From positions 744,001 through 808,000 of the forward strand of contig CP051237.1 of the NCBI GenBank assembly GCA_017794825.1: a stretch of DNA of 64,000 bases. The letters run 5' to 3'. Origin of the DNA: Pararhizobium sp. GTDB lineage: Bacteria > Pseudomonadota > Alphaproteobacteria > Rhizobiales > Rhizobiaceae. The position numbers and the translations under genes are program-made. Below the pieces are notes generated by a model. The model saw only the letters and a program-made list of their open reading frames with translations, did not search any database and had not been told where the DNA came from. Numbering within the stretch: the first letter of the stretch is position 1; every line of letters starts with the position of its first letter. Shown piece by piece: positions 1 to 64,000 of the stretch.

Positions 1-366
1 CTTGTAGCTGAGGGTCGATCCGCCCTCGCCTTCCGTGACGTAGAAGCGGATCGGCGCCTCTATCCCGGCGGCGAGGCTTGCTTCCAGCATGCGAACGGCG
101 AAATCGTTGCGATAGACCCCGACAACGCGGTTGCCGGGAATGGCGACGCCGCGGCTCTCGGCGCCGCGCGAAGCGCTCGCCTGCGTCACCAATCCCATTT
201 TCGCATCCTTGATCGCCGCATCCAGCCGACTGTTGAGATCGGCGAAGCTGTAGGACGTGTCCATGATCACCCAGCCCTCGCGCGCCTCGATGGAACCCGC
301 GGATACCGGACCTGCAAATGCAGTCACCAGGACAAGTGCAGAGATGCTCGAAACCAAACGGCGCAT
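1..366 (-). CDS. DUF302 family secreted protein (partial, 3' end outside window)
   Basis: Read on the minus strand from the ATG at 366, this gives 122 residues before the window edge cuts it. Residues 1-23 form a signal peptide (MRRL, a hydrophobic stretch, then a VSA cleavage-like end), so the product is probably periplasmic. The rest matches DUF302: a YSFADLNSRLDAAI segment, then VVGVYRNDFAVRMLEAS and a PIRFYVTE strand near residue 110, which are typical of this small alpha/beta fold. The biochemical role of DUF302 is not established. It lies 138 nt downstream of the aldehyde dehydrogenase gene on the same strand, so it may have its own promoter. Family call by motif memory only. Confidence 0.75.
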   Translation of the reverse strand, partial: MRRLVSSISALVLVTAFAGPVSAGSIEAREGWVIMDTSYSFADLNSRLDAAIKDAKMGLVTQASASRGAESRGVAIPGNRVVGVYRNDFAVRMLEASLAAGIEAPIRFYVTEGEGGSTLSYK

Positions 367-504
367 GACCGCCTCCCTTGACGGATTTTCCTCACGCCAT
401 CCTTCGTCAAAGTTTGAAGACCCGCAATCTACGGACCTCTCAACTCTGATCACGTCTGGTTCAGGAACATGCGCCGGGCGGACTGTCTCGATGATGGGTG
501 AAAA

Positions 505-1962
505 TCAGTCGAGGCTCGCCGAAACGCGCATCTTGAGGAATTTCGTCTCCAGATAGGCTTCAAGTCCTTCCGGACCGAGTTCGCGGCCAAGGCCGCTCAT
601 CTTCCAGCCGCCAAACGGCGCCTGCAATTCGCTGACATCGTTGACGTTGAGACCGATCCCGCCGAATTCCAGCCGATCGGCGATCGTCCACATCCGTTCG
701 AGATCCGCGCCGTACATGTAGGCGGCCAGACCGTATTCGAGGCTGTTGGCCATCTCGATCATCTGGGCATGACTGTCGAAGGTCGTCATCGCCGCCAGCG
801 GGCCGAAGCTCTCCTCCGTCATTGGCATACTGTCGAGCGGCGCATCGTCGATTACGGTAGGCCGGTAGAAATGGCCGCGGGCGAAGTCTCCCTCCGTCGG
901 CGCATAGCCGCCGGCGATAACCCGCCCGCCTTTGGTCACCGCATCCTGCCGGTGCGCCTCCACCCGGTCGATAACGGAGCGGTTCAACACCGGTCCATAG
1001 GCGACGCCGGGCGCAATGCCGTGGCCAAGTTCCGTCTCATCGGCGAGGTCCGCAAGGATCGCCGCGAATTCGTTGTGAACGCGCCTGTCGACAAGGATCC
1101 GGTTCACTGTGATGCAGATCTGGCCCATATTCGAGAAGGACCGGCGATGCGCCGCGCGCGCCGCATCCTCCAGATCGGCGTCTGCCAGCACGATGAAGGG
1201 CGCGTGGCCGCCGAGTTCCAGGCAGACGCGTTTCAGGTTGACCGCCGCATTGCGCATGATTTCCTGGCCCGCGGCGATAGAGGCCGTCGCCGAAATCACC
1301 CGGATTTCCGGATGTCCGGAAATCGCTGCGCCGGCCACCGGCCCGTAACCCGGCACATCGGCAAGGCACCCGTCAGGCAACCCGGCCTCGTGCAGGCAGT
1401 CGACCAGCATCGCGATCGCCAGCGGCGTCTCGTGCGGCGACTTGACGATGATCGGACAGCCGGCGGCAAGCGCGGGACCGACTTTCCAGCAATAGAGATC
1501 GACGGGATAATTCCACGGCACAATGGCGCCGGCGACGCCGGCCGAATGATAGGAGACGACGTTTTTGATGCCCGGAGCCGATGCAGGCCGGAGCGAGCCG
1601 AAAATCCGTGTCGCCTCGCCGGCATAGTAGCGCAGCACGGTCGCGCCGAAGAGGATCTCCTTGCGGTTGTCGGGCACGGGCTTGCCCTGCTCCCGCGTCA
1701 GAAGCAGCGCCATGTCCTCGACCCGAGCCTCGATCAGTTCGGCCGCGCGCACAAGAATGGCGGCGCGCTCGGCCGCCGGCATGGCGGCGAAGCTCTTTTC
1801 AACCCTTTTGGCGGCTGCGACCGCCTGCCCGACAACAGCGCCATCGGCAAGCAGCGTCGAACCGACCCTCTCTCCCGTGGCGGGATCGTTGATGACGAAG
1901 GTTTCCTTGCCTTCCGGCATAAGCCATTGGCCGTCGATGAAAAATCCGCGATCCATGATCAT
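505..1962 (-). CDS. NAD(P)-dependent aldehyde dehydrogenase (succinate-semialdehyde-dehydrogenase-like)
   Basis: A full-length 485-residue aldehyde dehydrogenase that oxidises an aldehyde to an acid with NAD(P)+. Visible motifs are PWNYP (about residue 149), LELGG with the general-base Glu near 249, and GQIC with the nucleophile Cys near 283. The usual FTGS cofactor-loop motif is replaced by SATASI (about 224-229), which is unusual and may alter cofactor binding. ATGs at 1962 and 1956 are both possible starts. It is the last gene of the nucleoside operon, starting 5 nt after the stop of the SIS gene. The substrate is unknown; by context it may be an aldehyde released during sugar or base breakdown. 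Confidence 0.9.
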   Translation of the reverse strand: MIMDRGFFIDGQWLMPEGKETFVINDPATGERVGSTLLADGAVVGQAVAAAKRVEKSFAAMPAAERAAILVRAAELIEARVEDMALLLTREQGKPVPDNRKEILFGATVLRYYAGEATRIFGSLRPASAPGIKNVVSYHSAGVAGAIVPWNYPVDLYCWKVGPALAAGCPIIVKSPHETPLAIAMLVDCLHEAGLPDGCLADVPGYGPVAGAAISGHPEIRVISATASIAAGQEIMRNAAVNLKRVCLELGGHAPFIVLADADLEDAARAAHRRSFSNMGQICITVNRILVDRRVHNEFAAILADLADETELGHGIAPGVAYGPVLNRSVIDRVEAHRQDAVTKGGRVIAGGYAPTEGDFARGHFYRPTVIDDAPLDSMPMTEESFGPLAAMTTFDSHAQMIEMANSLEYGLAAYMYGADLERMWTIADRLEFGGIGLNVNDVSELQAPFGGWKMSGLGRELGPEGLEAYLETKFLKMRVSASLD

Positions 1963-1967
1963 ATGCC

Positions 1968-2735
1968 TCAGCGCATCTTGAGGCGGCGCCAGAGTTCCGC
2001 GTAATTGCGGTCGTTCTGAACGTCCGCGGCCGCCTTCTCGGTGGTGTTCGGGCTGACCATGATGAAAGGCTCGTAACCCTTGTCCATCATCTTCTGCGCC
2101 GTCGCCGCATTGATCGCCTGACCGATGGCTATCGCGATAGAGGTCGACGTGGCGCCAACCCGCCCTTTCAGGCCTTCGATCTCCAAACCGGCGTCACCCT
2201 TCGGAACGCCGGTGTCGATCACCACGTCGGCGAGTTCGTAGAGCCGCTTGCCGCAACTGTGTCGCGACGGGGTCGAAGAGGAATGCGGAACGGACGTCAC
2301 CCCGATGACCTTCATCCCGCGCTCCTTGGCGCCGACCGCGATATCGAGCGTGACCGCATTGAGCCCGGAATGGGAAAAGATCAGCATCGCATCGCCGGCC
2401 AGAAGCTGGTGCGACGACAGGATCGCGTCTCCATACCCTTCCCGGCTGTGGATGAAACGGTACTGGCGCGCGCCGCCGTCGCCCAGCACCCGGTGGAACG
2501 AGATCATCGTGCTCTCGACGATCGGCCGGAAGCCGGTGACGGTGCCGGTGCGCGGAAACATCTCCATGGCCGCAAAGGAGCCGTGGCCGGTGCCGAAGGT
2601 GAAGACGAGCTTGTCGTTCATGATCGTTTCGGCGCAGATGTCGGCGGCTGCCTCGATTGCGTCGCCTTGCGTGTCGGCGACTGTCTGCAGGCGCCCGATC
2701 AGCGTTTCGAAATAGCTTCCGGCAATATCCGTCAT
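1968..2735 (-). CDS. SIS-domain sugar-phosphate-binding protein (UPF0309-like)
   Basis: A 255-residue protein with a single SIS fold. The N-terminal half has TFGTGHGSFAAMEMF (about residues 46-60). The second phosphosugar-binding segment is IFSHSGLNAVTLDIA followed by GMKVIGVTS. SIS domains bind phosphorylated sugars and serve as isomerases or as regulatory modules; the UPF0309 branch has no settled reaction. ATG at 2735 has a clear AGAGGA ribosome site 7 nt upstream. It lies 41 nt downstream of the nucleoside phosphorylase gene. In this context it could isomerise ribose or deoxyribose phosphate produced by phosphorolysis, which is inference. Confidence 0.85.
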   Translation of the reverse strand: MTDIAGSYFETLIGRLQTVADTQGDAIEAAADICAETIMNDKLVFTFGTGHGSFAAMEMFPRTGTVTGFRPIVESTMISFHRVLGDGGARQYRFIHSREGYGDAILSSHQLLAGDAMLIFSHSGLNAVTLDIAVGAKERGMKVIGVTSVPHSSSTPSRHSCGKRLYELADVVIDTGVPKGDAGLEIEGLKGRVGATSTSIAIAIGQAINAATAQKMMDKGYEPFIMVSPNTTEKAAADVQNDRNYAELWRRLKMR

Positions 2736-2776
2736 GTCAATTTCCTCTTGCTTTTCTTGTTGTTGCCGCAGAATGT

Positions 2777-3505
2777 TCAGGCAATGCCCTTGAGCGCGAT
2801 GTCGAAGAGCATGTCCTCCCCGGCGGCCAGCGGTTCAGCCCCGAGTTTCTGCTGTATGATGGCGTCCACGGTGCCGAGGCAGAGGCTCGCGCAGGAAACG
2901 CCGAGCACCTTCGCCGCTGTCAGCAAGGCGGAGGTTTCCATGTCCGTCGCCATGACGCCCCTGTCGGCCAGCATCTGGCGATTGGCGTCGACGCGATCGC
3001 GGCTCGCCTCGTCGAGGGCGAACATGTCCCGGTAGAAGGCGTCGAAGGTGGCGTAAAGGCCGGTATGGACAGCCTGGCCAAGATCTTCGGCGACGTACTT
3101 CAACTGGGCCACGAACGCCGGATCGGCCGGAACCGGTTCATCCGTCTTGTCGTAGGCCGGCGAGGTGCCGTCGAAGCCGATGGCGTTTTCGCTCACCAGG
3201 AAGTCGCCGGCTTTCGCAGGCGGGAAATACATCGCCGTCCCGATCCTCAGGAACTTGTCGACGCCGAGATCGGCGAGTTCATGCAACACAATGGTGGCGA
3301 TCGGCGCGCCCATGCCGAATGAAACGACAGTCACGCCGTAGCCGTCATAGTCGCCCACGACGGTCTTCAGCCCTCGGCTGACCGGCAGGAAACGAGGATT
3401 GTCGAGCTTCTTCGCAAGGCGGTCGACCCGGTCGGGATCGCCGACCAGAATGGCCCTTTTCTCCACCGCATCCTGGCGGTGCCCCAGATACCAGGCCGTC
3501 TTCAT
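2777..3505 (-). CDS. Nucleoside phosphorylase (uridine phosphorylase-like, NP-I family)
   Basis: A 242-residue protein that would cleave a nucleoside with phosphate to give free base and pentose-1-phosphate. NP-I features visible are the early GDPDRV phosphate-site segment, VSFGMGAPIATIVLHEL, LRIGTAM for the phosphate Arg, and TDMETSALL with the sugar-binding Met-Glu. The open frame extends upstream, but the ATG at 3505 overlaps the kinase stop as ATGA, so coupled translation from there is most likely. Length fits uridine or purine phosphorylases of hexameric type. The nucleoside cannot be assigned from sequence. It sits between a PfkB kinase and a SIS protein. Confidence 0.88.
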   Translation of the reverse strand: MKTAWYLGHRQDAVEKRAILVGDPDRVDRLAKKLDNPRFLPVSRGLKTVVGDYDGYGVTVVSFGMGAPIATIVLHELADLGVDKFLRIGTAMYFPPAKAGDFLVSENAIGFDGTSPAYDKTDEPVPADPAFVAQLKYVAEDLGQAVHTGLYATFDAFYRDMFALDEASRDRVDANRQMLADRGVMATDMETSALLTAAKVLGVSCASLCLGTVDAIIQQKLGAEPLAAGEDMLFDIALKGIA

Positions 3506-4347
3506 TCCAGATTTCCCCCTGACCTTTCCACAAGCAGTGACCGGACATCCGCGATGCCGCAACGGACAGCTTCCACCGGATCGTCGACGCCGGAATTCCA
3601 GGCGCCCAGAAAGCCGCCGGCGAATGTGTCGCCAGCCCCGGTCGTATCGAGCGCCGACACGGGCTCGACCGCGATTTCTGTTCTTTCGCCGCAACGTTCG
3701 ACGACCACGCCTTCCGCGCCTTGTGTCTCGACGATCAGCACATCATCGCGCGTATCGGCGATGAGGCCGCGTTCGTGGCGGTTGCAGAAAATGATTTCCG
3801 CGTCGGCCGAAAGCCGGCGACAAATCTCCGGCGTGAAACAGTTCAGATCGTTCTTCAGCACCCAGGACAGCCGGCCTTGCGGATTGCGCGCCGCCAGAAT
3901 GGCCTCCATCAGGTGTCCCGGTCCAACCGTGACGCAAAGGTTTTCGGCTTTCGCGATAACCCCGGCCTGATCGTCCGTCAGGGTTTCAGCGCCGCCGAAG
4001 GCGGGATCGTAGAGACAGATGCAACTGCCGTCCGACTGATAAATCAGCATGGCCGTCGGCGCTCTTGCGCCCTCGATCCTGGCGACTCCGGCGGCGCTGA
4101 CGCCCTTCTTCTCCAGCGCAGAGACAAAGAGATCGCCCTCGCGATTGGCGCCGGTCCAGCAAACCGGCGAAGCCGTCACCCCGTGGCTGACGGCGGCCGC
4201 TGCGACATAGGCGGGACAGCCGCCAAGACGCGGCCAGTCCTCGGCGGACCGCCACTTGATGTGCGTGGTGGCGTTGTCTTCGGCGCGTCCCGACAGGGCG
4301 ACCGGATAGTCAAGGCTCGCATAGCCGGTCACGGCAAGCTGCGTCAT
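3502..4347 (-). CDS. PfkB/ribokinase-family carbohydrate or nucleoside kinase
   Basis: A 281-residue kinase of the PfkB family, which phosphorylates sugars, sugar phosphates or nucleosides with ATP. The signature DTTGAGDTFAGGF lies at about 234-246, with Asp240 as the catalytic base. An early LGGCPAYVAAAA segment matches the N-terminal GG substrate region. Both ends overlap neighbours by 4 nt (ATGA), so it is translationally coupled to the isochorismatase-like gene before it and the phosphorylase after it. Candidate substrates by context are ribose, ribose-1-phosphate or the nucleoside itself; sequence alone does not decide. Confidence 0.88.
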   Translation of the reverse strand: MTQLAVTGYASLDYPVALSGRAEDNATTHIKWRSAEDWPRLGGCPAYVAAAAVSHGVTASPVCWTGANREGDLFVSALEKKGVSAAGVARIEGARAPTAMLIYQSDGSCICLYDPAFGGAETLTDDQAGVIAKAENLCVTVGPGHLMEAILAARNPQGRLSWVLKNDLNCFTPEICRRLSADAEIIFCNRHERGLIADTRDDVLIVETQGAEGVVVERCGERTEIAVEPVSALDTTGAGDTFAGGFLGAWNSGVDDPVEAVRCGIADVRSLLVERSGGNLE

Positions 4348-4901
4348 GCCAGCATCTCCAGGGCTTGGGCCGTGTCGACGACCTTGCCGAGATAGCGGTC
4401 GATATCCTCGAGCGACGCCTTGGCGAGATGATCGCGGTTGGAATTGGTCGCGTCGCCGACGACCACCACCTCGAACCCGTGCGCGAAGGCGTCCTGGGAG
4501 GTCGCGCGCACGCAGACATTCGTCTTCACGCCGCAGATGACGACGCGCTCGACGCCCTGTTCGTTCAGGAACAGCGCAAGCTCGGTGGCGAAGAAGGCGC
4601 TGAAGCGACGCTTGACGATCTCGATTTCGCCGGCGGCGCCCGACGGTCCGAAGCCCTCGAAGAACTCGGCGTTGAAGCCGCCAGTCACGCAGTGGCGCGG
4701 CAATCGCTTGTCCTCGAAATCCTCGAAGCCTTCCCGGTGCCGGTCGGCGACGTGGACGACGACGCGGCCGTTCGCATTCGCCTTCGCGATCAGCGCCCGG
4801 ACGTTCGGAACCACGGACTGCGCGTCCGGATACGTATTCTCGCCGTCCGGATGCAGGAAGGAGTTCTGCATGTCGATCACGATGAGTGCGGTCTTTGTCA
4901 T
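4344..4901 (-). CDS. Isochorismatase-fold cysteine hydrolase (nicotinamidase-like amidohydrolase)
   Basis: A 185-residue member of the isochorismatase/nicotinamidase superfamily. These enzymes hydrolyse amides or related C-N bonds with an Asp-Lys-Cys triad, all visible here: Asp in VIDMQNSF (about residue 10), Lys in IVKRRFSAF, and Cys in ICGVKTNVCVRAT. The ATG at 4901 overlaps the permease stop by 4 nt; the longer open frame upstream belongs to the permease in another frame. Next to a nucleoside phosphorylase, a plausible job is hydrolysis of the released base, for example nicotinamide or a ureido acid. That substrate guess is inference. Confidence 0.87.
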   Translation of the reverse strand: MTKTALIVIDMQNSFLHPDGENTYPDAQSVVPNVRALIAKANANGRVVVHVADRHREGFEDFEDKRLPRHCVTGGFNAEFFEGFGPSGAAGEIEIVKRRFSAFFATELALFLNEQGVERVVICGVKTNVCVRATSQDAFAHGFEVVVVGDATNSNRDHLAKASLEDIDRYLGKVVDTAQALEMLA

Positions 4902-5794
4902 GACAATGCCTTTCTGCGGCTCGCGCGCCACCCGGCGATGCACAGCGCCACCAGAACCATGAGATAGGGAATGGTGCCGATGAGCTTGGGCGGCAGACCA
5001 GCCGTCTGCATGCGGATCTGGGTTGCTTCGAGGAAGCCGAAGAGCAGGCAGACCATCGCCGTCGCCACCGGCCGGTCGCGTCCGAAATAGAATGCGGCGA
5101 GCGCGATGAAGCCGCGTCCCGCCGTCAGCCCCTCGTTGAAGAGGCCGATCGAGGCGAGCGCCAGATGCGCGCCGCCGAGGCCCGAGTAGAAGCCGGCGAA
5201 GCTGGTCGAGAAATCCTGGATCGACTTCTGCGGCAGACCCATGGAGCGCGCGACCTGCGGGGCGTTGCCCGTCACCCGGACCCAGAGGCCGATCCTGGTG
5301 CTCGCCAGCAGGAACGGCAGCACGAAAACCGTCGCCCAGGCGAAGACCGTGAGCGGCTCGAGTTCGGCAAGCGCCCGCCCGATAATGGGGACGCCGGAAA
5401 CGGATTCCGGCAGGAAATGCGGCAGCAATTGCACGTCGGGAAGCCTCAGCGTGCCGCTGGATTTGTAGACCCAGGTCAGGATGAAGCCGAGAAAGCCCGC
5501 GACGAAGACGTTGAGGCCGAGGCCGGCGACGATCATGTTCGCATTGGCGCGGGTGATCACCAGCGAGAACAACAGGCCGACGAGGGCGCCCGCCAGCGCA
5601 GCCGCGATGACGGCGACAAGCCAGCTTCCGGTCGCCGACGACACGACGACGGCGACGAAGGCGCCGGTGAGCATCTTGGCGTCGAGCGCGATATTGACGA
5701 TGCCGGCCTGCCGGTTGACGAGGCCGCCCATGGCGGCGAGCAGGATCGGCGTCGTCATGACGATCGAGGCCGCGATGATCTGTTCGACGATCAT
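4898..5794 (-). CDS. ABC transporter permease, BMP/nucleoside uptake type (second permease)
   Basis: A 298-residue, very hydrophobic inner-membrane protein with about eight to nine membrane segments, of the BPD_transp_2 fold used by CUT2 and nucleoside (Nup/Yuf) importers. The segment AAMGGLVNRQAGIVNIALDAKMLTGAF near the N-terminus and the FEATQIRMQ region near the C-terminus are typical of the second permease in BMP systems. It overlaps the preceding permease gene and the following hydrolase gene by 4 nt each. It works with the paired permease, the double ATPase and the BMP binding protein encoded just upstream. Confidence 0.9.
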   Translation of the reverse strand: MIVEQIIAASIVMTTPILLAAMGGLVNRQAGIVNIALDAKMLTGAFVAVVVSSATGSWLVAVIAAALAGALVGLLFSLVITRANANMIVAGLGLNVFVAGFLGFILTWVYKSSGTLRLPDVQLLPHFLPESVSGVPIIGRALAELEPLTVFAWATVFVLPFLLASTRIGLWVRVTGNAPQVARSMGLPQKSIQDFSTSFAGFYSGLGGAHLALASIGLFNEGLTAGRGFIALAAFYFGRDRPVATAMVCLLFGFLEATQIRMQTAGLPPKLIGTIPYLMVLVALCIAGWRASRRKALS

Positions 5795-6856
5795 GGAGCG
5801 GCCCTCCGCGACAGGAAGCGCAGCCGGCCAATCTCGACCACGGCGAAGATCATGACCGTGCCCTGTATGATGTTCACCAGATCGAGCGGGATGTTCGAGA
5901 AGAGCTGGATCGTCGTGCCGGCCGAAGCCAGCGCCCCGAACAGGATCGCGCCCAGCACGATGCCGATCGCCGAATTGCGTCCGAGCAGCGCGACCGCCAT
6001 TCCCGTAAAGCCGTAGCCTGGAGAAAAGCCGTCGGTAAAACGATGAAGCTGACCCAGCGCATGCGACGCCCCGCCAAAACCGGCGACGACGCCGGAGAGC
6101 ACCATGACGAGGATGATGCTCGCCGGCACCGAAATGCCGACCGCACGGGAGAAGCGCTGGCTGTAGCCGACCATGGCGGCGGAAAAACCGGTCGGCGTGC
6201 GGCGCGTCCAGACGGCGTAGGCGATCACGACCAGAATGCCGACGATGAAGCCGGCGTGCAGCGTCGAGGGCGGCATCAGTCGCGTGAGTTCTGCGGCTTC
6301 ATGAACCGGCGGCGTGACGTTGTTGCCGGAGACTTCCGAAAGCAGCGGGCCGTTGACCAGATATCCGGTGACGCCGAAGGCGACGAAATTCAGCATGAGG
6401 GTGGAGACCACCTCGTCGACCTGCAATTTCGCCAGTAACACGCCCGGAATATAGAGCCAGATCGCGCCGACAAGGGCGGCGAAGGCGAAAGCGACCAGGA
6501 TGATGGCAAAGCCCATGCCGGCCGGCAGGCTGAAACCGATGAAGGCTGCGGCGATGCCGCCGACGACGAACGCGCCTTCCACCCCGACATTGAAGACCCC
6601 GGTGCGGAAACAGATGGCGGTCGCGACCGCGGTGAAGAGCAGCGGCGTGGCGGCGGATAGAGTCGCGGCGATGCGCCGTTCCGACCCGAAGGATTCCTTC
6701 GCCATGAGCGAGAAGATGTCGATCGGGTTCTCTCCGATCACCAGCAGGATCACGGCGGCGACGACGAGCGCCACGATGAAGGGGAAGGCAAGCCCGAATC
6801 CCTTTTCCAGCCAGATGCTTGGCGACATCATCGAAGATTGTGATTCAACGGAAGCG

Positions 6857-6864
<8 letters not shown>
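5791..6864 (-). CDS. ABC transporter permease, BMP/nucleoside uptake type (first permease)
   Basis: A 357-residue polytopic membrane protein of the same BPD_transp_2 class. Recognisable parts are ATPLLFTAVATAICFRTGVFNVGVEGAF in the middle of the N-terminal half and a C-terminal GFTGMAVALLGRNSAIGIVLGA stretch, both usual in YufP/NupB-like permeases. The N-terminal 20 residues are polar and cytosolic. Translation overlaps the ATPase stop by 8 nt and the next permease by 4 nt, so stoichiometric expression is expected. It forms the heteromeric channel with the product of 4898-5794. Confidence 0.9.
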
Positions 6865-8434
<1,570 letters not shown>

Positions 8435-8456
8435 GATTTTGCTCTTCGTCAAACAG

Positions 8457-8481
8457 GATCGGGGCGGCTATCGCCCCGATC
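8457..8481 (-). terminator. Hairpin between binding-protein and ATPase genes (partial terminator or mRNA stabiliser)
   Basis: A perfect 10-bp stem (GATCGGGGCG at 8457-8466 with CGCCCCGATC at 8472-8481) closes a 5-nt loop in the gap between the BMP binding-protein stop and the ATPase start. No U-run follows on the minus strand, so it is more likely a processing or attenuation structure. Such hairpins commonly raise binding-protein output over the membrane components; that role is inferred here. Confidence 0.6.
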
Positions 8482-8498
8482 ATTTGCCTTCATCGTTC

Positions 8499-9533
8499 TT
8501 ACTTGAAGAAGTCCGGATAGCCTTGCGCAGACACGTCCCAGACTTCGATCTTGCCGTCGATGATATCCTGCTTGAAGCCTTCGACCTTCTCCAGATACTC
8601 GGCCGGGATGATGTCCTTCGTGTACTCCATGTCGGAGAGCGCGACGCCGTTCTGGGCGAGGCCGAAATCCATTATTTCACCACCGGGAAACTCGCCGGCC
8701 GCATAGCCCTGGATGATTTCGTCGACGGCCACGTCAACCCGCTTGATCATGCTGGTGAGCACGCTTCCAGGCGCCATGCCGTCCTGGTCGGTGTCGACGC
8801 CGATTGCGTAGTGGCCGGCGTTCTTCGCAGCTTCGATGACGCCGATGCCGGTGCCGCCGGCGACGTGGTAGACGATGTCGGCGCCTTCGTCGAACATGGC
8901 GTTGGCCATCTGCTCGCCCTTGGCTGGATCGCCAAAGGATTCAGCATAGGCGACCTTCACTTCGATGTCCGGATTGATGGCCATCGCGCCCTGGATGAAG
9001 CCGACCAGGAACTTGTCGATGCCCGGCGATTTCACGGCGGCGATCACGCCGATGATTGGCTCCGGGTTGATGCCCTTGATGGAAGTGTCGGTGGTCACCT
9101 GGGCGGCCAGCGCGCCGGCGAGATAGGACCCTTCATGTTCGGCGAAAACGACGGAGGCGATGTTGTCGCCCTTGCGGGTCTGGTTCATGATCACCCAGTC
9201 GGTGTCGGGATAATCGACAGCCAGTTTCTCCATCGGCTCGCCGTGAATCCATTCCAGGCTGATGACCAGACCGAAGCCGGCGTCGGCGGCGCGGCGCATG
9301 ATTTCTTCGCCTTGCGCGGCGACGTCGTTCGATTCGATCGGGCGACCCTCGATGCCGGTCGCTTCAAGCCCGGCTTCGAAACCTTCGAAAGCGGTGTCGT
9401 TCCACGATCCGTCGCCCAGACCGCCCTGGGAAATGATGAGCGCGGCCGGCGCGACATCCTGGGCCGTCGCGGGCATGGCCACGGCTGAAAGCGCCATTGT
9501 GGCGCCGATTGCAAGTGCAGACAGTTTCTTCAT
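8499..9533 (-). CDS. BMP-family (PnrA-like) nucleoside-binding periplasmic protein
   Basis: A 344-residue substrate-binding protein. Residues 1-25 are a Sec signal peptide ending in PATAQ; there is no lipobox cysteine, so it should be a soluble periplasmic protein. The BMP hallmark GLGDGSWNDTAFEG is near residue 40, followed by HGEPMEKLA and VVFAEHEGSYLAGALAA. This family binds purine or pyrimidine nucleosides in characterised members. ATG 9533 has an AAGGGA site about 9 nt upstream and follows the regulator stop by 16 nt, so the regulator and transporter are likely co-transcribed. Confidence 0.92.
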   Translation of the reverse strand: MKKLSALAIGATMALSAVAMPATAQDVAPAALIISQGGLGDGSWNDTAFEGFEAGLEATGIEGRPIESNDVAAQGEEIMRRAADAGFGLVISLEWIHGEPMEKLAVDYPDTDWVIMNQTRKGDNIASVVFAEHEGSYLAGALAAQVTTDTSIKGINPEPIIGVIAAVKSPGIDKFLVGFIQGAMAINPDIEVKVAYAESFGDPAKGEQMANAMFDEGADIVYHVAGGTGIGVIEAAKNAGHYAIGVDTDQDGMAPGSVLTSMIKRVDVAVDEIIQGYAAGEFPGGEIMDFGLAQNGVALSDMEYTKDIIPAEYLEKVEGFKQDIIDGKIEVWDVSAQGYPDFFK

Positions 9534-9549
9534 GTCACAGTTCCCTTCT

Positions 9550-10356
9550 TCAATTGTCGGAATTGTCGATCCGTGTCTTCAGGCTTACGACCTGCCCGGC
9601 CGCGGAAGAGGAACGACTGTCCCTGCCCCGGACGAGGCGCATGTCGTAAGTGTAGTAATCGCCGTGGTAGACGGCTTCGACGGCCTCGATGAGCTGGCCG
9701 TCGCGGTCGAAGCTCTTGCGAAAAACGACCATGACCGCAGCCGGACCGGACAGGCCGAGCAGACGCCGCTCTTTGTCATTGGCGAGCCGCGTTGTGACGC
9801 GCTCCTGCGCCTCCTCCGCCGCAAGGCCAATGTTCTCGAACGAACGGTAAAGCGAAAAGCCGGGATCCTTCAGTGCTTCGGGCGCATCGCCGTTGAGCGC
9901 CGGGATCCGCATTGCGACCGTCGACGGCACCAGCGAGTGGTGGACCGCGCACGGCACGTCGTCGACATGGCGCAGTCGTATCAGCGACACGGCCGGCTGG
10001 CCGCAATCGAATTCCCGGATCTCTTCGGGCGTCGCCGCCCGCAGGTCGACAAGCTGCTGCGAGGAACGATGGCCACCCCCGGCCGCTGCTTCGGTGAAGC
10101 TCAGGAGACCTCCTGCACGCCTGTGCAGGGAAGGCCGCGCGACAAAGCTTCCCGACCCCTGATGGCGGTGGACGATGCCCTCCCCCACCAATTGCTCCAC
10201 AGCCTTGACCACCGTACCCCGGCTGACACCGAACTCAAGGCACAACTCGGCCTCGCTGGGCAAACGATCCCCCGGGATCAGGTCGCCGTCATGAATACGG
10301 CTCCTGAGAAGCTCGGCCAGAACCTGATAGCGCGGCTTGACATTCGGTCTCTGCAT
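9550..10356 (-). CDS. GntR-family transcriptional regulator (HutC/UTRA subfamily)
   Basis: A 268-residue regulator. The N-terminal winged helix carries the GntR helix-turn-helix (PSEAELCLEFGVSRGTVVKAV, about residues 32-52). The C-terminal half is a UTRA ligand-binding domain ending around DMRLVRGRDS. It heads the nucleoside operon, with a perfect palindrome 24 nt before its start codon, so autoregulated control of the whole operon by a pathway metabolite is expected. Ligand unknown. Confidence 0.9.
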   Translation of the reverse strand: MQRPNVKPRYQVLAELLRSRIHDGDLIPGDRLPSEAELCLEFGVSRGTVVKAVEQLVGEGIVHRHQGSGSFVARPSLHRRAGGLLSFTEAAAGGGHRSSQQLVDLRAATPEEIREFDCGQPAVSLIRLRHVDDVPCAVHHSLVPSTVAMRIPALNGDAPEALKDPGFSLYRSFENIGLAAEEAQERVTTRLANDKERRLLGLSGPAAVMVVFRKSFDRDGQLIEAVEAVYHGDYYTYDMRLVRGRDSRSSSAAGQVVSLKTRIDNSDN

Positions 10357-10379
10357 GCGGGCAGACTAAATATGACCAG

Positions 10380-10391
10380 TTGACTAGTCAA
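10380..10391. promoter_or_regulatory. Candidate GntR/HutC operator upstream of the nucleoside operon
   Basis: TTGACTAGTCAA is a perfect 12-bp palindrome 24 nt upstream of the GntR start codon. Short symmetric sites of this kind are usual targets of HutC-type GntR proteins, and the position fits autorepression. Seen directly; binding is inferred. Confidence 0.55.
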
Positions 10392-10465
10392 GTTGAGTCT
10401 TGTGGAAAATCGCTTATATCTGCGATCGGCGAACCGTGACCGAAGCAGCGCATTCAAAGCGTCTG

Positions 10466-10498
10466 GTTATACAGCAAAAAAGTTCCTTGCTGTATAAC
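10466..10498. repeat. Palindrome 1 upstream of nucleotidyltransferase gene
   Basis: GTTATACAGCAA (10466-10477) and TTGCTGTATAAC (10487-10498) form a perfect 12-bp inverted repeat with a 9-nt spacer. A near-identical palindrome follows 46 bp further on. The right arm contains TATAAC, which could serve as a -10 box. Likely an operator for an unknown regulator or for the downstream gene product. Confidence 0.7.
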
Positions 10499-10510
10499 TC
10501 GAGAGTCGGT

Positions 10511-10545
10511 AGTAATACAGCAGAATTTTAATTTGCTGTATAACT
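10511..10545. repeat. Palindrome 2, abutting the nucleotidyltransferase start codon
   Basis: AGTAATACAGCA (10511-10522) and TGCTGTATAACT (10534-10545) are inverted with one mismatch and an 11-nt spacer. It ends only 3 nt before the ATG at 10549, leaving no room for a normal Shine-Dalgarno. TATAAC at 10539-10544 would place a transcript start close to the ATG, so a leaderless mRNA is possible. Confidence 0.7.
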
Positions 10546-10548
10546 ACC

Positions 10549-11577
10549 ATGCCCGAGATCAGATATCATAGCCAAGTCGCCCTGTCGGCCTATCACGACC
10601 TGCTGCGAAACCTGCAGGACGCCCGCGTTGCGGAGATCATCGGCAAGCCGACGCGGGTGACTGTGAAGGGACGCCTCTTCTGGTACGACAAGTATCGCGT
10701 CGGAAACGAAATGGCGCAGCGCTATATCGGACCGGATTCTGACGCCTTGCGCGACCGGCTTGCGAAACTGGACGTACTGAAGACCGAGCAGGAAGCGCGC
10801 CGCAAGGAGCGGATGCGCCTCGTGCGCATTCTGCGCGCCGAAGGCTACGCGCCTGTCGACGCAAAAACCGGAAGCCTTCTCGGCGCCTTCGCGCGCGTCG
10901 GCGTTTTCAGGCTCGGCGGCACGCTGGTGGGCACGGTGGCGTTCCGTCACTACGAGGGAGAACTCGGCATCGCGATGGATTTCGACCAACTTGCACAGAC
11001 CGCCGACATCGACGTCGGGAGTTTCGAGAGGTTGTCCTTTGCCGTTGGGGACGCCGTCGAACCAACTCTGGAAGAGGTTTTTTCAGAGCTGAAGTTCCGT
11101 CCCGTGCCGTCGCTTGATCATGGCCAGGTCTGGCGGTGGGAACAGGCCGGCGGCGAGACGCTTGTCGAATTCCTGATGCCGGCTCACGGCGAAGAAGGCA
11201 TCCGCCCGCTTCCGGCGCTTGGCGTGAGCGCACAGGCGATACGCCATCTCGACTACCTGCTCGAAGATCCCGTGCCAGCGGTATCGCTGTATCGCGACGG
11301 GATACTGGTCCAGATTCCAAGGCCGGAACGGTTTGCCGTCCACAAGCTCATCGTGGCCGAACGGAGACAGGGCGGCGTGGACGACGTGAAAGCGCGAAAG
11401 GACCGCGCGCAGGCTGGGCTGCTGATCGCTGCGCTTGCCGAATTGCGCCCGGAGGAGTTGCGGGAAGCCTACGAAATTGCTCTTGAACGTGGTCCGGGAT
11501 GGCGAAACAGGATCGAAGCCAGTCTCAAACGGCTGCCACAAGCCGCTGAAACGCTTCGAAGAATTACACAAGGGTGA
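10549..11577 (+). CDS. GSU2403-family nucleotidyltransferase-fold protein
   Basis: A 342-residue cytosolic protein that I match to the GSU2403/COG5397 nucleotidyltransferase-fold family. The N-terminal third (to about residue 105) is a charged helical region. The middle has GTVAFRHYEGELG and a GIAMDFDQLAQTADIDVG stretch with the acidic residues expected of such a fold. The C-terminal part (about 255-340) is helical and basic. No enzymatic activity is established for the family. Two strong palindromes lie directly before the start, with no ribosome site, suggesting tight and perhaps leaderless expression. It stands alone between the nucleoside operon and a channel gene. A defence or toxin-like role is possible but not shown. 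Confidence 0.7.
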   Translation: MPEIRYHSQVALSAYHDLLRNLQDARVAEIIGKPTRVTVKGRLFWYDKYRVGNEMAQRYIGPDSDALRDRLAKLDVLKTEQEARRKERMRLVRILRAEGYAPVDAKTGSLLGAFARVGVFRLGGTLVGTVAFRHYEGELGIAMDFDQLAQTADIDVGSFERLSFAVGDAVEPTLEEVFSELKFRPVPSLDHGQVWRWEQAGGETLVEFLMPAHGEEGIRPLPALGVSAQAIRHLDYLLEDPVPAVSLYRDGILVQIPRPERFAVHKLIVAERRQGGVDDVKARKDRAQAGLLIAALAELRPEELREAYEIALERGPGWRNRIEASLKRLPQAAETLRRITQG

Positions 11578-11766
11578 TGACCTCCCTCGTGTGTGCAGCA
11601 AAAACATTCCTGATACACACAATCTCGCGAACAGCGTCAACGGCGAGGCGGAAACATCTTGCCGAACAGATAGAACGGGAATTTTTGAGGTGACCGACTG
11701 CCAGTGGCGCAATGCCGCCGGCGGTTATATGATTCCGAATCTGTCCTCTACCGGGATCCCTCTGTC

Positions 11767-12945
11767 ATGGATGAAGCCAGTTCATTCGAGCCGTTCCGCC
11801 GCCGGCTTTTCGACGTACTCGAGCGCAGCAAACGCGGAGACAGCCTTTCGCGGTTTCTGGACATTTTTCTGGTTTGCATCATCCTGGCGAACGTTGCCGC
11901 TTCCGTTATCGAAACGGTGCCTGTCGTCCACGAGCGCTACGGCGACGTGCTCTCGCTGTTCGACGGAATTTGCGTGCTGATCTTCGTGCTCGAATATGCC
12001 GGCCGGATCTGGTCTGCGCCCGAACACCCGGCATTGAAGGACATGTCCGCCTGGCGAGCCAGGCTGACCCACGCGGCAAGCCCCATGCTGGTGCTGGACC
12101 TGATCGCCATTTCGCCATTCTTCATAGAGTTGATTTTCGGCGCGGACCTCGCGGTGGTGCGCATTCTGCGTATCATCCGCTTCTACCGCCTGGCGCGGTA
12201 TTCTCCCGTGCTTGCCACGATTATCGGCGTGATAGCGCATGAGTGGCGTTCGCTCGCCGGAAGCGCCGTGCTTTTTCTGGGGCTGCTGCTTTTTTCGGGC
12301 GTCGCCATGTTTCTCGCCGAAGGGGCCGTGCAACCCGAAAAGCTGGGCGACGTGCCGAGGGCCATCTGGTGGGCTGTCGTGACCTTGTCCACGGTGGGAT
12401 ACGGAGACGTGGTGCCGGTTACGCTGCCGGGAAAAATGGTCGCCGGCCTCACAATGATATTCGGCATCATGTTCTTCGCCCTGCCGGTCGGAATCATCGC
12501 CACCAGCTTTCAGCAGCAGATCAGGCGCCGGGATTTCGTCGTCAGCTTCGCCATGGTTGCAAGAGTTCCCCTCTTTGCCCGCCTTGACGCCGCTGCGGTC
12601 GCGCGCCTGATTGGTCTGTTGACTGCGCGAAGAGCTTCGGCGGGCGACGTCATCATCACGGAAGGCGAGAAAGCCGACGCGATGTATTTCATCACCACCG
12701 GTCGGGTGGAGGTCATTGTGCCATCGGGCCCGATCTATCTTTCGGACGGCGACTTCTTCGGCGAGATGGCGCTGGTCGCCGAAGGCCAGCGGCGCAGCGC
12801 TACCGTGATTGCGACCAGAAGCTGCGATCTTCTGGTGCTCAGTTCCCGCGACTTCCAGCATCTTGTGCACACCAATGCGGAGATCGGAGAAGCTGTGAGC
12901 GAAGTGGCGCGTCAGCGTAAAAGAACCACAACGCCGGAGAAATGA
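11767..12945 (+). CDS. Cyclic-nucleotide-gated potassium channel (MloK1-like)
   Basis: A 392-residue inner-membrane channel. Segments S1-S6 run from about residue 28 to 250; S4 is VVRILRIIRFYRLARYS (about 130-146), with fewer charges than voltage sensors. The pore carries the K+ selectivity filter TVGYGD (about 209-214). A cyclic-nucleotide-binding domain follows directly (about 268-385), with the phosphate-binding cassette FFGEMALVAEGQRRSATV. The organisation is that of the Mesorhizobium MlotiK1 channel, here slightly longer. The frame is open upstream to a GTG at 11704, but ATG 11767 gives a normal N-terminus. It likely conducts K+ in response to cAMP. Confidence 0.9.
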   Translation: MDEASSFEPFRRRLFDVLERSKRGDSLSRFLDIFLVCIILANVAASVIETVPVVHERYGDVLSLFDGICVLIFVLEYAGRIWSAPEHPALKDMSAWRARLTHAASPMLVLDLIAISPFFIELIFGADLAVVRILRIIRFYRLARYSPVLATIIGVIAHEWRSLAGSAVLFLGLLLFSGVAMFLAEGAVQPEKLGDVPRAIWWAVVTLSTVGYGDVVPVTLPGKMVAGLTMIFGIMFFALPVGIIATSFQQQIRRRDFVVSFAMVARVPLFARLDAAAVARLIGLLTARRASAGDVIITEGEKADAMYFITTGRVEVIVPSGPIYLSDGDFFGEMALVAEGQRRSATVIATRSCDLLVLSSRDFQHLVHTNAEIGEAVSEVARQRKRTTTPEK

Positions 12946-13038
12946 ATCGATGGTGAGAAGTATCACGGCGTGGTAAAGTCATTTGAACTTGATTTCTGGT
13001 CCATATGACCCTAAATTGAGATGCAAATGGAGCCTCTC

Positions 13039-13428
13039 ATGGAAAACGCCGTCATTCAGCGGCCGGCTGGCGATATCCAGGCCGTTGCGCTCAAGGCCTA
13101 CAGCAGGATAGCACAGGCGTGGTCACTGACCGGTCGGGAGGCTGCGGCCCTGGCCGACATGTCGGAGTCCACCTGGAAACGCGCGCGCAAGCCGGGTTTC
13201 GGCGGCGATCTGACACGCGACCAGATGCTGCGCCTCAGCGCGCTGACGGGTCTCTTCAAGTCGCTCGAACTCTATTTCAATCCGCCGATCGCCGAACGAT
13301 GGGTGAAGCTTCCCAACCGCGGCCCGGAATTCGAAGGCAATACCCCGCTCACCGCCATGATCGACGGCGGCCTGCCCAAAATCCTGCGCGTGCGCGCCTA
13401 TATCGACGCCTTGCGGGGCGGCGTTTGA
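13039..13428 (+). CDS. Xre/MbcA/ParS-type antitoxin
   Basis: A 129-residue antitoxin. Residues about 10-65 form an Xre-like helix-turn-helix (REAAALADMSESTWKRARK). The C-terminal half (SLELYFNPPIAERWVKLPN then TPLTAMIDGGLPKILRVRAYIDALRGG) is the MbcA/ParS toxin-binding domain, which neutralises RES toxins. ATGs at 13021, 13027 and 13039 are in frame; 13039 has GGAG 8 nt upstream. Its stop overlaps the TTG start of the toxin. It probably also represses the pair's promoter in the short gap after the channel gene. Confidence 0.9.
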   Translation: MENAVIQRPAGDIQAVALKAYSRIAQAWSLTGREAAALADMSESTWKRARKPGFGGDLTRDQMLRLSALTGLFKSLELYFNPPIAERWVKLPNRGPEFEGNTPLTAMIDGGLPKILRVRAYIDALRGGV

Positions 13429-14117
13429 AGATCACCGGCATCAATGATCGCGCACTGGTCCGGCTTATCCCTGAAACCCGCCACAAGCCGCCGGTGCTGC
13501 GCGGCCTTGTCGACACCGACGAGGAAGCCGCGATCCTGGCGGAGCTCGAAGGAGAAACCAGCGCGCGGCTGATTGCAGAGCGCGACGGCAGTCCCGCCCT
13601 TGACCGGCGCGAACTCGTCTTCGCCCGGCGCGCGCACGATCTCAAGGTCTACGGCCAAAGCCATATCAATGCCGCGTTCACCTATACGCGACCGTCCGGC
13701 AACCGTTTCAACAGCGGTGATCGGGGCGCCTGGTATTGCAGCTACAATGTCCTGACCTCCGCAGAGGAAGTCGGCTATCACCGGACGCGGGAACTGGGCT
13801 TCATCGGCGTATTCGAGGACGAAGCCCGCTATGTAGAGCTTCTGGCCGATTTTATCGGCGACTTTCCCGATCTCGACGGCGACCCGGGGCATCCGGCGCT
13901 CAACGCCGATCCGGACATCGGATATCCCGAAGGTCAGGCTCTCGCAACGGCGCTGCGCAGGGAAGGACATCGCGGATTGCTCTATCCATCGGTGCGGCAC
14001 AAGGGTGGACGGTGTTTCGTCGCGTTCGATCCCGGCATCATTCAGAATGTGCGTCCCGGCGCCGCCTGGAAGTTGACCTGGCGTGGCGCGCCGGACTATT
14101 CCATCGAAAGTCTTTGA
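13425..14117 (+). CDS. RES-domain toxin (NAD+-degrading type)
   Basis: A 230-residue toxin of the RES family; characterised relatives break down NAD+. A TTG start at 13425 overlaps the antitoxin stop (TTGA), the usual coupling for these pairs; a longer open frame upstream lies inside the antitoxin gene and is spurious. RES-domain features visible are VRLIPE near the start, TYTRPSGNRFN and GAWYCSYNVLTSAEEVGYHR in the centre with the Arg, Glu and Ser that name the family, and a C-terminal LLYPSVRHKGGRCFVAFDP strand. The gene appears intact. Confidence 0.9.
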   Translation: MKITGINDRALVRLIPETRHKPPVLRGLVDTDEEAAILAELEGETSARLIAERDGSPALDRRELVFARRAHDLKVYGQSHINAAFTYTRPSGNRFNSGDRGAWYCSYNVLTSAEEVGYHRTRELGFIGVFEDEARYVELLADFIGDFPDLDGDPGHPALNADPDIGYPEGQALATALRREGHRGLLYPSVRHKGGRCFVAFDPGIIQNVRPGAAWKLTWRGAPDYSIESL

Positions 14118-14128
14118 GGCAATTCCGA

Positions 14129-15226
14129 ATGGACAGCTTTCCCTGGTACGCACACACGATACGACGGCCCATGCTTCTCGTTGTCGCGATGGCGTTACTG
14201 CCTGTTTTGCAGGGATGCAATCCCGCCTATTACGCCAGTTCGGTCGGCGGCCACATCAAGATCGTGTCGTCCAGCCAGCCGGTGGACAAACTTCTGGAGC
14301 GGCGTGACATCAACCCGGATCTGAAGGAACGGCTCACCATATCGCGGGAGATACGCGACTACGCGTCTGAACAACTGGCGCTGCCCGACAACGACAGTTA
14401 CCGGCGATACGTCGATACCGGCAGGGAGTACGTGTCGTGGGCCGTCTACTCATCGCCGGAGTTCTCGGTTGGTTTCAATACCTGGTGTTTCCCGATCTAT
14501 GGCTGCGTGCCCTATCGCGGCTATTTTTCAGAAAGCGCGGCGGAGAAGTTCGCCGAGACCCTGCGCGAGCAGGACATGGATGTCTATGTCGGCGGCGTAC
14601 CGGCCTATTCTTCGCTCGGCTGGTTCGACGATCCCCTGATGAACACGATGGTCATTCGCGGCGACGTCTATCTTGCAGGCGTCGTGTTTCATGAGCTCGC
14701 TCACCAGAGGGTCTACGTCCAGAACGACTCAGGCTTCAATGAAGCCTTCGCCGTCACCGTCGAGGAAAAGGGCGTCGAGAAATGGCTGCGCGAACGCGGC
14801 GAAGACGCTGTCCTGAAAGACTATGAAACCGGTCTGCAGCGCTACAAGGATTTCCAGATACTGGTGGCGGAGACGCGTCAGGCGCTTGCCCGCATCTACG
14901 CGTCAGGGCTCTCCGAAACGGATATGCGCGCCGCCAAAGCGAAGGAAATCGAGCGTCTTCGGGCGCGGTATCGTCGGCTGCGGGACGGAAAGTGGAACGG
15001 CTATCGCGGCTTTGACCGCTGGTTCGACGAGCCGATCAACAACGCCAGGCTTGCGACCATCGGCGTTTACGGCGACCTGGTCGCCGACTTCAAGCGCCTG
15101 TTCGACCTGTGCGCCGGCGATTACGAGCGGTTCTACGACGCAGTCGAATATCTGGCGCAGTTTGAGAGCGGCGAACGGGTAGAGGCGTTGCAGACAGCGT
15201 CGGCCTGCATGGCGGGTGGAAGCTAG
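14129..15226 (+). CDS. Putative aminopeptidase-like zinc metalloprotease lipoprotein (PF10023-type)
   Basis: A 365-residue envelope lipoprotein. A hydrophobic N-terminus ends in the lipobox LQGC with Cys30 as the lipid-attachment residue. The zinc motif HELAH is at 188-192, with a downstream FNEAF Glu near 205, as in gluzincins. This matches the predicted-aminopeptidase family (PF10023/COG4324), for which substrates are unknown. ATG 14129 has GAGG 9 nt upstream and lies 11 nt after the RES toxin stop, so it may be co-transcribed with the toxin-antitoxin pair. The TAG stop lies inside the first arm of a hairpin element. Confidence 0.8.
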   Translation: MDSFPWYAHTIRRPMLLVVAMALLPVLQGCNPAYYASSVGGHIKIVSSSQPVDKLLERRDINPDLKERLTISREIRDYASEQLALPDNDSYRRYVDTGREYVSWAVYSSPEFSVGFNTWCFPIYGCVPYRGYFSESAAEKFAETLREQDMDVYVGGVPAYSSLGWFDDPLMNTMVIRGDVYLAGVVFHELAHQRVYVQNDSGFNEAFAVTVEEKGVEKWLRERGEDAVLKDYETGLQRYKDFQILVAETRQALARIYASGLSETDMRAAKAKEIERLRARYRRLRDGKWNGYRGFDRWFDEPINNARLATIGVYGDLVADFKRLFDLCAGDYERFYDAVEYLAQFESGERVEALQTASACMAGGS

Positions 15227-15299
15227 CGCCCCGAATCTGAAGTTCGTTACATCCTGCTGCACGCTTTATTCGAACTTCAGATTCGATAAGGGCGCTAGC
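15222..15299. repeat. Complex hairpin element, copy 1
   Basis: A 78-nt element with two nested stems. The outer stem is GCTAGCGCCC (15222-15231) with GGGCGCTAGC (15290-15299). The inner stem is CGAATCTGAAGTTCG (15232-15246) with CGAACTTCAGATTCG (15271-15285). A 4-nt bulge (15286-15289) sits on the right arm and the loop is 24 nt. The stop codon of the lipoprotein gene is in the left arm. The next element has the same architecture in the opposite orientation. Confidence 0.8.
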
Positions 15300-15310
15300 A
15301 AGATAATGAT

Positions 15311-15390
15311 TCTAGTGTGGTTTACGGATTTGAAGTTCCTGTAAGAGACAGCTGCTACAATGTAAGGAACTTCAAATCCACCACACTAGA
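15311..15390. repeat. Complex hairpin element, copy 2
   Basis: An 80-nt element. The outer stem is TCTAGTGTGGT (15311-15321) with ACCACACTAGA (15380-15390). The inner stem is GGATTTGAAGTTCCT (15326-15340) with AGGAACTTCAAATCC (15365-15379). The 4-nt bulge is on the left arm and the loop is again 24 nt. It shares the TGAAGTTC core with copy 1 and a 16-nt arm with a solo half copy at 37439. Confidence 0.8.
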
Positions 15391-15413
15391 CCATTCGTTT
15401 CGCAGACGATTGC

Positions 15414-15454
15414 ATCTTCCCCGCCGCGGACCGAACATCCGAAGCGGGGAAGAT
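15414..15454 (-). terminator. Putative terminator hairpin of the sulfatase gene
   Basis: An 11-bp stem, ATCTTCCCCGC (15414-15424) with GCGGGGAAGAT (15444-15454), lies 9 nt past the sulfatase stop. The loop is 19 nt and no U-run is seen, so it may not be intrinsic. Confidence 0.5.
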
Positions 15455-15463
15455 ATGGAAGAC

Positions 15464-16996
15464 TTACTGGTTGCCCGGCGAACCGGCGGTCAACTCGTCC
15501 ATCACATTGTCGAGCGAGAAGCTGCCGGGTTTCTGGCGCGGCGGGAACTCCTTGAAGCTCTGCAGCCACTGACCAACGAATGCGGCGGCCGGAGCGATGG
15601 CGAACATGTGTTCAAGATACCATCTCTGGAATCCCATTGCATGTTCCTGCTCGGCTCGCTCGAAGGGGTCCATCCGAAGATTGGTCAACAAGGGAGCGCG
15701 CAGCGTTTCGAAAGGCCGCTGCCAAACTTCCAGACCCTCCGCGTTCTGCTTCATGAAGGTCACCTTCCAGTCGTCGTAGCGCAGGGCTGCGACGTCGCCG
15801 TCGTCGGTCCAGTAGATGAAGTCGTGACGCGGCCACTCGCCTTCGCCCTTGAAGGCGGGCAACAGATTGTAGCCGTCCAGGTGCACATGGTAGTCGCGGC
15901 CGATCGCCTGAACGCCGCCTTCCAGCAACTGCGCCTTGATGTCGGGATTGCCCGCCGCGGCAAGCAGCGTCGGCAACATGTCCTCATGGGCGGCAAGGTC
16001 GTTGATCACGGTCCCGGGCTCGATCACGCCCGGCCAGCGGATCATCGTCGGAACCCGGAAGCCACCTTCCCACTGGGTGTTCTTCTCGCCCTTGAACATG
16101 GTCGTTCCGCCATCGGGCCAGGTGAACGTCTCCGCGCCGTTGTCGGTGGAATACATCACGATGGTGTTGTCGGTGATTCCCAGTTCGTCGAGTTTGTCGA
16201 GCAACTGGCCGACATCCGTGTCATGCTGCGCCATACCGTCGGCGTAGATGCCGTACCCTGTCTTGCCTTCCCATTCGGGAGACAGATGCGTGAAGATGTG
16301 CATGCGGGTGGAATTCCACCAGACGAAGAACGGTTTGCCCTGCGCGTGCGCCCGGTCGATAAAATCGAGGGCGGCTGCCGTGGTTTCCTGGTCGACGGTT
16401 TCCATACGCTTGCGCGTCAGCGGACCTGTGTCCTCGATGTCCCCGTCGGCGGAGGATTTTATGACGCCGCGCGGGCCAAATTTCTCGCGGAATGCCGGGT
16501 CCTTCGGATAATCCGGGTTTTCAGGCTCTTCTTCGGCGTTAAGATGGTAGAGGTTGCCGAAGAACTCATCGAAACCGTGATTGGTCGGCAGCATCTCATC
16601 GCGATCGCCGAGATGGTTCTTGCCGAATTGTCCCGTGGCGTATCCAAGGGGCTTCAGGAGGCCGGCGATCGTTGGATCCTCAACCATCATGCCTTCAGGA
16701 GCGCCCGGCAAGCCTACCTTGGTCAGACCGGTCCGTATCGGCGACTGGCCGGTAACGAACGCTGCGCGTCCGGCTGTGCAACTCTGCTGGCCGTACCAAT
16801 CGGTGAAGAGGGCGCCTTCATGTGCGACCCGATCGATATTCGGCGTGCGGAATCCCATCATCCCATGATTGTAGGCGCTCGTGTTGAACTGGCCGATATC
16901 GTCACCCCAAATGATAAGAATATTCGGCTTGTCTTCTTGAGCATGTGCGAGTGTGACGCTCATAAGCAGAGCGCCGATCATATAGAACAGTCGCAT
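15464..16996 (-). CDS. Secreted type I sulfatase (arylsulfatase family)
   Basis: A 510-residue alkaline-phosphatase-fold sulfatase. Residues 1-19 are a signal peptide ending in LAHA. Metal ligands appear at WGDDIGQ (Asp32, Asp33). The formylglycine motif is CTAGR with Cys73, followed by FVTG, so activation by a formylglycine-generating enzyme is needed. YSTDNGAE and a distal KGEKNTQWEGGFRVP (Lys and Arg) complete the active site. It should hydrolyse sulfate esters in the periplasm; substrate unknown. ATG 16996 has an excellent GGAGGA site. It is monocistronic, and its 3' end faces the hairpin elements. Confidence 0.92.
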   Translation of the reverse strand: MRLFYMIGALLMSVTLAHAQEDKPNILIIWGDDIGQFNTSAYNHGMMGFRTPNIDRVAHEGALFTDWYGQQSCTAGRAAFVTGQSPIRTGLTKVGLPGAPEGMMVEDPTIAGLLKPLGYATGQFGKNHLGDRDEMLPTNHGFDEFFGNLYHLNAEEEPENPDYPKDPAFREKFGPRGVIKSSADGDIEDTGPLTRKRMETVDQETTAAALDFIDRAHAQGKPFFVWWNSTRMHIFTHLSPEWEGKTGYGIYADGMAQHDTDVGQLLDKLDELGITDNTIVMYSTDNGAETFTWPDGGTTMFKGEKNTQWEGGFRVPTMIRWPGVIEPGTVINDLAAHEDMLPTLLAAAGNPDIKAQLLEGGVQAIGRDYHVHLDGYNLLPAFKGEGEWPRHDFIYWTDDGDVAALRYDDWKVTFMKQNAEGLEVWQRPFETLRAPLLTNLRMDPFERAEQEHAMGFQRWYLEHMFAIAPAAAFVGQWLQSFKEFPPRQKPGSFSLDNVMDELTAGSPGNQ

Positions 16997-17166
16997 ATTT
17001 TCCTCCGAAAGTGAAAAACAACGGTTAGGGAATACACGTACCCTATCTTTATTGCACCAATATTAGAATAGCTGCCGGTATAAACTGTTATTTCTTGGAG
17101 TTAAAACAGCCTCGTTCGCTATTTCGTCTCGAATTATCTTACAGATAACGGCAAAAGCGCAGCCTC

Positions 17167-17964
17167 TCAGCCAACCTCATGAACGAGCCTTTGATACAAA
17201 TGCCAGGTCGCGTGCCCGAGGATCGGAAAGATGAAGATCACACCCAGAAGCAGCGGCGCAACTGCCAGCAGGGTCAGCGCGCCTATGATCGCGCCCCAGC
17301 CCAACATGACCATCGGACTTTTTTGAACGGTCTTCAAACTCGTGATCATCGCGGTCACGAAGTCCACGTCCTTGTCGAGCAGCAACGGCATGCCGATGAC
17401 TGTAATCGAGTAAAGAACCGTCGCCAGAAATGCGCCGACCAGCGTCCCGACAATCAGGAAGCCCGCGCCTTCGCTTGTCGTCAGCACGACGGCGACAAGG
17501 TCGTTCATGGACGAAACGGACTGCCACTGCAGAAAGATCGCGAACAAAAGCCGCACCTGATAGGCCCAGATCCAGAAGACGAACAAAACGACGAACGCCA
17601 TCCAGCCGAATTCGCGGCGCTGCTGTTTGAATATGACCAGAAATATGTCCGATGCGGTGAAAGGTTCCGAACGCCCCAGCCGGCGCGATATTTCGTAAAG
17701 CCCCGCCGCCAAAAAAGGCGCGACGAGCGGAAAACCGACGCTGATCAGAACCACGAACCAGATTTGCTGGAATACGAGAAAGCCCGAGAGCAGAACGGCG
17801 CCAAGCAAGGCATAGAACAGTCCGAAAAAGAGGCTGAGACCGGGTCGGGCCAGGAAATCTCGCGCTCCGGCGCGCAAAGCCAGCCTTACGTCTTCGAAGG
17901 TCGCAGTCCTGACCGCCAGCTTTATCGGTTGCGCCGAAAGATGTTCCTGTTGTCCAGCTTCCAT
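17167..17964 (-). CDS. DUF2189 family integral membrane protein
   Basis: A 265-residue inner-membrane protein with about six hydrophobic segments, first at LSLFFGLFYALLGAVLLSGF and last at LLLGVIFIFPILGHATWHLYQRL. The spacing and the N-terminal VRLALRAGARDF segment match DUF2189, a family common in alphaproteobacteria and without known function. The open frame extends to 18036, but ATG 17964 gives the standard N-terminus. No obvious operon partner. Confidence 0.82.
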   Translation of the reverse strand: MEAGQQEHLSAQPIKLAVRTATFEDVRLALRAGARDFLARPGLSLFFGLFYALLGAVLLSGFLVFQQIWFVVLISVGFPLVAPFLAAGLYEISRRLGRSEPFTASDIFLVIFKQQRREFGWMAFVVLFVFWIWAYQVRLLFAIFLQWQSVSSMNDLVAVVLTTSEGAGFLIVGTLVGAFLATVLYSITVIGMPLLLDKDVDFVTAMITSLKTVQKSPMVMLGWGAIIGALTLLAVAPLLLGVIFIFPILGHATWHLYQRLVHEVG

Positions 17965-18192
17965 AGTGTCGCGGCCTCCCCGCCCCGCGCTTAGTTGCCG
18001 CCGCCTTGCGAGGTCACAGTCTAGATCAAGGCGCACGCAAATGGAACGGCGCCGTCAATTCAAGCCCTGAAACAAAACAGGAACAAAATGATGCACGGCG
18101 CGCCGAACTGTGCTATAAGGAGAAACGCCCGCCACCCGCATCGGGAGCAGCTGAAACCGGACCCGATGGTTTGTCAGGGACTAAAAACCGGA

Positions 18193-18318
18193 TTCCCGAA
18201 ACAAAGCCAGATTGCAAATCGGCAATTCCCGAAACGAAGCCAGACCGTAAGTCAGCGTTTCCCGAAACAAAGCCAGACCGTAAATCAGCAATTCCCGAAA
18301 CAAAGCCAAATTCTCGCA
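18193..18318. repeat. 33-bp tandem repeat (minisatellite), almost four copies
   Basis: Units begin at 18193, 18226, 18259 and 18292, each starting TTCCCGAAAC(A/G)AAGCCA. The period is exactly 33 bp; the first three copies are complete and the fourth diverges after about 18 bases. Because 33 is a multiple of three, all frames stay open across it, which explains the repetitive ORFs there. A strongly AT-rich stretch (18328-18370) follows directly. It lies between the DUF2189 gene and the 3' end of a DnaB-like ATPase gene; the rest of 17965-18361 shows no gene. Confidence 0.85.
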
Positions 18319-18361
18319 AAGTATCAGAAATCCATTTATCTTATTGTTTTTATTTTATTTT

Positions 18362-19069
18362 TCATTCAACATCAGCAAAGCTCATTTCACCGCCATGCAG
18401 AAAACAGGTCTTCGAAAATAGTCCAGGCTCGATCCTGTTCGGCGCATTGATATCCCCGATCTCCGGCAAAGGGCGGATTTCGGGATCGTAAGATCGATGA
18501 ACCTGTGAAAGGAAAACAAGGATGACGCCTCGTGTTCTCGCAAATTGTTGCAGATCTTCCATCTGCACTAAAAGTTCCGGCTTGTTGCGCTGCTGGTCGA
18601 GAATTTGCAGATAATCGACAACGGCCAGCGTTCCGGGCGGCGCAAGCTTCAATGTGTCCATGATCAGCGCGGCGCTGATGTCGTCGGAGGTTGCAATGGT
18701 GAGGTTTTCCAAAGACGCCTGGGGAGCAAGCGACGCCAGCAATGCGGACGCTTCTTTTCGAGTGTATACGAGTGAAAAGAAAGCCGCCTTGCGATCCTGC
18801 GCCAGAGCTTCGATCAGGATCTCGAGACCCAGCAGGGTTTTCCCCTGCCCCGGGCGCGCGCCGAGAAGAACAAGATCCCCGTCGCACAGCCGCGCCAGGA
18901 TTGACCTGGCGGGCGCTTCCTGCGCTGCCATCGCGGCAAGCAGGCTCCATGTCGAAAATCCCTCTCGGCGAGCGACCATGTCGAGCGCCTTGCTGAAACT
19001 TATTTTCTTTTCGCGTGAAAGCAGCCTGGCCTGGCGTTTCAACCGGTAAATGGGAGCAGAAAATTTCAT
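18362..19069 (-). CDS. Short DnaB-like (RecA-fold) ATPase
   Basis: A 235-residue protein resembling only the C-terminal ATPase domain of replicative helicase DnaB. Walker A is GARPGQGKT (about 70-78), Walker B is LAVVDYLQIL, and LSQVHRSYDP resembles the DnaB sensor segment. The N-terminal 50 residues are basic and helical, without a DnaB primase-interaction domain. ATG 19069 has GGAGG 9 nt upstream. It could be a helicase relative or a regulatory ATPase; similar stand-alone proteins occur on rhizobial chromosomes, to my recollection. It does not look like the main dnaB. No conserved partner next door. Confidence 0.72.
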   Translation of the reverse strand: MKFSAPIYRLKRQARLLSREKKISFSKALDMVARREGFSTWSLLAAMAAQEAPARSILARLCDGDLVLLGARPGQGKTLLGLEILIEALAQDRKAAFFSLVYTRKEASALLASLAPQASLENLTIATSDDISAALIMDTLKLAPPGTLAVVDYLQILDQQRNKPELLVQMEDLQQFARTRGVILVFLSQVHRSYDPEIRPLPEIGDINAPNRIEPGLFSKTCFLHGGEMSFADVE

Positions 19070-19362
19070 TCGGAGAACCTCCGTTGCGAGCAATGACGCA
19101 ACCCCTCCTCATACGCGCGCCCGAACAGATGGTTCGACAATGAAACTGCCCCGTATGTCGGATACTTCCCCGGTCGGAGGGAGGGAGGCGCGGGCCGAGC
19201 CTGATTCGCAGCGTAACCGCATCGGCATGCCCGGACAAGACCTCCAGACGACGCGGTCAAAGTCAGGCGCAGACGGCATCCTCCGGGGAAAGAGCGTCGT
19301 GTCGGCCAGGAAAATTGATCGATTGTCGCAAGTCGGAAATCAAGAAATGCTAACAGGAAACA
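19070..19362. other. Intergenic region between divergent ATPase genes
   Basis: This 293-nt gap separates the minus-strand DnaB-like gene from the plus-strand P-loop kinase gene and should hold both promoters. I see no RNA gene, clear palindrome or credible ORF in it. Confidence 0.5.
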
Positions 19363-19875
19363 ATGTTGAATCTCATTTCTTTCTCGGGCCTGCCGGGCGT
19401 CGGAAAATCAACGATCGCCAAAGCTCTGGCGAGGGATATTTCGGCCGTCTACGTTCGGGTGGATTCCATTGAAGCGGCGCTCAAAGTGAGTGTGCTAGGC
19501 GTCCACGAAGCAGAAGACGCCGGATATCTCGCGGCAGCCAACATCGCGAAGGACAATCTCGCGCTTGGTCATAACGTGGTCGCCGACACGGTAAATCCTG
19601 TGTCGGAAACGCGAGCGCTTTGGGCTCAGGTCGCAGCCGACAGCGGCGCCAGACTGTTGAACGTCGAAATCGTGTGTTCGGACAAGATCGAACATCGCCG
19701 CCGGGTGGAAACGCGCAGTAGCGAGATCCGGGGACTGGTTTGTCCGAGCTGGAACGAGGTTGAACAACGGTCCTATCAGGAATGGACACAAGACCGACTG
19801 ATACTCGACAGCAGTTCACTCCGGGTCAGCGAAAGCACGGCGAAGATCATTGAATATATAAAATTAGTATCCTGA
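19363..19875 (+). CDS. P-loop kinase, AAA_33 family
   Basis: A 170-residue nucleoside-kinase-fold protein. Walker A is GLPGVGKST (residues 9-17), with a downstream VRVDSIE (Asp of the acceptor site) and a LID-like EHRRRVETRSSE Arg-rich helix. The family includes small-molecule kinases, such as gluconokinase- and chloramphenicol-phosphotransferase-like proteins; the substrate is not evident. ATG 19363 has AGGAAAC just upstream. It precedes the carrier-thioesterase pair on the same strand by 160 nt and could act with it, but that is only neighbourhood. Confidence 0.78.
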   Translation: MLNLISFSGLPGVGKSTIAKALARDISAVYVRVDSIEAALKVSVLGVHEAEDAGYLAAANIAKDNLALGHNVVADTVNPVSETRALWAQVAADSGARLLNVEIVCSDKIEHRRRVETRSSEIRGLVCPSWNEVEQRSYQEWTQDRLILDSSSLRVSESTAKIIEYIKLVS

Positions 19876-20035
19876 TCATACCTGCACTTTGGCGCTGACG
19901 GGCGTTCACCGAGCAAGAATGGTGGACGAGCCCGCAAAGGAGCAAAAGCCTGTCATGTTGAAACCATGGACAATTGTGCTAATACCGCCTCTTCCGAACA
20001 GTTGACGGCACCGGAATTGCGACGACGGAAGTTCA

Positions 20036-21271
20036 ATGGACGCACAGTCACTTCATACATCGCGGGAACTGCTTGATCTTCCAGGCGCCTACGAGGCGCC
20101 GACGAGTGAAACTGAAAAAACGATCGCTTCGATCTGGCGCGCGGTGTTCGAGATCGACGCCATCGGGATCGACGATGATTTCTTCGATCTCGGCGGCGAT
20201 TCCGTCAAGGCGACGCGCATAACGGAAGAGATCAACCTCTCCCTCGGCAAGGTCTTCAAGGCCGGCCAGCTGGTCGAGAAGCCGACGATCCGGGAGGTCG
20301 CGGCTGCAATCGAAAGCGAAGGCGCCGAAGACGGCGCCGTCAAGTTGGCCTCTCATATTCTGACGGTGCGCAAAGGCGGCGATCATACGCCCCTGTTCAT
20401 CGTGCACGGGCTGGCCGGCTTCTTCTTTCCGAATGCGGAGTATATGGGGGCGTTTCGCGAAGACCAGCCGATTTACGCCTTTCAGGTGCCGGGTTTCGAC
20501 GGGCAGATGGAGCCGCTCGGCACGGTCGAGGAGATCGCCGAAGAATACGTCAAGGCGGTGCTTGCGGTCGACGCCGACGGCCCGTGGCACCTTGCCGGCA
20601 TGTGCTCGGGATGCTGGATCACCTTTGAAATGGCGCGCCGGCTCAAGGAGCGCGGCAAGGAGCTGGGCCGCGTCATCCTGATCGACCCCTATATCGAGCG
20701 CGGCAGAATGCGCGAGCAGTTCGAGACAAATCGCCGGGTCGGAGCGTCGGGTCCCATTGCCCTCGCGGCCTCGGCGTTGTCGAGAACGCGGCTCGCCTAT
20801 ACCCGCCTGAAAAGCAAGATCGGCAATTATCGCGCGACAGGCTTGTGGATCAGCAGCACGAACCCGAAAGCGTTCGATATCCCCGAGGTGAGACAGAAAA
20901 TCCTCGAAGAAAGCAGGAAGAACCGCAAGCAACCAACACGGGATGAAGACTTGAGCGGCAAGGAGCGTTTCCAGAACGAGGCGCTGATCAACAAGCACCG
21001 TTCGGACACCGGCGTCTACGCATCCGAAGTCCTGCGATACGCCTTTTATCGTTACAGCACTAATCGTTCGATCGACAACCATGTCGACATCATCGCGAGC
21101 GAACATCTGAAGAAGAAGCTGAAGAATCCCCATCACCCGGTCTGCCGGGCAATGCCCAATCACGACATCATCATCGCCGGCCGAAAGCATGACGACACCG
21201 TATCCACAACCACTGCGCTCAACAGCTCCATCATGCAGGACCTGATCAACAAGCCCATCCGGCAGGTTTGA
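20036..21271 (+). CDS. Carrier protein-thioesterase fusion, copy 1
   Basis: A 411-residue two-domain protein. Residues about 22-95 are a peptidyl/acyl carrier domain with the phosphopantetheine site DLGGDS (Ser56). Residues about 105-400 are an NRPS-type alpha/beta-hydrolase thioesterase: an IVHGLAGFFFP oxyanion segment, nucleophile elbow GMCSG with Cys190 in place of the usual Ser, Asp in HVDIIASE, and His in GRKHDDTV. A long helical lid (about 215-330) is inserted. No adenylation or condensation domains are present or nearby, so the carrier must be loaded by an enzyme elsewhere. The next gene is a close paralogue, starting a few bases after this stop. The reaction is unknown: acyl transfer, hydrolysis or cyclisation are all possible. 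Confidence 0.85.
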   Translation: MDAQSLHTSRELLDLPGAYEAPTSETEKTIASIWRAVFEIDAIGIDDDFFDLGGDSVKATRITEEINLSLGKVFKAGQLVEKPTIREVAAAIESEGAEDGAVKLASHILTVRKGGDHTPLFIVHGLAGFFFPNAEYMGAFREDQPIYAFQVPGFDGQMEPLGTVEEIAEEYVKAVLAVDADGPWHLAGMCSGCWITFEMARRLKERGKELGRVILIDPYIERGRMREQFETNRRVGASGPIALAASALSRTRLAYTRLKSKIGNYRATGLWISSTNPKAFDIPEVRQKILEESRKNRKQPTRDEDLSGKERFQNEALINKHRSDTGVYASEVLRYAFYRYSTNRSIDNHVDIIASEHLKKKLKNPHHPVCRAMPNHDIIIAGRKHDDTVSTTTALNSSIMQDLINKPIRQV

Positions 21272-21276
21272 CATTG

Positions 21277-22506
21277 ATGGAAGCGCAGATCATGGACACT
21301 GAGCATATCGCAAGAGACGATCTCGGGCTGGAGAGCGCCTACGCGCCGCCGCAAACCGTCGTCGAAGAAAAACTTGCAGGCTTCTGGTGTGACATATTCG
21401 GCATTGACGGGATCGGGATTGACGACGACTTCTTCGATCTCGGCGGCGATTCCGTCAAGGCGACCAGACTGACGGAGGCCATCAAACAGGAGCTTGGAAC
21501 GAGCTTCATGGCGGGACAGATCGTCAAGAACCCGACCATCCGCGAAATCGCCGCAACGCTGGAAGCCGCCGGAAACACGCAACTGCCCTCGCATGTCTTC
21601 GCCCTGCAGACAGGCGGAACGAGAGCGCCCCTGTTTCTCGTGCACGGCGCGGCTGGATTCTTTTTCCCCCACGTCGATTACATGAAGGCCTTTCACGAAG
21701 ATCAGCCGGTCTATGCATTTCAGGTGCCGGGCTATGACGGCCGGATGCAGCCGTTCGACACGGTCGCGGACATCGCCGACTGCTATCTCGAAGCCATCCT
21801 GCAAGTGAACCCTGACGGCCCGTGGCATCTTACCGGCATGTGCTCCGGCTCCTGGATCGTTTTCGAAATCGCCCGCCGTCTGGAGGAAGCCGGCAAGCGG
21901 ACTGAAAGGATCATTCTCATCGATCCATTCGTCGAAGACGGCAGAATGCGTGATGACTATGAACGTGCGAGACGCGATCATGCAGGCACTCTCACCGCGC
22001 AGGTCGCCTTCGCGAACACGCAATTCAAATCGTTTACCCGGAGTTTGCGCCAGAAATTCAACTGTTGGCGCGCGACGGGCCACTGGATCGATCCGATTGA
22101 CGAAAAGGCGCTCGCCATTCCGGAGGTTCGGGAATGGCTGCTGAGGGAGCGACACGACTTTGTCTCGGCAGACGATATTGACGCGACAAAGTCGCATGAG
22201 GCTTTCGAAGGCGAGAGCTTGATCAACGCCTATCGCTCGGACGAAGCGATTCTCGCGTCGGAAAAGCTCAGACGCGCCTTCTACGCCTACAGTTCGGACA
22301 AGAGCATCGCCAGTCACGTCGACATTATTGCCAGCGAATTCCTCGACCGGCGACTGAAAAACCCGATCAACCCGTTGCGGCGGATGATGCCGGACCAGAC
22401 CGTTATCGTCCAGGGCGCCACCCACATGGACACGGTGTCGACGACCACGTCGGACAACAGCGAAATCATCCAGCGTCTGCTGGACGAGCCAATCCCGGGC
22501 AAGTAA
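21277..22506 (+). CDS. Carrier protein-thioesterase fusion, copy 2
   Basis: A 409-residue paralogue of the preceding protein with the same order: carrier domain (Ser59 in DLGGDS), then thioesterase with GMCSG (Cys189), HVDIIASE Asp and QGATHMDTVS His. Identity is visible along the whole length, including the lid, which points to a tandem duplication kept by selection. The frame opens at a TTG inside the previous stop, but ATG 21277 (or 21292) is the likely start; coupling to copy 1 is expected. It ends 1 nt before the stop of the convergent kinase-like gene. Two carriers may hold different acyl groups, or one may accept from the other; this is inference. Confidence 0.85.
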   Translation: MEAQIMDTEHIARDDLGLESAYAPPQTVVEEKLAGFWCDIFGIDGIGIDDDFFDLGGDSVKATRLTEAIKQELGTSFMAGQIVKNPTIREIAATLEAAGNTQLPSHVFALQTGGTRAPLFLVHGAAGFFFPHVDYMKAFHEDQPVYAFQVPGYDGRMQPFDTVADIADCYLEAILQVNPDGPWHLTGMCSGSWIVFEIARRLEEAGKRTERIILIDPFVEDGRMRDDYERARRDHAGTLTAQVAFANTQFKSFTRSLRQKFNCWRATGHWIDPIDEKALAIPEVREWLLRERHDFVSADDIDATKSHEAFEGESLINAYRSDEAILASEKLRRAFYAYSSDKSIASHVDIIASEFLDRRLKNPINPLRRMMPDQTVIVQGATHMDTVSTTTSDNSEIIQRLLDEPIPGK

Positions 22507-22507
22507 G

Positions 22508-23440
22508 TCAGCCGTTTCTGACGGCTTCCAGATGTCCGGCGAACGACGGGGCGTTCATCAAAGCCTTGCATCGTTCGAAACGATTGATCGAATAGGCCCA
22601 GAAATCCTCGGCCGGATTGTCGTCGGCGTGCTGGATCAGGCCCCAGAGCGTCCAGAGCAGGTCGCACATCGCCTTGTAGATGACGACCCTTCCCCGCTGC
22701 GCGGCGGTCGGTTCCTGTCCGAAATAGGCGCGCAGCATTTCATCGTCCTGGGCGTCATCGAACCCGGCTTCCACGGATACATCCCCGACGTCCCAAAGCG
22801 GATCGTTCATGCCCGAATATTCCCAGTCGACAATCCACATGACGCTTCCGTCGTCGAGAAAATTCTCGCAGAGCGGATCGCAGTGACAGGGAGCGAGCGC
22901 CGCCGGAGCCGCTTCCAGCGCTTGCTTCACAGGTTCGGCCGCGGCGACGATATCGTGATAACCGTCCGGCAGCGTGGCGTCCTTGTCAGCCAGAACCTTC
23001 AGATAGTCCTCGATCATGGCGAACAGCTCGAAGCGAAACTCGAACGTCTCGCCCGAATTATGGAGCTTGCCCAGCGCCTTTCCCGCGCGGGCCGGCGACC
23101 CCGCCCTGGTCTTGAACAGAGCCGGCGACATGGTCTCGATGTCGTCGATCGCCCGGCTGATCATGACACCGGAATCCGGGTCGCCCCAGAGCACTTCCGC
23201 CGACACGCCTGCGCGCCAGGCGGCTTTCGCATTGTGGAGCTCGACCTTGCGGTCGATATAGGCCTCGGTTCCCGCGCCAGGAATGCGAACGATCACTGAC
23301 TGCCCGCCCGTTGCGACAAGGTAAACCTTGTTGGTCATCCCCCCCAGTCTTTCAATCGCGCAATCTTGCGCCTCGACAGCCGCGAAGCCAGGCGCATTGC
23401 GCAGAGCCGCGATCACGGCGTCGGTGTCTTCATTCGTCAT
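22508..23440 (-). CDS. Choline/ethanolamine-kinase-like phosphotransferase (APH fold)
   Basis: A 310-residue small-molecule kinase of the APH/choline-kinase fold. The N-terminal lobe has LGGMTNKVYLV and VIVRIPG with the ATP-binding Lys/Arg region. The catalytic loop is CHCDPLCENFL (HxDxxxxN), and the metal site is WIVDWEYSGMNDPLWDVGD, both near the typical LicA/choline-kinase pattern. The WEYSG motif suits amino-alcohol substrates. It lies 17 nt downstream of a dimethylglycine-dehydrogenase-like gene and is probably co-transcribed with it, supporting a role in choline-type amine metabolism. Substrate not proven. Confidence 0.85.
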   Translation of the reverse strand: MTNEDTDAVIAALRNAPGFAAVEAQDCAIERLGGMTNKVYLVATGGQSVIVRIPGAGTEAYIDRKVELHNAKAAWRAGVSAEVLWGDPDSGVMISRAIDDIETMSPALFKTRAGSPARAGKALGKLHNSGETFEFRFELFAMIEDYLKVLADKDATLPDGYHDIVAAAEPVKQALEAAPAALAPCHCDPLCENFLDDGSVMWIVDWEYSGMNDPLWDVGDVSVEAGFDDAQDDEMLRAYFGQEPTAAQRGRVVIYKAMCDLLWTLWGLIQHADDNPAEDFWAYSINRFERCKALMNAPSFAGHLEAVRNG

Positions 23441-23457
23441 CGTTCGTTCCCGTGTGA

Positions 23458-25875
23458 TTATGCTTTCAAACGCAGATTTTCAGGATCATAGAGCGGTCCC
23501 TCGACACGTGTCACCGGGTAGCGTTCGCCGAACACTTCCAGCTCGAATGCGGTTTCAGCTTCCAGCCCGACCGGCAAGTAGGCGTAGAGAATTGTCTTAC
23601 TGACCGTAAAGCCATAGCCGGCGCTGCAGGCGAGAGAAACGGTCGCGCCATCGAGAAGCAGGGTCTCGCCGCCGGTCAATGGCAGTTTCTCGCCGGTCAC
23701 GAATGTGTTCAGACGCCGCTCGACGCCTTCCGATTTCTGCTTTTCGAGCGCCTTTCTGCCGATGAAATCGCCCTTCGATTTCAGGTGCACCCGAAAGCCG
23801 AGACCGGCCTCGACCGGTGTGTAGTCGGGCGTTATGTCCGCGCTCCAGTAGAGGTAGCCCTTTTCCAGTCTCAGCGATTCGATCGCCCGGTATCCGACAT
23901 CGGCGACGCAGTATTCGAGACCGGCCCGCCAGAGCGTATCGTAGACGTGCAGCCCGAACTCCGTCGGCGCGTGCAGTTCCCATCCCAGTTCCCCGACATA
24001 GCCGATGCGGATAGCGCGAACCGGCGCTGCGCCAATGGTGACGTCGCGCGCCGTTGCAAACGGAAACGCGTCGTTCGACACATCTTCTTCACAAACAGCC
24101 TGAAGGACATCGCGCGCCTTCGGTCCGCAGATATTGATGACGGCGCGCGCGGAAGTGACCTCAATCAGCTGTGCTCCACCGCCCTTCGGAAGGTGTCTGC
24201 GGATCCAATCGGAATCGTGAACGCCAAACCCTGACCCCGTGACGATATAGTAGTGATCCTCGCCGAGCCGGGTGATCGTCAGGTCCGCCTCGATACCGCC
24301 CGCCTCGTTGCAAAGCTGCGTATAAATCACCGAACCGACAGGCTTGTCGACATTCGACACAGCCATTGCCTGCAAGGCTTCGCAAGCGCCCGGCCCAATC
24401 AGTTCGAACTTGGAAAAACTTGATTGATCAATAAACGCGACGCGTTCGCGAACCGCCTGATGTTCCTGGGCGGAATATGCTTTCCAGCCCGGATTAAGAA
24501 AAGCAAGCTGGTCGACGGGCTCCACGCCTTCCGGCGCAAACCACAGCGGCCGTTCCCAACCGTTCTTTGATCCGTACACTGCGCCCTTTTCCTTGAGGCG
24601 ATGATAGAGAGGGCTCAGACGCAATTGCCGCGCCGTCTCATGTTCCTGACCTGGATAGCGCATCTTGTAGTGGTGCGCGTAATGCTCGACGGCGCGCGGA
24701 TACATGAAACTTCGCGCGCCGTGGTGTGGTCCGAACCGCCGAATGTCGAGCGGCCAGAGATCGAGGCTCGGCCTGCCTTCGAGTATCCATTCGGCGATCA
24801 TTTCGCCGGCGCCGCCGCCGGCGGCAATCCCATAGAGGAAGCCTGTCGCGGACATGAGATTTTCGAAGCCCGGCGCCCAACCCATCACGAAATCGCCGTC
24901 CGCCGAATAGGGTATCGGACCATTGATCACGGTGCGTATTCCGACTTCGTTGACAACGGGCGTCACTTCACCGGCCATCACGGCCAGCGGCTCGAAACGT
25001 TCCAGATTTTCAGGCAGGAGCTGGCGGGCGAATTCACCGGGAATTCCGCGGTCCCCGAACGGAATGGTGTCATCCTCATATCCGCCTATGACCAGCCGTC
25101 CGCCCGCGTCCGGTTTGTAATAAACGAGACGTTCGGGGTCGCGTAACGTCGGCAGGTTGTCCGGAAAGCCCGGGATCGGCTCCGTGACGATATACTGATG
25201 CTCCACCGCGCAAGCCGGAATCTTGAGGCCGAGTTTGCGGCCGAGCTCGCGACTCCACATGCCCGCCGCCAAAGTGACGGTCATCGCCTCGAAGGCTGTG
25301 TCTCCGGCTATCACCCGATGCACTCGTCCGTCCTTGACCTCGAAATCGGTGACCTTCGTATTCTGGCGGATATCGACGCCGAGCTTGCGGGCGGCCGCAG
25401 CGATCGCCTGGCACAGGCTCGCCGGATCGACATGCCCGTCGGAAGGTATGAAAGCGGCCCCTTCGAGGCCGGCCGCATCGATATAGGGAAACAGCTCCTT
25501 CGCCTCGGTCGGCGAGATGATGTGCATTTCGAGATCGAAGCTGCGCGCCATGGTGGCAAGCCGTTTTGCTTCGAGCAGCCGCTCCTTCGTCGCCGCCACG
25601 CGCAGGCTTCCCACCTTCTTCCAGTCAAAGGTCATGCCCGTTTCAGCTTCGAGCCGGTCGTAGAGCGCCACCGACCGCTTGAGCATGCGCGTCGTGTTGC
25701 GGGACGAGCGGAGCTGGCCGACGAGACCGGCCGCATGCCAGGTGGCGCCTTCGGTTAACGCAGATTTTTCAAGAAGGACAATGTCCTTTTCGCCGGCGAG
25801 AGCGAGATGGTAAGCGATGGAGCAGCCGATTATGCCGCCGCCGATGATCAGATGATTGACCGAAATTGCACTCAC
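23458..25875 (-). CDS. Dimethylglycine/sarcosine dehydrogenase-like flavoprotein with GcvT domains
   Basis: An 805-residue enzyme. An N-terminal DAO flavin domain (GGGIIGCS, then TEGATWHAAGL with the His used for covalent FAD in relatives) is followed by an FAO_M linker domain near 370-430. A GcvT folate-binding domain (about 430-690) and a GcvT C-terminal barrel complete it. Relatives demethylate N-methylated amines and pass the one-carbon unit to tetrahydrofolate. A GTG at 25875 preceded by GGAG is the best start; an ATG at 25935 would add 20 atypical residues. It is divergent from the DeoR gene, which may control it. The exact amine is unknown. Confidence 0.88.
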   Translation of the reverse strand: MSAISVNHLIIGGGIIGCSIAYHLALAGEKDIVLLEKSALTEGATWHAAGLVGQLRSSRNTTRMLKRSVALYDRLEAETGMTFDWKKVGSLRVAATKERLLEAKRLATMARSFDLEMHIISPTEAKELFPYIDAAGLEGAAFIPSDGHVDPASLCQAIAAAARKLGVDIRQNTKVTDFEVKDGRVHRVIAGDTAFEAMTVTLAAGMWSRELGRKLGLKIPACAVEHQYIVTEPIPGFPDNLPTLRDPERLVYYKPDAGGRLVIGGYEDDTIPFGDRGIPGEFARQLLPENLERFEPLAVMAGEVTPVVNEVGIRTVINGPIPYSADGDFVMGWAPGFENLMSATGFLYGIAAGGGAGEMIAEWILEGRPSLDLWPLDIRRFGPHHGARSFMYPRAVEHYAHHYKMRYPGQEHETARQLRLSPLYHRLKEKGAVYGSKNGWERPLWFAPEGVEPVDQLAFLNPGWKAYSAQEHQAVRERVAFIDQSSFSKFELIGPGACEALQAMAVSNVDKPVGSVIYTQLCNEAGGIEADLTITRLGEDHYYIVTGSGFGVHDSDWIRRHLPKGGGAQLIEVTSARAVINICGPKARDVLQAVCEEDVSNDAFPFATARDVTIGAAPVRAIRIGYVGELGWELHAPTEFGLHVYDTLWRAGLEYCVADVGYRAIESLRLEKGYLYWSADITPDYTPVEAGLGFRVHLKSKGDFIGRKALEKQKSEGVERRLNTFVTGEKLPLTGGETLLLDGATVSLACSAGYGFTVSKTILYAYLPVGLEAETAFELEVFGERYPVTRVEGPLYDPENLRLKA

Positions 25876-26009
25876 ACGCCGTACTCCGCTGGTTCGCCCG
25901 AAAAACACTATCCAAGTCAAATGGACATGAATCAACGAATATTGTTGTTTTATGTTGAAATTAATAAGCTGCTATCATCCGGGTGTGGACAAGCAGAAGA
26001 AGCGAACAC

Positions 26010-26780
26010 ATGTCGAAATATGAAAGCGCGATACGCGAAGCTGTGACGCTACGCGGCAGCGTCACAGTCGCCGAACTGGCAGACGCCCTCGACGTTTCCG
26101 GCCAGACGGTGCGCCGGATCATCAAGCCGATGGTCGACAGGGGCGAAGTCAGGAAAGTGCATGGCGCTATTGTCAGCGCAAGAAGCGCTATGGACCCGCC
26201 GTTTCTTGCGCGGATGCACGAACAAAAGAAAGAAAAGGCGGCGATCGCGGCGACGGTTGCGCAGCTGATTGAAGATGATGGCATCGTGGCGATCGACACC
26301 GGCTCCACGTCGGCCTATGTGGCGCAGGCGCTCCGTGTTCGCCGCAACCTGACCGTCGTCACCAATTCGGCGTTCGTCGCAAGCACGCTGTCCATGATCG
26401 AAGGCAATCGGGTGTTCATGGCCGGAAGCCGGTTGCGCGATCATGACGGGGCCGCATTCGACCGCGCGGCTTTCGATGTGATCGCCGGCTTCCAGGTCGA
26501 TTACGCTATCCTCTCCGCGTCCGAGGTGCACCCGAAACGCGGCTTCCTTGTTCAGGAACAATGCGAAAAGGATATCGCCGGGGCGATGATGGAGATCGCC
26601 TCCTGCAGCGTCATGGCTGTCGACAGCGCCAAATTCAGGGATACGGGACGACGACCACTGCTGAGCCTGCCAAAGATGCCGGGCGGCAGCATAGTCGTAA
26701 CCGAAGCGGAGCCGGACAGCCGTTTCGGCGACCTCCTTAAACCGTTCCGGATCGAGATTGCCGACATTCAGGCCGGATGA
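26010..26780 (+). CDS. DeoR/GlpR-family transcriptional regulator
   Basis: A 256-residue regulator. An N-terminal winged helix (VTVAELADALDVSGQTVRRIIKPMV, described by key residues V18-V42) is followed by a DeoR sensor domain. This has the sugar-phosphate-binding pattern VAIDTGSTSAYVAQAL and the late VDSAKFRDTG. ATG 26010 is preferred over an upstream frame extension. It is divergent from the flavoenzyme gene, and its 3' end overlaps the hydrolase gene by 13 nt on the other strand. It may control the flanking operons; ligand unknown. Confidence 0.88.
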   Translation: MSKYESAIREAVTLRGSVTVAELADALDVSGQTVRRIIKPMVDRGEVRKVHGAIVSARSAMDPPFLARMHEQKKEKAAIAATVAQLIEDDGIVAIDTGSTSAYVAQALRVRRNLTVVTNSAFVASTLSMIEGNRVFMAGSRLRDHDGAAFDRAAFDVIAGFQVDYAILSASEVHPKRGFLVQEQCEKDIAGAMMEIASCSVMAVDSAKFRDTGRRPLLSLPKMPGGSIVVTEAEPDSRFGDLLKPFRIEIADIQAG

Positions 26781-27568
26781 GGCAGGAACCCTCGCAAGCC
26801 CTTCAACACCTCATACGGTTTTTCCACAGTAAGCATATGGCCCGCGCCGGAGATGACGAACTCTCTCGCATCCGTCAGAGTAGCGGCCATCTTCCGCCCC
26901 TGCCTTGCGGGCGTCATCCGGTCATTCTCCGCAAGAATGCAGAGGCATGGGCAGACAACGGATCGCGCGGCGTCTTCTCCCCCGTCATAGCTTGCGCATG
27001 CAGACAGATCGGCGAACAGGGCGCCGGTTTCGTTGCTCGCCATCACATGACTGGTGAAATTCATCTGGTCGAGACCCGGCATCGTCGCATCATGGAAGTG
27101 CCCTTCCCGACCATGCCCCCAATCCGTCATTGCGGCGATCGCCTTTTCCTCGCGGCTTTGCGCCAATTCGAGCAGGGCCGGGTTGACCGGTATCGAGAGC
27201 GCCGTCGCAACCAGCGTCAGAGACGCGACGACCTCCGGCTGACTGGACGCCAGTTCGAGGCCCACCAGCCCGCCCTGAGAATGGCCCACGACATGGGCTC
27301 GCTTGACGCCTGTCTGCTTCAACAGTTGGGCGCACCACGCAGCCATGTCGGGAATCGAGGTGAGAGGCTCTCCCACTGACAAGCCGTGTGCCGGCAGGTC
27401 GGGCATCAACACCTGCCAGCCGCGATTGGCGAGAAACCGGCCCTGGAGCAGCCAGGTCAGATGGGTCTGCCCGCTGCCGTGAATGAGGAGCAATACCGTT
27501 CCGTCCGGATCGAACGGTCGACCGCCGGTGCTGACGAAAACCTCGGCGCCATTGACGTCGATCTTCAT
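26768..27568 (-). CDS. Alpha/beta hydrolase
   Basis: A 266-residue hydrolase. LLLIHGSGQTHLTW is the oxyanion-hole strand. The nucleophile elbow is VVGHSQGGLVG with Ser near 97. The acid lies in LAENDRMTP, and the His in SGAGHMLTVEKP near 250, completing the triad. It overlaps the sulfhydrylase-family gene by 4 nt and ends the operon that begins with the ABC ATPase at 33103. Substrate unknown; an ester or thioester made or used by the neighbouring PLP enzyme is possible. Confidence 0.87.
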   Translation of the reverse strand: MKIDVNGAEVFVSTGGRPFDPDGTVLLLIHGSGQTHLTWLLQGRFLANRGWQVLMPDLPAHGLSVGEPLTSIPDMAAWCAQLLKQTGVKRAHVVGHSQGGLVGLELASSQPEVVASLTLVATALSIPVNPALLELAQSREEKAIAAMTDWGHGREGHFHDATMPGLDQMNFTSHVMASNETGALFADLSACASYDGGEDAARSVVCPCLCILAENDRMTPARQGRKMAATLTDAREFVISGAGHMLTVEKPYEVLKGLRGFLPHPA

Positions 27569-28869
27569 TTCGAGCCTCCGACGGATTTGCCGGCGATCTT
27601 CAAGGCCCTGTCGAAATCCGCCGCCAGATCGTCGAAATCCTCGAGCCCGACGGAAATGCGGATCATATCGTCCGTCAAACCAGCGTTCTGCATGGCCTGC
27701 GGCGTCAGATGCGAATGCGTCGTCGATCCGGGATGGATGACCAGTGTTTTGGCGTCTCCCACATTTGCGAGATGCGAAGCGAGTTCAACTGATTCGATGA
27801 AGGCGCGTCCCACCTCGCGTCCGCCCTTGACGCCGCAGGCGATGATCGATCCCGCTCCTTTCGGCATCAAACGCTTCGCCACGTCGTGATCGGGATGATC
27901 GTCCAGCGACGGATGTCGGACCCACCCGATCTGTTCATGCGCGGACAGGAACGCGAGCATTTTCTGCGTGTTCGACATGTGCCGCTCCATCCGGAGGCCG
28001 AGTGTTTCAAGCCCTTGAAGCAAATGGAAGGCATTGGTCGGCGACAGACACGGACCGACATTGTACATGCCCTCGGAGCGCACGCGCATGGTGAAGGCTA
28101 GCGGCCCGAACTCTTCCCAGAGATTGACCTGCTGGAATGCGTAGTGCGGGCTCGTCAGCGTCGGGAAGCGATCATTTTGCCCCCAGTCGAAATTGCCGCC
28201 ATCGATGATCGCGCCGCCCATGGCCACGCCGTGGCCGCCAATCCATTTCGTCAGGGAATGGATGACGATATTGGCGCCATGATCGAGGGGTTTGAACAGC
28301 CACGGCGTATTGAAGGTCGCGTCTAGGACCAGGGGAACGCCGGCCTGCTCGGCGATGGCGGCGATCTTCGGAACGTCCACAATGTCCAGACCGGGATTGC
28401 CGATCACTTCTCCGAAAATCATCTTGGTGTTCGGCCGGATCGCAGCAGCAAATCCATCCGGGTCATTGGGTTTCGCGAAGGTCGTCTCGACGCCGTAACG
28501 GCTCAGCGTGTGTTCGAAGAGATTGATGTTCGCCCCATACATCTGCGACGAGGAGACGATGTGATCACCGGCCGAGCACAAGGCCAGAACCGTCAGGAAG
28601 AGCGCAGACATGCCTGACGCGACGGCGACGGCGGCGACGCCGCCTTCGAGAGCCGCGAGGCGTTGCTCAAGCACGGCGACCGTGGGGTTGCTCAGGCGGG
28701 AGTAGATGTGTCCGCCGATTTCCATATTGAAGAGAGCAGCCGCGTGTTCGCTGTCCTCGAAGACATAGGATGTGGTCTGGTGAATCGGCACGGCGCGAGA
28801 ACCAAACCGCTCATCCGGGCTTTGCCCGGCATGCAATCCGAGCGTATCGAACTTGTAGTCGCCGGCCAT
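27565..28869 (-). CDS. O-acetylhomoserine sulfhydrylase-family PLP enzyme
   Basis: A 434-residue Cys/Met-metabolism PLP enzyme, the usual length for MetY-type O-acetylhomoserine sulfhydrylases. The cofactor Lys is in HSLTKWIGGHG (about residue 208). Other family blocks are VYSRLSNPTVAVLEQRLAALEGG and the C-terminal GSTTHSHLTPQ. The enzyme would exchange an activated hydroxyl on homoserine for a thiol. Its place after a YnjBCD-like transporter (40 nt gap) and before a coupled hydrolase suggests use in handling an imported sulfur compound rather than central methionine synthesis. That role is inferred. Confidence 0.88.
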   Translation of the reverse strand: MAGDYKFDTLGLHAGQSPDERFGSRAVPIHQTTSYVFEDSEHAAALFNMEIGGHIYSRLSNPTVAVLEQRLAALEGGVAAVAVASGMSALFLTVLALCSAGDHIVSSSQMYGANINLFEHTLSRYGVETTFAKPNDPDGFAAAIRPNTKMIFGEVIGNPGLDIVDVPKIAAIAEQAGVPLVLDATFNTPWLFKPLDHGANIVIHSLTKWIGGHGVAMGGAIIDGGNFDWGQNDRFPTLTSPHYAFQQVNLWEEFGPLAFTMRVRSEGMYNVGPCLSPTNAFHLLQGLETLGLRMERHMSNTQKMLAFLSAHEQIGWVRHPSLDDHPDHDVAKRLMPKGAGSIIACGVKGGREVGRAFIESVELASHLANVGDAKTLVIHPGSTTHSHLTPQAMQNAGLTDDMIRISVGLEDFDDLAADFDRALKIAGKSVGGSK

Positions 28870-28909
28870 GCGCCTTCCTCCCGAAAAAATCGCTCTCCCT
28901 TAACAGGAT

Positions 28910-29761
28910 CTATCGTCCAAGGCCACCAACGAAAAGTTCTTCCCTGACCAGCCTTTCCGACAGAGCGAAGAGCACGATGCCGGGAAGAGACGCAACAAGC
29001 GCGATGCCGGCCGCCGAAGCGTCGAGACTGCCTCCGGAGATTTTTGAGAAAAGAAGCGTCGGCAGCGTCACGATCCGCCCCTGCCCGAGAAAGAAAGTCA
29101 GCAGGAAGACATTGGATGACACGAGGAATGTGAAAAGAGCGCCAGCCACCAGGCCGGGCATAAGCATTGGCAGCGTTACGCGCAGCAGGATCTGCAATCG
29201 ACCAGCTCCGAGTATGGCGGCCTGTTCCTCATAGTCTGGCGCAAGCCCCTGATAGACGGATGTCAGCATGCGCACCATGTAGGGAATGGTCGGAATGAGA
29301 TGAGCGATGATTATACCGGTATAGCTGCCCGCTAGGCCCAGACGGATATAGATCATCAGCAACGCCATGCCGATGACGGCTTCCGGCACGATCAGAGGCA
29401 TCGACAACAGGAATTCGAATGCCCGTTTGCCTCTGAAACGGTTGCGAGCGAGTGCCCGTGCAGCCGGCAGGCAAATCATGAGGCACAGCAGCGTCGCCGC
29501 AAAGCCGATGAACAGGGTGTTGATCGTCGCTATTCCGACTTGCGAGTACGGCGAAAGGACGTAGTCCCAGGCGAGCGGAACCGGTGATTCCGTTCGGCGC
29601 TCCAGCCACCAGGTTGACGGCAGCAGGTCTGGCCACGCCCAGCGAAACGCAAGGCTCTGGATGATAAGCGGCAGAAACGGTCCAAGGACAAAGGCGACTA
29701 TGGCCAGGATGTAGAAGCGCTGGAATACCGACAGCTTCATTTGTCTCGACGCGGTCTGCAT
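28910..29761 (-). CDS. ABC transporter permease (spermidine/YnjC-type), second
   Basis: A 283-residue inner-membrane permease with six predicted segments and the BPD_transp_1 EAA loop (EEQAAILGAGRLQILLRVTLPML). ATG 29761 follows the first permease's stop by 2 nt; the longer frame upstream is spurious. It pairs with the product of 29764-30648. The set resembles the polyamine/thiamine/YnjBCD importer class. Confidence 0.88.
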   Translation of the reverse strand: MQTASRQMKLSVFQRFYILAIVAFVLGPFLPLIIQSLAFRWAWPDLLPSTWWLERRTESPVPLAWDYVLSPYSQVGIATINTLFIGFAATLLCLMICLPAARALARNRFRGKRAFEFLLSMPLIVPEAVIGMALLMIYIRLGLAGSYTGIIIAHLIPTIPYMVRMLTSVYQGLAPDYEEQAAILGAGRLQILLRVTLPMLMPGLVAGALFTFLVSSNVFLLTFFLGQGRIVTLPTLLFSKISGGSLDASAAGIALVASLPGIVLFALSERLVREELFVGGLGR

Positions 29762-29763
29762 GA

Positions 29764-30648
29764 TCAGCCCCTGCCGATCCGCCGTTCGAAGCGGCGATAG
29801 GACCACAGATAGGCCATAAGGATGCACCCGGAGAGCAAACCGATGGAAACAACCGCCGCCATGCCCTGCAGTTGCAGGGCGTAATCAGCGTCGTTGAAAT
29901 AGCGCCATGCAATCACCGGAAGCGTGTCGGGATAACCGCCGCCGAGAATGAAAGGCGCTTCGAAAGCGCCGATGTTGAAGGAAAAACAGATAAGCACCGC
30001 GGTGACGACGCCCGGCGCGATCTGCGGCAATGTCACCCGGAAGAAGATCGTCAGCGGTCCGGCGCCCAGAAGTGACGCGGCTTCCTGCGTCCGGCGACCG
30101 ATCCCTACCAGCACAGCCGCGACCGCCAAGGTCATGAAGGGAAGCTGTTTCCAGACGTAGACAGCGATCACGCCCCAACCGTAATGCGTTTTGAGAATGG
30201 ACGGAAACTCGGACGGATCGTCGATCATGCCGGCAAAGGCGGCGAGCCTCGACAACATCCCGCCATTTCCTAGCATCAGGATTGCGAGAGCGATGCCAAC
30301 GGCATAAGGAATGACGAGCGGAAGCTTGTAGACGAATTTGACGAAGCGGCGCCCCGTGAAGCTCTTCAACAAGGCAAGGCTGAGGATGAGTGCGAGGACC
30401 AGCGCCACGACGGTCGAGATGACGGCGTAGTAGAGCGTGAGCCCGAGCGAAATCCAGAAAGCCTCGCCGCTCCACAGCCGCGCGAAATATGAAAAGTCCG
30501 GAAAAGTGTTGATGCCGAACCAGGGCGCGAAGCCAAGGCTCTGCACTACAGCCAGAACGACCGCGCCTCCAAACAGGCCTCCAAGCACCAGAGCGACCGG
30601 CGCCAGTTCGAGAATGACGATCAGCCGCGACCGATCGCCCAGCATCAT
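29764..30648 (-). CDS. ABC transporter permease (spermidine/YnjC-type), first
   Basis: A 294-residue permease with six membrane segments and an EAA-like loop (TQEAASLLGAGPLTIFFRVTLPQI). Tandem ATGs at 30648 and 30645 overlap the stop of the binding-protein gene. It is the partner of the downstream permease. Two separate permease genes, rather than the long fused YnjC, distinguish this set from E. coli YnjBCD. Confidence 0.88.
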   Translation of the reverse strand: MMLGDRSRLIVILELAPVALVLGGLFGGAVVLAVVQSLGFAPWFGINTFPDFSYFARLWSGEAFWISLGLTLYYAVISTVVALVLALILSLALLKSFTGRRFVKFVYKLPLVIPYAVGIALAILMLGNGGMLSRLAAFAGMIDDPSEFPSILKTHYGWGVIAVYVWKQLPFMTLAVAAVLVGIGRRTQEAASLLGAGPLTIFFRVTLPQIAPGVVTAVLICFSFNIGAFEAPFILGGGYPDTLPVIAWRYFNDADYALQLQGMAAVVSIGLLSGCILMAYLWSYRRFERRIGRG

Positions 30649-32009
30649 TCAGGCGCGGATTTGCCGACGGCGTCCGCCACTATATCAGCGATCGGCTTGT
30701 CGGAACCGCGCTCGATATATTCGAGCCAGGTCGCCTCGATGATGTCGACAAGGCTGGCGTTCGTGTCGGCGACGGCGTTGGCGTCGAGATCCTCGCTTGT
30801 AACGCCGTAATGGCTGGGCGCGGCGATCTTGACGAGTTCACGATCATTGGCGGACAACTGCGTCGGGTCGATTCCAACCGGATAGCCCACCGTCTTCAAC
30901 TTCGACGCCTGGGCGTCCACGGAGGACATGTAGTCTGCGAAGACAAGCGCGCTGGCGGGGTTCGGGCTATTCAACGGAATCGCCAGGTAGTTCTTGTTCT
31001 TGATCATCAGTTTTTCCGGAAAGATGAATTCCCGGGCGGCTTCCGGGTAACGGCCGGTAATGAGCCCGCTATTGACCGCGTAGATCCCGAACTTGCAGTT
31101 GAAATAGACTTCCGCGTTGAGAAACATGTTGTCGAGAGCGGCGGTGTCCTCGGGATAGCGCGGCTTGCCTCCATCGGCCGTCGCCAGCAGCGGTTCGATC
31201 GCCTTGAGATAGTCCAGTCCGGGAGCGATCAGACGCGCAAGCTCTTCAGCGCCAAGTTCATTAACCGATTTCTGGAACGGCTCCGCGCCGTTTCCATCGG
31301 GATTGTGCGCGTAAATTGCTTCCTGCACGAAAGTGTTGCCGACATAGTGGGGCGGTTTCACGTAGGTAAACTTGCCTGGATTATCTTCGAGATAGGCCTT
31401 TAGATCGGCGAACGTCGCCGGCGTATCGGCCGCCTGCACATATTGGCCGTTCATGGCGCAGACATATTGTTCGCCCGACCATGGAATCTCCCGTCCGTTC
31501 GTCTCAGTTCCGAAATCCCGGAGATTCGGGCTTGAGAGCGGGCTGGCGGGATCCCACACGAAATTCTTCGAATTGGGCAGTGTCTCGGCGAAGCTTCCCC
31601 AGAGAGCGTCCTGCTGGGCGAGTGTGAAAAAGTTTTCGCCGTTCAACCAGATGACGTCGACGCTCCCCTCGCCCTCAGCCTTGCCGGCGGCCAGTTCGGT
31701 CAGCACAAGATCCACCGCGTCCTTGGTCGCGGCAATACGCACAGGGTTGAGCTTGATCCCGCGTTCCGCCATGGCCGGCCGAACCACGCTGTCGATCCAC
31801 ACGTTGAGCGTATCGTCACCGCCCCAATAGTAGAAATTCAGCTCTTTCTCGCCTTTGGCCCGGCTTTCGACCTTGTCCCATGTGATCGCGCCCGCCAGAT
31901 AATCCTGACGGAAGGATGCAGACTGCTCCGCTGCATTCGCCACGGTCGCCGCTCCTGCAAGACTGATCGACGCGGCGAGCAGCGCCGCGACTGCGCGAGA
32001 CTTTTTCAT
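30645..32009 (-). CDS. ABC transporter substrate-binding protein, YnjB-like
   Basis: A 454-residue periplasmic protein with a Sec signal peptide (residues 1-26, ending ANA). LNFYYWGGDDTLNVWIDSVV and VDVIWLNGENFFTLAQ closely follow the pattern of the YnjB family (COG4134), whose ligand is not settled. It overlaps the ATPase gene and the first permease gene by 4 nt. Linkage to a MetY-type enzyme hints at a sulfur-containing or amino-acid-derived ligand, which is inference. Confidence 0.87.
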   Translation of the reverse strand: MKKSRAVAALLAASISLAGAATVANAAEQSASFRQDYLAGAITWDKVESRAKGEKELNFYYWGGDDTLNVWIDSVVRPAMAERGIKLNPVRIAATKDAVDLVLTELAAGKAEGEGSVDVIWLNGENFFTLAQQDALWGSFAETLPNSKNFVWDPASPLSSPNLRDFGTETNGREIPWSGEQYVCAMNGQYVQAADTPATFADLKAYLEDNPGKFTYVKPPHYVGNTFVQEAIYAHNPDGNGAEPFQKSVNELGAEELARLIAPGLDYLKAIEPLLATADGGKPRYPEDTAALDNMFLNAEVYFNCKFGIYAVNSGLITGRYPEAAREFIFPEKLMIKNKNYLAIPLNSPNPASALVFADYMSSVDAQASKLKTVGYPVGIDPTQLSANDRELVKIAAPSHYGVTSEDLDANAVADTNASLVDIIEATWLEYIERGSDKPIADIVADAVGKSAPE

Positions 32010-33103
32010 TGTATCTTCTCCTTTACAGGGCGGAACGCGCTCGCGCCGTCATGCTCGGACGGAAACAGCCACAGATGCCTGGCTGGAACCGACAACTGAA
32101 GCGCAGCGCCCGGCGCCAGACGACGCGTCGAATGCTCCTCGACAGTAAATTGCATGTCGCCGGCCTCCACAACATACGAAACCGTTGCGCCGTGAAAATC
32201 AACGCGGCTGACGACAACCGGCAACAGATTGGCCTTATCAGTACGATCGGATGAGCACAGAGCAAGGGCTTCGTCTCGAATCATGGCCGTCACGCGCACT
32301 CCGGGTTCAACCGACATATCCTGCGGAAGCTCCAGTACGCCCCACGTCATGACCAGGCGGCCTTCGGAATCGATGGTCCCGGCGAAAATGTTGGTGGCCT
32401 TGAGGAAACGCGCGACCTCAGTATCCGCCGGCTTGTGGTAGACGGCGTCCGGCGTATCGAACTGCCTGAGCCTGCCTTCAAGCAGGATCGCAACCCGGTC
32501 GGCGATCTCCATGGCTTCGTCCTGGTCGTGCGTCACGAAAACCGTGGTGATGCCGTAGCGTTGCTGCAACGTTCTGACAAACCGGCGCATTTCGATACGC
32601 AAGGCCGTGTCGAGACTTGCGAAAGGTTCGTCCATCAGAAGAATGCGCGGTTCGGTGACCAGTGTCCTCGCGATGGCGACGCGCTGCATCTGGCCACCGG
32701 AAAGCTGAGCGGGAAACCTGTCGCGAAACGAATCGAGTTGAACGATCTGGAGAATTTCGCGCACCCTCTTTTCGATGTCTTCCCGCGCCGATTTTCGCGC
32801 CTTCAACCCGAAAGCGATGTTGTCCGCCACGGTCATGTGCGGAAACAGCGCGTAATGCTGGGACACCATGCCGACGCCGCGTTTCCGAACGGCGACGTCC
32901 GCCATGTCATGGCCATCGAAACGGATCGTTCCGGAGCTGGGAGCGTCGAGTCCGGCAATGAGCCTGAGCAAGGTGGTCTTTCCGCATCCGGAGGGACCGA
33001 GCAGCGCAACCAGTTCGCCGGAACCGACGTCCAGATCGATATGATCCAGCGCCGTGAAAGCGCCAAAGCGCTTGCAGACGGATTCCAGCCGAAGGTCGCT
33101 CAC
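32006..33103 (-). CDS. ABC transporter ATP-binding protein (PotA-like, with TOBE domain)
   Basis: A 365-residue ATPase. Walker A is GPSGCGKTT, the signature is LSGGQMQRVAIAR and Walker B is ILLMDEPFASLD. The C-terminal 120 residues form the TOBE-like regulatory domain typical of PotA/FbpC. The start is a GTG at 33103 with AGGGGA 6 nt upstream; the nearby ATG at 33120 is out of frame and soon stops. It is the first gene of the operon running to 26768. Confidence 0.9.
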   Translation of the reverse strand: MSDLRLESVCKRFGAFTALDHIDLDVGSGELVALLGPSGCGKTTLLRLIAGLDAPSSGTIRFDGHDMADVAVRKRGVGMVSQHYALFPHMTVADNIAFGLKARKSAREDIEKRVREILQIVQLDSFRDRFPAQLSGGQMQRVAIARTLVTEPRILLMDEPFASLDTALRIEMRRFVRTLQQRYGITTVFVTHDQDEAMEIADRVAILLEGRLRQFDTPDAVYHKPADTEVARFLKATNIFAGTIDSEGRLVMTWGVLELPQDMSVEPGVRVTAMIRDEALALCSSDRTDKANLLPVVVSRVDFHGATVSYVVEAGDMQFTVEEHSTRRLAPGAALQLSVPARHLWLFPSEHDGASAFRPVKEKIQ

Positions 33104-33218
33104 ACGGCGTCCCCTGCCATGATCGGATCTGTTGCGCCGTCCGTTACGATGTCAGCCGCAGCGACAGCATCGCTGCAGATGTGTGAAGTCTGCTGTGAGT
33201 TAACCGGTAATTTCATTA

Positions 33219-33241
33219 GGCGGTATAATATTGATTCCGCC
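33219..33241. promoter_or_regulatory. Possible operator/promoter region of the YnjB-like operon
   Basis: GGCGG (33219-33223) and CCGCC (33237-33241) are inverted around the AT-rich centre TATAATATTGATT, 116 nt upstream of the GTG start. The symmetric G+C arms flanking a promoter-like core suggest a repressor site. Weak evidence. Confidence 0.3.
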
Positions 33242-33282
33242 TGACAAAACCACTCACTTTGCGCACGCGACTTCGTGAACGC

Positions 33283-34200
33283 CTATCGACCCCGGATGCG
33301 AGGATCAAGGGCGTCCCGGAAACCGTCGCCGATGTAGTTGACGCTCAGCACCGTGAGCGAAATGGCGAGACCTGGCCAAATCACGCGTTCGGGATATTGT
33401 TGCAGATAATCCGTGGAGTCATACAGAAGCCGTCCCCAGGTCGGAAAATCCGAGGGAAATCCGAGACCCAGGAATGAAAGCGCGGATTCGGTGATGATCG
33501 CGTTGGCGATGCCGAGAGTCGCGGACACCGTGATAGGCGAAAGAACATTCGGAAGAATGTGGCGCAGGATCATGCGAAATGGCGACGTTCCGATCGATTT
33601 CGACGCAATGACGAATTCGCGTTCCTTCAGTGCAAGCACGTCCCCGCGCACGATGCGCGCGGTCTGCATCCAGGATGTTATTCCGATCACGAACACAATC
33701 AGGAAGAATATGCCTGTCTCGGGACCGAATGCCGATCGCAGCGTGTCCCTGAAAAGCATGATGATGACGAGAAGCAGCGGCAGGAGCGGCAGCGCCAGGA
33801 ACAAATCCGTCAAACGCATCAGAGGGCCGTCCAGCAGGCGAAAATAGCCAGAAAGCACCCCAATCAAGGCTCCGACCACGAGCGCCAGGAGCATGGCGGA
33901 AATTCCGACGGCCAGCGACACCTGTCCGCCTGCAAGCATCCTGGCGAGCGTATCGCGGCCGAGCTGATCGGTTCCCATGGGGTGACCCCAACTAGGACCC
34001 TGGCTCCGCGCGCGAATGTCGATGTACTGCGGGTCTATTGTCCAGAGATAGGGTCCGGCGAAGACGGCAAGCAGAATGAAGACAAAAAACGCCATTCCCA
34101 ACATGGCGCCGCGGTGATGGCGAAACTGATCCCAGACATCGAGCCATTGGGAACGCGGCTCCGTCTTATCCACGAGGGTCGAATGGACAGCCTCAGTCAT
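33283..34200 (-). CDS. Peptide/nickel-type ABC transporter permease (DppC/OppC-like)
   Basis: A 305-residue permease with six membrane segments. The N-terminal SQWLDVWDQFRHHRGAMLGM and the GTDQLGRDTLARMLAGG block are hallmarks of OppC/DppC proteins. The C-terminus ends in FRDALDPRIRGR, also typical. It overlaps the DppB-like gene by 8 nt. No DppD/DppF ATPase follows; the next gene belongs to another transporter with a PotA-type ATPase. Confidence 0.9.
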   Translation of the reverse strand: MTEAVHSTLVDKTEPRSQWLDVWDQFRHHRGAMLGMAFFVFILLAVFAGPYLWTIDPQYIDIRARSQGPSWGHPMGTDQLGRDTLARMLAGGQVSLAVGISAMLLALVVGALIGVLSGYFRLLDGPLMRLTDLFLALPLLPLLLVIIMLFRDTLRSAFGPETGIFFLIVFVIGITSWMQTARIVRGDVLALKEREFVIASKSIGTSPFRMILRHILPNVLSPITVSATLGIANAIITESALSFLGLGFPSDFPTWGRLLYDSTDYLQQYPERVIWPGLAISLTVLSVNYIGDGFRDALDPRIRGR

Positions 34201-35197
34201 AGCGAATCCTTGGATCGAGAAGCCCGTAGAGCATATCGGCTATCAGATTGAAGAACACGATGAGCGCCGCGAAGATGAAGGTCAGGGTCTGGACTGTTGG
34301 CACGTCGCCGCCCTGGATGGCGATGATGAGCAACTGTCCGAGACCATTCACCTTGAAGATCTGCTCGGTGATGATGGCGCCGCCGAATATCTGGGGCACG
34401 CCGAGCGCGATGACGGTCACGACGGGGATCAGTGAATTGCGCAGGACATGGATCAGCACGACGCTGCGTTCGCGCACGCCTTTGGCGCGCGCCGTGCGGA
34501 CATAGTCCTGATTGAGATTGTCGAGCGCGGAGGCCCGCATGAAACGGCTGATCTGCGCTGCGTTGAAGAGTGCCAGCACACAGACCGGCATGACCATCTG
34601 CCGGACCTGGAACAGGAAGCTGTCCCAATCCGTCACCTTGTGCGTCGTATCGTAGATCGACGGAAACCAGCCGAGCCAGACCGAAAAGACGACAATGGCC
34701 AGTACGCCGGTGAAGAAAGTCGGCACCGAAAACCCGATCATTGAAACGAGGGTACCGATCTGGTCGAACCAGCTGTACTGGCGGTAGGCGGAATAGATCC
34801 CGATCGGCAGGGCGATCAGCACGCCGACGACATAGGACATCCCGACGACCCAAAGCGTCTGCGGGAGCCGCTGCACGATCAGATCGACGACCGGCGATCG
34901 CGTCTGCCAGCTTAGCACCCGCAGTCGGTCGCCCTGTTCGAGGCCCAGCCAGCTTTCGATGACATTCAGGGGTTCGTTGATGAAGAACTGCTTCAACCAC
35001 AGTAGAAACCGGATATGGACCGGCTCGTTGAAACCCAGGGATTCACGGATCTTTTCGCGGACTTCCGGTGGAATGGTCAGGGGCAGATTAGCCGTAGGAT
35101 CGCTCGGGGCCAGATCCAGCAACAGGAAAATAATAAGGCTGATGACCAGCAAGGTCGGGATTGCAAGAAGCAATCGTCTTATCGTGTAGTGAAACAT
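34193..35197 (-). CDS. Peptide/nickel-type ABC transporter permease (DppB/OppB-like)
   Basis: A 334-residue permease beginning MFHYTIRRLLLAIPTLLVIS and ending LYGLLDPRIRYD, both classic for DppB/OppB. The EAA loop is VRTARAKGVRERSVVLIHVLRNSL. It sits 60 nt downstream of the binding-protein gene and overlaps the DppC-like gene. It forms the channel with that partner. Confidence 0.92.
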   Translation of the reverse strand: MFHYTIRRLLLAIPTLLVISLIIFLLLDLAPSDPTANLPLTIPPEVREKIRESLGFNEPVHIRFLLWLKQFFINEPLNVIESWLGLEQGDRLRVLSWQTRSPVVDLIVQRLPQTLWVVGMSYVVGVLIALPIGIYSAYRQYSWFDQIGTLVSMIGFSVPTFFTGVLAIVVFSVWLGWFPSIYDTTHKVTDWDSFLFQVRQMVMPVCVLALFNAAQISRFMRASALDNLNQDYVRTARAKGVRERSVVLIHVLRNSLIPVVTVIALGVPQIFGGAIITEQIFKVNGLGQLLIIAIQGGDVPTVQTLTFIFAALIVFFNLIADMLYGLLDPRIRYD

Positions 35198-35257
35198 TGC
35201 GTCTGCATCTCGCGCCTGCAGGAGGGCCGCCCCGGGCGTCCGGGACGGCCATTTTGG

Positions 35258-36955
35258 TTACTTGACGCGATACCAGTCTGCGACGTTCCACAGTTCGGAA
35301 TCCCAGACGTTCAGGACAACGCCGCCGAGCGTATTGGATTTCGCCGAAACACGTCCGCGATCGACGAGCGGAATGAGGACATATTCCTGCATCAGCATGT
35401 CGTTCATCGCCTTGGCGAGCTTCGCGCGTTCCTCGAGCGCGCCGGTCTTTGCCATCTCGGCGACGAGGGCGTCATACGCCTCACTGCAATAGCGCGGCAT
35501 GTTGTTGCCCTGCCACTGTGTTTCGGGACGCGGAGCCTGCTTGCACTCCCAGTTCGCCATGTAGGATTCCGGATCGGTTCCGTCGAAGTTGTTGGCGAAC
35601 ATTTCCAAATCGGCGTAGAGCTTCTGGAAAGTGTCGGGGCTTGCCGGGTCGCCGCCAAAGAAGACCGACGCGTCGATGTTGCGCAGTTCGGTCTCGACGC
35701 CGATTTCAGACCACCACTGCTTGATCAACGCCTGGAAGTCCTGGCGCACAGCGTTCGTCGAGGTCTGATACAGGATCGAAAGGCGCTTGCCGTCTTTCTC
35801 GCGCACGCCGTCGGAACCCACTGTCCAGCCAGCTTCGTCGAGCAGTTTCTTGGCGCCTTCGATATCCTGAACGAGACAGGCGTCATTGGCCGTCGACTTG
35901 TAGATTTCCGGCGCGGGAAGGACGTTGCAGGTTGGTCGGCCAGCGCTGCCGTAACCAATCTCGACCAGCAATTCTCGGTCGATCGCCATCGAAAGCGCCT
36001 GGCGCACGACCTTTTCCGTCAGGAAAGGATGCGGGTGCTTGGCTGTCGAGCGCTCTGCGCCCAGCGCCGGATCCGGGTCGGTCAAATTGACCTCTATACG
36101 CTCAACGAGTGTCCCGAAAGCCGATACGGTTTCGCCCTTGCCCGCCGCAGCCATATTGGCGATGACATCCGGAGCGAGCTGCAGGTTCCAGGCATAGTCG
36201 AATTCGCCCGTCTCGAGAACGGAACGACCGGCGGCTGTTGCATCGCCGCCGCCCTTGAGGGTCGCCGTTGCGAACGCAGGCTTGCTAGCGTCGCGATAAT
36301 TCGGATTGGCTTCCAGGGAGATCACGTCGTTGGGGCGAAAATCGGTCACGCGGAACGGTCCGGTGCCGATCGGACCGAAATTGGCGTCGGTGCATTCCGG
36401 AGCCTTGGCGCCGAGACAATCGGCGAATTGCGCCGCCTGAAGGATCGGGGACTGTGCGCCAACGAACGGGCCGTAGGGGAACGGCTTGGCCACGCCAAAC
36501 GTCACCTTGACGGTGCGATCGTCCAGAGCCTCGACCGAAGTGACGTCATTGTACTTTTCACTCTGCGCGCACCCGCCTGCCGGATCCGTGCAATATTTCC
36601 AGGAGAAAATGATATCCTCGGACGTTACGGGCGTTCCATCGGCCCACAAGAGGCCTTCCTTGAGCTTCCAGGTGATCGTGGTGAGATCTTCAGAAACGCC
36701 GCCGTTTCCGACGGTCGGAATGCTTTCCGCCAGCCACGGGACCATGTCGCCTGCTTCGTTGTAACGGGCAAGCGGCTCCAGCACCAGAGAGGCTGCTTCA
36801 AGATCTTTCGTGCCGCCCGACAGATAGGGGTTCATGGTCGACGGCGCCTGCCAGTAGATGATGTTGACATGGCCGTCGGACCCCCTTTCGGCCAATGCGG
36901 CGGGAGCCGAGGCCAATACGGCGAGCGCTCCCAGTAAACACGTGCTTTTCCTCAT
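35258..36955 (-). CDS. Peptide-type ABC transporter substrate-binding protein (SBP_bac_5 family)
   Basis: A 565-residue cluster C binding protein. The signal peptide ends at about residue 22 (PAALA). YWQAPSTMNPYLSGGTKD near the N-terminus and WKLKEGLLWADGTPVTSEDIIFSWKY are the family signature region. Ligands range from oligopeptides to opines and sugars. The frame opens at a GTG (36961) but ATG 36955 is a better start. It heads the transporter operon; its promoter must lie in the 600-nt gap upstream. Confidence 0.9.
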   Translation of the reverse strand: MRKSTCLLGALAVLASAPAALAERGSDGHVNIIYWQAPSTMNPYLSGGTKDLEAASLVLEPLARYNEAGDMVPWLAESIPTVGNGGVSEDLTTITWKLKEGLLWADGTPVTSEDIIFSWKYCTDPAGGCAQSEKYNDVTSVEALDDRTVKVTFGVAKPFPYGPFVGAQSPILQAAQFADCLGAKAPECTDANFGPIGTGPFRVTDFRPNDVISLEANPNYRDASKPAFATATLKGGGDATAAGRSVLETGEFDYAWNLQLAPDVIANMAAAGKGETVSAFGTLVERIEVNLTDPDPALGAERSTAKHPHPFLTEKVVRQALSMAIDRELLVEIGYGSAGRPTCNVLPAPEIYKSTANDACLVQDIEGAKKLLDEAGWTVGSDGVREKDGKRLSILYQTSTNAVRQDFQALIKQWWSEIGVETELRNIDASVFFGGDPASPDTFQKLYADLEMFANNFDGTDPESYMANWECKQAPRPETQWQGNNMPRYCSEAYDALVAEMAKTGALEERAKLAKAMNDMLMQEYVLIPLVDRGRVSAKSNTLGGVVLNVWDSELWNVADWYRVK

Positions 36956-37554
36956 TCTCACTCTCGTTCGTTAGTGTTGGTTTCTACTGCTGCTGGTTGA
37001 AACCGCGGCCTTCATGCATTCGCGCCTGTGGCGCGAAGTGAGTCCGTCAGCTTCGATCTTCCGGAATTTCAGTACGGATTTTCCGGCAGATAAAGTCCAT
37101 GCGCGATCGGCGCACGGCAATGGAGAAACCCTCGGGAAACAGCAGGACGACAGCGCGCTGCCTGCAGAATGAAATGAAACTTCCGCCGTTCGCGGGAAGA
37201 CGCAGAGACGCTCGTCGGCTTCGCTGAACACGCGTTCGGTGTTGACAGCATGCGTTGCCCCCAGCAGCGCCTGACAGACCGTCTTCAGGTTCATGACGTC
37301 AGGGACCGACACATCAGTATCGTTCATACATTATCACCCAGTTCCCGAAGGGCGTCGATTTGTTGTTTTTGTCGACGTTTGTCCCTCTGGGCGGACACTA
37401 TGACAAGTTGATTTCACAAATGCAAACACAAGTGTCGAGGATTTGAAGTTCCTGCATTTTTCGTCGCCATTTGAATAGAGGGCCTCAGGATTGCAGACCC
37501 TGCCAACAACGAAACCTCAGCGACAATGAAGCCGTCATAATCCGTTTTTTCAGA
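36956..37554. other. Intergenic region with solo hairpin-arm repeat
   Basis: A 599-nt region upstream of the binding-protein gene and downstream of the semialdehyde dehydrogenase gene. A 118-residue frame (36971-37327, minus) has no recognisable domain and a biased, low-complexity C-terminus, so I do not call it. At 37439-37454 there is GGATTTGAAGTTCCTG, identical to one arm of the hairpin element at 15326. The remaining sequence (37330-37430) is relatively AT-rich and suits a promoter. Confidence 0.5.
37439..37454. repeat. Solo arm of the TGAAGTTC hairpin element
   Basis: Sixteen bases are identical to 15326-15341, but no complementary arm is found nearby. It may be a decayed copy or a half-site for a protein that binds this motif. 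Confidence 0.55.
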
Positions 37555-38988
37555 TCAGGCGCTGGTGTAGGCCGTCTTCACCGTCGTGTAGAATTCGGCA
37601 GCGTAGCGGCCCTGCTCGCGCGGACCATAGCTCGACCCCTTGCGACCGCCGAACGGCACATGGAAATCGACCCCCGCCGTCGGCAGGTTGACCATCACCA
37701 TCCCGGCCTCGGAATTGCGTTTGAAGTCGGTGGCGTATTTCAGGCTCTGCGTGCATATGCCTGCAGACAGTCCGAACGGCGTGTCGTTGGCGACGGCCAG
37801 CGCCTCGTCGTAGTCCTTGACGCGAATGGTGCTTGCGACCGGTCCGAATATTTCCTCGCGCGAAATCCGCATCTGGTTGGTGCATTCGGTGAACAAGGCC
37901 GGCTGCAGGTAGAAGCCTGGCGTCGCCCTTTGCAATCGGGCGCCGCCAAAGGCGAGTTTCGCGCCTTCGGACTGCCCGATCTCGATATAGGACATATCCT
38001 GGTCGAGCTGGCTCTGATCGACGACCGGGCCGATATGCGTGCCTTCCTTCATCGCGTCGTCGACGACGAGGCCTTCAAGCCGCTTCGTCAGCGCCGCGAC
38101 GAAAGCCTCATGCACGCCTTCCGTAACGATCAGCCGCGAGGAGGCCGTGCAGCGCTGGCCGGTCGAGAAGAACGCCCCGTTGGCCGCGCATTCGACGGCC
38201 GTCGGAAGATTGGCGTCGTCGAGCACGACGAGCGGATTCTTGCCGCCCATTTCGAGCTGGAACTTCCGCATGTGCTCCACGCTCGCAGCAGCGACCCTCT
38301 TGCCGGTCGCGACCGAGCCGGTGAACGTGATGGCGTTGACGTCGGCGCTGTCGAGGATCGCCTGTCCGACCACCGATCCGCGCCCCATGACGAGATTGAG
38401 AACGCCATTCGGCAATCCGGCGCGATGCAGGATGTCGACGATCGCCCAGGAACAGCCCGGAACCAGATCCGCCGGCTTGAACACAACCGTGTTGCCGTAA
38501 CATAGCGCCGGCGCAATTTTCCAGGCGGGGATCGCGATCGGGAAATTCCATGGGGTGATCACGCCAACCACGCCAACCGCTTCGCGGGTCATCTCGACGC
38601 CAACGCCGGGACGGACCGACGGCACTGTTTCTCCGGACAGGCGCAGCGCCTCGCCGGCGAAGAAATCAAAGATCTGCGCCGCCCGGATCGTTTCGCCGAT
38701 CCCCTCGGCGAGCGTTTTGCCTTCCTCGCGCGACAGAAGGGCGCCCAGCTCATCCTTGCGCGCCAGGATTTCGGCCGCAGCCTTCTTCAGGATGTCGTGT
38801 CGCTGCAGCAGGCCAGACCGTGACCAGGCATGAGAAGCCGCTTTCGCGGCGGCGATCGCCTGCGCCGTCTGCGCTGCGTCCGCGCGCGCATATTCTCCGA
38901 CGACATCGTCCGTATTGGATGGATTTATGTTCGGCGCCTCAGAGCCGCCGATCCATTCGCCATCGATGAGATTTGCATGAATGGTCAT
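37555..38988 (-). CDS. Alpha-ketoglutarate semialdehyde dehydrogenase-like aldehyde dehydrogenase
   Basis: A 477-residue aldehyde dehydrogenase. ITPWNFPIAIPAWK, ITFTGSVATGKRV, LEMGGKNPLVVLDDA (Glu) and STGQRCTASSR (Cys) are all intact. The overall pattern matches 2,5-dioxopentanoate (alpha-ketoglutarate semialdehyde) dehydrogenases. ATG 38988 has AAGGA 10 nt upstream; the long upstream frame lies inside the previous gene. It follows a FAH-family gene by 23 nt, fitting the last two steps of a Weimberg-type pentose pathway: 2-keto-3-deoxypentonate to alpha-ketoglutarate semialdehyde to alpha-ketoglutarate. Confidence 0.88.
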   Translation of the reverse strand: MTIHANLIDGEWIGGSEAPNINPSNTDDVVGEYARADAAQTAQAIAAAKAASHAWSRSGLLQRHDILKKAAAEILARKDELGALLSREEGKTLAEGIGETIRAAQIFDFFAGEALRLSGETVPSVRPGVGVEMTREAVGVVGVITPWNFPIAIPAWKIAPALCYGNTVVFKPADLVPGCSWAIVDILHRAGLPNGVLNLVMGRGSVVGQAILDSADVNAITFTGSVATGKRVAAASVEHMRKFQLEMGGKNPLVVLDDANLPTAVECAANGAFFSTGQRCTASSRLIVTEGVHEAFVAALTKRLEGLVVDDAMKEGTHIGPVVDQSQLDQDMSYIEIGQSEGAKLAFGGARLQRATPGFYLQPALFTECTNQMRISREEIFGPVASTIRVKDYDEALAVANDTPFGLSAGICTQSLKYATDFKRNSEAGMVMVNLPTAGVDFHVPFGGRKGSSYGPREQGRYAAEFYTTVKTAYTSA

Positions 38989-39011
38989 GTTCGTCATGTC
39001 CTTCTGTCGAA

Positions 39012-40160
39012 TTAGATCAGATTGCGGCGCGCCAGATTTTGCATGAGCGCCCTCGCGCCGAAGGTCCAGGGCGGACACTCGGTCGAAAGCTTCACGACAT
39101 TCGTCAGGCTGCCGAGGCCGGAAGCGGAAATCTCCACTATGTCGCCCAGCTTGTGGGTAAAGCCTTCGCCCTCCACGTCGCGATCCTGGGTCGGCGCGAA
39201 GAGCGTTCCAAGAAACAGCATGAAGCCGTCCGGATACTGGTGGTGAGCGCCGCAAGTCTGGCCGACCAGGTCCAGCGGATCGCGGCTGATCTCCTTCATG
39301 GAGCTGGCGCCTTTCAGGACGAAACCGTCGTCCCCCTCCACCATCAGTTCGAGTTCGGCGTTGCGGACGTCGTCCATGCCGTAACTGTTGTCGAAGAGAC
39401 GGATGAACGGCCCGATCGCGCTTGACGCATTATTGTCCTTGGCCTTGCCGAGCAGCAACGCCGAACGGCCCTCGACATCGCGCAGGTTGACGTCATTGCC
39501 GAGTGTCGCGCCCTTTACCCTGGCCTTGCTGTCCACCGCGAGAACCACTTCAGGCTCGGGATTGTTCCAGGCCGATATCGGGTGCAGACCGACCGCCGAT
39601 CCCCAGCCAACGGAGGCCATGGGTTGGCACTTGGTGAAGACCTCGGCGTCCGGGCCGATGCCGACTTCCAGATATTGCGACCAGACCCCTTCCTCGATCA
39701 AAGCCTTCTTGACCTCGCGCGCGCGCTCCGAACCCGCCTCGAGATTTTTCAGGCTGTCGCCGATGATCTCCATGCAACGGCGCCGAATAGCCTCCGCCTT
39801 GGACGGATCGCCCGCCGCGCGTTCCTCGATCACGCGCTCGATCATCGAACTGGCGAAGGTCACTCCGCAAGCCTTGACGGCCTGCAGGTCGCAGGGCGCG
39901 AGCAGATGGACGACGTCTGCTCCGGTATGGAAGCTCCCCGCCGCGATTTCATCGAGGGAGCCGATCAGTGCGCCGTCGGTCGCATTGACATGCGCGACCA
40001 CGTCGTCGAGTTCAAGGAGATCACGCATCGTGGGCGCGTCCTTTGACGTGATGTCGAACAGCTCGCCGTCACGCAACGCGACCAGGGCCGGCCCTTGCGC
40101 GTCGGGCCGCCACACCCGTCCAACGAACGCGCCGCGGTCCGGCATCGACAAGCTTCTCAT
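39012..40160 (-). CDS. Fumarylacetoacetase-family enzyme (2-keto-3-deoxy-pentonate dehydratase candidate)
   Basis: A 382-residue FAH-family enzyme. The C-terminal catalytic domain includes SAWNNPEPEVVLAVDS (metal-binding Glu residues), GATLGNDVNLRDVEG and DLVGQTCGAHHQYPDG. The N-terminal part is a small beta domain. The length and the GIGPDAEVFTKCQPMASVGWG block suit the branch that dehydrates 2-keto-3-deoxy-arabinonate or -xylonate. ATG 40160 has GGGGAG about 7 nt upstream; the frame upstream of it is spurious. Pairing with the downstream semialdehyde dehydrogenase supports this; the sugar-acid dehydratase itself is not in the window. Confidence 0.85.
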   Translation of the reverse strand: MRSLSMPDRGAFVGRVWRPDAQGPALVALRDGELFDITSKDAPTMRDLLELDDVVAHVNATDGALIGSLDEIAAGSFHTGADVVHLLAPCDLQAVKACGVTFASSMIERVIEERAAGDPSKAEAIRRRCMEIIGDSLKNLEAGSERAREVKKALIEEGVWSQYLEVGIGPDAEVFTKCQPMASVGWGSAVGLHPISAWNNPEPEVVLAVDSKARVKGATLGNDVNLRDVEGRSALLLGKAKDNNASSAIGPFIRLFDNSYGMDDVRNAELELMVEGDDGFVLKGASSMKEISRDPLDLVGQTCGAHHQYPDGFMLFLGTLFAPTQDRDVEGEGFTHKLGDIVEISASGLGSLTNVVKLSTECPPWTFGARALMQNLARRNLI

Positions 40161-40452
40161 CGTAGTCTCCCCCTGATCGCGGCAGCGTTGCGTCGCGCCG
40201 CTGGTTGTGCCGTGGCGGTTATACCCCAAAAAGACAGAATCGAAAGACGAGGTTACAGAGAAATTCCAAGACCTCGGTTTGACGAGTTCGAACGCCGATC
40301 TGCGGCACGGCCGGGCGCTGCTTTCAAACAGAGCGAATCCGGGCTTGACGCTTACTGCATTCGCCGTTACATGCGGGCGGTCGGCGACCCTCCCGAAATG
40401 CTTGCGTCGCTGATGATCGGGACGCCTGTGCGGCGTCTTCGGTAAATCGGAT

Positions 40453-40529
40453 CGGAGTGTAGCGCAGCCTGGTAGCGCACCTCGTTCGGGACGAGGGGGT
40501 CGGAGGTTCGAATCCTCTCACTCCGACCA
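40453..40529 (+). tRNA. tRNA-Pro (anticodon CGG)
   Basis: A complete 77-nt cloverleaf with encoded CCA. The acceptor stem pairs CGGAGTG with CACTCCG, the D arm is GCGC..GCGC, and the anticodon stem CCTCG/CGAGG encloses loop TTCGGGA with CGG at positions 34-36. The T arm is GGAGG-TTCGAAT-CCTCT. It reads proline CCG codons. It is on the plus strand between minus-strand genes. Confidence 0.95.
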
Positions 40530-41093
40530 ATTTTTTCAATAAGTTAACTTTAACGTTAAAACCTTACCCACCCTGATACCCACCTGAAATAACATCTTCC
40601 ATCGAAACGCTGAACATATCAAACCGCGGACGTGTCTCCGTCCATTTCCCTTGCTGCGAAGACATAGATCACTATTATTCAGAACAGTGAATTCGAGATA
40701 CCGAGACCGAATGATTTTTGGCAGCCGCGCAGCGCGACTGGCCTTGGCAATGGCGTCCGTTGCACGGGGGCGAAGGTCACAGGAAATTGCATGGGTCATC
40801 AAATCATCTCCTCGACCCAAAGAATCACACCGCCTGCAGCATTGGAAGCATCTCTAATTCAATCGAGGCGCACTATTCTCTAGCATCTGTTGATTTCGAA
40901 TTACTTCTTTAGATCTGGCCGAGAACTATCGCGTTCTGAATTAAAATCTGACCAGCAAAGAGAGTGCAAACAAAGCAGCTTTTGGAAAACCATTCGCTCA
41001 AAACACGAACAGCGATAAAACCTCACGATGTGTTCGGTTGTATCAGTCAGATCGCTATCTGACCCGAGATGCGGGTGCGTTTACCAAGTGATT
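40530..41093. other. AT-richer gene-free region after tRNA-Pro
   Basis: 564 nt between the tRNA and the stop of the aldo/keto reductase gene. It begins with TTTTTTCAATAAGTTAAC and is visibly more AT-rich than its surroundings. The frames found (for example 40536-40820 on the minus strand) have no recognisable domain. Position beside a tRNA 3' end suggests a scar of an integrated element, but no integrase or direct repeat of the tRNA end is seen. Confidence 0.45.
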
Positions 41094-42113
41094 TCAAGCC
41101 GGTGTAGGCGCATTCTCGCGTATAAGACCCTCGTTCTTCAGATCCGTCCAGAAATCCGCCGGGATATCATGATTGATGAGGGCAACATTCTGATCGAGAT
41201 GCTTCTTCGTCCGGGTGCCCGGGATGTTGGTGGAGATTGCCGGATGCGCCAACACGAACTGCAGAGCGGCAGCGGCCAACGGCACATCGTGGCGTTTGCA
41301 GACGGCTTCGATCTTCGAAACATGATCCAGGATATCGGGCCCGGCCTCGCTATAATTGTAGTGTGCGCCCTTGACGGCGCCAGTCGCGAGAATTCCGCTG
41401 TTGAAACCGCCTCCGAGCACGATGGAAACGTCGCGTTCCTCACACAAAGGCAAGAATGTATCGAGCGCATCCTGTTCGAGCAACGTGTACCTGCCGGCCA
41501 AAAGGAAACAGTCGAAGTCGCGTTCTCTGAGGGCAGCCTCGCAGACCTGCCACTCGTTGCAGCCTACACCGATTGCCTTGACCACGCCTTCCGAACGCAA
41601 TTTTTCAAGCGCCTTGAAGCCACTATCCATGGCGGTACGGAAATGCTCCTTCTGCAGTTCGGGCCCATGAGAGAAGACGTCGATGTCATGAATGAACAGC
41701 GTGTCGATCTTCGAAACGCCGAGCCGCTGCATGCTGTCCTCGAAAGAGCGCATGCAGCCGTCATAGCTGTAGTCGTGGACGACTTCGAAGGGTGGCATGT
41801 CGACCCAGAAGAACGAGGTGAGATTGCCTTCCGGCACCGGCTTTAGCAACCGGCCGACCTTGGTCGACAGTACATATTCGTCCCGCGGAAACTTGCGGAG
41901 CGATTCCCCCAGCCTGTGTTCAGACAGGCCGTGGCCGTACATGGGAGCCGTATCGAAATACCGCAGCCCGGCGTCCCAGGCGTGCTGTATCACGTCACGC
42001 ACATCCTGTTCCGGCACGGCGCGGAACTGGTTACCGATCGGTGCCGTGCCGAATCCCATAGCGGTGACCTCGAGACCCGTGCGTCCGAACTTCCGCTTCT
42101 GTGATGCCTTCAT
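41094..42113 (-). CDS. Aldo/keto reductase (D-threo-aldose 1-dehydrogenase-like)
   Basis: A 339-residue NAD(P)-dependent barrel enzyme. Catalytic Asp and Tyr are in FDTAPMYGHGLSEHRLG, the Lys in VLSTKVGR and the His in TLFIHDIDV. The N-terminal RTGLEVTAMGFGTAPIGN fits the branch oxidising aldoses such as L-fucose or L-galactose to lactones. An ATG at 42125 exists, but 42113 has GGAGG 5 nt upstream and is preferred. It is the last gene of the LacI-regulated operon starting at 45926. It probably oxidises the sugar imported by that transporter. Confidence 0.88.
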   Translation of the reverse strand: MKASQKRKFGRTGLEVTAMGFGTAPIGNQFRAVPEQDVRDVIQHAWDAGLRYFDTAPMYGHGLSEHRLGESLRKFPRDEYVLSTKVGRLLKPVPEGNLTSFFWVDMPPFEVVHDYSYDGCMRSFEDSMQRLGVSKIDTLFIHDIDVFSHGPELQKEHFRTAMDSGFKALEKLRSEGVVKAIGVGCNEWQVCEAALRERDFDCFLLAGRYTLLEQDALDTFLPLCEERDVSIVLGGGFNSGILATGAVKGAHYNYSEAGPDILDHVSKIEAVCKRHDVPLAAAALQFVLAHPAISTNIPGTRTKKHLDQNVALINHDIPADFWTDLKNEGLIRENAPTPA

Positions 42114-42127
42114 GACAACCTCCATGA

Positions 42128-43096
42128 CTACTTGATGAATGGGTATTTGGAACGGTCGATCGTCAAGGAGACCGCCAGAATGATGACGATGCCCTTGACG
42201 ATGTCCTGGGTGAAACTGTTGACTTCGGTGACGTCCATACCGTTGGTCAGAATTGCAATGACGAGGACGCCGAGAAAGGTCCGGTGCGGACCTCCGACGC
42301 CACCGGACAGGGCAGTGCCTCCCATGACCACGGCAGCGATGGAATTCAGCAGAAGGCTGCCGCCGGCCGTCGGCGTGCCTGCGCCGATCTGGCCCGTCAT
42401 CACGACGCCCGCAAATCCGCAGATCGCGCCGGCCAGCGCAAAGGTCAGAACCTTGTAGAATATCACCGGCACGCCGGCATTCGCGGCCACGATCTCTCCG
42501 CCACCGATTGCGTATAGATACCGTCCGAGCTTGGTGTAGAAGGCGACGATGGTGAGGATCAGCACGGCGATGAGGGCAAACCAGATGACGTTCGGAATGC
42601 CGAGCAAATATGTACCGTTCACGATATCGGTCAGCGACCCGTTCATGAACAGGATCGACTGGCCCCTGGATATCTGGTTCGATACGCCCGACAAGACAGA
42701 CAGCATGCCAAGCGTGACGAGAAATGAAGGCACCTTGAGTGCCGTTACCAGACCGCCATTGATAAGGCCGACCAGCGCTCCGACGCCGACCGAGATGAGT
42801 GTCGCTCCGACCGCTCCGAACTTGTCGACCGTCAGCGCCGCAAGGATGCCGGTCAGGGTGACCTGTGCTCCCACGGACAGGTCGATGGATCCGATCAGGA
42901 TCACTACCGTTCCGGCCAGCGCCACGATCAGCAGGACGGCGGACTGACGGCCGATATTGATCGCGTTGGCGTACGAAAAGAACAGCGGATTGACGTAAGT
43001 GAAATAGACAATCAGAACGACAATCGCCACCAATGGCAGCAGGATCGTACGAAGGTTGATGTCTGCGGTGATTTTCTTTTTACCCGTACCGGTCAT
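42128..43096 (-). CDS. Sugar ABC transporter permease, CUT2/RbsC family
   Basis: A 322-residue membrane protein. Typical RbsC blocks are LIGSIDLSVGAQVTLTGILAAL, LINGGLVTALKVPSFLVTLGM and the late GGTALSGGVGG (Gly-rich loop). A long frame upstream of ATG 43096 is spurious and lies inside the ATPase gene. The gap to the ATPase stop is 8 nt. It is the only permease of this transporter and would act as a homodimer. Confidence 0.92.
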   Translation of the reverse strand: MTGTGKKKITADINLRTILLPLVAIVVLIVYFTYVNPLFFSYANAINIGRQSAVLLIVALAGTVVILIGSIDLSVGAQVTLTGILAALTVDKFGAVGATLISVGVGALVGLINGGLVTALKVPSFLVTLGMLSVLSGVSNQISRGQSILFMNGSLTDIVNGTYLLGIPNVIWFALIAVLILTIVAFYTKLGRYLYAIGGGEIVAANAGVPVIFYKVLTFALAGAICGFAGVVMTGQIGAGTPTAGGSLLLNSIAAVVMGGTALSGGVGGPHRTFLGVLVIAILTNGMDVTEVNSFTQDIVKGIVIILAVSLTIDRSKYPFIK

Positions 43097-43104
43097 CACA
43101 GTTC

Positions 43105-44676
43105 CTAGAGCATGGCAGCCACGACATCGACCTCGCGCGGCTTGTCTTCTTTCGGTGCATCGAAAATGGCTGAAACTTTCCCCTGCCGGAGCACCAGGAT
43201 GCGATTGGACAGTCCAATCAACTCGGGCAGATTGTCCGAGACGAGCATGATCGCGCCGCCGTTGGCAGTGATTTCCCGCATCAGCCCGTAAATGTCTTCC
43301 TTTGCACCGACGTCGAGGCCGCGTCCTGGATCGTCGAGCACCAGGATGCGCGCACCGCTCGCCAGCCACTTGGCGAAAACGATCTTCTGCTGGTTTCCGC
43401 CGGAAAGCGTCCTGCAGCTTGCTGCAGGTCCGGAAGCCCGTACCTTTAGCCGGTCAATCCACTCCGTGGTCAGGCGGCGACTTTTCGATTGGGAGATCAG
43501 ACCCAGAAGGCCCAAGCCGAGTTGCCTGAGATTCGGCAATGTCAGGTTCCACTCGACACTGGCGGTGCCGATAATGCCTTCGGCGTGGCGTTCCGCCGGA
43601 ACATAGCCGATACCCTGGCGGATGGCGCTCTGCCGAGATCCTACATCCAGCACAGTACCGAACGCGTCAACGCGGCCTTCGTCCTGGCTGTCGGCCCCGG
43701 CAATGATGCGTGCAAGCGACGACTTGCCCGATCCCAGAACCCCCGCGATTCCAAGGATCTCGCCTTCATGGAGATCAAGCGAAACACCTTCGAGATGCCC
43801 CTCGCGCATGATGTTTTCGGCATGCAGGACTACCGTGTCCGACGGGTTGCGCTGGATCGCCTCGCGGTAATATTCCTCGTTTCTCTGACGCCCGACAATC
43901 AACTCGTGGAGTCCGGGCTCATCGATCGAGTTGATGGGCCGCTGGTCGATTACTTCGCCATCCTTGAGGGCGACCACCTCGTCGCACGTCGCAAAGACAT
44001 CTGCCAGGCGATGCGAAACCAGGACGAAGGATGCCTGCGAACGCCAGCGTCGGATTCCCTCGAACAGCTTCTCGGCCTCCATATCCGAAAGAGCGCTTGT
44101 CGGCTCGTCCAGCAGAATGATCGGCTCGACCGGATAAACCCGTTTCAAGGCGAAGGCCTTTGCGATCTCCACAAGCTGTCGCTGACCGAAAGTCAGTGAA
44201 CCGGTCAGGCTGGTCGGGGTAACATCGATCTGCAATTCGTCGAGAACCTGTTTTGCCTCGTCGATCATCGCCTTGCGCAGCAGCCAGCCGCCGACGGCAA
44301 ATCTCTTTTCCCGGCCGAGGAAGATATTCTCGAAGACCGGTATGTTGGGTATGAGCCCCTGTTCCTGGAAAACAGTGGCGATGCCGTTTCGCGACGCTTC
44401 CGTCGGATGACCGAACCGGACGTCCGCACCATTGATCCTGATCGATCCGGAATCCGGTCGTACGGTGCCGTTGACGATCGACAGAAGCGTGGATTTTCCC
44501 GCGCCATTCTCGCCCACGAGGCCAATCATCTGGTAGCGCTGCAGAGTGAAGCTGACATCGGAAAGCGCGCGTACGCCCGGATAGGATTTGGAGACGCCGC
44601 GAAGTTCGAGTGCGGGCGCTGCGGGGGACCGACCGTCGATCGATCCCTCGTCAGCCGTCGCAGTCGAAGTCGTCAT
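43105..44676 (-). CDS. Sugar ABC transporter ATP-binding protein, two-domain CUT2 type
   Basis: A 523-residue double ATPase. The first Walker A is GENGAGKST; Walker B is ILLDEPTSAL. The second domain has a near-consensus GVLGSGKSS P-loop and the LSGGNQQKIVFAKWL signature. The N-terminal 20 residues are a polar extension. It overlaps the binding-protein gene by 4 nt. It energises the permease encoded 8 nt downstream. Confidence 0.92.
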   Translation of the reverse strand: MTTSTATADEGSIDGRSPAAPALELRGVSKSYPGVRALSDVSFTLQRYQMIGLVGENGAGKSTLLSIVNGTVRPDSGSIRINGADVRFGHPTEASRNGIATVFQEQGLIPNIPVFENIFLGREKRFAVGGWLLRKAMIDEAKQVLDELQIDVTPTSLTGSLTFGQRQLVEIAKAFALKRVYPVEPIILLDEPTSALSDMEAEKLFEGIRRWRSQASFVLVSHRLADVFATCDEVVALKDGEVIDQRPINSIDEPGLHELIVGRQRNEEYYREAIQRNPSDTVVLHAENIMREGHLEGVSLDLHEGEILGIAGVLGSGKSSLARIIAGADSQDEGRVDAFGTVLDVGSRQSAIRQGIGYVPAERHAEGIIGTASVEWNLTLPNLRQLGLGLLGLISQSKSRRLTTEWIDRLKVRASGPAASCRTLSGGNQQKIVFAKWLASGARILVLDDPGRGLDVGAKEDIYGLMREITANGGAIMLVSDNLPELIGLSNRILVLRQGKVSAIFDAPKEDKPREVDVVAAML

Positions 44677-45926
44677 TTGAATGGGCCGGACTTGTAGTGA
44701 TCCGCATAGAGCTTCGTTACCGCATCGAACTCGGCCTGCCAGTCACCGGACTTGTAGGCCTCATTCAGGTTCGACTCACCGTCCTGGCCTGCCCAGTGCG
44801 TGAACGGATCTATCGGATAGATATTGTTCTGCGGATCCCAGGAGTCGGGATTGAGCGTCCGGCTCATTTTCTTGAAATCAAACGGCAACTCGGCGGCCTT
44901 GTAGATCTTCTCGTCGATCTCGGCAGCATTTTCCGCCGTCGCCGTAAGCGATCCTGTATAGAGCAGCCGTTCGGCAAGCTTGGGTTTCCAACCGTTGAAG
45001 GCGTCAAACAAGGTCACGGCCGCAAAGCCGGCCTGGTACGGGGCCAGCGATGTGTTGGTCGCAACATACTGTCCGCCTTTTGCCACTTGCTGGAGACCTT
45101 CGGACAGTCCGTCAATTCCGGCGATCTTGACGTCAGTCATATTGCGTTCTTCCAGTACGCTCAGCGCACCGAGCGCCATGGAGTCGTTCTGGGCGAAGAC
45201 CGCCTTCATATTGGGATAGGCCGTTACCATGCTGAGCATGACGGTGCGGGCCTTTTCGCGAACCCAGTCGCCACGCGGATTGCCGACAAGCTTGACGCCC
45301 GGGAACTCCGCTGCCGCCTTTTCCACACCGGCGGTGCGAGCGTCGTCCGTCGGCGTGGCAAGCCCCTTGATATGGACGACTTCGCCTTCCCCGCCGATCG
45401 ACTCGAACAGAACCTTGGCAACCTGGTATCCGGCCTCGACCGAATTGGCCGTCATGTAGTTGATAAAGTGATCGCCGACATCCGGCGGCGTGAACCATGC
45501 CGGAATTTCCCAGACAGATGTGTAATAGATGCCGTTTTCCTGGCAAAGCTTGGCGATCATCGGAACTTCACCCGCTGCGATCACCGTATTGATCAGCATG
45601 TTGACGCCCTGGGTCGGCAAGCCTCGTACCTGAGAGATTTCCCGGGCCGTATCGTTGTCGTGGTAGAGTTCCACCTGCTCGGTTCCGAGCGCTGGCGCAG
45701 TTGCCTGAAAGCCCTTGATAAATGCCGCCCAGTAGTCATTGGCTGGCGTAGCGACGAGCGTTGCCGCCTTCCCGGTTGCAGCCCGTGCACTACCATCCAG
45801 GCCGCCCAGGGCCAGACCAGCCGGAACACTGACACCAGCGGCCGCCGCGAGTTGCATGAACACCCGACGCGAGATTGGATTGCGGATTTCGGATCCCGCT
45901 TTCAAGATAGATTCTTCATCAGACAT
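44673..45926 (-). CDS. Sugar ABC transporter substrate-binding protein with Tat-like signal
   Basis: A 417-residue periplasmic-binding-protein-like I family protein. The N-terminus is unusual: about 18 polar residues, then SRRVFMQLAAAAGVSVPAG, a twin-arginine (Tat) type signal ending near ARA at about residue 49. The body has VFAQNDSMALGALSVLEE and IAGIDGLSEG, usual for CUT2 sugar binders. A GGAGG site precedes ATG 45926. Export already folded, perhaps with a cofactor or for early folding, is implied. Two LacI-type palindromes lie upstream. Confidence 0.88.
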   Translation of the reverse strand: MSDEESILKAGSEIRNPISRRVFMQLAAAAGVSVPAGLALGGLDGSARAATGKAATLVATPANDYWAAFIKGFQATAPALGTEQVELYHDNDTAREISQVRGLPTQGVNMLINTVIAAGEVPMIAKLCQENGIYYTSVWEIPAWFTPPDVGDHFINYMTANSVEAGYQVAKVLFESIGGEGEVVHIKGLATPTDDARTAGVEKAAAEFPGVKLVGNPRGDWVREKARTVMLSMVTAYPNMKAVFAQNDSMALGALSVLEERNMTDVKIAGIDGLSEGLQQVAKGGQYVATNTSLAPYQAGFAAVTLFDAFNGWKPKLAERLLYTGSLTATAENAAEIDEKIYKAAELPFDFKKMSRTLNPDSWDPQNNIYPIDPFTHWAGQDGESNLNEAYKSGDWQAEFDAVTKLYADHYKSGPFK

Positions 45927-45945
45927 TACGATTCCTCCCGTTTAT

Positions 45946-45957
45946 GCAATCGATTGC
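45946..45957. promoter_or_regulatory. LacI-family operator, site 1 (sugar transporter 1 promoter)
   Basis: GCAATCGATTGC is a perfect 12-bp palindrome 20 nt before the binding-protein start codon. Its core CAATCGATTG recurs at three other sites, including two by the LacI-family gene. Confidence 0.8.
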
Positions 45958-46064
45958 TTTTTCGATCAAAAGAATGAGCCCGGCCAATTGCAGGGCAAAG
46001 ATAGTCAACTGTTCAGCCGATTGTCTCCTCCGACTTCAGTTATCTTGCAATGAAAGAAAGCAGC

Positions 46065-46080
46065 TTGTCAATCGATTGCA
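46065..46080. promoter_or_regulatory. LacI-family operator, site 2 (sugar transporter 1 promoter)
   Basis: TTGTCAATCGATTGCA is identical over 16 bases to 55397-55412. It lies 122 bp from site 1, allowing a repression loop. Confidence 0.8.
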
Positions 46081-46109
46081 TAGCCGCTTTCGGCAAGATT
46101 CTCGTGTGT

Positions 46110-47027
46110 TCAAGGCTTCAATCTCTCCACGAACCAGGCGGTCGCCATCTCGGCGGCCTTCTCCACCTTCGACTTGTCCGAATAAAGCGTCATGTGGCTG
46201 GTGTGCGGCAGCACTTCGAGCTTCTTCTTGTTCGTCGGAATCTCGTTGAACGCATTGATCTCGAGATCCCACAGCGTCAGGTCATCGCCTTCCGCGACGA
46301 TCATCAATGTCGGCGTGTCGTAGATGCGCTTCACGAAAGGACCGACGTCGTAATTCAGGAGCAGGTCGACCGACTCCACCGTGCTCTTGTTCTGATACAG
46401 CGGAGCTTCCGTTTCCTTGATCTGCATGAAGGTGCGGACCGTCTCGGGGAACGGCCAGGAAGAAACTTCCTTCGAAGAGTCTTCCGTCGCATGCGGCAGA
46501 TAGAGCCGCTCGCCAGGCTTTTCGTAACGCAAGGCCCGGTCCTTCAGGATCAGATCCCACAGCGCGCGGTATTCCATCGTTCCGTGAGCGCGACGCATGT
46601 TCTCGTATCCGTCGACCACCGGAATCTGGCTGACGATCGCCTTGATGCGGGGATCGGTTGCGGCAAGGATCAGCGCATGGCCGCCTGAATAGGAGATGCC
46701 CCAGACGCCGAGCCGGTCCGGATCGACGTTTTCGTGACGCTCAAGGAAACTCAACGCGTTCTGGTAGTCGCGGATCTGCGCCCAAGGGTCGAGGTGCTGG
46801 CGGTTGTCGCCGTCCGACACGCCGAGATTGCGATAATCGAAGATCATGGCGTTGACGCCGGCCTCGGCGAAAGCCTGGGCGTAGACCGGCATGACGATCT
46901 CGCGGACATAGCACCAGCCGCCGGCGAGCACCACGGTCGGCCGTTTCTCCGTGGGGTGCCCCCGATAGAACCAGGCCCGACAGGTCGTGCCCTCCGACTG
47001 GAATTCGACATCCAATCTTTCGACCAT
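46110..47027 (-). CDS. Alpha/beta hydrolase
   Basis: A 305-residue hydrolase. An N-terminal strand-rich part contains TVVLAGGWCYVREIVMPVYA in the oxyanion region. The nucleophile Ser is in GVWGISYSGGHAL (about residue 115). The acid is in IVAEGDDLTLWD and the His in VLPHTSHMTLYS. The fold resembles dienelactone-hydrolase or acetyl-xylan-esterase relatives. It is the last gene of the large LacI-linked operon, 44 nt after the E1 gene. Lactone or ester hydrolysis in sugar breakdown is plausible. Confidence 0.85.
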   Translation of the reverse strand: MVERLDVEFQSEGTTCRAWFYRGHPTEKRPTVVLAGGWCYVREIVMPVYAQAFAEAGVNAMIFDYRNLGVSDGDNRQHLDPWAQIRDYQNALSFLERHENVDPDRLGVWGISYSGGHALILAATDPRIKAIVSQIPVVDGYENMRRAHGTMEYRALWDLILKDRALRYEKPGERLYLPHATEDSSKEVSSWPFPETVRTFMQIKETEAPLYQNKSTVESVDLLLNYDVGPFVKRIYDTPTLMIVAEGDDLTLWDLEINAFNEIPTNKKKLEVLPHTSHMTLYSDKSKVEKAAEMATAWFVERLKP

Positions 47028-47071
47028 TTCACTCTCCTTCTTGTCTCATCGTGAATTGTCTTCTTGAATTG

Positions 47072-49099
47072 CTAATCCCGGTAACAGACCTTCCGCGCAG
47101 CTTCGGCGATCCCGTCCGCATTCGGGATCAGCGCGCGCTCAAGCTTCGCGTTGTAGGGCATCGGCACTTCCTCCATACCGATCCGCGCAACGGGCGCGTC
47201 CAGATAGTCGAAAGCCTGTTCCATGATTTGCGCGGAAATTTCCGCGCCACATCCATAGGATCGCCAGGCTTCGTGTACGACCACACAACGATTCGTCTTG
47301 CGGACCGATCCGATGATCGTATCCATGTCCAGGGGACGCAGCGTACGCGGGTCGATGACTTCCGCCTCGATACCTTCGCGCTCCAGCGTCCGCGCCGCGG
47401 AAAGGGCGGCATCGACCATCGCCATTGTGGCAACGATCGTGACATCCCCGCCGGATCGCTTAATGTCCGCCTTGCCGACGGGCAGGGTGTAATAGGCTTC
47501 AGGAACCTCACCGTTGCTGCGCTGATAGAGAAGCTTGTGCTCGATGAAGACGACCGGATTGTCGTCCGCGATCGCGGCTGCAAGCAGACCCTTGGCGTCA
47601 AACGGGTTCGAGGGTGCGATCACCGTCAAACCCGGTATGAAGGCAAACCAGCTTTCAAGGGATTGAGAGTGCTGGGCGGCCAGCCGGAGACCCCCGCCTT
47701 GCGGACCTCTGACCACCACCGGAACGCTGGTCTCGCCACCGAGCATGAACCGCAGCTTGGCTGCCTGGTTTACGATCGCATCCATCATGTGGGTAATGAA
47801 GTCGAAGAACTGCACCTCGACGATCGGCCGCAATCCCGTCAGCGCCGCTCCGACCGCGGCATTGATCATGGCATTTTCCGATATCGGCGTATCGCGAACT
47901 CGTTCGGCGCCGAACGCTTCGTAAAGCCCTGCGGTGCACTGGAACAGCCCGCCGATCCTGCCGACATCCTCGCCCAGCAGGATTACCCGCTCATCCCGTT
48001 CCATCGACTGGTGGAGTCCTTCGCGGACCGCCTCCACATAGCTGATGGTCCGGCATTCGGAAGCCGGCGCCGCGACGACGGGCTGCGCCGGCTTCTGCAC
48101 CGCTTCCGGCAAAACATCTATTGTCGGCTCAGCCGCTTCCATGGCCCGCTCGACGGCGGTGTCGATCTCGTTTTCGGCCCGGCCGCGGATTTCCTCCAGC
48201 GTCGACTGGCCCACCTGTCGTTCCGACAACAACTTCTCGGCATGGACGATCGGATCGCGGTCGCGACGCCAGGCTTCCTCTTCCTCCGCCAAGCGGTAGG
48301 AAGGAAGGTTGCTGCGCATGGAATGGTCGCCCCAACGATAGGTCATGCATTCGATGAGGCTAGGTCCGTTTCCGGCGCGTGCGCGTTCTACTGCGGTGCC
48401 GACGGAAGCCATGACGGCTGCGATGTCGTTGCCGTCGATGGTTTCACCCGGGATACCGTAGGCTGGCGCGCGTGCAGAAATCTGCGGAACAGCGGAAGCC
48501 TGGCCGACCCCCAGTGACAGGCCGTACTGATTGTTCTCGCAAAGGAAGATGACGGGAAGCTTCCAGAGAGCGGCGAGATTGAGCGACTCGTGAAAGATGC
48601 CCTCGTTGGCCGCACCGTCTCCGAAGAAGGAGATGCAGACCTGATCGGTGCCGCGGATCTGTGCTGAAAGGCCGGCGCCGGTGCCGATTCCGATACCCGC
48701 CCCGACAATGCCGTTGGCGCCGAGTATTCCGCGCTCCAAGGCGGCAATGTGCATGGACCCGCCGAGCCCGTGCCCGTAACCGGTCACGCGACCGAAAAGT
48801 TCGGCCATCATCCGTTCGGTATCGGCTCCTTTGGCAATGCAGTGCCCGTGCCCGCGATGATGCGAAACGATGTAGTCGTCCGGCCCGAGCATCACGCAGG
48901 CGCCGACGGCGATCGCCTCCTGGCCGACGCATGAATGGGCGGTTCCCTTGATCGTACCGGAATCGAACAGCGCCTCCGCGCGCTGTTCAAATCCCCGCAC
49001 GCGCAGCATATCGAGATAGCAGCGTTCCAGCACGGCCGTGTCCGGAGCGGACGACAGCACCGTGGTTTTGCCGCCGTCCCGATATGCAGAGGCGGTCAT
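47072..49099 (-). CDS. Fused E1 alpha-beta thiamine-diphosphate dehydrogenase
   Basis: A 675-residue fusion of the two E1 subunits of 2-oxoacid/acetoin dehydrogenases. Residues about 1-320 are the alpha part with the ThDP motif GDGAANEGIFHESLNLAALW. A linker rich in Ala and Pro (about 325-350) leads to the beta part, with ILLGEDVGRIGG and VQFFDFITHMMDAIVNQAAK, and a C-terminal transketolase-C-like domain. ATG 49099 overlaps the SDR stop (ATGA). No E2 or E3 gene is nearby, so it either borrows them or acts without lipoyl transfer. Two short-chain dehydrogenases upstream fit a diol or acyloin-like substrate. Confidence 0.87.
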   Translation of the reverse strand: MTASAYRDGGKTTVLSSAPDTAVLERCYLDMLRVRGFEQRAEALFDSGTIKGTAHSCVGQEAIAVGACVMLGPDDYIVSHHRGHGHCIAKGADTERMMAELFGRVTGYGHGLGGSMHIAALERGILGANGIVGAGIGIGTGAGLSAQIRGTDQVCISFFGDGAANEGIFHESLNLAALWKLPVIFLCENNQYGLSLGVGQASAVPQISARAPAYGIPGETIDGNDIAAVMASVGTAVERARAGNGPSLIECMTYRWGDHSMRSNLPSYRLAEEEEAWRRDRDPIVHAEKLLSERQVGQSTLEEIRGRAENEIDTAVERAMEAAEPTIDVLPEAVQKPAQPVVAAPASECRTISYVEAVREGLHQSMERDERVILLGEDVGRIGGLFQCTAGLYEAFGAERVRDTPISENAMINAAVGAALTGLRPIVEVQFFDFITHMMDAIVNQAAKLRFMLGGETSVPVVVRGPQGGGLRLAAQHSQSLESWFAFIPGLTVIAPSNPFDAKGLLAAAIADDNPVVFIEHKLLYQRSNGEVPEAYYTLPVGKADIKRSGGDVTIVATMAMVDAALSAARTLEREGIEAEVIDPRTLRPLDMDTIIGSVRKTNRCVVVHEAWRSYGCGAEISAQIMEQAFDYLDAPVARIGMEEVPMPYNAKLERALIPNADGIAEAARKVCYRD

Positions 49100-49869
49100 G
49101 AGAAGAGGCAACCGCCGTTCACGTCGATCGTCGCGCCGGTGATGTAGTTGCTGTCAGGCCCGGCGAGGAAATTGATCGCATCCGCGATTTCCGAAGGATA
49201 AGCTGCGCGCTCCAGTGGGATCTTGTCCCACTCGATCTTCTTCATCTCCTCGAAGGTGATGTTGCGCTTCAGCGCTTCTTCGGTCAGGGCATCGAGATGC
49301 ATGCTCGTCGCGACATTGCCGGGCGCCACCGTATTGACGCGGATCTTGTCCTTCGCCAGTTCGTCCGCAGCGGTATGTGTCAACGAAATCAAGCCGGCCT
49401 TGGACGCGCAATAAGCGCCGAAGAAGCCATGACCGCTCTTGCCGTACCAGCTCGACACGGTAACGATCGCCGCACCGTTGGCGGCCCTGAGCGCCGGGAT
49501 GAAATGCTTCATCAGAAGCATGTTGGCGCGCAGATTGATGTTGAAGACGCGATCCCACTCCTCGATCTCGAGGTTCTCTATGGAACCGACCTCCTGCAGC
49601 ACGCCCGCGACGAGGGCGAGCAGCTTCAGCGGCGCGCCGATCTCCGCCACGGCGACGTCGATCGCTCCGTAGGTGGACGGATCGGCGATATCGGCGGCGA
49701 CGCCGATGACCTTCTGGTCACCAGGGACTTCCGTCGATGCGGCGACGTCCCTGATCGAATCGTCCCGGTCGACCAAGACCAGCGACCAGCCCTCCTTGAG
49801 CAGGCGTTCGGTGGTCGCCTTGCCGATGCCTCCGGCCGCACCGGTGAGCACTCCCGTGCGCGCGCTCAT
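49096..49869 (-). CDS. Short-chain dehydrogenase/reductase, copy A
   Basis: A 257-residue SDR. The cofactor motif is TGAAGGIGKA (about residues 9-18). The catalytic Ser is in VTVSSWYG, with Tyr and Lys in YCASKAGL. It interconverts an alcohol and a ketone with NAD(P)H. It overlaps both neighbours by 4 nt, so it is translationally coupled to the second SDR and to the fused E1. The longer frame upstream of ATG 49869 is spurious. Substrate unknown. Confidence 0.9.
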   Translation of the reverse strand: MSARTGVLTGAAGGIGKATTERLLKEGWSLVLVDRDDSIRDVAASTEVPGDQKVIGVAADIADPSTYGAIDVAVAEIGAPLKLLALVAGVLQEVGSIENLEIEEWDRVFNINLRANMLLMKHFIPALRAANGAAIVTVSSWYGKSGHGFFGAYCASKAGLISLTHTAADELAKDKIRVNTVAPGNVATSMHLDALTEEALKRNITFEEMKKIEWDKIPLERAAYPSEIADAINFLAGPDSNYITGATIDVNGGCLFS

Positions 49870-50651
49870 TGCAGTATCATCCCGCCGTCGATCAGAACGA
49901 CCTGACCGGTCATGTAATCGCTTTGCGGCGACCACAGGAACTGGACGGTTCCGACGACGTCGGCGGGCTTGGCCACACGACCGAGCAGGATCTGGCCGGC
50001 CAGCGCACCCATCGCCTCACCCGGAGCGGAGCTCGCTCCCATTTCGAGCAGATCGGCGTCGAGCTTTTCCCACAACGGGGTGTCGACGACGCCGGGGCCG
50101 AAGGCATTGACGGTGATGCCGTTGGCGGCAAGCGCCCGTGCAGCCGCCTGGGTCAAGCTGATGACCGCGGCCTTGCTCGCCGAATAGGGAGCAAAATCCG
50201 GAAATCCGGACCGGCCCGCGATCGACGCCGTGTTGATGATCTTGCCTTTGACGCCGTCCTCGATCATGGCCTTGGCGGCCTCCTGAATGCCGATCAGGAC
50301 GCCTAGCGAATTCACCTCGAGAATGGCACGCCAGATCTCCTCGCTTGCTTCGAGGAAAGGCTCGGGCTTGTTGAAGCCTGCATTGTTGATCATGACGTTG
50401 ATCGAACCGAATGCCTTGCGGCAGGCATCAACCGCAGCCTTGACGTCGCCGCGCTTGGTGACATCGGTCTTGGCGAACATGACCTTGTCTCCGAAATCCT
50501 TCGACAGTTCTTCGACCGTCTTGTTGCCCACTTCCGGATCGACGTCGGCAATGACGACGCCAAAACCGTCCTTCAACAGGCCTGTAGCCAGTTCGCGACC
50601 TATACCGCGTGCTGCGCCTGTAACGACGGCGCCTCCCTTTCCGTTACTCAT
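49866..50651 (-). CDS. Short-chain dehydrogenase/reductase, copy B (acetoin/diol-dehydrogenase-like)
   Basis: A 261-residue SDR with TGAARGIGREL, NNAGF, Ser in INTASIAG and Tyr/Lys in YSASKAAVISL. The FPDFAPYSASKAAVISLTQAAAR region resembles acetoin/meso-butanediol dehydrogenases. A GGAGG site precedes ATG 50651. It is 18 nt after the permease gene. With the E1 fusion this could oxidise a vicinal diol to a ketol. Confidence 0.88.
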   Translation of the reverse strand: MSNGKGGAVVTGAARGIGRELATGLLKDGFGVVIADVDPEVGNKTVEELSKDFGDKVMFAKTDVTKRGDVKAAVDACRKAFGSINVMINNAGFNKPEPFLEASEEIWRAILEVNSLGVLIGIQEAAKAMIEDGVKGKIINTASIAGRSGFPDFAPYSASKAAVISLTQAAARALAANGITVNAFGPGVVDTPLWEKLDADLLEMGASSAPGEAMGALAGQILLGRVAKPADVVGTVQFLWSPQSDYMTGQVVLIDGGMILQ

Positions 50652-50669
50652 AGTATTCTACCTCCATTG

Positions 50670-51662
50670 TTACTGTTGGGTTTGGATTGGACCCGAGGCG
50701 GCCTTCGACCCGGCCGCAGCCGCCTGTCTCCGCCTTCCGAGGCCATAGTCGAGCAGCAGCATGGCGAGCAGGATGCCGCCGACTGCTATGCTTTCGAACG
50801 AGCCGGGTATGCCGCCAAGGGCGACCGCCGAGGCGATCAGCCTGATGATCAGCGCCCCGAGCAGCACATTGATGACCGTCCCGCGCCCGCCTTCCAGCGG
50901 AACGCCGCCGACCACCGCGACCGTGATGCCAGCAAGTAGGAAATTCTCGAAACCGAGACCCGACGCGGAGCCTGAACGCAGTGCGGCGAGAATACCCGCA
51001 ATCGCGCCCAGAATTGCAGAGCCTGCAAAAGCAGCCATATAGACGCGGGTCGTGGAAATACCCGAGCCCCGCGCCCGCTCGACATTGCCGCCCACGGCAT
51101 ACATAGAAAGGCCGAGCCTTGTCTGCCGCATCGCCAGTCCGACGATCCCGATGATGACGAGACAGATGACACCGAGTAGCGTGAGGGGACCCCATTGCGC
51201 TACCAGTGCGTCGGAAATCCAGAACATCTCGAACGGCAGAATGGCCGGACGGTCCGGCGTCATCATCAGCGCGAGACCACGCAGGCCGATCAGCATGCAG
51301 ACCGTCAGCACCAGCGAGTTCACGCCGGTACGGTCGATGACATAGCCGACCAGCGATCCATAGACCCCGGCGACGACGAGAGCGACAACGATGCCAAGTA
51401 CAATCGACACGCCGGCAAGTGTAAGGGCGATGATGGCCGCCACCGCCGCGACTGAAGCAACGGCGAGATCGAGCTGGCCGACCACCATGGTCAGCATGAT
51501 TCCGGTGCCGACGAGGCCGATGAGGCCCACATTCTCGATGATCGATCCTGCATTGGGCACGGAGACAAAACCGGGAATCGTTGCGGACAGTCCGATGAAG
51601 AGGAGCACGCCAATCGCGATCCGGACCTGAAAATTCGCGTCCTTGAGGAAAGAGAAGTTCAT
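50670..51662 (-). CDS. Sugar ABC transporter permease, CUT2 family (second of pair)
   Basis: A 330-residue RbsC-type membrane protein with LDLAVASVAAVAAIIAL in place of the usual DLSVG block, and GITVAVVGGVPLEGGRGT as the Gly-rich loop. It overlaps the first permease gene by 4 nt. The C-terminal 20 residues (GRRRQAAAAGSKAASG) are polar and probably cytosolic. It should form a heterodimer with the preceding permease. Confidence 0.9.
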   Translation of the reverse strand: MNFSFLKDANFQVRIAIGVLLFIGLSATIPGFVSVPNAGSIIENVGLIGLVGTGIMLTMVVGQLDLAVASVAAVAAIIALTLAGVSIVLGIVVALVVAGVYGSLVGYVIDRTGVNSLVLTVCMLIGLRGLALMMTPDRPAILPFEMFWISDALVAQWGPLTLLGVICLVIIGIVGLAMRQTRLGLSMYAVGGNVERARGSGISTTRVYMAAFAGSAILGAIAGILAALRSGSASGLGFENFLLAGITVAVVGGVPLEGGRGTVINVLLGALIIRLIASAVALGGIPGSFESIAVGGILLAMLLLDYGLGRRRQAAAAGSKAASGPIQTQQ

Positions 51663-52654
51663 CGGCTGCGGCTCCTCAATACGGTCATGAAGATGAGCAC
51701 TGCTCCGGCCAGGAGCCCCTTCAGTAATTCACGCGCTCCGGCGTCGACGCCGAGCAGAAGCATGACATTGCTGAGCATGGTCAGCACGATGGCGCCGTAG
51801 CCGGCGCGCCAGAGCTGGCCCTCGCCACCCTGGATAGCGATGCCGCCAACGAGGACGGCAGCCACCACATCGATGGTCAGGCCACGGAACATGTCGCTCT
51901 TGGCCTGGGAGACCTGACCGACGACCAGGATGCCGACGATGGCTGCGGCAAGGGCGGCAACGACGAAGGCGATCATCACGATCCGCTTTGTCGGGATACC
52001 GACGAGTTCCGCGGCTTCGGGATTGGCCCCGGTCAGCACCAGTTGCCTGCCGATCTTCGTTCGCGAGAGAAGGAACGATCCGATCGCGACGAGGATCAGG
52101 AATATGATCGCCTGATTGGGAACGCCGAAAGTGGTTCCGCCGCCGAGCCAGGCGATCGGATTGGGGTTGAGCGTGATCGTGCGGTTGTCGGCCAATAGTA
52201 CGACAGTGCCGAACAGGGCCGATCCGAACGCAAGTGTGGTGACGATCGGGTTGAGCCCACGCGAAACGAGATAGCCCTGTATGAGCCCCAGCAGGGCCGA
52301 CACCAGCAGGGCCGCGAGCATAGCGAGGGCGACGGGGGTTCCGGCGGAATAGAGTGCCGCGAAGACATAGGCGGACGTCACCGCCTGCTGCTCGATCGAG
52401 AGGCTGACGAACTTGCCGCAAATGGTGATGGCCGCCACTCCGATAGCGGCGATTCCCGTGATGGCCGATGCCTGCACGATGGCGATGAGGTTGGGCGCAG
52501 TCCCGAATCCGTCGATCGTCAAGGCCGCGAGCACGCCGAGCGCGATGATCGGGATGAAGGGAGCGAGATCCCTCAGCCACTTCCTTTCGGCCGATTTCTC
52601 ATCGGCCCCGCCCTTCCCGAAGGACGCCGGGTTATCTGCTTTCGAGTCCGCCAT
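51659..52654 (-). CDS. Sugar ABC transporter permease, CUT2 family (first of pair)
   Basis: A 331-residue RbsC-type permease. A polar N-terminus (about 28 residues) precedes the first membrane segment. Family blocks are ITICGKFVSLSIEQQAV, LIQGYLVSRGLNPIVTTLAFG and VLVGGIAIQGGEG. It overlaps the ATPase gene by 23 nt and the next permease by 4 nt. Confidence 0.9.
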   Translation of the reverse strand: MADSKADNPASFGKGGADEKSAERKWLRDLAPFIPIIALGVLAALTIDGFGTAPNLIAIVQASAITGIAAIGVAAITICGKFVSLSIEQQAVTSAYVFAALYSAGTPVALAMLAALLVSALLGLIQGYLVSRGLNPIVTTLAFGSALFGTVVLLADNRTITLNPNPIAWLGGGTTFGVPNQAIIFLILVAIGSFLLSRTKIGRQLVLTGANPEAAELVGIPTKRIVMIAFVVAALAAAIVGILVVGQVSQAKSDMFRGLTIDVVAAVLVGGIAIQGGEGQLWRAGYGAIVLTMLSNVMLLLGVDAGARELLKGLLAGAVLIFMTVLRSRSR

Positions 52655-54110
52655 GAGTTATCCAGGTTGCGAGTGTGTCACGGGAAAGCTCTCCCGTCGG
52701 CGCTTCGTGCACCATCCGGTTTCCGTGAAAGATCAGTACGCGCTCGCCGAAGCCGAGCACTTCGTCGAGGTCGGAACTTGCGAAGAGTACCGCCATTCCC
52801 TCTTCAGCCAGACTGCGCAGCAATGCGTAGATTTCGGCCCGGGCGCCGATATCGACGCCGCGTGTCGGCTCCTCCAGAAGCAGGACCTGAGGGTTGTTGG
52901 AGAGCCACTTCCCGATAGACACCTTCTGGGCGTTGCCGCCGGACAGGGCGCTCACCTGCCTGTCGCGATAGGCCGGCAGAATGGTCATGCGGTCGGCAAT
53001 GCCGCCGACGGATTTCCGCATTCGCTGGGGACTGACGAAACCCCATAGACCGGTGGCCGCAAGGGCCGGTGCGCTGAGGCTCTCCCAGACCGAGCGATTG
53101 TTGAAGAAGCCATCGTGCTGACGGTCTTCCGAGCAATAGGCGACGCCGTCGACGACCGAGGGCGCCTTGCCATTCGCGCTCCCGAAATACACCCTGCCCG
53201 AGCGCGTCTCGGCGATTCCCGAGATCGCTCTCAAGGGTTCGACGAGACCACTTCCGAGCTGTCCGCACGTCGCGACCACCTCACCGGGACGCAGAGAGAC
53301 GGAAAGGGGCAGGATCAGATCGTCCGTAGTCACGTCCTCCAAGCGGATGATCGGTTCCGGCTGTTGTCCGGAATGCTCGATGCGCGGCGGGTAGAGTTCT
53401 TCCAGTTCACGGCCGATCATCGCATGGACGACACGATTGATGCTGGCGTCCTGCGTCTTGAACCGGTCGGCCAATTGCCCGTTTCGCAGAACCACCACAT
53501 CATCGCAGATCTCTTCCAGTTCGTTCAGGCGATGAGTGATGTAGAGAATGACCTTGTTTTCAGATGCGAGCCTGCGCACGGCCTCGTGCACCAGTTCGAT
53601 GTCGTGATCGGCAAGGGCGGCCGTCGGTTCGTCAAGAACCAGAACCTCGGCGTCCTGAGCCAGCATCCGGGCGATTTCCACGAGCTGCCGCTCACCGATG
53701 GTGAGATCGGAGACAGACGCATTTGCGGGGACGCGGCCGAGACCCAGCCGTTCGAGATAGGGCTTGCACCAGTCGGCTGCCAGCCGGCGATTGAGCACCC
53801 GCGAAGAATGCGCAAGCAGAAAATTCTCCGCAACCGTCAGATTGGAAAGAACGCTGATTTCCTGCTGGACGACAGCGATGCCTGACCTGAGAGCCCGCTC
53901 CGGTGACGACAGATCGACCGGCGATCCGTCGAGGCTCACTTCGCCGGACGAGGGCGAAATCAATCCGGACAGAACCTTGACGAGGGTCGACTTGCCGGCG
54001 CCATTCTCTCCGAGAAGCGCCGTGACCCTACCCCTTTCGGCGGAGAAACTGACACCGGAGAGCGCCTGTACCGGTCCGTAAGCCTTTGAAAGATTTTCGA
54101 TCTCAAGCAT
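52632..54110 (-). CDS. Sugar ABC transporter ATP-binding protein, two-domain CUT2 type
   Basis: A 492-residue double ATPase. The first domain has GENGAGKST, LTIGERQLVEIARML and LVLDEPTAAL. The second has a degenerate P-loop (GQLGSGLVE) and the LSGGNAQKVSIGKWL signature. The frame opens at a GTG (54122), but ATG 54110 gives the standard MLEIENLSKAYG start. It serves the two permeases downstream. Confidence 0.9.
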   Translation of the reverse strand: MLEIENLSKAYGPVQALSGVSFSAERGRVTALLGENGAGKSTLVKVLSGLISPSSGEVSLDGSPVDLSSPERALRSGIAVVQQEISVLSNLTVAENFLLAHSSRVLNRRLAADWCKPYLERLGLGRVPANASVSDLTIGERQLVEIARMLAQDAEVLVLDEPTAALADHDIELVHEAVRRLASENKVILYITHRLNELEEICDDVVVLRNGQLADRFKTQDASINRVVHAMIGRELEELYPPRIEHSGQQPEPIIRLEDVTTDDLILPLSVSLRPGEVVATCGQLGSGLVEPLRAISGIAETRSGRVYFGSANGKAPSVVDGVAYCSEDRQHDGFFNNRSVWESLSAPALAATGLWGFVSPQRMRKSVGGIADRMTILPAYRDRQVSALSGGNAQKVSIGKWLSNNPQVLLLEEPTRGVDIGARAEIYALLRSLAEEGMAVLFASSDLDEVLGFGERVLIFHGNRMVHEAPTGELSRDTLATWITHGGLESR

Positions 54111-54223
54111 GAGTAGTCGCACCAGACCAGTATCACTGCCAATGGATGTCCGAGTACGGCGGCGCTCCGCCCGACAAGGAAAGATTGGGAGGGCCGCCCG
54201 GAGACGGCGCTCCCTTTCACGCG

Positions 54224-55342
54224 TCAGTAGACGCAGTGGTCCTGGAAGGTCTCACCCCAGAGCTTGAATTCCGCCAGCTTGTCCTTGGCCGTGGCCGGAT
54301 CGGTTCCGACAACCACCTGCGGATTGGGGATGATGTTGATTTTGCTCGGCGCGGAATTGAACTCGGGCCGCGCATCCGCATCGTCGGGTGCGATGAAGGT
54401 GCCATCCTCGACGGTCTCGCCATATTCGAAGTAACGGGCCACCACATTGATGGAGAACCACCCCTCAAGGCCGGCCGACTGAACGCCGGTGGCGAATTCC
54501 TTTGCGGATTCGAGCGCCGAGATGTCCGCAATGCAGGTCGCGCTGAACAGCAGCACGTCCTTGCCGGGAACCAGGCCAACTTCCTCGAGAGCCTGCACCG
54601 CACCCGTTACCGGGCCGTCGGAACCGCCATAGACGAAATCGATGCCGCCACTGCGGATGCTGGGGATGAGCTGGCTCATGGCCTTGTAGCCGCTGGCGTT
54701 GTCAAATCCCGCATACTCCGAAGCGACCACGTTGAAAGGCGCATCCTTGGTGGCTTCCATGAAGCCACTTTCACGATCGTCGCCGGCGGAATAACCGGGG
54801 ATGAACTTCAGGATGACGAGATTGCCGCCCTCGCTGGAAAGTTCACCACCTTGAGCGAGAAACGCCTCGCGTGCGGCCAGCGCGTTCTTGCCGCCGACCT
54901 GTCCGTTGAAGACGTCATCGACCCCGGCATAGGCTACGACCATGTTCTCTGCTTCGGGACGAACGGCCTGATTGACCTGGAAGACCGGCACATCGGTGCG
55001 GCTCAGACGGCGCAAGGTTGCGAGCCCCGCCTGGTTGTCGGCGGGCCACCATACATAGGCGACCGGCTGGTTGGGCGAATTGATGCGCTGCTGGGCCTGC
55101 GCGTCCTGCTCGGTTTGATCGAAATTGTTCTCGATGATCGTGAGCTTGTAGTTGGCTTCCTCGGCAGCCTTTTCGGCACCGCGGATCCACTGTGCCAGAT
55201 AGGCATTGCTGCGGCTCGGCATCAGTACCACGATTTCCTTGCTTTCACCGTCCAGCTTGCCGTCCGGCTCCTGGGCGTTGGCTGAAAGCGGCAACGCCAC
55301 CATGAGCGACGCTGCGATCGCGAGGACAGATTTTCTAAGCAT
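54224..55342 (-). CDS. Sugar ABC transporter substrate-binding protein
   Basis: A 372-residue periplasmic-binding-protein-like I family protein with a Sec signal peptide ending at SANAQ (about residue 24). KEIVVLMPSRSNAYLAQWIRGAEKAA is the usual first strand of CUT2 binders, and VYGGSDGPVTGAVQALEEVG is the later ligand loop. A GTG at 55348 is in frame, but ATG 55342 has GGGAGG 5 nt upstream. It is divergent from the LacI-family gene, with two palindromic operators between them. Confidence 0.9.
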   Translation of the reverse strand: MLRKSVLAIAASLMVALPLSANAQEPDGKLDGESKEIVVLMPSRSNAYLAQWIRGAEKAAEEANYKLTIIENNFDQTEQDAQAQQRINSPNQPVAYVWWPADNQAGLATLRRLSRTDVPVFQVNQAVRPEAENMVVAYAGVDDVFNGQVGGKNALAAREAFLAQGGELSSEGGNLVILKFIPGYSAGDDRESGFMEATKDAPFNVVASEYAGFDNASGYKAMSQLIPSIRSGGIDFVYGGSDGPVTGAVQALEEVGLVPGKDVLLFSATCIADISALESAKEFATGVQSAGLEGWFSINVVARYFEYGETVEDGTFIAPDDADARPEFNSAPSKINIIPNPQVVVGTDPATAKDKLAEFKLWGETFQDHCVY

Positions 55343-55396
55343 AAGCACCTCCCTGCTCCCTGTTGATAACTGGATGCATAATTGCCCAATAATGCC

Positions 55397-55412
55397 TTGT
55401 CAATCGATTGCA
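55397..55412. promoter_or_regulatory. LacI-family operator, site 3
   Basis: TTGTCAATCGATTGCA, core CAATCGATTG at 55401-55410, lies between the divergent binding-protein and regulator genes. It is identical to site 2. Confidence 0.85.
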
Positions 55413-55423
55413 ATATCAATTAT

Positions 55424-55433
55424 CAATCGATTG
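55424..55433. promoter_or_regulatory. LacI-family operator, site 4
   Basis: CAATCGATTG, in context ATCAATCGATTGCA, is 23 bp centre to centre from site 3. That is about two helical turns, suiting cooperative binding of two dimers. Confidence 0.85.
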
Positions 55434-55546
55434 CATCGTTTCTCGTGCAGCTATTGTATGATTGCCAAAGATATTCATGTCATTTGATATGTGGGCAGAA
55501 CGACCGATGCCGGCGGAGACCGGCGCAGCGGGGAGGACAACAGCAT

Positions 55547-56557
55547 ATGAGACGACCGAGTATGAAGGAGCTCGCCCAGCGTTTGGGAGTTGACAGGTCC
55601 ACTATCTCGCGCGCGTTGAGCCAGGACAAAGCGCATCTCGTCGCCCCAGAGACACGCGAGAAAGTCCGGCGAATGGCGATCGACGCTGGATATCGTCCGG
55701 ATCTGACGGCTGCGTCATTGCGCCGAGGAAGGTCTCAGACGATCGGCGTATTGGTCGCGGACCTCGAAAACGAGACCTTCATAAATGTCATCCGAACGTT
55801 GATCGCCTCACTGAATGTGGACGGAGTACCCGTGACCACACCCCTGATCGCGGAGACCCGCGACAAGCCGAATGCGGCCAGCCGGTTGATTGAAACCTTT
55901 CTTTCGCGGCGGGTCGATGCAATCATTTCGCTTGCTTCAACGGAAGCCGATGAGCGGGCTCTGGAAGACGCCTCACGCGAAGTTCCGGTCATCCTCGCAA
56001 TCAGAACGCTCGCCGCTCTTAACCTTCCTTCGGCGCTGTGCGACGATCGCGAGGGCGGCGCCATGGTAGCGCGTCATCTCGTGGAGCGCGGACACAAGTT
56101 TGTCTGCCAGATTCAGGGCCCTCCCCTCGCCACGACCTTCAAACTGCGCGCCCAAGGGTTTTCCAAGATCTGTGCCGACTTAGGCGTCAGGGAGGTGACA
56201 AAACCGATATACACGGCTGAAGCGACGCCGACGGCAGGAAAAAAAGCGCTTGATCAGGTTTTTGAATGCGAGGAAAGGCCAACCGCCATTTTCGCCCACA
56301 ACGACGCCATAGCGATTGGCGTAATCGAAGCCCTGCGAGAACGTGGACTCAGGGTCCCCGAAGACATGGCCGTCGCTGGTTTCAACGATACGAGACTAGC
56401 CAAAGTCCTCTCTACGCCTTTGACAACGGTAGCCTATCCGATCCGAGAAGTCGGCGAACACGCGGCGCTGCTTTTCCACTCTCTGATTGCAGGAGAAAAA
56501 GATAAAGCAGGCAGCAGGACATTTATGCCGGAACTTATCGTCCGCCGATCAGCGTGA
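55547..56557 (+). CDS. LacI-family transcriptional regulator of the sugar locus
   Basis: A 336-residue repressor. The helix-turn-helix is SMKELAQRLGVDRSTISRALS (residues 5-25), followed by the hinge PDLTAASLRRGRSQTIGV and a periplasmic-binding-protein-like sensor with AIFAHNDAIAIGVIEAL and VAGFNDTRLAKVLSTPLTTV. ATG 55547 has GGGAGGA 9 nt upstream; an upstream frame extension is spurious. The four CAATCGATTG palindromes at both transporter promoters are its likely targets. Ligand is presumably the sugar or an early intermediate. Confidence 0.92.
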   Translation: MRRPSMKELAQRLGVDRSTISRALSQDKAHLVAPETREKVRRMAIDAGYRPDLTAASLRRGRSQTIGVLVADLENETFINVIRTLIASLNVDGVPVTTPLIAETRDKPNAASRLIETFLSRRVDAIISLASTEADERALEDASREVPVILAIRTLAALNLPSALCDDREGGAMVARHLVERGHKFVCQIQGPPLATTFKLRAQGFSKICADLGVREVTKPIYTAEATPTAGKKALDQVFECEERPTAIFAHNDAIAIGVIEALRERGLRVPEDMAVAGFNDTRLAKVLSTPLTTVAYPIREVGEHAALLFHSLIAGEKDKAGSRTFMPELIVRRSA

Positions 56558-56714
56558 AGCATTTGTTCATATTGCGACCGTTCTGACGGCAGAGCTTGGT
56601 CCGATGCCATCGCTGTTGCACGAGCTCAATCGCGTTTGATCTATTTCCGCGACGGTGAACCTTTATGTCGTTATTATGCCGCGCGATACACAAGCTGTTT
56701 CACGCTTTCGGCGA

Positions 56715-56999
56715 CTAAAGCGCCTCTGGGCTGGCAAAAGTTACCATCATGTCTTGTGGATAACTCACGAACTCCATCTGCATACCCCAAGGCACCAGAA
56801 ATTAGACCCATGTCGGGCTTTCCGATGGACCATTCGCCGTCGTCGTGGGCTCACCCTGCACAGTGACACCATGGGCTTTGAGATCCGGGATGGCGGCCTC
56901 GATATCCACTACCATGAAACCAAGGTGGACACCTCCCACATCGCTGTTCGCCGGTGGCATTTGGTGCGCGCCATAAATTTGGTGAACGTCCGTCCACAC
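56715..56999 (-). pseudogene. VOC-family (glyoxalase-fold) gene remnant
   Basis: The minus strand encodes a C-terminal VOC half-protein: VGGVHLGFMVVDIEAAIPDL and GEPTTTANGPSESPTWV, then an in-frame TAA at 56802-56804, then FLVPWGMQMEFVSYPQDMM in the same frame until TAG at 56715-56717. Homologues have Tyr at the stop position (WVYF). The N-terminal half is missing. The gene is therefore truncated and nonsense-mutated. It marks the edge of the decayed region next to the mobile genes. Confidence 0.8.
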
Positions 57000-57598
57000 G
57001 ATCCGGTGTAACCAGTTTGGCTATTCGGCGAGTGACACTCCCGCCTTTCTTCAAGCTTCAAACAATCCGCGAGTAACGTCCGCTTTCGGAGTATCATAGG
57101 CTAGCATATGCCGCACGAATGCTGGTGACTGAACGAATTCCATTGATAGTATTGTATATCCGAATCGCATGCAGAATATTCATTTCCATCCGATTCTCAC
57201 GACAACGAGCTGACCAGACTACCCCTACCCTGCCCGAAGCCTTCTGAATTCAAACATAGTTGCAGTTGACGGTATCCGATCGCGCGTAGTCTGCAAGAAC
57301 AGGCGGCTCTGCGGCCAATCAAACGAAGGTGTCTTGCCGGTGTCTTGTCAGGTGTCTTGCTTCAAACCCTTGCTGCGCAGGCGATAAGACACCAAGACAC
57401 CACAAGACACCTATTTACTCACACATGTGCACGCGCGCGCGTACGTGAGAAAGAGGGTGTCTTGGTGTCTTGTGGTGTCTTGTTTTATACAAATACTTGA
57501 TAATAAAGAAAAATATCAAGACAAGGAACAAGACACTTTTGCCGTTACAGCAAGACACCTCGCTCCGGCGAAACCATTAAAATAATCTGATCGTTTGT
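57000..57598. other. Gene-free region with GGTGTCTTG array
   Basis: No credible gene. The first 320 nt show nothing distinct. From 57328 on it holds the alternating repeat array described separately, and 57484-57530 is very AT-rich. Confidence 0.6.
57328..57559. repeat. Alternating GGTGTCTTG motif array (iteron-like)
   Basis: Three forward nonamers start at 57328, 57339 and 57351. Three reverse octamers AAGACACC start at 57386, 57394 and 57404. Three more forward copies start at 57456, 57464 and 57474, and a reverse CAAGACACC is at 57551. Blocks two and three form a large inverted repeat around a CG-alternating centre. An AT-rich stretch lies between the last two blocks. Spacing of 8-12 bp is like initiator-binding iterons. 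Confidence 0.8.
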
Positions 57599-58135
57599 AT
57601 GGGTAGGGATCGTGATCTGTTTCGGCCAGACAATGAAGCTTTGGGAGGGCGTGCCGACGGGGATTTTCCAGAGGCGGAAATTGAGCCTAGCCAGCATGAG
57701 GCGCCGGAGGAGATGCCGCGGCGCGGGCGGCCGAAGGGCGCGCTGAACCGCAAGACGAAGGAACTCTAGCGATATTACCAAGCGCAGGGCTTTACGGATC
57801 CGCTGGTCGCGATGGCGCAGTATCTGACGGCAGATCCGGTCGAGCTCTATCACTGGTTCGTCGAGCACGAGCCGGACCCGAAGCGTCGGCCGGCGCTGAT
57901 GGAGATCATCAAGGAACAGCATGCGGTCGCGTCGAACCTCGCTCCATACCTGCACGGCAAGAAGCCGACGCAGGTCGAGATCATCGACGAGCGGCTGCCG
58001 ACGCTGATCATCGACCTGGGCACGAACCAGCTGCAGGAAGGCCAGCGGATCGCCGGCCAGAAGGCGCTGTCGGCAGGGCAACCAGTGGAGAATGCCGAGC
58101 CCAATGAAATCAATGAGTTAGAGGCGGGCGACTGA
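57599..58135 (+). pseudogene. Phage-like gene with in-frame amber stop (DUF5681-like N-terminus)
   Basis: From ATG 57599 the frame reads through a basic RRGRPKGALNRKTKEL segment (DUF5681-like, common at the start of phage packaging-associated proteins) to TAG at 57767-57769. It then continues in the same frame with RYYQAQGFTDPLVAMAQYL to the stop at 58135. Restoring one sense codon would give about 178 residues. The C-terminal part from ATG 57812 remains open. It is a remnant of a prophage or satellite gene. Confidence 0.72.
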
Positions 58136-59052
58136 TGACGTCTCACGAAATGCCGTCTCACGGTTTTGGTAAATCACTGATAACGCGGCAAAAAACGCCA
58201 TTCATCCCGCTTATTAAGAATCAGCGGGATTGGTCTAATCGGTAAAACCTCTTAAACGGGCAGCGAGCGGCATCGACCCTGGCGGCAGTTACATCTCCCC
58301 GAATACCCGCTCGGGACAAGCCCTTCCCCGAAGCCGGGGGTACCCCGGGGTGCAGGGGGTTGGCGTTCTCACACCGATCCCGATTTTGGCAATTGCAAAG
58401 CGGAAAGGATCGACAATTCTCAAGGTTCGAAACACACCTTGGATGTGGCCAGGGTGAGGGTCAGGGCCTAAGCTATCTATGATCCGGACGATAGCCAAAT
58501 GTGTCGGAAGCCTGGAGAGCATAGATCCAGAAGACCGTCTTGAGTTGAGACAGCCAACGAAATCCGGATGCCAATTGTCAACCGCTCGATATTCATCTCC
58601 ATCCAGACGCAGTTGGTTGCCAAGATCATGAGCCTTGGCAAATCCTCGTTGGCGCATGGCTAAAACGCCGGGAATAGCGCCGTGCGCGGCCATGGTCAGC
58701 CAATGCCACATCGATTTAATTGGTTGTTGTTCATGGGATTGCCGGCGGGGGACGAACCGATGTGTTTCCCGTGCCGATGTGCTGGTTGACCCTGCCGTGG
58801 CGCTTTTATCCTAGTAAGACGAGTATTGTGCGACTGATGAGGAGTGCGGGGATGGTTGGTAAAAATAGTCTTGCTATTGGTTCCGGGTCCAGCTGGAGAG
58901 ATGAATTGCCGCACAAACATCATCGTCCTCGCTGTCCATGCTGGTGTCTTCGCCAGTTTGTTGACGTGAGAGCAGCGCTATCTCGATCATAGACCGGAAA
59001 AGCTCGACACCCACTCTGCATCCATACCCTCAATTGTTTTGAACGTTGGCCA
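58136..59052. other. Gene-poor region of the decayed mobile element
   Basis: 917 nt without a credible gene. A 140-residue minus-strand frame (58289-58711) has no recognisable domain. ATCCCGCT (58204-58211) pairs with AGCGGGAT (58223-58230) as an 8-bp hairpin, perhaps the terminator of the preceding gene. A GC-rich palindromic patch lies near 58330-58355. Confidence 0.5.
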
Positions 59053-59493
59053 ATGATCGCGAAGAAACAGTCCAGCAATCCAACGATTTTTCAACCAGAA
59101 GAACCCATTCGCATGGACATTGCCGCTAAAATAGCATTTCCTGATGGCACTATGGGGGTGGCAGGTTTGCGCAAGGAACGTGATCGCGGCCGTCTCGTCA
59201 CCGAAATGATTGCCGGCAAGGAGTACGTCACCCTGGCCGAGATCCTGCGAATGAGGGAACGATGCCGCGTCCATCGAAAGGCGCCAGACTTGTCTGGCGA
59301 AGAGAAAGCCGGAAGAAGAATGGGAATATCAGAAACGCTGCCGGATGGTACATCGAGGACGGAGGAAAGCGATTCAGCACTGGCTGCGGCAAAGATGGCC
59401 GCGTGGAAGCTGATCAAAAACTCGCAGCCTACATTGCCGCCAAGTACGCCCCCTCGCGACACCGGGACCGTAGCCCGGATCAGGTCAAAGTAG
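59053..59493 (+). CDS. Excisionase-like DNA-binding protein
   Basis: A 146-residue protein whose first 90 residues (DIAAKIAFPDGTMGVAGLRKE, then GRLVTEMIAGKEYVTLAEI, ERCRV) match the small helix-turn-helix proteins that precede tyrosine integrases in rhizobial genomes. The last 60 residues look disordered and overlap the integrase frame by 232 nt. Starts at 59053 or 59113 are possible. It probably directs excision or regulates the integrase. Confidence 0.72.
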   Translation: MIAKKQSSNPTIFQPEEPIRMDIAAKIAFPDGTMGVAGLRKERDRGRLVTEMIAGKEYVTLAEILRMRERCRVHRKAPDLSGEEKAGRRMGISETLPDGTSRTEESDSALAAAKMAAWKLIKNSQPTLPPSTPPRDTGTVARIRSK

Positions 59494-60494
59494 CTGATAT
59501 CATAAGCGTATATCTTGAAGACAGGGCGCCCTTTCACAAGGACCCGAAAGAAACAGGCGCGCGACTACTTCAGGTTCTCACATTCTTTGGTCGCATGCAT
59601 CTTTCCGATATCAACGGGAATGCCTGCCGGCGATACGCTTCAGAAGCCTCGACGCCAGCAGCAGCACGACGCCAGCTTGAGGATCTGCGCGCAGCGATCA
59701 ATCACTATTACGCGGAAGATTATGTAACAGCGGTTCCAGCCGTTATCTTGCCGAACAAGCCAATCGGACGACAAAGATGGCTGACTCGACACGAGGCTGC
59801 GCGGTTACTATGGGCTGCGTGGCGGATGAAACAGAGTTGGAAAGGACAGGAGAGCGACCGCAGGACCGGCCGCCACGTCGCTCGCTTCATCCTCATTGGT
59901 CTCTACACAGGAACGCGTTCTGGAGCGATCTGCGGAGCAGCTATCAGGCCAAAAGAGGGCTGCGGTTATGTGGACCTGGAGCAAGGCGTATTCTTTCGCC
60001 GCCCGGCCAAACAGCAGGAAACAAAAAAGCGGCAACCTCCGGTCCGAATCCCGGATCGACTTCTTGCGCACTTACGGCGGTGGTCGACGACGCCACTGGA
60101 GATCAAGACGAAGAAACGCGGAAAGAGCAAAAACATCGGCCGGATGATCTCCGAGGACTACGTTGTCGAGTGGAGCGGCAAGCCGGTGAGCTCAGTCAAG
60201 AAGAGCTTCAAGGCTGCATGCGAAGCAGCCGGTCTTGGCCGGTATACCGAAGACGGATTGTTTCAGACCGATGTCACGCCGCATGTATTGCGCCATACGG
60301 CGGCTACCTGGTTGATGCAGAACGGCGCTACCCTGTCGGATGCCGCTGACTATCTCGGTATGACAGAGGCAGTGCTCCGGTCTACATATTACCACCATCA
60401 TCCCGATTTCCAGGTAGACGCGGCCGCACGGATTACGGCCAAGCGGCCGTTGCCGAAGCGCGCCGATAGAAGCAACGTGGTGAACTTGGGCTGA
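59262..60494 (+). CDS. Tyrosine recombinase / phage-type integrase
   Basis: A 410-residue integrase. The N-terminal part (about 1-165) carries arm- and core-binding helices. The catalytic domain shows Arg in GLYTGTRSGAI, HVLRHTAATWL (HxxR), and the Tyr nucleophile in YYHHHPDF near residue 380. All catalytic residues appear intact, so it may be active even though neighbouring genes are decayed. ATG 59262 has AGGGAAC just upstream and lies inside the excisionase-like gene. The attachment sites were not found. Confidence 0.9.
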   Translation: MPRPSKGARLVWRRESRKKNGNIRNAAGWYIEDGGKRFSTGCGKDGRVEADQKLAAYIAAKYAPSRHRDRSPDQVKVADIISVYLEDRAPFHKDPKETGARLLQVLTFFGRMHLSDINGNACRRYASEASTPAAARRQLEDLRAAINHYYAEDYVTAVPAVILPNKPIGRQRWLTRHEAARLLWAAWRMKQSWKGQESDRRTGRHVARFILIGLYTGTRSGAICGAAIRPKEGCGYVDLEQGVFFRRPAKQQETKKRQPPVRIPDRLLAHLRRWSTTPLEIKTKKRGKSKNIGRMISEDYVVEWSGKPVSSVKKSFKAACEAAGLGRYTEDGLFQTDVTPHVLRHTAATWLMQNGATLSDAADYLGMTEAVLRSTYYHHHPDFQVDAAARITAKRPLPKRADRSNVVNLG

Positions 60495-60768
60495 CCACGC
60501 CCTTATCATCATTCAAAACGCCACTGCAACCCGGCGCTGCTCAGCGAATACCAGCACGCCTGAATGGCCGCGAAACTAACGAAGATTATACTGTCAGACC
60601 TTCACAATCGTGCGAATATACAGGATGTCTCGGCTATTGCCTCATTGGTTTCTATTGTTCTCTCGGATGTTCCCACAAATTCGGCATATTCTGTGGCGCA
60701 TGTCGCACTTTTGAACAAATACTGACCAACCGACTTGCTGATCCAATGAAAAGGACTCTGAGCCGCAA

Positions 60769-61506
60769 TCATTTTGAAGGCAGAACATTTCGGTGACGTG
60801 GAGCGGCTTCTTTCAGCTTTACGCCCGAGATCCTCAGTCTCGTCGATTCCCGCACAAGCCAACTGATCTTCTGCGTTGCATCTGCGACTGAAAGACCTCG
60901 GGAATGGATATTGGAAACGCAGTTTCGCTCACTGTCGCGGCTCCGGGATGAGGCGCCATATGTGACGTAAGCGCTGAGTGAATCTGCGGAAGACAGTCCG
61001 GGCCGCTCACCGATAAGCACGACGACTACTGCCGAGTTCATTCTTTCGGCAATGTCGTCGCCCACTGCAACACGGCCCTGCTCGGCGAATATCGTGGGAC
61101 CTATCGTCAATTCCCGCAATGACGCCTCTAGGGACAGAACGAGTTTCGCCGCATGATGGTCTACGGCGGAAGATGAAAGCCCGTCCGCAATTACAACGAC
61201 AAGATCGAACGGGCCGCCTGGCAAAATTGAAGCCGATTCCTCGCTAAGCCTCCGACCAAGGTCTGGACGACGCAGATATGTCGCGCGATCGAACGCAGCG
61301 CTTTGAACACGTAACAACTGACGCGGGGATAACTCTTCAGCAAGTGTTTGAAAATCGACCTCGCCATGGATCGCATCGCGTGCTTTCGCGTAGGCCAGAG
61401 AAAAATCAAGCACATGGCGATTGGGCAATCCGTTCCCTGCCCGCCCCAGACCAATGCGAGCGTGGCTATAGCGCTTGAGGACGGCAAGATGATCATCCTT
61501 GCTCAT
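60769..61506 (-). CDS. eutC: Ethanolamine ammonia-lyase small subunit
   Basis: A 245-residue EutC. It partners EutB to convert ethanolamine to acetaldehyde and ammonia with adenosylcobalamin. The family segments ARIGLGRAGNGLPNRHVLDFSLAYAKARDA, VVVIADGLSSSAVDHHA and VLIGERPGLSSADSLSAYVTYG are all present. ATG 61506 overlaps the eutB stop (ATGA). The C-terminus runs about 15 residues past the usual KISW..REST segment. No microcompartment genes are nearby, so ethanolamine is probably used as a nitrogen or carbon source without a shell. Confidence 0.95.
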   Translation of the reverse strand: MSKDDHLAVLKRYSHARIGLGRAGNGLPNRHVLDFSLAYAKARDAIHGEVDFQTLAEELSPRQLLRVQSAAFDRATYLRRPDLGRRLSEESASILPGGPFDLVVVIADGLSSSAVDHHAAKLVLSLEASLRELTIGPTIFAEQGRVAVGDDIAERMNSAVVVVLIGERPGLSSADSLSAYVTYGASSRSRDSERNCVSNIHSRGLSVADATQKISWLVRESTRLRISGVKLKEAAPRHRNVLPSK

Positions 61507-62918
61507 GCTGACAACTCCGCCGCGAGTATTTGTGAAACCTGAGACGGCGCAGGCTTCGTCGGGATTCTGCCGTTCCTGTCCGCAAGCCCGATGGACATGA
61601 GCCAACTCTCGAATTCCGGCGCGGCGCGACGGCGCGTCAGGTGACGCAGACGAACGATGTCATGATTGGAGAGGCTCTGATAGTTGAGCATGATGTCGTC
61701 AGAGCCTGGAACAGCGATTAGAAAGTTGACCCCGGCCATCGCCAGGAGCAGGGCCAGGTTGTCCATGTCGTTCTGATCGGCTTCAGCGTGATTGGTGTAG
61801 CAAACGTCGCATCCCATCGGCAGACCGAGCAATTTGCCGCAAAAATGATCCTCGAGCGCGGCCCTCGTGATTTGCTTGCCGTCAAACAGATACTCGGGGC
61901 CGATGAATCCGACGACCGAATTGACAAGCAACGGGGAGAATTCGCACGCTACGGAATACGCGCGCGCTTCCATCGTCTGCTGATCGACCCCATGGCTTGC
62001 GCCTGCCGACAGCGCCGCGCCCTGGCCGGTTTCGAAATACATCACATTGTCGCCCACTGCGCCGCGTTTCAGGCCAAGCGCGGCGTCCTGTGCTTCACGC
62101 AGCATAGACAGGGAAACGCCGAAACCGAGATTGGCGCCCTCGCTTCCTGCGATGGATTGGAAGACAAGGTCCACCGGCCCCGATCGCTCCATGATCTCGA
62201 TCGAATTGGTGACATGCGTCAGCACGCAAGTCTGGCAGGGTATCTCCAGCCTTTGCCGAAAATCATCGAGTAGCGACAGGAGCATGTAACAATGATCGAC
62301 GTTGTCCGTTGCTGGATTTATCCCGATAACTGCATCGCCAACGCCATACAGAAGCCCGTCGAGCGTCGCCGCAATAATGGCCTTCGGATCATCAGTGGGA
62401 TGATTGGGTTGCAGCCGTGCCGAAAGGCGTCCTTCCAATCCGACAGTCGTGCGAAATCCAGTGACGACATCGACCTTGGATGCGATTTCCACGAGATCGC
62501 CGTTGCCGCATAGCTTGGAAACAGCGGCAACCATTTCAGGCGTCAGGCCAGGCGCGACGGAACGCAGCACGGCGGCGTTCACCGAACCGGAAAGCAGCCA
62601 TTCGCGAAATTCCCCGACGGTCATGGACGAAACGGCAGCGAAAGCTTTCCTGTCATGGGCGCCGACGATAAGCCGGGTGACGTCATCCTCTTCATAGGGG
62701 ATTAGAGGCTCTTCCAGGAAACGCTTCAGAGGCACATCCGCAAGCGCATACCGGGCCGCCGCTCTGGTCGTCTCGTCGGGAGCAGCGACACCTGAAAGCT
62801 CGTCACCGGACTTTTGCGGGGACGCCTGAGCCAGCAATGTCTTGAGATTGTCGAATACGAATGTCTCATCGCCAAGTCGAACACGCACCGGAGCCGTCTC
62901 GGCATTTTGAAAGCGCAT
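61503..62918 (-). CDS. eutB: Ethanolamine ammonia-lyase large subunit
   Basis: A 471-residue EutB, the catalytic barrel subunit. Recognisable blocks are GLEGRLSARLQPNHPTDD, GVGDAVIGINPATDN, CVLTHVTNSIEIME, MYFETGQGAALSAGASHGVDQQT and CDVCYTNHAEADQND. Length fits the family. It lies 181 nt downstream of the HD-domain gene. I looked for a cobalamin riboswitch in that gap and saw none. Confidence 0.95.
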   Translation of the reverse strand: MRFQNAETAPVRVRLGDETFVFDNLKTLLAQASPQKSGDELSGVAAPDETTRAAARYALADVPLKRFLEEPLIPYEEDDVTRLIVGAHDRKAFAAVSSMTVGEFREWLLSGSVNAAVLRSVAPGLTPEMVAAVSKLCGNGDLVEIASKVDVVTGFRTTVGLEGRLSARLQPNHPTDDPKAIIAATLDGLLYGVGDAVIGINPATDNVDHCYMLLSLLDDFRQRLEIPCQTCVLTHVTNSIEIMERSGPVDLVFQSIAGSEGANLGFGVSLSMLREAQDAALGLKRGAVGDNVMYFETGQGAALSAGASHGVDQQTMEARAYSVACEFSPLLVNSVVGFIGPEYLFDGKQITRAALEDHFCGKLLGLPMGCDVCYTNHAEADQNDMDNLALLLAMAGVNFLIAVPGSDDIMLNYQSLSNHDIVRLRHLTRRRAAPEFESWLMSIGLADRNGRIPTKPAPSQVSQILAAELSA

Positions 62919-63099
62919 GGCAAAACCTCTCGGGAAAGATTACTTCCCCGACGCACAAGTCTGCGCCGCGGCTTGCGAATGCAAGCCAGCTATCAGCTTC
63001 TACCTCCCGGGCGTCAGCGGAATTCTGGGCAATCGGCGCCCACCAGGCGATGGATGCCGATATGTGTCCTGTTTCACATAAATTGCAGCAAAATGAGAC

Positions 63100-63717
63100 C
63101 TAGTTTGCGCTCGTCTCTGTCCTCGGCGGAAGACCTTTGACTACCCCTGGCTGCTGTATTTCCGGATCATGTCCGGGTCTTGAAAAAACCTCATGAACCA
63201 TTGGCTCGAAGAAGCTGAGCGGCTTGCATTCGTAGTCCGGATCAAATGAATTCTGATCCCAGCGCTCACAGAATTCGACGCAAGTCTGGTAGTAGGGATT
63301 GTCCTTGTACTTGTCGCGCGCGTTCTGGTCGCGCCCGAAGAAGTGATTGTAATACACCGTCTGGAAAAGCCCGTGGTGGTGAACGGTCCAGGCGACTTCC
63401 TCGCGCACATAGGGCCGAAGGATGGCGGCGGCGAACTGGTCGTGATTTTCCGGCGCGAAACCATCGCCGATATCGTGCAGCAGTGCTGCAACAAGCCAGT
63501 CTATATCAGCGCCGTCATTGTAGGCGCGGGTCGCGGCCTGCAAGGCGTGACCGAGACGGCTGACCTTGTAGCCTTCGACCGTTTCCTCCTCTTGTGAAGC
63601 GAGTTCGTTGATCAGACGTTGCGGCGTCAGCTTCTTGTGGTCCTTGTAGTGCTGGCTGAGGAACTCATATTCCTCTTTGGTGCCATCCTTCATCTGAGTG
63701 AAACTTACCTGTTTCAT
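63100..63717 (-). CDS. HD-domain protein (possible di-iron oxygenase of PhnZ/TmpB type)
   Basis: A 205-residue HD-fold protein. Candidate metal ligands are His57, HD at 81-82, His92, His114 or His115, and Asp154 in WDQNSFDPDYE. The extra histidines and the late Asp, with GRDQNARDKY, resemble the mixed-valent di-iron oxygenases (PhnZ, TmpB) more than plain phosphohydrolases. ATG 63717 has a good AAGGAG site. It follows the M19 dipeptidase gene by 33 nt and precedes eutB, so a role in amino-alcohol or phosphonate-type amine breakdown is plausible but unproven. Confidence 0.75.
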   Translation of the reverse strand: MKQVSFTQMKDGTKEEYEFLSQHYKDHKKLTPQRLINELASQEEETVEGYKVSRLGHALQAATRAYNDGADIDWLVAALLHDIGDGFAPENHDQFAAAILRPYVREEVAWTVHHHGLFQTVYYNHFFGRDQNARDKYKDNPYYQTCVEFCERWDQNSFDPDYECKPLSFFEPMVHEVFSRPGHDPEIQQPGVVKGLPPRTETSAN

Positions 63718-63750
63718 TTGCAGTTCTCCTTGTTTGCGATCGTGGTTCGC

Positions 63751-64000
63751 CTATTTCCAAACCTTTTCCGCCACGCGCAGGAAATTTTCTCCAAGCACGC
63801 CCCTGACATCGTCGTCCGAATACCCGTGCCGCAGCATGATTTCGGTCACCTTCGGCAAGTCCTCCGGCGGCATGTAGTTGAAACCCTGCATGTTCTGCAT
63901 GTACTCGGCCGGCCAGGCGCCGGGGTTCGATCTCACATCCTCGAGAAAACGCTGCGGGAAGAACACGTAGTCCAGCCCGAGCGCGACATGCTTGGGCCCC
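63751..64000 (-). CDS. M19 membrane-dipeptidase-family protein (C-terminal fragment)
   Basis: Only the last 82 residues are in the window: HVALGLDYVFFP, then MPPEDLPKVTEIMLRHGYSDDDVRGVLGENFLRV. The GLDY Asp and the C-terminal GxNFLRV are typical of peptidase family M19 (renal-dipeptidase-like zinc enzymes). The start lies beyond the right edge. It is on the same strand as the HD gene and eutBC, and could be the first part of the same operon. Confidence 0.82.
   Translation of the reverse strand, partial: GPKHVALGLDYVFFPQRFLEDVRSNPGAWPAEYMQNMQGFNYMPPEDLPKVTEIMLRHGYSDDDVRGVLGENFLRVAEKVWK

Follow-up and report, generated by a model that had tools for sequence, protein, structure and literature searches.

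A family of nine stand-alone proteins encoded in one Rhizobiaceae-type genome joins an acyl-carrying arm to a cysteine enzyme that probably passes small acids to other molecules, and the acceptors of these acids are possibly cell-surface sugars. The nine full-length paralogues are spread over four loci of this 6.06-Mb genome (G000), and two of them lie next to each other in the 64,000-nucleotide stretch of DNA analysed here (the window). Each fuses a phosphopantetheine carrier domain to a thioesterase-fold domain with a cysteine nucleophile (PCP-CysTE), and the 24 such proteins of three congeneric genomes share, without exception, the carrier Ser and a Cys-Asp-His triad. An initial annotation of the window had read the pair as part of an unrecognised acyl-modification route, which we regard as reasonable but unproven. 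Its view that the pair is not a broken NRPS end has held up, a phosphopantetheinyl transferase (PPTase) and a stand-alone ligase are present and the kin of the pair have Cys as well, but its analogy with strained-ring formation fared poorly. The genes and sites of the pair are as follows.

20036..21271, plus strand: PCP-CysTE paralogue 1, 411 aa; the carrier covers residues 29-92, and everything from about residue 110 to the end is the thioesterase
20201..20203, plus strand: phosphopantetheine Ser codon of paralogue 1, in DLGGDS (sequence; same residue in all 24 aligned proteins)
20603..20605, plus strand: nucleophile Cys codon of paralogue 1, in GMCSG (sequence; column invariant in 24 of 24)
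21292..22506, plus strand: PCP-CysTE paralogue 2, 404 aa from ATG; an alternative TTG start at 21268 would give 412 aa
21451..21453, plus strand: phosphopantetheine Ser54 codon of paralogue 2 (sequence and alignment)
21841..21843, plus strand: nucleophile Cys184 codon of paralogue 2, in GMCSG (sequence and alignment)
21922..21924, plus strand: triad Asp211 codon of paralogue 2, in LIDP, directly after strand 206-210, which is beta-6 by position (alignment and AlphaFold)
22423..22425, plus strand: triad His378 codon of paralogue 2, in THMDTV (alignment and AlphaFold)

Both same-strand reading frames match the carrier family PF00550 (E 6e-13 for paralogue 1 and 7e-16 for paralogue 2) and the thioesterase family PF00975 (4e-17 and 5e-18), in every case above the curated cut-offs, in agreement with the earlier description of two adjacent paralogues, each a carrier fused to a thioesterase, that share the DLGGDS motif and the cysteine elbow GMCSG. 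The thioesterase had also been called complete, and its C-terminal half is indeed in place: none of the 24 proteins departs from Asp211 or His378, and the AlphaFold model of paralogue 2 is a didomain of carrier and alpha/beta-hydrolase (mean pLDDT 82). In this order of a PCP followed by an alpha/beta-hydrolase with a catalytic triad the pair resembles type I thioesterases; type II (editing) thioesterases are single domains without a carrier, and the carrier Ser is found in all 24 proteins here. The proposed tandem duplication is real and predates the split of the congeners, since the two paralogues are 53% identical and the tree joins their lineages with support of 100/99. The elbow varies around its constant Cys, reading GMCSG, GFCHG and GFCNG in six proteins each and AYCGG, GYCAG and AFCQG in two each. 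Eight comparisons between PCP-CysTE orthologues gave dN of 0.05-0.14 against dS of 0.5-1.0, which indicates purifying selection. Related loci were gathered by a contig scan in which the best 80 of 366 were kept, with patterns drawn from one paralogue. The genome also holds a lone carrier gene (G000:C1:1890663), which recurs in the syntenic place in the congener G001.

The fold and the PCP-TE order match those of NRPS ends, and the initial annotation had named a complete NRPS cluster elsewhere, with the pair as its split-off end, as a finding that would speak against it. Whole-genome searches of G000 (99.85% complete, single contig) gave no match to the condensation domain PF00668, and 0 of 45 matches exceeded the amino-acid adenylation cut-off (TIGR01733), and neither an AMP-binding nor a condensation match falls within the window, in line with the earlier remark that it has no adenylation or condensation domains. 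The condensation and amino-acid adenylation domains that serve type I thioesterases in cis or in trans were, in these searches, found in neither position. We therefore reject the split NRPS end, which the present assembly contradicts and which we consider very improbable.

The stand-alone PCP-CysTE rows, selected for their Cys and length before the tree was inspected, cluster on a single branch (25 of the 80 rows, 96/92; 99/95 without the G475 and G676 rows). Outside the genus, seven stand-alone kin genes with Cys occur in six genomes (G657, G475, G676, G897, G896 and two in G1176), and the Cys group as a whole spans the order of the window genome and one genome of another order. A ligase adjoins six of the seven, the last (G896) being cut by a contig end: the kin genes of G657, G475 and G676 each overlap the ligase start, that of G897 is separated from it by an 11-base gap, and the two of G1176 each have a neighbouring ligase. 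Homologues with Ser at the elbow and an already known function had been offered as evidence that would count against the initial annotation; the seven kin genes have Cys, but Ser is found in two stand-alone PCP-TE genes outside the Cys group, one with a ligase directly downstream (G380) and one with a ligase about 3 kb away (G139), so a stand-alone PCP-TE need not mean Cys. Both fall outside the group in a quick tree and G380 does so in a careful tree too, the G139 row being left out of the careful trees as a long branch. Those trees do without the long branches L064, L206, L179 and L184 and the six G002 rows, and L281 and L282 are likewise not among their rows. Shorter frames were seen in G586 (376 aa) and G1043 (693 aa). 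The searches at class, order and phylum level scored up to four candidates in each genome, and starts are those of a simple ORF caller, some of them misplaced.

The initial annotation had suggested looking for a co-occurring stand-alone adenylation enzyme and a PPTase, and candidates for both turned up in the genome: a HetI-like PPTase, scoring below the HetI equivalog cut-off, and a ligase of the right family, AL.

G000:C1:2684773-2686257, minus strand: AL, stand-alone adenylate-forming ligase, 1.9 Mb from the window pair

Within G000, AL is the closest homologue to the ligases of G657, G897 and G1176 (both of them), at 272-290 bits where the runner-up reaches 142-218, and in the tree it nests inside the partner ligases, with support of 96 for its grouping with the G657 ligase, 98 for a set of five and 100 for a set of nine. 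The genome has, in trans, a ligase that belongs with the partner ligases; AL adjoins none of the nine PCP-CysTE genes. Among 61 genomes, with up to 25 candidates scored in each, AL was found in two, the window genome and a congener (96% identical), both of which hold the thioesterase family; under the same scoring it was not found in G002, which is 79% complete. The Asp that marks alpha-amino-acid substrates is absent from all nine candidate ligases examined, AL included (the G1176 ligases lay outside this test), and present in seven of nine hand-picked NRPS control stretches, the other two of which did not align as A domains. Of 41 AMP-binding places 40 were fetched, the one left out (6030068) having the same scores as 3252; all 40 entered the BLAST comparisons, and the ligase tree was built without L240, L241, L245, L246 and L247. 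We infer that the PPTase and AL serve the nine carriers. A further ligase, L237 (G000:C1:40-41 kb), takes a basal position among the partner ligases, and the ligases of G475 and G676 find their best G000 match in it; it could serve the carriers instead of AL, or as well. The ligase adjoining the pair near 5.46 Mb (L116:5486-7051; row L224) is disfavoured as partner, since G001 lacks it at the syntenic place and it does not group with the partner ligases.

Two features lie directly upstream of the window pair.

19363..19875, plus strand: small P-loop kinase (PF13671), syntenic in three of three congeneric genomes; a functional link to the pair is unproven
19876..20035, plus strand: intergenic stretch that keeps only the 98-105 bases adjoining the start of paralogue 1, with 90% identity to the congeners

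The kinase to which the initial annotation had drawn attention is real and stands beside the pair in all three congeneric genomes, but tblastn (E up to 1) found no match to it in the analysed DNA flanking the remaining three loci in G000 and its congeners, and we therefore reject it as a general partner. In the congeners (L027 and L028) the place of the intergenic stretch is taken by a whole amidase gene, 89% identical between the two; the window has no amidase match, and an amidase is rejected as an obligate partner.

Sugar-related genes recur at other loci. Two GT25 genes are interleaved with four PCP-CysTE genes, and next come genes for a putative sugar O-methyltransferase (TIGR04371) and for a CmoA-like methyltransferase; in one congener this cluster also includes a Capsule_synth gene. 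A GT2 gene adjoins the single-copy PCP-CysTE gene in three of three genomes. Outside the genus, the G475 homologue is surrounded by GT2, GH16, nucleotide-sugar dehydratase/epimerase and Wzz-like genes, the last just under cut-off. A sugar as acceptor is suggested by the glycosyltransferases of two loci and by the polysaccharide cluster around one homologue. No glycosyltransferase was noticed among the partly family-searched neighbours of the window locus and the 5.46-Mb pair, and the G1176 and G897 cassettes, less clearly that of G657, adjoin carboxylate-transporter-like genes, not glycan genes.

The model that we favour, to which we give slightly less than an even chance, is that carriers armed by the PPTase and charged by AL with a non-amino acid pass it through Cys to an acceptor, likely a sugar. 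The HetI-like PPTase would arm the carrier Ser of each PCP-CysTE, and AL would activate a carboxylic acid other than an alpha-amino acid and load the carriers in trans. The thioesterase-fold domain would then take the acyl group onto the Cys of its Cys-Asp-His triad and, presumably transferring rather than hydrolysing, hand it on; the acceptor would most likely be a sugar, through one of its hydroxyl or amine groups, within a glycan of the cell surface or a precursor of one. The nine paralogues would share one ligase and differ mainly in acceptor. In a bolder version, which we think unlikely, this would amount to a one-to-many acyl code in which a single ligase charges nine Cys acyltransferases, each with a different sugar acceptor, giving combinatorial surface-glycan acylation that arose from an NRPS ending and grew from a possibly mobile cassette of ligase and PCP-CysTE. 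If the favoured model is right, the family would carry out thiotemplate acylation without condensation domains, with arm and acyltransferase in one protein of about 410 residues, Cys as the nucleophile and the ligase as a protein of its own, and could account for unusual acyl decorations of bacterial surface glycans. The nine natural paralogues and the ligase-linked versions in five other genomes offer a test set for Cys thioesterases that do not end peptides.

Three other activities have to be weighed against transfer to a glycan. PCP-CysTE and ligase could build small molecules, making esters, amides or rings by joining or dimerising acyl units and releasing a free metabolite, like single-module A-PCP-TE synthetases, with the flavin halogenase-like enzymes found near one pair and near AL decorating the carrier-bound acid. 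Tri-domain A-PCP-CysTE frames of 888-889 aa do exist in the class, but their position shifts: they were nearest to the family in one tree and not in the next, and we dropped them as nearest kin. A PF04820 halogenase lies 3.5 kb from one PCP-CysTE pair in G000 and 1.6 kb from it in G001 (95% identical between the two species), a weaker PF04820 protein (86-87% identical) is divergent from AL, and in six of the 24 proteins the residue following the Cys is Asn, a feature shared with the ring-forming SulM. The interleaving of four genes with GT25 and then sugar-methyltransferase-like genes, and a triad Asp after beta-6, point away from this reading, which we judge unlikely.

Somewhat more doubtful still, and to the same degree, are hydrolysis and thiol-to-thiol exchange. 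As hydrolases, for which thioesterase fold and triad would be suited, the Cys domains would free the acid from their own carriers in editing or salvage, or act as a futile or regulatory acyl buffer. Against this, Cys is kept throughout a group that reaches into a second order, a neighbouring ligase would mean a futile cycle, and the family has nine copies and shows purifying selection in the eight comparisons. As shuttles, the proteins would move the acyl group between their own carrier and CoA or another carrier, for example the lone carrier that G000 and G001 have in the syntenic place, and Cys would suit thioester exchange. The models for such a role are SyrC, CmaE and LgnA, thioesterase-like enzymes that transfer instead of hydrolyse, as described in PMC8748450; these serve NRPS lines, whereas no condensation domain was found in G000.

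Searches of open-access literature on stand-alone PCP-TE and Cys-TE proteins listed no system of this kind, and one may yet be in print. By sequence the best PDB match of the window family is AB3403 (4zxh, E 2e-37), which is also the best fold match, with EntF (3tej) and SulM (8w2d) among the first eleven. The family shares fold and domain order with these terminal PCP-TE units but is stand-alone, on its own branch and divergent in the lid and C-terminal part, in a genome without a C domain or an amino-acid A domain over cut-off. With ObiF1 and SulM it shares the Cys nucleophile, and six of 24 proteins (GFCNG) share the Asn after Cys of SulM, but none has the full Gln-Cys-Asn elbow. The triad Asp follows beta-7 in SulM and ObiF, whereas AB3403 combines a Cys nucleophile with Asp after beta-6, according to PMC11298585. 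Here Asp211, invariant in 24 of 24, comes after strand 206-210, the next strand past the nucleophile strand in the AlphaFold model of paralogue 2. This position argues against beta-lactone or beta-lactam formation, and strained-ring chemistry is disfavoured despite the SulM-like Asn.

SyrC and CmaE use Cys too. To our knowledge none of the known shuttles SyrC, CmaE and LgnA is fused to a carrier, whereas the window family, likened to them by description, is. AlmEFG and Dlt modify the cell envelope (lipid A or teichoic acids) with ligase, carrier and transferase and without an NRPS, but with an amino acid as substrate and transferases unrelated to the window family. In the clorobiocin and coumermycin pathways the ligase CloN4, the carriers CloN5 and CloN1 and the acyltransferase CloN7/CouN7 put a carrier-bound acid on a sugar hydroxyl, alongside a glycosyltransferase, a sugar O-methyltransferase and a halogenase, according to PMC11218499 and PMC8748450. 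The likeness is one of description: there the acid begins as proline and the carrier is a different protein from the transferase, whereas the window family fuses the two, uses a Cys nucleophile, has a ligase without the alpha-amino Asp and comes in nine copies.

The window carries two adjacent genes, each fusing a phosphopantetheine carrier to a thioesterase with a Cys nucleophile (PCP-CysTE):

20036-21271, plus strand: PCP-CysTE paralogue 1, 411 residues, open reading frame with PF00550 then PF00975
21292-22506 (or from 21268, TTG), plus strand: PCP-CysTE paralogue 2, 404 residues, open reading frame with PF00550 then PF00975

Profile matches to both families exceed the cut-offs in both proteins, which are 53% identical and share a GMCSG elbow, confirming the duplicated carrier–thioesterase pair with a Cys nucleophile that the initial annotation described. 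Ser54 of the carrier, Cys184, Asp211 and His378 (paralogue 2 numbering) are invariant in 24 of 24 proteins from three congeneric genomes, while the elbow reads GMCSG, GFCHG or GFCNG in six proteins each and AYCGG, GYCAG or AFCQG in two each. An AlphaFold model based on a 13-sequence alignment (mean pLDDT 82, pTM 0.81) predicts a carrier made of helices and an alpha/beta-hydrolase whose lid is long and helical, poorly predicted over residues 288-308, and places Asp211 right behind the strand next after the nucleophile strand, that is, after beta-6. The top PDB matches are PCP–TE ends of non-ribosomal peptide synthetases (NRPSs), AB3403 ranking first. Upstream, between the small P-loop kinase gene and paralogue 1, both congeners (G001 and G002) carry a whole amidase gene (89% identity between the two) that the window lacks; here 19876-20035 retains about 100 bases before the PCP-CysTE start. 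Four CCCGAAACRAAGCCARA copies with exact 33-base spacing lie at 18195-18310 (0.05 expected with at most two mismatches), and the motif, a repeat family of the genus, recurs near another PCP-CysTE pair (locus T below; L111:18184-18400), near another AMP-ligase (L226) and in the congeners.

The lack of NRPS modules, previously noted for the window, is borne out across the whole genome (one contig, 6,060,643 bases, 99.85% complete): profile searches returned no match to a condensation domain, and none of the 45 matches to amino-acid adenylation domains lies above the cut-off. The genome does contain 41 AMP-binding places, a small lone carrier at 1.89 Mb and two PF01648 matches, one of them HetI-like with a score under that model's cut-off, which provides a candidate for the phosphopantetheinyl transferase that the initial annotation proposed searching for. 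Nine full-length PCP-CysTE members are encoded at four loci, the other eight being 38-53% identical to the first:

W: window pair
S: single copy near 5.211 Mb
Q: four copies near 2.565-2.572 Mb
T: pair near 5.458-5.461 Mb

Taken together, the architecture, the family and the lack of an NRPS are near certain. G001 has nine full-length genes and G002, a 79% complete genome, has six; the W, S and Q neighbourhoods are conserved in all three genomes (internal gene order varies in Q) and T in two. In 58 other genomes searched we found no full-length homologue, with 15 giving partial matches. Eight orthologue comparisons with G001 or G002 gave dN of 0.05-0.14 against dS of 0.5-1.0, indicating that the genes are maintained. 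Adjoining the T pair is a large protein (L111:10850-12931, 693 aa; 79% identical to its G001 counterpart) with no match in Pfam or NCBIfam.

Wider searches of 397 genomes of the order, 136 of the family around G657 and 398 of the phylum recovered stand-alone PCP-CysTE genes in G657, G475, G676, G897, G896 (interrupted by a contig end) and G1176 (two). In a maximum-likelihood tree of 80 carrier-plus-thioesterase rows, whose bootstrap is not fully settled and whose near-copies raise support, a single branch separates the 25 stand-alone Cys rows from all others (96/92; present in 95% of bootstrap trees). The 23 remaining after removal of the G475 and G676 rows are likewise set apart (99/95), and a smaller tree without G1176 recovers the group at 99/90. 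Homologues with Ser at the elbow, which the initial annotation would have counted against its reading if they had an already known function, do exist (G380 and G139), but neither joined the Cys group. Two other arrangements were observed. In G998, G1150 and G1126 (L280-L282), a carrier–sulfotransferase gene precedes a thioesterase with a Cys elbow (GMCLG) and an N-terminal carrier-like stretch lacking the Ser; the L281 protein, the one run against Pfam, gave no carrier match, and the L280 row lies outside the stand-alone group. L171, L187 (G067) and L189 (G139) are single-module A–PCP–CysTE frames, 888-889 aa long, with no FDxS motif in the A domain.

Outside the genus, in G657, G475, G676, G897 and G1176, the PCP-CysTE gene is accompanied by a stand-alone ligase, identified by NCBIfam (G657, G475 and G676), Pfam (one G1176 ligase) or BLAST (the others). 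The ligase gene overlaps the PCP-CysTE gene end in G657, G475 and G676 and starts 11 bases after it in G897; G1176 has two genes of each kind, in alternating order. Comparison with 40 of the 41 AMP-binding places, 35 of which entered a ligase tree, singled out one adenylate-forming ligase, AL (L242; G000:C1:2684773-2686257, in the window's genome). The ligases of G657 and G897 and the two of G1176 all match it best, scoring 272-290 bits, with the runner-up at 142-218. In the tree AL nests among the partner ligases: it groups with the G657 ligase (96) inside a five-member set (98). A second ligase, L237, is the top match for the G475 and G676 ligases and basal in a set of nine (100). In a threshold search of 61 genomes that scored no more than 25 candidates in each, AL turned up in the window's genome and G001 (96% identical) but not in the 59 others, G002 included; by comparison, the W, S and T paralogues share 86-90% identity between species, and two Q copies 76.5 and 82.5%. 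AL is a stand-alone ligase of the kind whose co-occurrence the initial annotation proposed searching for, and a likely partner of the PCP-CysTE proteins. The A4 Asp of NRPS A domains holds the alpha-amino group; seven of nine NRPS control stretches have it, the remaining two failing to align as A domains, and all nine candidate ligases tested lack it. Judging from these sequences, an alpha-amino acid is therefore improbable as the activated substrate.

Gene neighbourhoods hint at the fate of this acid. At Q, the four PCP-CysTE genes are interleaved with two GT25 glycosyltransferase genes, followed by genes for a putative sugar O-methyltransferase (TIGR04371, above cut-off) and a CmoA-like methyltransferase that scores under its equivalog cut-off; in G002 the locus also has a Capsule_synth gene. 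A GT2 gene adjoins S in all three genomes, with a GT25-like gene nearby in G001, and the G475 cassette neighbours GT2, nucleotide-sugar dehydratase and epimerase, GH16 and Wzz-like genes (the last barely under cut-off). A sugar acceptor is a possibility we raise tentatively. Counting against it, no glycosyltransferase was noticed among the neighbours of W or T, part of which were family-searched; moreover, the cassettes of G897 and G1176, as well as the Ser version of G139, sit beside genes of TAXI-TRAP type (an NMT1-like binding protein and DctM), and that of G657 beside a TctC-like gene barely under cut-off. Such transporter-like neighbours may import the acid. In G1176, transposase-like frames (by eye) flank the two-ligase, two-PCP-CysTE and transporter set (L279; G1176:C4:286000-305900), possibly a mobile form of the cassette. 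A strong PF04820 halogenase match lies 3.5 kb from T (1.6 kb in G001) and a weaker one is divergent from AL, so the carrier-bound acid could be halogenated or oxidized.

The simplest account is a ligase working with a carrier-fused Cys acyltransferase: the ligase would charge the carrier and the fused enzyme would then move the acyl group in non-peptide chemistry, the ligase having been split from PCP-CysTE in this genus and the fused protein multiplied to nine. We consider transfer somewhat more probable than hydrolysis. Strained-ring formation, the other outcome suggested by analogy with known Cys thioesterases, is disfavoured: the triad Asp of ObiF and SulM comes after beta-7 (PMC11298585), whereas it follows beta-6 in our model, even though six PCP-CysTE proteins (GFCNG) share a SulM-like Asn after the Cys. 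A parallel is the clorobiocin chain CloN4/CloN5/CloN1/CloN7, which acylates a sugar (PMC11218499, PMC8748450); the proposed PCP-CysTE system would resemble it in working principle but differs in build.
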